Part shown: positions 1 to 16,050 of the stretch, piece after piece
Layout of the letters: each line of letters opens with the position of its first letter
Position numbering within the stretch: position 1 is the first letter of the stretch
Assembly (NCBI GenBank): GCA_003153055.1
Contig: PMBV01000449.1
Coordinates: forward strand, 1 to 16,050
Length of the DNA: 16,050 nucleotides
Direction: 5' to 3'
Origin: Myxococcales bacterium
Lineage (GTDB): Bacteria > Myxococcota > Myxococcia > Myxococcales > Myxococcaceae
Translations under genes and position numbers: made by a program
The notes under the pieces: model-generated
Told to the model about the DNA's origin: nothing
Databases searched by the model: none
Seen by the model: the letters and a program-made list of their open reading frames with translations, nothing else

Positions 1-103
1 GCAGGAGGGCCACCGGCGCCGCCACCCGGAGCGCGAAGAGCCCCCGCGAGCGCTCGTACGCCGCCTTGGCCATCTCGAGGAGTCTGTCGTCGTCACTCAC
101 CAT
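1..103 (-). CDS. N-terminus of an unidentified protein downstream of the sigma factor (partial, runs off window)
   Basis: An ATG at 103-101 lies inside the last codons of the sigma-factor gene, and the frame stays open to the window edge (34 codons). The start of the product reads MVSDDDRLLEMAKAAYERS, followed by a hydrophobic stretch (ALRVAAPVALL) that looks like the beginning of a membrane segment. The ATGGTGAGTGA overlap means translation is probably coupled to the sigma factor; the GTG at 100-98 is an alternative start. A short cytoplasmic head followed by a membrane segment directly behind an ECF-type sigma gene would fit an anti-sigma factor or a membrane partner, but only the head is visible, so this is an inference from position. 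Confidence 0.6.
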   Translation of the reverse strand, partial: MVSDDDRLLEMAKAAYERSRGLFALRVAAPVALL

Positions 104-614
104 GCAGCGTCCTCCACAGGGCCTTGAGGTGCTCCACCGCCCGCTGGCGGCGCTTACGGCCCGCTGCGTCTCCCGACGCCTCCTCGAGCAACAGCCGGGT
201 CAGCTCTCGCTGCTCTCCGTCGGGGAGCGTGCCGATGAGCTCCTGCAAGGTGCTCCTTAGCTCCGCCTCCTCCAGGGCCTCGTCGGGTCGCCCTGGTGCC
301 TCCCGCTCCGTCGCGTCGCTCGTGACGCGGCTCCGTCTCACTCGGGCCCGCTCGGTGCGGCACTCCCACACCGTCACTTCGAGCACCCAGGTCAGCGCGT
401 CACGTGAGGCGTCGAAGTCCATCGCCTGCGAGAACACCTTGACCAGCGCCTGCTGGGCCACGTCCTCCGCCTGCGCCGAGCCGGACAACCAGCGGTGAGC
501 GAAGGCACGCACCGTCGGCCAGGCTCTGCGAAACACCTCGTCTGCCGCGGCCCGTTCGCCCCGCTTGAGTCGCACCATCGCGGCCGTCAGGGCCTGTCGC
601 TCCTTCGAGTCCAC
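93..614 (-). CDS. ECF-like sigma-70 family RNA polymerase sigma factor
   Basis: The 173-residue product has the size and layout of an extracytoplasmic-function sigma factor, which directs RNA polymerase to a small regulon. Region 2 is recognisable at about residues 25-95: the core-binding segment AEDVAQQALVKVF (49-61) and the -10-reading segment around DALTWVLEVTVWECRTERARVRR. The acidic linker (PDEALEEAE) precedes a weak region 4: an LPDGEQRELTRLL helix and a very basic last helix (GRKRRQRAVEHLKALW) instead of the usual EIA..LG.S..TVKSR pattern. Promoter -35 recognition may therefore be unusual. The start is GTG at 614-612; AGAGGG lies about 16 bases upstream, farther than ideal, and an internal ATG at 575-573 is possible. 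It overlaps the next gene on the same strand, which may encode its partner. Confidence 0.8.
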   Translation of the reverse strand: MDSKERQALTAAMVRLKRGERAAADEVFRRAWPTVRAFAHRWLSGSAQAEDVAQQALVKVFSQAMDFDASRDALTWVLEVTVWECRTERARVRRSRVTSDATEREAPGRPDEALEEAELRSTLQELIGTLPDGEQRELTRLLLEEASGDAAGRKRRQRAVEHLKALWRTLHGE

Positions 615-766
615 CTGGGACTTGCTCTACCCTCTGGGCCGCTCCTTTGCCCGCTTCCTGTAGACGTAGGCAGCAGCACGGCCCGCGTGACACGCCCTCC
701 AAGGTCGGCGCGGGAGCTCGCTGTTTCTTGTGGTTGCACGGGGCCTTCGTTCGTACCCTGGCTCCA

Positions 767-1528
767 ATGTCGATCGCTCCGTGGCCTCGGCCTCTCCTGC
801 AGCCGGGCGGAAAGCCCAGCGTGTTTCACCTCTTCTGCTTTGCTCCTGGGCCGCTGGTGGAGGTGCCGATGTCGGCCTCGCGCTTCGGGCTGCCTTCGCA
901 GGAGGCGGCGGCGTTCTCTGAGGTGAGGCGCCTGCCGCGGGAGGCGGACCCGGCCTGGTTCGACGGCTTTCGTCAGGGCTCCTTGCGCAACGTCGCCGAG
1001 CTCGCCCTGGGCAACCTCCGCGCCCTCGACGCGGCCACCGAGGTGACGGTCATCATCACGTCACGGCCCGATGCCGGTGACCTGGCGCACCTGCAGGCGG
1101 CCTGGGCCATTGCCAAGTGGACGGTGGCGCGGGGGGCGACCGTCGTGCTCGATGCCCAGGCCAACCGATACTGGAGCGCCGCCGAACTGGACGACTGGCC
1201 GGCCAATCGACCCTTTGCCCTGTCGAGTGACATCAACGTGGTGGTCGAGGCGGAGGGCGCCAATGCCGTGGCCTCGGCCATTCACACCAGGGGGCTGGCG
1301 AAGTTCGGTCGCCCCGATTTGGTGACCCTCGATGTGCCGGCGGCCCGGTGGGACTCGGTGGCGGGGGTCTTGCGGGGTTTGGCGATGCGGCTCGTGTTGG
1401 GTTTGGTGCTTCGGCCGGGAGATTCCACTCCCATCGAGGGCGGGGTCGCGCACTTCGGCGCCTATGGGCCCGATAGGTTGCACCTGAATAACGACGGGCT
1501 GTTGGTCACGGGTTCCGACGCGGCGTAA
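767..1528 (+). CDS. Hypothetical protein, about 253 residues
   Basis: I do not recognise this protein with confidence. It has no signal peptide and no clear membrane segment, so it is probably cytoplasmic. It has alternating beta/alpha stretches (TEVTVIITSRPDAGDL, AKWTVARGATVVLDAQANRYW), a motif HTRGLAKFGRPDL about two-thirds along, and a Gly-rich tail. The motif and length are loosely reminiscent of DUF4261-like proteins; this is weak. Start choice is uncertain. The ATG at 767 begins MSIAPWPRP but lacks a good ribosome-binding site. The ATG at 869 (MSASRFGLPS) sits 7 bases after GGAGG and would give a shorter, well-initiated protein. The frame is also open upstream to 647, but that stretch looks non-coding. 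It is divergent from the sigma-factor gene across about 150 bases. Confidence 0.6.
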   Translation: MSIAPWPRPLLQPGGKPSVFHLFCFAPGPLVEVPMSASRFGLPSQEAAAFSEVRRLPREADPAWFDGFRQGSLRNVAELALGNLRALDAATEVTVIITSRPDAGDLAHLQAAWAIAKWTVARGATVVLDAQANRYWSAAELDDWPANRPFALSSDINVVVEAEGANAVASAIHTRGLAKFGRPDLVTLDVPAARWDSVAGVLRGLAMRLVLGLVLRPGDSTPIEGGVAHFGAYGPDRLHLNNDGLLVTGSDAA

Positions 1529-1606
1529 CCGGGCCTTGATTCCGGACTCCGCCCAGGCGACACCGCCCATGAGTACCTTGCCGACCTCCCGAGGGAGCCT
1601 TCGAAC

Positions 1607-2767
1607 ATGAACAAGCCGTCCAGGACGCCGTTGATGTTCCCTCTGGCTGCAATGATGGCGCTCATCTCGGCGTGCTTCGACTTCGAGCATGCCTACGGCG
1701 TCTACTGCGACAGTGGCCGGTGCGATGGTACCGCGACGGGTGGAGGTACTGCGACGGGCGGAGGTACCGCGACGGGTGGAGGTACTGCGACGGGTGGAGG
1801 TACTGCGACGGGTGGAGGTGCTGCGACGGGCGGAGGTACGGCGACGGGCGGAGGTACGGCGACGGGTGGAGGTACGGCGACGGGGGGTGGGACTGCGACG
1901 GGTGGAGGCACGGCGACCGGAGGGGGTTCGGCCGGAGGTGGTTCAGGCCAGTGCCGGGCCTTCGGTAGTTCCTGTTCGCAAGAAGGGGACTGCTGTGCCG
2001 CGGGAGACGCCGGGCTTGTGATGGCGTGTAGTCGAAACAACTATTGCGAAGACACCGCTCGCGACTGTCGTGAAGGTGGCTTCTCGTGCAGCACCGCATC
2101 TCAGTGCTGTACGAATCGCTGCGAGGCCGGACGCTGTCCACTCTGTGGCTTCTCCGGCGATTCATGCACGGCGGCGACCGATTGCTGTAATGGATACACC
2201 TGTGAAGGCGGCCGCTGCGTCGACTCCATGTCTCAAGATGGAGACGCGGGCGCTCGTTGCCAGTCCTCCGCGTACTGTGCCAGCGGCTGGTGCGAGCCCA
2301 AGGACGCGGGTCCTCAGAACGGAGTCTGCAGCGCGCCGAAGAGCTGCATGCCGCTCGGAGCGGCCGGAAGCCCGTGTTGTGCGGGCCTGCAGAGCGGAGC
2401 GACAGCGTGCTGTCTCCCTGACAAAGCTTGGTGCGAGTACGGCAGCGATTGCTGCGGAGGCGAGTGCTACGGCGGCCGCTGCACTTCGGCGGTCGATCTC
2501 AACCTTGGCGATCGTTGTTCCTCGACGCCGAACTGCTCCGGTCGGAACTACTGCGACCCAGTGAACGGTCTCTGCACCAATCGGTGGTGCCTGCCTCAAG
2601 GTCTCAACGCCTGGTACGGCTGCTGCTCGTGGGTCACGGGCTCTTCGCCGTGCGTCTTCGCCGACGGTGGCCAGTGCGTTCTCCCCGGCATCCACGCGGT
2701 CAACGCATCGGCCTGTTGCTCGGGCCAGATGGACTCCTACGGGTGCACGGCCGTCTACTTCTGGTGA
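1607..2767 (+). CDS. Cys-rich predicted lipoprotein with a GTATGG-repeat stalk
   Basis: This is a 386-residue predicted lipoprotein. The signal sequence has a hydrophobic core (MFPLAAMMALISA) and a lipobox ending ISA-C23. The residue after the Cys is Phe, not Asp, so outer-membrane targeting is expected. Residues 41-106 are 11 copies of the hexapeptide GTATGG (one is GAATGG), a flexible stalk. Residues 116-386 are Cys-rich, with repeating patterns such as CTAATDCCNGYTCEGGRC and CEYGSDCCGGECYGGRC, which resemble disulphide-knot modules. Such stalk-plus-Cys-rich proteins are common on myxobacterial surfaces, but their roles are mostly unknown. Start ATG 1607 has GAGGGAG (1591-1597) at good spacing. 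It converges on the cytochrome-like gene with only 19 bases between. Adhesion or binding is possible but not shown. Confidence 0.85.
   Translation: MNKPSRTPLMFPLAAMMALISACFDFEHAYGVYCDSGRCDGTATGGGTATGGGTATGGGTATGGGTATGGGAATGGGTATGGGTATGGGTATGGGTATGGGTATGGGSAGGGSGQCRAFGSSCSQEGDCCAAGDAGLVMACSRNNYCEDTARDCREGGFSCSTASQCCTNRCEAGRCPLCGFSGDSCTAATDCCNGYTCEGGRCVDSMSQDGDAGARCQSSAYCASGWCEPKDAGPQNGVCSAPKSCMPLGAAGSPCCAGLQSGATACCLPDKAWCEYGSDCCGGECYGGRCTSAVDLNLGDRCSSTPNCSGRNYCDPVNGLCTNRWCLPQGLNAWYGCCSWVTGSSPCVFADGGQCVLPGIHAVNASACCSGQMDSYGCTAVYFW
1727..1924 (+). repeat. In-frame 18-bp tandem repeat, 11 copies, encoding GTATGG
   Basis: Eleven consecutive 18-bp units of the type GGTACNGCGACGGGYGGA lie inside the lipoprotein gene. 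Units differ mainly at wobble positions (ACT, ACC, ACG; GGT, GGC), and one unit encodes GAATGG. Because the unit is a multiple of three, copy-number change by slippage or recombination would lengthen or shorten the stalk without breaking the frame. Confidence 0.95.
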
Positions 2768-2786
2768 AGGCTCAGCTCGGCCCGTC

Positions 2787-3203
2787 TCACGGTGCGTAGA
2801 GACGCCCGGGCGCACCACCCACCGGGGGCGTTGCGTGGCACGACGAGCAGCCGCCGTTCGGCGTCGCGGACATCGACGTGCGTGTCCCGTTTCGCACCAC
2901 GGCGGCCTTGTAGGGCGCGGCGATGGTCTTCGTCGTGTAGAAGTTGCCCACGGCAGTGGTGGTGAGCGGGGTCTCGGCGCCATTGGCGTCAGTGATGATG
3001 ACCGTCACCCCCGAGAGGCCAGCGCTCGCCGCCGCCGTGTTGCTCGAGAAGACGGTACCGGCCACGGTGAACCTGGGCGCCTCCCGGTTGCTCCCGTCAT
3101 GGCAGCTCAGGCAATTCTCTCCCGGCCTCATGTTCGCGCCCCCTTCCCCTCCTCCACAGGCGGCGAGAACGAGGCACATCGAGGCGAAGAGCAGTCGGTT
3201 CAT
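2787..3203 (-). CDS. Small lipoprotein with two CxxCH haem-binding motifs (di-haem cytochrome c-like)
   Basis: The 138-residue product has a lipoprotein signal peptide (MNRLLFASMCLVLAA-C16) followed by a Gly-rich linker. Two c-type haem attachment motifs are present: CLSCH (31-35) near the N-terminus and CSSCH (119-123) near the C-terminus. Between them, about residues 45-105, lies a beta-rich segment (FTVAGTVFS, GVTVIITDANG, NFYT) resembling a carboxypeptidase-regulatory-like or Greek-key domain. It is therefore probably a membrane-anchored, periplasm- or surface-facing electron carrier or redox sensor; the partner is unknown. Haem attachment would need the cytochrome c maturation system. 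No strong Shine-Dalgarno precedes ATG 3203; only GAGA is seen. It converges with the Cys-rich lipoprotein gene and diverges from the Rpn gene. Confidence 0.8.
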   Translation of the reverse strand: MNRLLFASMCLVLAACGGGEGGANMRPGENCLSCHDGSNREAPRFTVAGTVFSSNTAAASAGLSGVTVIITDANGAETPLTTTAVGNFYTTKTIAAPYKAAVVRNGTRTSMSATPNGGCSSCHATPPVGGAPGRLYAP

Positions 3204-3381
3204 GGTCTCTGGTCCGGAAGAAGGAGCGCGATACTCTACTCTATCCCGCTGTCGGCATCACTGCTCACTCTGTTGGTCAACGACACACCTGAGCACACGC
3301 TCTCACAGGCTCCGTCTCTGTCGTGCTTGAGGCGGTGGTGTCAGACCCGCCTGCTACGACGGCTGGTGGAGGGCGGCGACG

Positions 3382-4356
3382 GTGGCGAGACTCACACAGC
3401 CTCACGACAAGTTCCTGAAGGCACTTCTGAATGACCCAGCGGTGGTGTCCGCGCTGCTCCGCGAGCGGCTCCCGGCTCCTCTGGTGGCGCTCCTCTCTGA
3501 GGACCCGCCCGAGCTGGTCGACGGCGTCTTCGTCGACGACGCGCTGAGGGAGTCGCGGTCCGACCGGCTGTATCGGCTCAAGCTCAAGGGGGACGGTGCG
3601 CTCTTCGTGTACTGCCTCATGGAGCACAAGAGTGCAGGCGAGGGGCGAGCAGGGCTCCAGCTCCTTGGCTACATGGTGAGGCAATGGGAGCGGGAGGAAG
3701 CCGGGTCCGGCGAGCCCCTGGCGCCGATTCTGCCGCTCGTCATCTACCATGGCCCGACGCCTCCCAAGACGTCACGGTACTTCTCGGAACTCGTGGCGGC
3801 GCATGGGGCGAAACTCGGCGTGAAGCCGCTCGACTTCGAGATGGTGCTGGTGGACCTCGGGGCAATCGATGACGACGAGCTGTCGGGCGAGCCTACGCTT
3901 CGAGCGGGCCTCCTCGCGCTCAAGTACGCAACCAGAGAGGCCCTCCAGGGAGCACGTCTACGCAAGGTGCTGACGGCGCTCGCCGCGGCCCCCGGGCTGC
4001 TGCGCGTGGCACTCGTGTATATGATGGAGACCTACCGGGGTGTCAACCGAGCCGAGCTGCTCGGCGAAGCCTGCCGGGTGATGCCGGAGGAGGACGTGAT
4101 GACGGTCGCACAAGAGCTGAGAGATGAGGGGCGAAAACAGGGACGTCAGGAGGGCCAGCGAGAAGGCCTCGCGGAGGGCCGAGTAGAGGGCCAACGCTCG
4201 ACGCTTCTCCGCGTCCTCGCGAGGAGGTTCGGTGGCGTCCCCGACGACGTCCGAGGTCGAGTCATGGTCGCGGACTCGGCAGAGCTCGGGGGCTGGCTCG
4301 ACCTCTCCTTGGACGCCGCGACGCTCGACGCCGTCTTTGGAGCTGCCACCCACTGA
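3382..4356 (+). CDS. Rpn family recombination-promoting nuclease / putative transposase
   Basis: The 324-residue product matches the Rpn (YhgA-like, Transposase_31) family. These are PD-(D/E)XK nucleases that cut DNA and can promote RecA-independent recombination; they are not true transposases. The N-terminus (PHDKFLKALLNDPAVVSALL) is the family's usual opening. The probable active site is D61 (SDRLYRLKL) with E81-x-K83 in CLMEHKSAGE, and LPLVIYHGP is the conserved strand that follows. A charged Gly/Arg/Gln-rich linker (about 240-273, RQEGQREGLAEGRVEGQ) leads to a C-terminal DUF4351-like domain (LLRVLARRFGGVPDDVRGRV). The start is GTG at 3382 with GGAGGG about 8 bases upstream. No terminal repeats or target duplications flank it. 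Its end meets a hairpin at 4360-4387. Confidence 0.9.
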   Translation: MARLTQPHDKFLKALLNDPAVVSALLRERLPAPLVALLSEDPPELVDGVFVDDALRESRSDRLYRLKLKGDGALFVYCLMEHKSAGEGRAGLQLLGYMVRQWEREEAGSGEPLAPILPLVIYHGPTPPKTSRYFSELVAAHGAKLGVKPLDFEMVLVDLGAIDDDELSGEPTLRAGLLALKYATREALQGARLRKVLTALAAAPGLLRVALVYMMETYRGVNRAELLGEACRVMPEEDVMTVAQELRDEGRKQGRQEGQREGLAEGRVEGQRSTLLRVLARRFGGVPDDVRGRVMVADSAELGGWLDLSLDAATLDAVFGAATH

Positions 4357-4359
4357 CGT

Positions 4360-4387
4360 CGAGCGAGCGTCGACTCACGTTCGCTCG
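4360..4387. terminator. Strong hairpin between convergent genes, candidate transcription terminator
   Basis: An 11-bp stem, CGAGCGAGCGT paired with ACGTTCGCTCG (one G-U wobble), closes a 6-base loop just 3 bases after the Rpn stop codon. It lies before the end of the opposing operon at 4426. No U-tract follows on either strand, so an intrinsic terminator is not textbook. It could act in both directions or protect 3' ends. Confidence 0.55.
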
Positions 4388-4425
4388 GCAGCCTGTGCGC
4401 CCGCGAGCGGCTCGGGGTCCCCAAC

Positions 4426-5871
4426 TTACGGAATATAGAGGCCGACCTGCACGAAGGCCCCGTAGCCCGAGAGGCCGTATTCGCTTTGCGCCCCGAAGGT
4501 CGTCGTGGCGCGCTGCCAGGCGGCGCTGTTGGCGAGGACGTCGGCTCCCGACAGGCTTCGCATCAGCCCGAGGTCGACGCCCTTCCCGATGGGGACGAAC
4601 CCGCCCACGCGCAGGAGCACGTGCTGCTCGAAGGAGTACTCCAGCGACGGCACGAAGAGCGCCGACGGGTCCACCAGGTTGACGATGGCCGTCAGCGACC
4701 CGGTCAACAGGTCCGTGGCCAGCCACGACGCGGTGACGCCCGCGTAATGCCGCTCGGCCCCGAAGACCTCTCCACGCACCACGCGATCCGAGGTCAGCAC
4801 CCCGAGGACACCGGCCGCAGAGTGGGCCCCGAAGCCGTTGAAGTAGTACTCCGCCCCGAGGACGAGGGCTTCCACCGGTCTCCACTCCAGGCCCACCACC
4901 GCCCGCACGAAGTCGCCCTGTACCCTGAGCGGCTCGCTGGCTCCCAGACCCACCAGCGGCAACGTCCACGCGGCCTCGCCGTGCGCGCCCAGGGGACCGA
5001 GGTCGCCAGAGAAGTCGGCCCCCACCACCACGTCACCCACGTACTTGCCTACCGTCACTGAGAAGTCCCAGCCGACGAGGTTGGTGCGGGCCCGCACCAC
5101 GCCGCCCATGTCACGGGCGAGCTTCTGGGGGAGCCACAGCACGTCGAGCTGAGAGGTCGCTCCCAGCGAGAACGACACCCGCGCCGCGTCGGCCCCTCGT
5201 CGCACCTCGCGATCCACGTCGGTCGGCGCGAAGGGGCTGATGAGGTCGGTCGGGTTCCACAGCCGCCCGGTGCCCCAGGACAGCACCTGTCGTCCTACCA
5301 CCACCGTCACGTGCGTGCCTCGCCAGGTGAAGGCCAGCCGGTCGAGGTTGTGTTGAATGCGAAACGAGCCCGCGTCGAGGAGAAACGGCTCGAAGTCGAC
5401 CAGGCGCCGCTGGGGCGTGATGAGGGCCGCCCCCAGGTAGCTCGAGCCTCCCGCGCCGGCGAAGGCCGCGTCAGACGCGAGGATGACCGCCGCCTGCCAG
5501 GCCACCTCGAGCTCGAGCGCGTCGGTCCACGAGACCTTGCCACCCACCCTGAAGGTGTGCGTGCTGATGCCCACCTGGAGCGGCAGGCCCGACAGCGAAG
5601 GGAGCTGGGCCGCGGTCTCGGGAGGCACCATCGCCTTGGCCTGGTCGAGCGCGCCCGCCAGGTCCTTGGTGCCCTCCACCAGCGAGCTCTGGAACCTCAA
5701 CCACGAGATGTATGGTTTGTAGAAGCCATTGCCCTCGATGGTCCAGTCGCCGCTCTTCCACACCTCGGCCGCATGAGCCGCTCCGCCCCAGAGGGCGAGG
5801 AGCAGCCCCACGGCTCTCGCGCCGTGCGGGGCCCACGAGCGCGGCACGTCGGAGATGTCCGTCGTCTCCAT
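4426..5871 (-). CDS. DUF1302-like outer-membrane beta-barrel protein, last gene of the ABC/LolA-like operon
   Basis: The 481-residue product has a signal peptide (hydrophobic AVGLLLALWGGAAHA, likely cleavage after A34). A long region of alternating, aromatic-flanked strands follows, as in outer-membrane barrels. The stretch GRQVLSWGTGRLWNPTDL (193-210) is typical of DUF1302-like barrel proteins. Many later segments end in aromatic/Gly strand patterns (LEWRPVEALVLGAEYYFNGF). The last residues are GLYIP rather than the usual terminal Phe, which is slightly atypical for the barrel-assembly signal. It starts 6 bases after the ATPase stop, with GAGG overlapping that stop. In context it would be the outer-membrane end of the transport route: a pore, receptor or insertion platform for the cargo. 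Assignment as a barrel is fairly firm; the function is inferred. Confidence 0.78.
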   Translation of the reverse strand: METTDISDVPRSWAPHGARAVGLLLALWGGAAHAAEVWKSGDWTIEGNGFYKPYISWLRFQSSLVEGTKDLAGALDQAKAMVPPETAAQLPSLSGLPLQVGISTHTFRVGGKVSWTDALELEVAWQAAVILASDAAFAGAGGSSYLGAALITPQRRLVDFEPFLLDAGSFRIQHNLDRLAFTWRGTHVTVVVGRQVLSWGTGRLWNPTDLISPFAPTDVDREVRRGADAARVSFSLGATSQLDVLWLPQKLARDMGGVVRARTNLVGWDFSVTVGKYVGDVVVGADFSGDLGPLGAHGEAAWTLPLVGLGASEPLRVQGDFVRAVVGLEWRPVEALVLGAEYYFNGFGAHSAAGVLGVLTSDRVVRGEVFGAERHYAGVTASWLATDLLTGSLTAIVNLVDPSALFVPSLEYSFEQHVLLRVGGFVPIGKGVDLGLMRSLSGADVLANSAAWQRATTTFGAQSEYGLSGYGAFVQVGLYIP

Positions 5872-5877
5872 GTCGCC

Positions 5878-6579
5878 TCAGGCGCTCGGCGCGGCCTTGG
5901 GGGGCCGGCTGTCGGAGGCGATGAGCCCATCGACGAGGCGCACCACCCGGTCGGCTTGCTCCAGCACCATCGGGTCGTGGGTGGAGAAGACGAAGGTGAT
6001 GCCCCGCTCGCGGTTCAGCTCGCGCATCACCGCCACCAGCGCGCGCCCGGTGGCTTGATCGAGGTTGGCGGTGGGCTCGTCGGCCAGCACCACCGCGGGC
6101 ATGGGCACGATGGCGCGCGCCACCGCCACCCGCTGTTGCTGCCCGCCGCTCATCTTCGAGGGCCAGCTGTCGAGGTAGTCGCTGATGCCGAGGCGAGCGA
6201 AGACGGCCTTGACCCGTTCCCGGCGCTCCTGGCTCGCGACGCCCTGGAGCTGGAGCACGTACTCGGCGTTCTCCATCGCCGTGAGAACGGGAATGAGGTT
6301 GTACGCCTGAAAGACGAAGCCAACCTTGTCACGCCGGAGGTCGGCCAGTTGCTGGCGTGAAAGGCCAGAGAGGGCTTGCCCGCCGACGCGAACCGCCCCA
6401 CTCGACGGTAAATCGAGCGCGCCGATCAAGTTGAGCAGCGTCGTCTTGCCGCTGCCCGAGGGCCCGGCGATGGCCATGAACTCGCCCTTCTCGACGGTGA
6501 GCGACACGCCCTTGAGCGCCTGCACTCCGACGCCCTCGCCGTAGGACTTCGTGACGTCGACGACTTCGACACTGGACAT
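5878..6579 (-). CDS. ABC transporter ATP-binding protein, LolD/MacB type
   Basis: This 233-residue ATPase has every hallmark of the type VII (LolCDE/MacB/FtsE) ABC class: Walker A GPSGSGKT (39-46), Q-loop VFQAYN (89-94), signature MSGGQQQR (143-150), Walker B VVLADEP with catalytic E168, D-loop NLD (172-174) and switch H201 (STHD). It would power the two permeases encoded just upstream. Its length equals that of LolD, with no fused permease (unlike MacB). The start ATG 6579 is clear: AGGAGG (6588-6593) overlaps the stop of the preceding permease and sits 8 bases before the ATG, giving probable translational coupling. The C-terminal tail DSRPPKAAPSA is a short non-conserved extension. Confidence 0.95.
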   Translation of the reverse strand: MSSVEVVDVTKSYGEGVGVQALKGVSLTVEKGEFMAIAGPSGSGKTTLLNLIGALDLPSSGAVRVGGQALSGLSRQQLADLRRDKVGFVFQAYNLIPVLTAMENAEYVLQLQGVASQERRERVKAVFARLGISDYLDSWPSKMSGGQQQRVAVARAIVPMPAVVLADEPTANLDQATGRALVAVMRELNRERGITFVFSTHDPMVLEQADRVVRLVDGLIASDSRPPKAAPSA

Positions 6580-6591
6580 GAGCTGTTCCTC

Positions 6592-7821
6592 CTACCGGGC
6601 GTGGAGCGCCTGCACTGGCCGCATTCGGGAAACGCGCCACGCGGGGAACAGCCCCACGAACAGCGCCATGATGTAGACCATTCGAGCCGACTTGAGCCCA
6701 TCGAGCACCGAGAACTTGGTGATGAAGGCGCCCCGCATCGTCGCCCCACCCATCTCTATGCCCTCGCCGACGACCTTGGTGTAGTCGAGCAGCACGTTGT
6801 GGCTGCCGTACCAGGTGATGGAGAGGCCGATGGTGAGCCCCAGCGCGACCGCCAGCGAGGCGATCCAGAAGGACTCGGCCAAGACGAGCCCGACGACTCC
6901 GCTGGGCCGGGTGCCGAGCGCCTGCATCACGCCGAACTCGTGCGTGCGCTCCAGCACGGACATCAGCATCGTGTTGAGAATGCCCAGGCCGACCAGGAGG
7001 TACACGAAGAGGGAGATCACGAGGATCATGCTGTCCATGTACGAGTCGAGTGCCTTGAGGATGGGGACGATCTCGTAGAAGCTCGCCACCTGCACCGACG
7101 GCCCCAGGCTGACCCTGAGCCGCTGGGCGAGCGCCTCGGCCTGGCCCGGCTCCTGTATCTGAATGACGATTTGATGCGCCCCTTCGACGCCGGCCAGGTT
7201 GGTCGCTCCGGCCTGCGTCACCAGCACCCGCCGCCGCGACAGCGCCGACGAGATGGAGTGGTAGATGCCTCGCACCCTGAAGAGCTCGGCCCCCATCTCT
7301 CCGTCGGGCCGCTGCACCATCAGCCGCAGCTTGGAGCCCAGCGTGAGGCTCAGCCTTCGGGCCAGCTCGTCTCCCACCAGGACCCCGTGGGCGTCGTCGG
7401 GGGCTGGCGCCTGGCCCTGGCGAATCGTATGGGCGTAGTCGGCCACCGTGACCTCGTCAGCGAAGGTCACGCCGTGGATCTCCACCGCTTCGTTCCCGTG
7501 GGTGCTCGAGGCGAGGCCGCGCAAGACGAGCCGGGCCGCCACGTCGGACCCCGGTGGCAAGGCAAGCGTCGCTCGGAGCGCCTGGGGGTCGGGCAGCACG
7601 TCTTTCACCGAGCGATGGGTTCGCCAGCCGGGGGCCGTCAGCTCGACGTGGCCCATGCCCGAGCTGTCGAGCTGCGTCTTGGCCTCGTCCTGAAAGCCGC
7701 CCAGCAACCCGCTGAAGAAGACCGTCAGCACCAGCCCGATGCCGATGGCCGACATGTTGATGAGGGTGCGCCGGCGGTTCCGCCAGATGTTGCGCCAGCC
7801 CAGCGTGAGCGTCGAGAGCAT
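6592..7821 (-). CDS. ABC transporter permease, LolC/E (FtsX/MacB_PCD) type, second of two
   Basis: The 409-residue protein has the four-helix plan of LolC/LolE. TM1 is at about 20-40. A large periplasmic domain spans about 45-260. TM2 (264-288), TM3 (310-335) and TM4 (378-395) form the C-terminal FtsX domain. The N-terminal cytoplasmic motif WRNIWRNRRRTLINM and the coupling-helix motif ERTHEFGVMQALGTRP (291-306) are canonical and contact the ATPase. The periplasmic domain is where Lol-type permeases load cargo onto a chaperone. The gene starts one base after the stop of the other permease (TGACATG) and ends in the Shine-Dalgarno of the ATPase gene. It is distinct in sequence from the neighbouring permease, so the two likely form a heterodimer. 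Confidence 0.93.
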   Translation of the reverse strand: MLSTLTLGWRNIWRNRRRTLINMSAIGIGLVLTVFFSGLLGGFQDEAKTQLDSSGMGHVELTAPGWRTHRSVKDVLPDPQALRATLALPPGSDVAARLVLRGLASSTHGNEAVEIHGVTFADEVTVADYAHTIRQGQAPAPDDAHGVLVGDELARRLSLTLGSKLRLMVQRPDGEMGAELFRVRGIYHSISSALSRRRVLVTQAGATNLAGVEGAHQIVIQIQEPGQAEALAQRLRVSLGPSVQVASFYEIVPILKALDSYMDSMILVISLFVYLLVGLGILNTMLMSVLERTHEFGVMQALGTRPSGVVGLVLAESFWIASLAVALGLTIGLSITWYGSHNVLLDYTKVVGEGIEMGGATMRGAFITKFSVLDGLKSARMVYIMALFVGLFPAWRVSRMRPVQALHAR

Positions 7822-7822
7822 G

Positions 7823-9028
7823 TCAGGTCTCCCTCACCGCGACCGCGGGTTGGAGCCGCGAGGCGCGCCACGCGGGGAACAGCGACGCGGCGATCATCGT
7901 CGCGGCCACGGTGATGCCCGCGGCGACGAGGGCCTGGGGCTGGAAGTGCAGCTCGATGACCGAGGGCAGTCGAACCCCCATCATGTCGCTGTTCGACACC
8001 TCTCCCAAGTGCACCGTCCCGACGGCGAAGATGAGGAGCGCGGTGATGGCGACGCCTCCGAGGAAGCCCAGCACACCCTCGAGCACCGCCTCGGTCACCA
8101 CCAGGCGGAGCAGCCGGGCAGGGCGGGTGCCCACCGCCAGCATCACGCCGAACTCGCGGGTCCGCTCGAAGGTCGACATCGTCATCACGTTGAGGACGCC
8201 CAGGGAGACGAGCAGGAAGACGATGACGTCGACCAGGTGCTGATTCTTTCGCTTGGAGTCCATCGTCTTCTTGAACTCGGGCAGCATCTCGTTCCACGAC
8301 AGGGCCTCGAGGGACTTGAGGTCGAGCGCCGCGCGGGCGGTCATCAGGTAGCTGGTGATGTCCTCTTCGTCGGTGGGGAGGTGCACCACGACGGAGTTCA
8401 CCGCCTCGCCCAGGCCGAAGAAGTCCTGCGCGTCGGCCAGGTGGAGGAAGACGCCCGTCGAGTTGAGATCCGAGCTGCCCGCGTCGCCGATGCCCACCAC
8501 GGTGAAGCGGTCGTTGGCGACCGAGCCGTCGACGGCCTGGCCCACCAGCACCAGCTCGCTGCCCACGTCGACGCTCAGCTCGTCGGCGAGCTCGTTCCCG
8601 ATGACGACCTCCTTCTTCGCCGCCTCGCCGAGGCCTCGGCCCCTCTTCACGGCGAAGATGGTGGCGCTCTGGCCGGCCTCGAGGCCCATCACCACCACGC
8701 CCTCGGAGCTGCTCGCGCCACCGGCCAGGCCGGCGCCGATGACGCGGCGCTCGCTCTTTGCTCCCGGAATCGCCTTGGCCAGGGTCGCCTCGACGAGGCG
8801 TGGCTCGGCCACCACCGTGGTGAGCTCGGGCGACTCCTGGTACCCACGCCCGTGGATCTGCAGGTGGCCGGTGAGCTGGGTAGTGATGGCGCGGGTCATC
8901 TGCCCATAGACGGCTTCACGGTAGGTGCTGAGGAAGGCGATGCCCGTGGTGCCCAGGCTCAACGCAGCCATCGTGAGAATGGTGCGCCTCGGGACCCGCC
9001 AGAGGTTTCTCCAGGCCATGACGAACAT
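7823..9028 (-). CDS. ABC transporter permease, LolC/E (FtsX/MacB_PCD) type, first of two
   Basis: The 401-residue protein has the same topology as its partner: TM1 about 17-35, a periplasmic domain of about 225 residues, then TM2 (265-287), TM3 (306-336) and TM4 (366-386). The N-terminus WRNLWRVPRRTILTM and the motif ERTREFGVMLAVGTRP (288-303) are the conserved cytoplasmic and coupling elements. ATP hydrolysis in this class drives periplasmic movements that push lipid-like cargo out of the inner membrane, rather than classical alternating access. It starts 3 bases after the LolA-like stop and is followed after 1 base by the second permease, so the two are probably made in equal amounts. The absence of a MacA-like adaptor argues for a Lol-like role rather than a MacAB efflux pump. 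Confidence 0.93.
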   Translation of the reverse strand: MFVMAWRNLWRVPRRTILTMAALSLGTTGIAFLSTYREAVYGQMTRAITTQLTGHLQIHGRGYQESPELTTVVAEPRLVEATLAKAIPGAKSERRVIGAGLAGGASSSEGVVVMGLEAGQSATIFAVKRGRGLGEAAKKEVVIGNELADELSVDVGSELVLVGQAVDGSVANDRFTVVGIGDAGSSDLNSTGVFLHLADAQDFFGLGEAVNSVVVHLPTDEEDITSYLMTARAALDLKSLEALSWNEMLPEFKKTMDSKRKNQHLVDVIVFLLVSLGVLNVMTMSTFERTREFGVMLAVGTRPARLLRLVVTEAVLEGVLGFLGGVAITALLIFAVGTVHLGEVSNSDMMGVRLPSVIELHFQPQALVAAGITVAATMIAASLFPAWRASRLQPAVAVRET

Positions 9029-9031
9029 GGG

Positions 9032-9808
9032 TCACTTTCCTTGTTGCAGCCGGTGAAGGCTGAAGGTGTCGTCGGAGATGTCGGCGTCGAACTCGATGGA
9101 GTCGTAATGGATGGTGGTCTGCCGCCCGGCCTCCTGAGGAATGACGGTCATCGTGGCGGGGAAGGCTCGCCAGCCCACCTGCTTCACGTCGGAGAAGAGC
9201 ATCTGGCGCATCGGCTTGTTCTCTTCGTCGTAGAAGCGCTCGGCCAAAGGCACGCAGGTCGTGCGATCGAGGTCGAGCTCGATCTTGTTCCACACCACCA
9301 CCGCGTCCTTGTGGGGCGTCAACACGAGCCGCCAGGCCTTGCGGCCGTCGACCTCGACCAGGCTGTCGACCTTGGAGTCGAAGTCCTTGGCGATGGAGTT
9401 GCCCTTCACCAGGTCGTCGTTGGTGAAGTCGCTGCCCAACCACGAGTCACCCAGCATGCCCGAGGGCAACTTCATCACCCGCCCGGCCTGGGGCAGCCAA
9501 TTCCATAACTGCTTCTCGCGCTTCAAGGTCATCATGCCCGTCTCACGGGGGCCGCCCTCGAGCACGCGTATGAGGGCGAAGTCCGAGGCCTTGCTCCACA
9601 CCTTCATGGTCAGCTTGCGGCTCCAGGCGGGGGTCTTGATGGTCATCGCCATCACCGCGATGCTCGAGTGGCCCTGGTTCACCTGCTCGTAGCGAGTGAG
9701 CAGCTTTCCGGTGTTCGGGGCGTCTTCGGTCGAGGGGCAGGTGGGAAGGTCGGCCGGCGGCCCGGGGGGTGCCGCGGCGAGAACCAACAGCGCAGCCAGC
9801 GTATTCAT
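9032..9808 (-). CDS. LolA-like periplasmic outer membrane lipoprotein-sorting protein
   Basis: The 258-residue product belongs to the LolA_like (PF17131-type) outer membrane lipoprotein-sorting proteins. They have an open half-barrel with a greasy cavity that shields an acyl chain or other hydrophobe across the periplasm. The diagnostic segment is GMLGDSWLGSDFTNDDLV (117-134), preceded by WNWLPQAGRVMKLPS and followed by strands ending DADISDDTFSLHRL. A short signal peptide (MNTLAALLVLAAAPPGPPA) lacks the usual basic n-region. The start is secure: AAGGAGG (9813-9819) precedes the ATG, which overlaps the tetR stop by ATGA. It is the expected carrier between the two permeases and the outer-membrane barrel. 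Whether its cargo is a lipoprotein, a lipid or a pigment cannot be read from sequence. Confidence 0.9.
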   Translation of the reverse strand: MNTLAALLVLAAAPPGPPADLPTCPSTEDAPNTGKLLTRYEQVNQGHSSIAVMAMTIKTPAWSRKLTMKVWSKASDFALIRVLEGGPRETGMMTLKREKQLWNWLPQAGRVMKLPSGMLGDSWLGSDFTNDDLVKGNSIAKDFDSKVDSLVEVDGRKAWRLVLTPHKDAVVVWNKIELDLDRTTCVPLAERFYDEENKPMRQMLFSDVKQVGWRAFPATMTVIPQEAGRQTTIHYDSIEFDADISDDTFSLHRLQQGK

Positions 9809-10452
9809 ACAGCCTCCTTCTCGAGAGCTCTTTCAGGGGGGGCGACGAGTCGACGGAAGAAGTCGAAGAGCAACGACGCGAGGCGGTCGATCTCCTCGAG
9901 CGTGAGCAGCCCGTCGCGCGGGAGCTGCACCTTGAGCAGGGCTTCCTTGGTGCCGCTCATCACCGCCATCAGGACTTCGACCGAGAGGTCGCGGCGCACG
10001 GCCCCGACCTCTTGCCCTCGTCGCCAGGCAGACATCGCGAGGCTGAGGTAGTCGGAGACCAGCGGGAGCACCTTCGCCGCGAGCTCAGGGTGGTCGACGT
10101 ACGCCCGGCCTAGCTTGCCGACCAGCTCGAGCTGCGAAGGGTCGTGCGCCAACGGCTCCAGGCTCTTTCTCTGGAAGTGCTCCATGGTCGTCCAAAAGGA
10201 CGCTTGGTCGACGATGGCGGTGAGGTCCAGCGTCGCCATCAGACTGCTCGTCGCCTGGGCCAGGGCCGTGGCCGCGAGGTCGGCCTTGTCGTCGAAGTAA
10301 TAGTAGAAGCTGCCTTTGCTCAGCCCCGCCGTGGCGATGATGCGGTTGAGCGACGCTCCCTCGTAGCCTCGACGACCGAACTCCTTGGTCGCGGCCGTGA
10401 GGATGCCGTTTCGGAGCTCTTCTGGGGCGTTCTGGAAGCGTGGTCTAGGCAT
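9805..10452 (-). CDS. TetR/AcrR family transcriptional regulator, first gene of the transport operon
   Basis: The 215-residue protein has the TetR N-terminal DNA-binding domain: a helix (LRNGILTAATKEFGRRGYEGAS) and a helix-turn-helix at about 33-55 ending in the recognition helix SKGSFYYYFDDKADL. The C-terminal part (about 70-205) is a divergent ligand-binding domain. It is the first gene of the operon and overlaps the LolA-like gene by 4 bases, so it is co-transcribed with the genes it probably represses; autoregulation through the palindrome at 10514-10529 is likely. The effector would plausibly be a hydrophobic molecule related to the cargo, which is an inference. No good Shine-Dalgarno lies in front of ATG 10452. 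Confidence 0.93.
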   Translation of the reverse strand: MPRPRFQNAPEELRNGILTAATKEFGRRGYEGASLNRIIATAGLSKGSFYYYFDDKADLAATALAQATSSLMATLDLTAIVDQASFWTTMEHFQRKSLEPLAHDPSQLELVGKLGRAYVDHPELAAKVLPLVSDYLSLAMSAWRRGQEVGAVRRDLSVEVLMAVMSGTKEALLKVQLPRDGLLTLEEIDRLASLLFDFFRRLVAPPERALEKEAV

Positions 10453-10513
10453 GCGGTTCGACCGAGTGGTCTAAGAGTAGTGGCGGGTCCCTCGCTGGTC
10501 CAGTACTTTGGGG

Positions 10514-10529
10514 TGAATGTAGTAATTCA
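10514..10529. promoter_or_regulatory. Candidate TetR operator: TGAAT-N6-ATTCA inverted repeat in an AT-rich island
   Basis: TGAATGTAGTAATTCA has 5-bp perfect arms around a 6-bp centre. It lies about 60 bases upstream of the tetR start, within a short AT-rich stretch (about 10505-10540) that stands out against the GC-rich surroundings. Size and position fit a TetR-type operator overlapping the operon promoter. I could not assign convincing -35 and -10 boxes. Confidence 0.4.
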
Positions 10530-10800
10530 AATATCTTACGATCCAGTGTTTCGAGCGTGCGAGGCAATGTCAGCCCGACGTGCGAGGTGGCCGAAGCCTC
10601 ACCCGACGCCCGAGTCCGCGTCCTGCTTCGTGGGCGAAGACCCTGAGCGCCGTGAGTGTCCGGGTCGGGTCGCTCCGTCGGCGTGGCGGCATCTCTCAAG
10701 TGAGGGTCGCCCCGAAGAGGGGCACTCGTCACTCACCTCTCTGGTCGTGTTCGATGGGCCATGCGAGGTGAAGCCGCCGTGTTCTCCGCGTGGGCAGGAC

Positions 10801-10877
10801 GGTGCGAGCGTGGGGTGGTGACAATTCCCCGAGGCGGTCTGGCCAGCCCCTCGACCCGACGGCATGGTGAGCACACG
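10801..10877 (+). repeat. Left arm of a ~78-bp inverted repeat
   Basis: This 77-bp segment is the reverse complement, at roughly 85% identity by hand alignment, of 10995-11072. Positions 10830-10859 match 11013-11042 perfectly over 30 bp. The spacer between the arms is about 117 bases and is itself GC-rich with only patchy complementarity. Confidence 0.85.
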
Positions 10878-10994
10878 CCGAACGCGCGAGGAGGCGGGCG
10901 CCGCGCGTGGAGGCGGCACGAAGGGAAGCTGCTCTTCCATTTGGCCCTCGTCCCCGCCTGCCACGGACCGGGTGCCGCCAACTCGTGGCCCTCA

Positions 10995-11072
10995 CGTGTG
11001 CTCATCGCGCTCTCGGGTCGAGGGGCTGGCCAGACCGCCTCGGCGGGTGGTCACCAGCCCCACCTTCGCACC
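10995..11072 (-). repeat. Right arm of the ~78-bp inverted repeat
   Basis: This is the partner of 10801-10877 in opposite orientation; the perfect 30-bp core is 11013-11042. The outer ends of the arms both read GGTGCGA inward, and the inner ends both finish GAGCACACG. I could not find a clear flanking direct repeat that would mark an insertion. Confidence 0.85.
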
Positions 11073-11133
11073 TCAAGGCAAGCGACTCTCGCGCGAGGGC
11101 ACCGCCCGTTCGGGCACCATTCCACTGGTCAAC

Positions 11134-11163
11134 TTGACTTGCTTGGCCGTCGACGCGTTACCG
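11134..11163 (+). promoter_or_regulatory. Weak candidate promoter for the aldo/keto reductase
   Basis: TTGACT (11134-11139) matches five of six -35 consensus bases. An 18-base spacer leads to TTACCG, a poor -10 box. The implied transcript would start about 20 bases before the ATG at 11194, just ahead of the AAGGAG ribosome-binding site at 11181-11186. Confidence 0.25.
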
Positions 11164-11193
11164 TGCCCCCTTCTCGCCGAAAGGAGACATTCG

Positions 11194-12219
11194 ATGCGCT
11201 TCAACCCATTGGGGCAGACCGGCGTGTTCGTCTCGGAGCTGTGCTTGGGAGCGATGACCTTCGGCGGCAAGGGCTTCTGGCAAGCCATCGGCGAACTGGG
11301 AACCAAGGAGTCCGAGGCGCTGATCGGCACCGCGCTCGACGCCGGCGTCAACCTCATCGACACGGCCGATGTCTATTCGGAGGGCGAGAGCGAGAAGCTC
11401 GTCGGCGCGGCGCTCAAGGCGTTGGCGCGCCCCCGAGAGCAGGTGCTGGTCGCGACCAAGGTCCGCGGGCGGGTCGGCCCCGGCGTCAACCAGGTCGGCC
11501 TCTCTCGTGGTCACATCATGGCCAGCATCGACGGGAGCCTCCGGCGGCTCGGCCTCGACCACGTGGACCTGTATCAGATTCACGGCTTCGACCCGGCGAC
11601 GCCCATCGAAGACACGGTGCGCGCCCTTGACGACGTGGTTCGCTCCGGCAAGGCGAGGGCGGTCGGGTTCAGCAATCTCCCGGCGTGGGTTGCCTCGAAG
11701 GCCATCACCTTCGCCCACGAGAACGGGCTCGCCCGCTTCCAAAGCGCCCAAGTCTACTACTCGCTCGCCGGGCGGGACATCGAGCGAGAAATCGTCCCCC
11801 TGTGCCAAGCCGAGCGGGTGGCGATCCTCCCGTGGAGCCCGCTGGCAGGTGGGCTGCTCTCGGGGAAGTACCAGGCCGACAAGAAGGGCCCGGCGGGCGC
11901 GCGTCGCACCTCCTTCGACTTTCCGCCGGTCAACCTCGAGCGCCTGCCCACGGTGCTCTCGGCCCTGCGCCAGGTCGCTGAGGCCACCGGGGTGTCGGTG
12001 GCGCGCGTCGCCCTCGCCTGGCAGCTCGCCAAGCCCTACGTCACCAGCATCATCGTGGGGGCCAAGACGCGCGACCAGCTCATCGACAACCTCGCCGCCA
12101 CCGAGCTGCGACTGACGCCCGAGCAGGTGAAGCAGCTCGACGACGCGAGCGCGTTGCCTCTCGAGTACCCGGGGTGGATGGTCGACTGGCAGAACTCGCG
12201 GGACCCTCGAGGGAAGTAG
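11194..12219 (+). CDS. Aldo/keto reductase
   Basis: The 341-residue protein is an NADPH-type aldo/keto reductase with the (beta/alpha)8 barrel layout. The N-terminal strand carries LGQTGVFVSELCLGAMTFGG. The catalytic tetrad is visible as D56 and Y61 (DTADVYSEGESE), K89 (VATKVRG) and H130 (YQIHGFD). The cofactor-binding end includes WSPLAGGLLSGKY and the late IIVGAKTRDQLIDN segment. The start ATG 11194 is preceded by AAGGAG at 7-base spacing; the frame is open far upstream, but that part overlaps the inverted repeat and is not conserved-looking. The substrate cannot be predicted; this general subgroup reduces aldehydes or ketones. The GNAT gene follows after 42 bases on the same strand, so co-transcription is possible. 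Confidence 0.95.
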   Translation: MRFNPLGQTGVFVSELCLGAMTFGGKGFWQAIGELGTKESEALIGTALDAGVNLIDTADVYSEGESEKLVGAALKALARPREQVLVATKVRGRVGPGVNQVGLSRGHIMASIDGSLRRLGLDHVDLYQIHGFDPATPIEDTVRALDDVVRSGKARAVGFSNLPAWVASKAITFAHENGLARFQSAQVYYSLAGRDIEREIVPLCQAERVAILPWSPLAGGLLSGKYQADKKGPAGARRTSFDFPPVNLERLPTVLSALRQVAEATGVSVARVALAWQLAKPYVTSIIVGAKTRDQLIDNLAATELRLTPEQVKQLDDASALPLEYPGWMVDWQNSRDPRGK

Positions 12220-12247
12220 CGCTCTGGTCGTCGAGGGAACAAAGGGT

Positions 12248-12265
12248 ATGGTCCCAACGCGATGA
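12248..12265 (+). promoter_or_regulatory. Possible five-codon leader ORF overlapping the GNAT start codon
   Basis: ATG GTC CCA ACG CGA TGA has GAGGG (12233-12237) at 10-base spacing. Its TGA overlaps the ATG of the GNAT gene as ATGA. The GNAT start itself lacks a well-spaced ribosome-binding site, so initiation there could depend on termination of this mini-ORF. This may be chance. Confidence 0.25.
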
Positions 12266-13245
12266 GCACCAAGGTGAACTTCTTCTCGAGCCCCGAGTAT
12301 TTGAGCTGCGTCGCTGAGGCCTACTACCCGGGCCGGGCCTACGAGCTCCGCGACTACTCCGTGGCCGGCTCGACGTACCGGCTGCTGCGGATCCTCCCTC
12401 GAGGGCTCCGGCGAGAGAAGGTCGTCCCTTGGGTGCCTTTCCTCGACATGCTCGAGCCCATCGACGGCCCAGGTCAGCCGGGTCCGAACTACCTCCCGGT
12501 GGTGAGCCACGGCAGGGTCACCGTCGCCGAGTGGAAAGCCCGCGCCGACCAGGCCTCCTTCCAGGTCTCTCCACTCATCGACTTCACGCTCTTCCCGACC
12601 TGGGAGGCGTGCGTGGCCTACGCCAAGTCCACCGGCGACGCGGCCTTCCGCAGTAACCGCGCCAAGCAGGTGAAGAAGCTCGACGCCGAGCATGGGCTCA
12701 CCATGGCGTGGAACGACGAGGCGCCCGATGCCCTCGAGCAGCTCATGCGGTGGAAGTCCCAGCAGTACGTCGAGTCGGGGTACGTCGACGGGTTCGAGGC
12801 CCGAGCCCTGGTCCGGCTGTTCCAGTTGCTCCGCGAGCGAAAGCGCCTGGTGGTGACCACGATGCGCTTGGGCGGCGCCCTGGTGGCCGGGCACGCGGGC
12901 ATGGAGCTCGACGGGCGCTTCTATTACTGGCTCCCGGCTTACGATTCCCAGTGGGGCAAGCGCGGCGTGGGCGCCATCATCAACGAGTGGATGATGGAGC
13001 AGGCCTACCGGCGCGGCGCCCAGGAGTTCGATTTTCTCCTCGGCAACGAGGCCTACAAGTGGAGCTACGCCACGCACACCCGGCTCGTCGGCCCCGTGGG
13101 CACCAAGCCCCTGTCGGAGCGCGTCTGGAAGCCCCTGCGCGCCCGGCTGATGGCTGAGGTGCGCAAGCACGACGAGGCCTACCACCGGCTCCAGGACCTC
13201 AAGCGCCGAGCCATGACGCTCCGGCACCGATTTCGGGGCAAGTGA
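12262..13245 (+). CDS. GNAT family acetyltransferase-like protein (BioF2/CelD-like)
   Basis: The 327-residue protein matches the Acetyltransf_6 (BioF2-like, CelD/BcsL) branch of the GNAT fold. These proteins transfer acyl or aminoacyl groups, often in polysaccharide or peptidoglycan-related pathways. The C-terminal half carries the signature: YDSQWGKRGVGAIINEWMM (about 226-244, acyl-CoA-binding loop and helix) and FDFLLGNEAYKWSYATHTR (about 255-273). The N-terminal half is a degenerate GNAT-like repeat with aromatic-rich segments. No signal peptide or membrane helix is visible, so it is cytoplasmic. Start ATG 12262 lacks a strong Shine-Dalgarno; see the leader ORF. It ends 4 bases from the convergent HDOD gene. 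The acceptor substrate is unknown. Confidence 0.85.
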   Translation: MSTKVNFFSSPEYLSCVAEAYYPGRAYELRDYSVAGSTYRLLRILPRGLRREKVVPWVPFLDMLEPIDGPGQPGPNYLPVVSHGRVTVAEWKARADQASFQVSPLIDFTLFPTWEACVAYAKSTGDAAFRSNRAKQVKKLDAEHGLTMAWNDEAPDALEQLMRWKSQQYVESGYVDGFEARALVRLFQLLRERKRLVVTTMRLGGALVAGHAGMELDGRFYYWLPAYDSQWGKRGVGAIINEWMMEQAYRRGAQEFDFLLGNEAYKWSYATHTRLVGPVGTKPLSERVWKPLRARLMAEVRKHDEAYHRLQDLKRRAMTLRHRFRGK

Positions 13246-13249
13246 CCGC

Positions 13250-14164
13250 TCAGGCCATCTCGAGCAGCGTGTCGGCCTGAGTCAGCTTCTCATGGAGCTC
13301 GGCGAGGGACGCTTCGAGCTGCCTCCTCGTCAGGCCCAGCAACTCCACCGGCGCGTCCGTGGTGCGCTGGGCCAGCGCGTCGACGCCAGGGCCCATGCCG
13401 TACAGCTGAGAGAGCACGTTGGCCACGTGCAGCACCGCGAGCGGCTTCGAGGTGGCCCGTGCCTCGGGGGTGTGGTGGTAGCGAATGAGCGAGGCCAGCT
13501 CGGGGCTGAAGTTCCACCGCTCGACGATGAGGGCACCCAGCTCGGCGTGGTCGACTCCAAGGACGACCCGTTCTGCATCGAGGAACGTCTGGCCCTGAGC
13601 GACGAGGGCCAGAATCGTCTTCCCCTCCGCCTCGACGTAGCTCGACAGCACCGCCTTGCCCAGGTCGTGCAGGAGCGCCGCGGTGAAGAGGGCCGGGTTC
13701 GCGGGGAGCCCGGCGGCTTGGCGGAGAATCTCCACCATCAGGCTCGTCGCCACGCTGTGCCGCCAGAGGTCGCCCGTGGTGAGCTGGTAGCCGTCTTGGT
13801 TGCCCGACAGGTACTCCACCGAGGCCGAGGCGAAGACGAGCTCACGGAAACGCTGGTTGCCCAGCATCGCCAGGGCCTGTTTGAGGTCGTCCACGTGGCG
13901 GCTCCGGCGCACCGCGGCCGAGTTGGCGGCCTTCAACATCGTAGCCGTCAGCGTCGCGTCCAGTGCGAGCACCTCCACCAAACGCCCGGCGCTGACCAGC
14001 GGGTCCTCCAAGAGCTCGAGCGCCCTCACCGCCACCTTCGGAAAGGGCTTCAGCGTCGCGGCCGAGGCGAGAATCGTGTCGATCGTGCGGCTCACGTGAA
14101 AGAAAGGTAACCGGCCACCCCGCACCCGTCGCGGCCGTTTCATTTCGCGCGCGGGTACATTCAC
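13250..14164 (-). CDS. HDOD domain-containing protein
   Basis: The 304-residue protein is an HDOD-domain signalling protein, a group related to HD-GYP phosphodiesterases and common in motile, sensory bacteria. The domain starts at about residue 27 (IDTILASAATLKPFPKVA) and runs to about 235. Possible metal-ligand positions are retained: H136, H166-D167 (HDLGK), H206 (DHAELG) and H230-H231 (RYHH). The GYP motif is missing, so cyclic-di-GMP hydrolysis is unlikely; HDOD proteins usually act as adaptors. Residues 1-26 are a basic extension (MKRPRRVRGGR), and no strong ribosome-binding site precedes ATG 14164, so the true start could be ATG 14143 or GTG 14095. The C-terminal 60 residues look helical. 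It is monocistronic and convergent with the GNAT gene. Confidence 0.9.
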   Translation of the reverse strand: MNVPAREMKRPRRVRGGRLPFFHVSRTIDTILASAATLKPFPKVAVRALELLEDPLVSAGRLVEVLALDATLTATMLKAANSAAVRRSRHVDDLKQALAMLGNQRFRELVFASASVEYLSGNQDGYQLTTGDLWRHSVATSLMVEILRQAAGLPANPALFTAALLHDLGKAVLSSYVEAEGKTILALVAQGQTFLDAERVVLGVDHAELGALIVERWNFSPELASLIRYHHTPEARATSKPLAVLHVANVLSQLYGMGPGVDALAQRTTDAPVELLGLTRRQLEASLAELHEKLTQADTLLEMA

Positions 14165-14194
14165 GCACAGGTCGACGCGACCCGCGGGAAGCCC

Positions 14195-14617
14195 TCACTT
14201 CGGGTGGAAGACCCGCTCCGAGACCCGCGGCAGCACCACGTCGCCCCAGGCGAGGCTCGCCTTCATCAGCGACTTCATGTCGCCGAGGAACGCCATCGGG
14301 TCGGGAGACTGCTGGTAGGTTCGGCTCAGGAAGAGGCCCTTGTTCTCTGGCTCATAGTCCACGTGGCCCCCGCCCGTGTCGGTGCCCGCGGCCTCCTCGG
14401 CGGTGAAGGCCTCGATGACGCCTGGCTTGGGCGGGTCGTGGAACTTGTACACCAGCGCGCTGCACTCCAGCGCCTGGGCTGAGTCGCTGTACTCGAAGAA
14501 GACGCTGGCCGTCTCCACCGCGAGACCTCCGAAGCCACCGGGGCTCAGCTCGGCCTTCACGCCGTACGTCTCGCCCAGACCCGAGACCAGCCTCTCCGCA
14601 TCCTGACGTGTCATCAT
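14195..14617 (-). CDS. Small CesT/YbjN-like protein, coupled to the upstream LEA-like gene
   Basis: The 140-residue acidic protein has no signal peptide. An N-terminal helix (TRQDAERLVSGLGETYGV) precedes several strands (GLAVETASVFFEYSD, ALECSALVYKF, KGLFLSRTY) and a final helix (DPMAFLGDMKSLMKASLAW). This order resembles the CesT/YbjN fold shared by type III secretion chaperones and their free-standing relatives. This is fold-level judgement from pattern, not a firm match. Its ATG overlaps the stop of the upstream gene (ATGA), and GGAGG sits in front, so the pair is translationally coupled. A partner of the upstream protein, as chaperone or as immunity protein, is the natural reading. ATG 14614 directly after the first is an equally good start. 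Confidence 0.72.
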   Translation of the reverse strand: MMTRQDAERLVSGLGETYGVKAELSPGGFGGLAVETASVFFEYSDSAQALECSALVYKFHDPPKPGVIEAFTAEEAAGTDTGGGHVDYEPENKGLFLSRTYQQSPDPMAFLGDMKSLMKASLAWGDVVLPRVSERVFHPK

Positions 14618-15157
14618 TGGGCCTCCGGAACCTGGCGGTGCTTCAGATATACGCTATCGAACCCGTGGTTGGCGATGAGGTCGATCCCGTGTGACTCGGT
14701 GAAGTAGTTCACCTTGGCGCCCTTCCCGGCGTCGGTGAGCGGGTCCCACTTGGTGGCCTCGCCGAGGCCGAGCGTGTTGGGTACTGGGTCGAGCGGGGAA
14801 GGTCTGGCCGCCCTTTCCAACCAGCATTCCATCATACTGCTTGTCTGGGCTGGTGCCCCACGGGTTCACCGTGTTCAGCACTGGCCCCACCTTCTGCTTC
14901 ACGCCCTGAAACGAGTCGCCCACGGCCTTGGTCGTCTTCTTGGCCGCGGAGGCGACAGCGGTCTCGGCCTTGCTCACCGCGCTTTCCGTCTTCTTAACCG
15001 CGCCCCAGCTCGCGCTCTTTGCCTTCTGGGCCACGTCTCCGGCCGTGCGCACCGCGGAGGCGGCCTCTTCCGCCTTGTGCACGGTCGTCGAGGCGGCGTC
15101 CCCAGCCTTGTGCACCGTGTTCGAGATGCCACGCTTCAGGGAATCGAGCAGACTCAT
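14614..15157 (-). CDS. LEA-like helical protein with C-terminal domain; frame broken at a CCCC run
   Basis: Two frames together make one plausible ~180-residue protein. Start ATG 15157 has GGAG (15164-15167) at 6 bases; the upstream ATG 15184 lacks this. Residues 11-105 are Ala/Lys/Thr/Val-rich amphipathic helix with 11-residue repeats (TVHKAGDAAST, TVHKAEEAASA), as in LEA or apolipoprotein-like proteins. Then NPWGTSPDKQYDGMLVGKGG begins a globular domain. At F120-P121 (TTC CCC GCT, 14800-14792) the frame degenerates into Arg/His-rich sequence. The +1 frame continues sensibly: LDPVPNTLGLGEATKWDP to VYLKHRQVPEAQ, ending in the ATGA overlap with the CesT/YbjN-like gene. Removing one C from the CCCC at 14795-14798 joins them. 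Read literally, the first frame stops at 14654. Sequencing indel, pseudogene or programmed frameshift are all possible. Confidence 0.7.
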
Positions 15158-15241
15158 TGTCTTCTCCGGATCGTTCGGCGACATCGTATTGTCGCCCGCC
15201 GAATCCGCGGGTTGCGTGTTTTCTGCGTGGAGCCCTCCGCA

Positions 15242-16050
15242 TCAACTCCCGCGACGGCTCAGTCGTTGTACGTAGCGCTCCCACTCGGCGCGGAGCGTGT
15301 CAGGCTCGCCGCCAAGCGCTTCCCCGAGGGCGCGGAAACCGCTCGGGTCTTCGGCTTTGAGCTCGATGGCTCGACGCACCAGCGTGGTGAGCGCGCCCTT
15401 CTCTTGTAGCCAGTGGCACAGGTAGCGGGCCGCGGCGTAGTGCGTGCCATCGACGTCCTCGTAGAACTCGTCCTGTGAGAAGTGGGCGAGGGAGCTGAAG
15501 GACGCGACCCTGCCGGCCGCGAGGCCCTGCTGAAGCGCTGGCAACCGCCAATTGACGCGGCCCTTGAGGTGCCCCTCGTCTTCAAAGGGAAACTCGAAGA
15601 GAGAAGCCAGCCCCTCGTTGAGCCAGGCCGGAGCGTCGGGCCACGCGTGGTGCATGAACGGGTGCACCATCTCGTGCACCAGCGTGCCGTAGCCGGGCCT
15701 GATGTTCATCACCTGGGCGTGGCGGCTCGGCAGGTAGTAACCGTAGGGCGTCTCGGGGTTGGTCCCGAAGAGCTCGCGTGAGAGCCGTTGGTAGCTCGCC
15801 GCGTCCTTGAGAACCCATATCTCCTCCAGCTCGCTGGGCGCCTCGGCGAAGAAGTCCTTGAGCAAGAGGTCGCGCGTCCACCGCACCACCTCCTTCCCTC
15901 GGCGGCGAACGGTCTGAGGCTCCTCGTTGCCGACCACCAGGAACGGCCGCTCCCACACCACCGTCATGCCTCGGGGCAGCGTGCGCCTGAGCTCGAGCAC
16001 ATGCTGGGCGGCCGCCGCGGGCCGAGAGCGCCGAACAGGTTGCCCAACCT
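15242..16050 (-). CDS. Gluzincin-type metallopeptidase (peptidase MA-like), 5' end outside the window
   Basis: The frame is open from the window edge to the TGA at 15244-15242, so the N-terminus is missing; the GTG at 16000 is probably internal. The zinc site is clear: HEMVH (15676-15662), with the third ligand Glu in WLNEGLASLFEF 15 residues later, the HExxH...E spacing of gluzincins. Before it lie a strand-rich segment (TVVWERPFLVVGNEE) and YGYYLPSRHAQVMNIRPGYG. After it a mostly helical tail contains HYAAARYLCHWLQEKGALTTLV and ends QRLSRRGS. This layout matches the peptidase MA / DUF1570-like family of envelope or secreted proteases; the substrate is unknown. A signal sequence may lie beyond the edge. 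It is separated from the LEA-like gene by 84 bases on the same strand. Confidence 0.87.
   Translation of the reverse strand, partial: VGQPVRRSRPAAAAQHVLELRRTLPRGMTVVWERPFLVVGNEEPQTVRRRGKEVVRWTRDLLLKDFFAEAPSELEEIWVLKDAASYQRLSRELFGTNPETPYGYYLPSRHAQVMNIRPGYGTLVHEMVHPFMHHAWPDAPAWLNEGLASLFEFPFEDEGHLKGRVNWRLPALQQGLAAGRVASFSSLAHFSQDEFYEDVDGTHYAAARYLCHWLQEKGALTTLVRRAIELKAEDPSGFRALGEALGGEPDTLRAEWERYVQRLSRRGS

Follow-up and report, generated by a model that had tools for sequence, protein, structure and literature searches.

A conserved operon of type VII ABC transporter, LolA-like carrier and outer-membrane barrel genes in Myxococcota, a candidate exporter of hydrophobic cargo

We describe an operon that probably encodes a shuttle-and-barrel exporter, driven by ATP, whose cargo would be a lipid or a hydrophobic small molecule. 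It was found in a 16,050-nucleotide stretch of Myxococcales DNA that was analysed as a whole (the window). Its core of five genes, encoding a LolA-like carrier, two permeases, an ATPase and an outer-membrane barrel, is conserved in Myxococcota, Pseudomonadota and Bacteroidota.

Operon layout and component families

All six ORFs lie on the minus strand between positions 4426 and 10452, where the preliminary description had placed them. Junctions computed from the ORF ends agree with its range from a 4-bp overlap to a 12-bp gap: tetR and the carrier gene overlap by 4 bp, followed by gaps of 3, 1, 12 and 6 bp.

9805..10452, minus strand: tetR, first gene, TetR-family regulator (Pfam TetR_N, 5.2e-14)
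9032..9808, minus strand: periplasmic LolA-like carrier (PF17131), N-terminus resembling a signal peptide
7823..9028, minus strand: permease A, type VII ABC (MacB_PCD and FtsX; own clade, 100/100)
6592..7821, minus strand: permease B, type VII ABC (MacB_PCD and FtsX; own clade, 100/100)
5878..6579, minus strand: ABC ATPase, DevA/MacB/LolD-like (ABC_tran, 3.5e-33)
4426..5871, minus strand: outer-membrane barrel, last gene, with a conserved GRQVLSWGTGRLWNPTD..SPF motif
4360..4387, no strand: inverted repeat, possible terminator (11-nt arms, 6-nt spacing)

The inverted repeat sits where the barrel gene and an Rpn-like gene converge, between their stop codons, and scans for promoters, terminators and inverted repeats 5' of tetR gave nothing usable.

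The combination of MacB_PCD and FtsX permeases with an ABC ATPase is that of type VII ABC transporters, and the permeases are of the MacB/LolC kind. Their earlier designation as LolC/E-type is loose: they scored 81.6 and 90.7 bits against TIGR02212 (LolCE), far below a cut-off of 362 that is itself strict for Myxococcota, because the best LolCE-type permease passes it in only 1 of 12 relative genomes, and the nine best LolCE-type permeases of the phylum formed one clade (100/100) apart from the A and B clades. Permeases from Vibrio and from a Persicobacter record (L111) pair by position (first, 100/100; second, 98/99), which, together with the separate A and B clades, suggests that the two-permease design is old. 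Both trees were built without L093, a copy of L010, and the second also without L049, L056, L059 and L011. Among the best structure-sequence matches of the permeases were LolC, LolF and MacB (LolC and LolF among the closest for permease A, MacB among the best for both), a likeness suggesting that they act on the periplasmic side. Walker A, signature and Walker B motifs can be read in the ATPase translation; its best NCBIfam match is DevA (215.8 bits), and it falls under every cut-off among the matches listed.

The carrier matched PF17131 (LolA_like) at 132.9 bits (gathering score, 30; E = 1.3e-38), with no match to PF03548 (LolA) at E <= 0.1. Its predicted fold is the half-barrel of the LolA/LolB/DUF1329 superfamily, in the DUF1329/LolA3 group, and fold comparison placed it nearer DUF1329/LolA3 than LolA. 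By family model the protein is not LolA. The carrier has a near-invariant loop of the MGSDFTNDDL type. Against a profile of eight housekeeping LolA ORFs from relatives, hhalign gave a non-significant probability of 1.3%, a weak comparison in that two of the eight (L078 and L079) are apparently in the wrong frame. Hydrophobic alternation in the carrier strands did not exceed that of shuffled strands (481 of 2000 shuffles were at or above the value observed), if anything an observation against the exporter reading.

The barrel had been called DUF1302-like, a weak label since its score against DUF1302 (PF06980) is 12.5 bits, under the gathering score of 23.2; profile comparison gave a probability of 46% over just 27 columns. 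The predicted model resembles OprD/AlgE. It is nearest to OprD-type porins, which are uptake channels, and this too runs against export. The predicted porin fold would suit an uptake or retrograde route, in which a hydrophobic nutrient would enter through the barrel, travel inward on the carrier and be inserted into the inner membrane with help from the ABC transporter. Such a route would also accord with available accounts that DUF1302/DUF1329 genes of P. putida are required for growth on Tween 20, which could mean uptake rather than export (PMC10866462), and that T. oleivorans has more of an MMPL/LolA-like protein when on long alkanes (PMC6304351). We nonetheless regard uptake as improbable: the type VII ABC systems covered in the available part of one account extract, export, regulate or signal from the periplasmic side (PMC12646458), AmeABCD is described as a protective exporter (PMC6394551) and no conserved catabolic gene was found beside the core in the compared flanks.

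A second, specialised lipoprotein route is somewhat less improbable but still unlikely. Here the ABC transporter would extract particular lipoproteins, the carrier deliver them and the barrel place or flip them at the outer membrane, as the LolC and LolF matches of permease A and the LolA/LolB-type half-barrel would allow; for the Borrelia BBJ23-29 cluster (ABC, LolA-like protein and barrel), this is one possibility raised in the available text (PMC13078400). Against it, all 11 permease A rows have a shorter hairpin of different sequence where they align to a LolC stretch that we take to be the LolA-binding Hook. The affinity of the carrier to DUF1329/LolA3 and the predicted OprD/AlgE likeness of the barrel also argue against lipoproteins, as does the absence of a conserved lipoprotein gene beside the core in the compared flanks. 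Moreover, LolA3 of P. gingivalis is reported to have bound its LolB only weakly (PMC13103446).

Conservation of the core and its surroundings

A single-sequence scan of genomes with the carrier found no relative, and a scan with the carrier alignment as query led to 11 Myxococcota loci. All six uncut loci among them contain the core five in window order, the others being interrupted by a contig end. The same order recurs in L058, in Vibrio campbellii (L110) and in the one Persicobacter (Bacteroidota) record. More distant sets retain the parts but shuffle their order, which makes the link appear one of function rather than of position. The dedicated barrel of the preliminary description is borne out, as it is kept beside the carrier and ABC genes across loci, phyla and gene orders. 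The MacB matches would fit genes that are adjacent by chance, or an ordinary MacAB-like pump whose accessory protein has only a superficial likeness to LolA, but the persistence of these genes together makes this very improbable, as do the separately encoded ATPase and permeases and, in agreement with the earlier claim that the operon lacks an adaptor, a Pfam scan in which none of the 17 window proteins was an adaptor or TolC-type protein.

Co-occurrence of all six families in this order had been put forward as a check, and it held for the core five but only in part for TetR. Relatives of the regulator occur in 6 of 13 close loci (5' of the carrier in L001, L002, L005, L010 and L058), and the TetR profile found none in the other seven, which counts against the exporter reading. 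A TetR gene also leads three of four loci from plasmid-collection records (L111-L113); the barrels of L112 and L113 were assigned by position only.

Across 195 Myxococcota genomes, the carrier profile had 71 matches in 56 genomes, 12 of which contain two or three. A barrel or DUF1302 match lies within 8 kb of at least 44 of the 71 carriers, which exceeds the chance expectation of ~0.5% per carrier (a rough estimate for a 7-Mb genome with two barrel matches placed at random). This count used all 71 carrier rows, 54 barrel rows and 9 DUF1302 rows, the latter two sets comprising strong matches and those on carrier contigs, with up to eight barrel candidates scored per genome, so that only undercounting is possible. 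Of the 27 carriers for which this count gave no barrel, five adjoin a weak barrel match of 20-30 bits (L050, L060, L103, L107 and L109) and the three closest are at contig ends. In genome G168, one set has the carrier but no adjacent barrel and another has the barrel but lacks a carrier (L051 and L052), a split that speaks against the exporter reading.

Beyond the core, no neighbouring gene was shared among 21 related loci and the window, save for some pairs and for kinase-like ORFs (37-38% identity) common to two sets of three loci. Most shared ORFs in this comparison only shadowed core genes in alternative frames, and because the flanks are of unequal length a common neighbour may have escaped notice. 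L058 and L009 both adjoin a GMC oxidoreductase, which we considered as a clue to cargo but discarded, since no other locus shares it. No conserved biosynthetic gene was found beside the core in the compared flanks, which, together with the 12 genomes containing several carriers, fits an accessory role in efflux or lipid remodelling. A LolA (PF03548) gene and a stronger LolCE-type permease are located elsewhere in all 12 relative genomes, so the operon appears to be an addition to the Lol pathway, in line with the earlier proposal of an envelope-spanning set distinct from the housekeeping one.

Proposed mechanism and its implications

In the exporter reading that we favour, permeases A and B would heterodimerise and associate with two ATPase subunits, and this complex would use mechanotransmission, as LolCDE, MacB and YbbAP do, to lift cargo out of the inner membrane on its periplasmic side. 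The carrier would hold the cargo in its half-barrel and ferry it to the operon's own barrel (~18 predicted strands), which would stand in for LolB and either insert it in the outer membrane or conduct it across. In loci that have one, TetR is likely a local switch, perhaps sensing the cargo. Complex formation, the outward direction, the class of cargo and the target of TetR are what we infer.

The motor of the operon is ABC and not RND (MMPL/HAE3) by Pfam. Elsewhere in Myxococcota, PF17131 carriers that share its MGSDF-type motif also occur alongside barrels resembling DUF1302 and a pump of the MMPL/RND type, which is how the experimentally tested exporter AmeABCD is arranged (PMC6394551), and a third arrangement places the carrier and barrel beside a rhomboid-TPR protein. 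Tentatively, the PF17131 carrier and OprD/AlgE-like barrel may be a transferable cassette, coupled to two unrelated motors (ABC and MMPL/RND), of a widespread and unnamed class of type VII ABC shuttle-and-barrel exporters.

Type VII ABC machines serve in lipoprotein release, drug efflux, control of cell-wall hydrolases and, as recently found, lipid extraction for hydrolysis. A conserved ABC set equipped with a carrier and an outer-membrane barrel of its own would be a further use, by which bacteria would expel lipids or solvents without TolC, an adaptor or LolB. It would also help to explain extra genomic LolA-like proteins without a known role, and make the role of DUF1302/DUF1329-type pairs directly testable.

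Relation to known systems

Like LolCDE-LolA-LolB, the operon has two permeases, a single ATPase and a periplasmic carrier of half-barrel fold, but it fails the LolCE and LolA family models and has a barrel of its own in place of LolB. It shares MacB_PCD and FtsX domains and the type VII ABC architecture with MacAB-TolC, from which it differs in having a soluble carrier, an ATPase as its own polypeptide and no adaptor or TolC-type gene in the window.

Among the best-ranked openly licensed literature, we found no operon combining a PF17131 carrier, a type VII ABC transporter and a DUF1302/OprD-like barrel. The envelope-spanning idea is not unique, as the Borrelia cluster and AmeABCD, of similar logic, are already published. 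As far as the available text describes it, Borrelia BBJ23-BBJ29 likewise combines a type VII ABC transporter, a LolA-like protein and an outer-membrane barrel, with predicted delivery of a non-polar ligand; it differs in its Omp85-type barrel and single, proposed homodimeric permease, is a prediction only, and includes two TPR proteins and BBJ29 of unassigned role (PMC13078400). Iron-regulated TetR-MMPL-lipoprotein-sorting operons of Porphyromonas and Prevotella differ in their MMPL pump, and in the portion available the neighbour PG1178 is called hypothetical (PMC10434189).

AmeABCD of Castellaniella defragrans is described as an HAE3 RND exporter of hydrophobic cargo (PMC6394551). According to the available sections, deletion of this RND type in Castellaniella made cells less tolerant of monoterpenes and gave a slight rise in Nile Red in cells treated with CCCP, and the ameABCD mutant exported Nile Red with kinetics close to those of the wild type, the latter an observation against the exporter reading (PMC6394551). 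Its cassette resembles the operon in uniting a dedicated outer-membrane DUF1302 barrel (AmeA), a periplasmic member of the LolA superfamily (AmeB, DUF1329) and a motor in the inner membrane, and differs in its RND motor, its additional periplasmic AmeC and its true DUF1302 barrel, the operon barrel being below the cut-off (PMC6394551). By this analogy, our best reading is that the operon would be the ABC-motor counterpart of a carrier-plus-barrel arrangement whose RND version is AmeABCD.

Genes of the operon and its flanks

Open reading frame positions and family scans confirmed the six-gene set of the preliminary description, which occupies 4426-10452 on the minus strand; its first two genes overlap by 4 bp, and the following junctions leave 3, 1, 12 and 6 bp. 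The scans identified a TetR regulator, a PF17131 LolA_like carrier, two permeases that both contain MacB_PCD and FtsX domains and an ABC ATPase; for the 481-residue barrel they gave only a sub-threshold DUF1302 match. On visual inspection, both the carrier and the barrel have an N terminus resembling a signal peptide. Individual features of the operon and its flank are:

1607-2767, plus strand: putative 386-residue cysteine-rich secreted protein or lipoprotein, without a match in the Pfam scan
1727-1917, inside that frame: 18-bp repeat, 10.6 copies, encoding a Gly-Thr-Ala spacer
3382-4356, plus strand: putative transposase-nuclease of Rpn/YhgA-like type (PF04754, 3.7e-38), whose gene converges on the operon
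9401-9463, minus strand: near-invariant loop (carrier residues 116-136) with the lowest AlphaFold confidence within the carrier, likely a docking or lid element

Conservation of the core genes

Among the candidates scored, 708 sequence relatives of the carrier and 239 of the barrel were found at E <= 0.001. Across 195 Myxococcota genomes, the carrier profile gave 71 matches in 56 genomes, and the barrel profile matched 136 genomes among the matches listed, many through remote members alone. For at least 44 of the 71 carriers, a barrel or DUF1302 match among those listed lay no more than 8 kb away; from closest to most remote carriers, the counts were 7/10 (E under 1e-100), 22/25, 6/10 and 9/26.

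The barrel is conserved with the other genes. The genome scan with carrier alignment yielded 11 Myxococcota loci, six of which keep the window order of the five core genes (carrier, two permeases, ATPase and barrel), while in the remaining five the contig runs out before the operon is complete. Conversely, 36 of the barrel matches listed reached 90 bits or more, and at least 28 of these strongest barrels lie within 8 kb of a carrier. For six of the other eight (G007, G008, G009, G036, G059 and G115), the contig ends within or near the set; in the first three genomes the carrier contig breaks off, and the close barrel and its ATPase are on a different contig. The G012 barrel had no ATPase within the 4-kb piece read, and one on a 275-kb contig of G168 (G168:C4) is a true exception. 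A TetR relative was found in 6 of 13 close loci; the regulator is common, yet outside the core.

Gene order varied among 20 further loci, including barrel-ATPase-permease-permease-carrier (for example, L043-L046), barrel-carrier-permease-permease-ATPase (L054) and permease(s)-carrier-barrel-ATPase (L050, L103 and L109). Because content is kept though order changes, there is good evidence that the core genes serve one common job. L051 lacks a barrel and L052 a carrier; both ABC sets are in G168, and proteins near each are related (52% identity), the one at L051 belonging to the Phosphodiest family.

When 72,556 plasmid-collection records were searched at the protein level, four contained the carrier and two the barrel. 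In a 2.06-Mb Vibrio campbellii record, the core follows the window order downstream of a GGDEF gene (L110:6387-7826, plus strand), whose product has a solute-binding-like domain and possibly reflects a different mode of control. Persicobacter L111 has all six genes in window order, while two further Persicobacter records, L112 and L113, encode TetR, a 378- or 389-residue protein, the ATPase, two permeases and the carrier, with the barrel assigned from position alone (12 bits or no score). In a 67-row permease tree, which has weak deep branches (62/79 at midpoint) and a composition flag on 12 rows, Vibrio and L111 paired for both first (100/100) and second (98/99) permeases, and L112 and L113 second permeases grouped with reversed-order Myxococcota sets (99/94). 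From these pairings, there seem to be at least two old subfamilies that extend across phyla, each having two distinct permeases.

Housekeeping Lol and alternative motors

In all 12 relative genomes searched, a LolA that passes the PF03548 cut-off is encoded at a site separate from the operon. Their best LolCE stretches elsewhere scored 214-316 bits, versus 77-116 for the operon permeases, although the curated cut-off was passed in just one genome. An ABC ATPase frame adjoins the LolCE-type permease in 9 of 11 such loci fetched, and nine housekeeping permeases formed a separate clade (100/100). Judged by sequence, the operon is distinct from housekeeping Lol in these relatives.

In four Myxococcota loci (L095, L096, L099 and L100), a carrier-profile match, confirmed as PF17131 in L099 and L100, lies beside a DUF1302-like barrel and a long membrane protein, which was MMPL in the three scanned (L095, L099 and L100; 1e-48 to 2e-54); L100 has a TetR-like gene upstream. 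In L104 the carrier adjoins an MMPL protein and there is a 421-residue neighbour without family assignment. L103 and L109 have ABC motors, and their barrels match both barrel profiles weakly, with no Pfam family found by scan. Intramembrane protease-like proteins with a rhomboid domain and a TPR tail (L097:6929-8680 and L107:4365-6125) sit directly beside a carrier-profile match and DUF1302-like barrel in Myxococcota, a layout that L094 resembles on size alone.

The MMPL-carrier-barrel loci tie the ABC operon to AmeABCD, the RND exporter of Castellaniella defragrans. Cells in which it was deleted tolerated monoterpenes less well and, when treated with CCCP, showed slightly more Nile Red, with efflux kinetics nearly unchanged (PMC6394551). 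Other reports describe Tween 20 use in P. putida as requiring DUF1302 and DUF1329 proteins, with mutual binding predicted (PMC10866462), and TetR-MMPL-lipoprotein-sorting operons as strongly induced in iron-starved Bacteroidetes (PMC10434189).

Proposed route and precedents

In the simplest chain for the operon, an ABC heterodimer would extract cargo and transfer it to the carrier, which would hand it over to the barrel in place of LolB. Three observations point more towards efflux or lipid remodelling than towards a fixed envelope component: regulation is local where TetR is present, no conserved biosynthetic neighbour of the core was found in the flanks compared, and 12 of the 56 carrier-matched genomes have more than one carrier (two or three).

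The two-permease ABC/PF17131/barrel combination is spread over three phyla; among the papers listed by our literature searches, none described it, with a type VII ABC and an OprD/AlgE-like barrel, or this spread. Its logic has precedents in AmeABCD and in Borrelia BBJ23-29, an ABC/LolA-like/barrel cluster reported in 2026 (PMC13078400). However, the motor is RND in the former and the barrel Omp85 in the latter, whereas the operon here combines a two-permease type VII ABC and a PF17131 carrier with a barrel of OprD/AlgE-like type, which has a motif in common with DUF1302.
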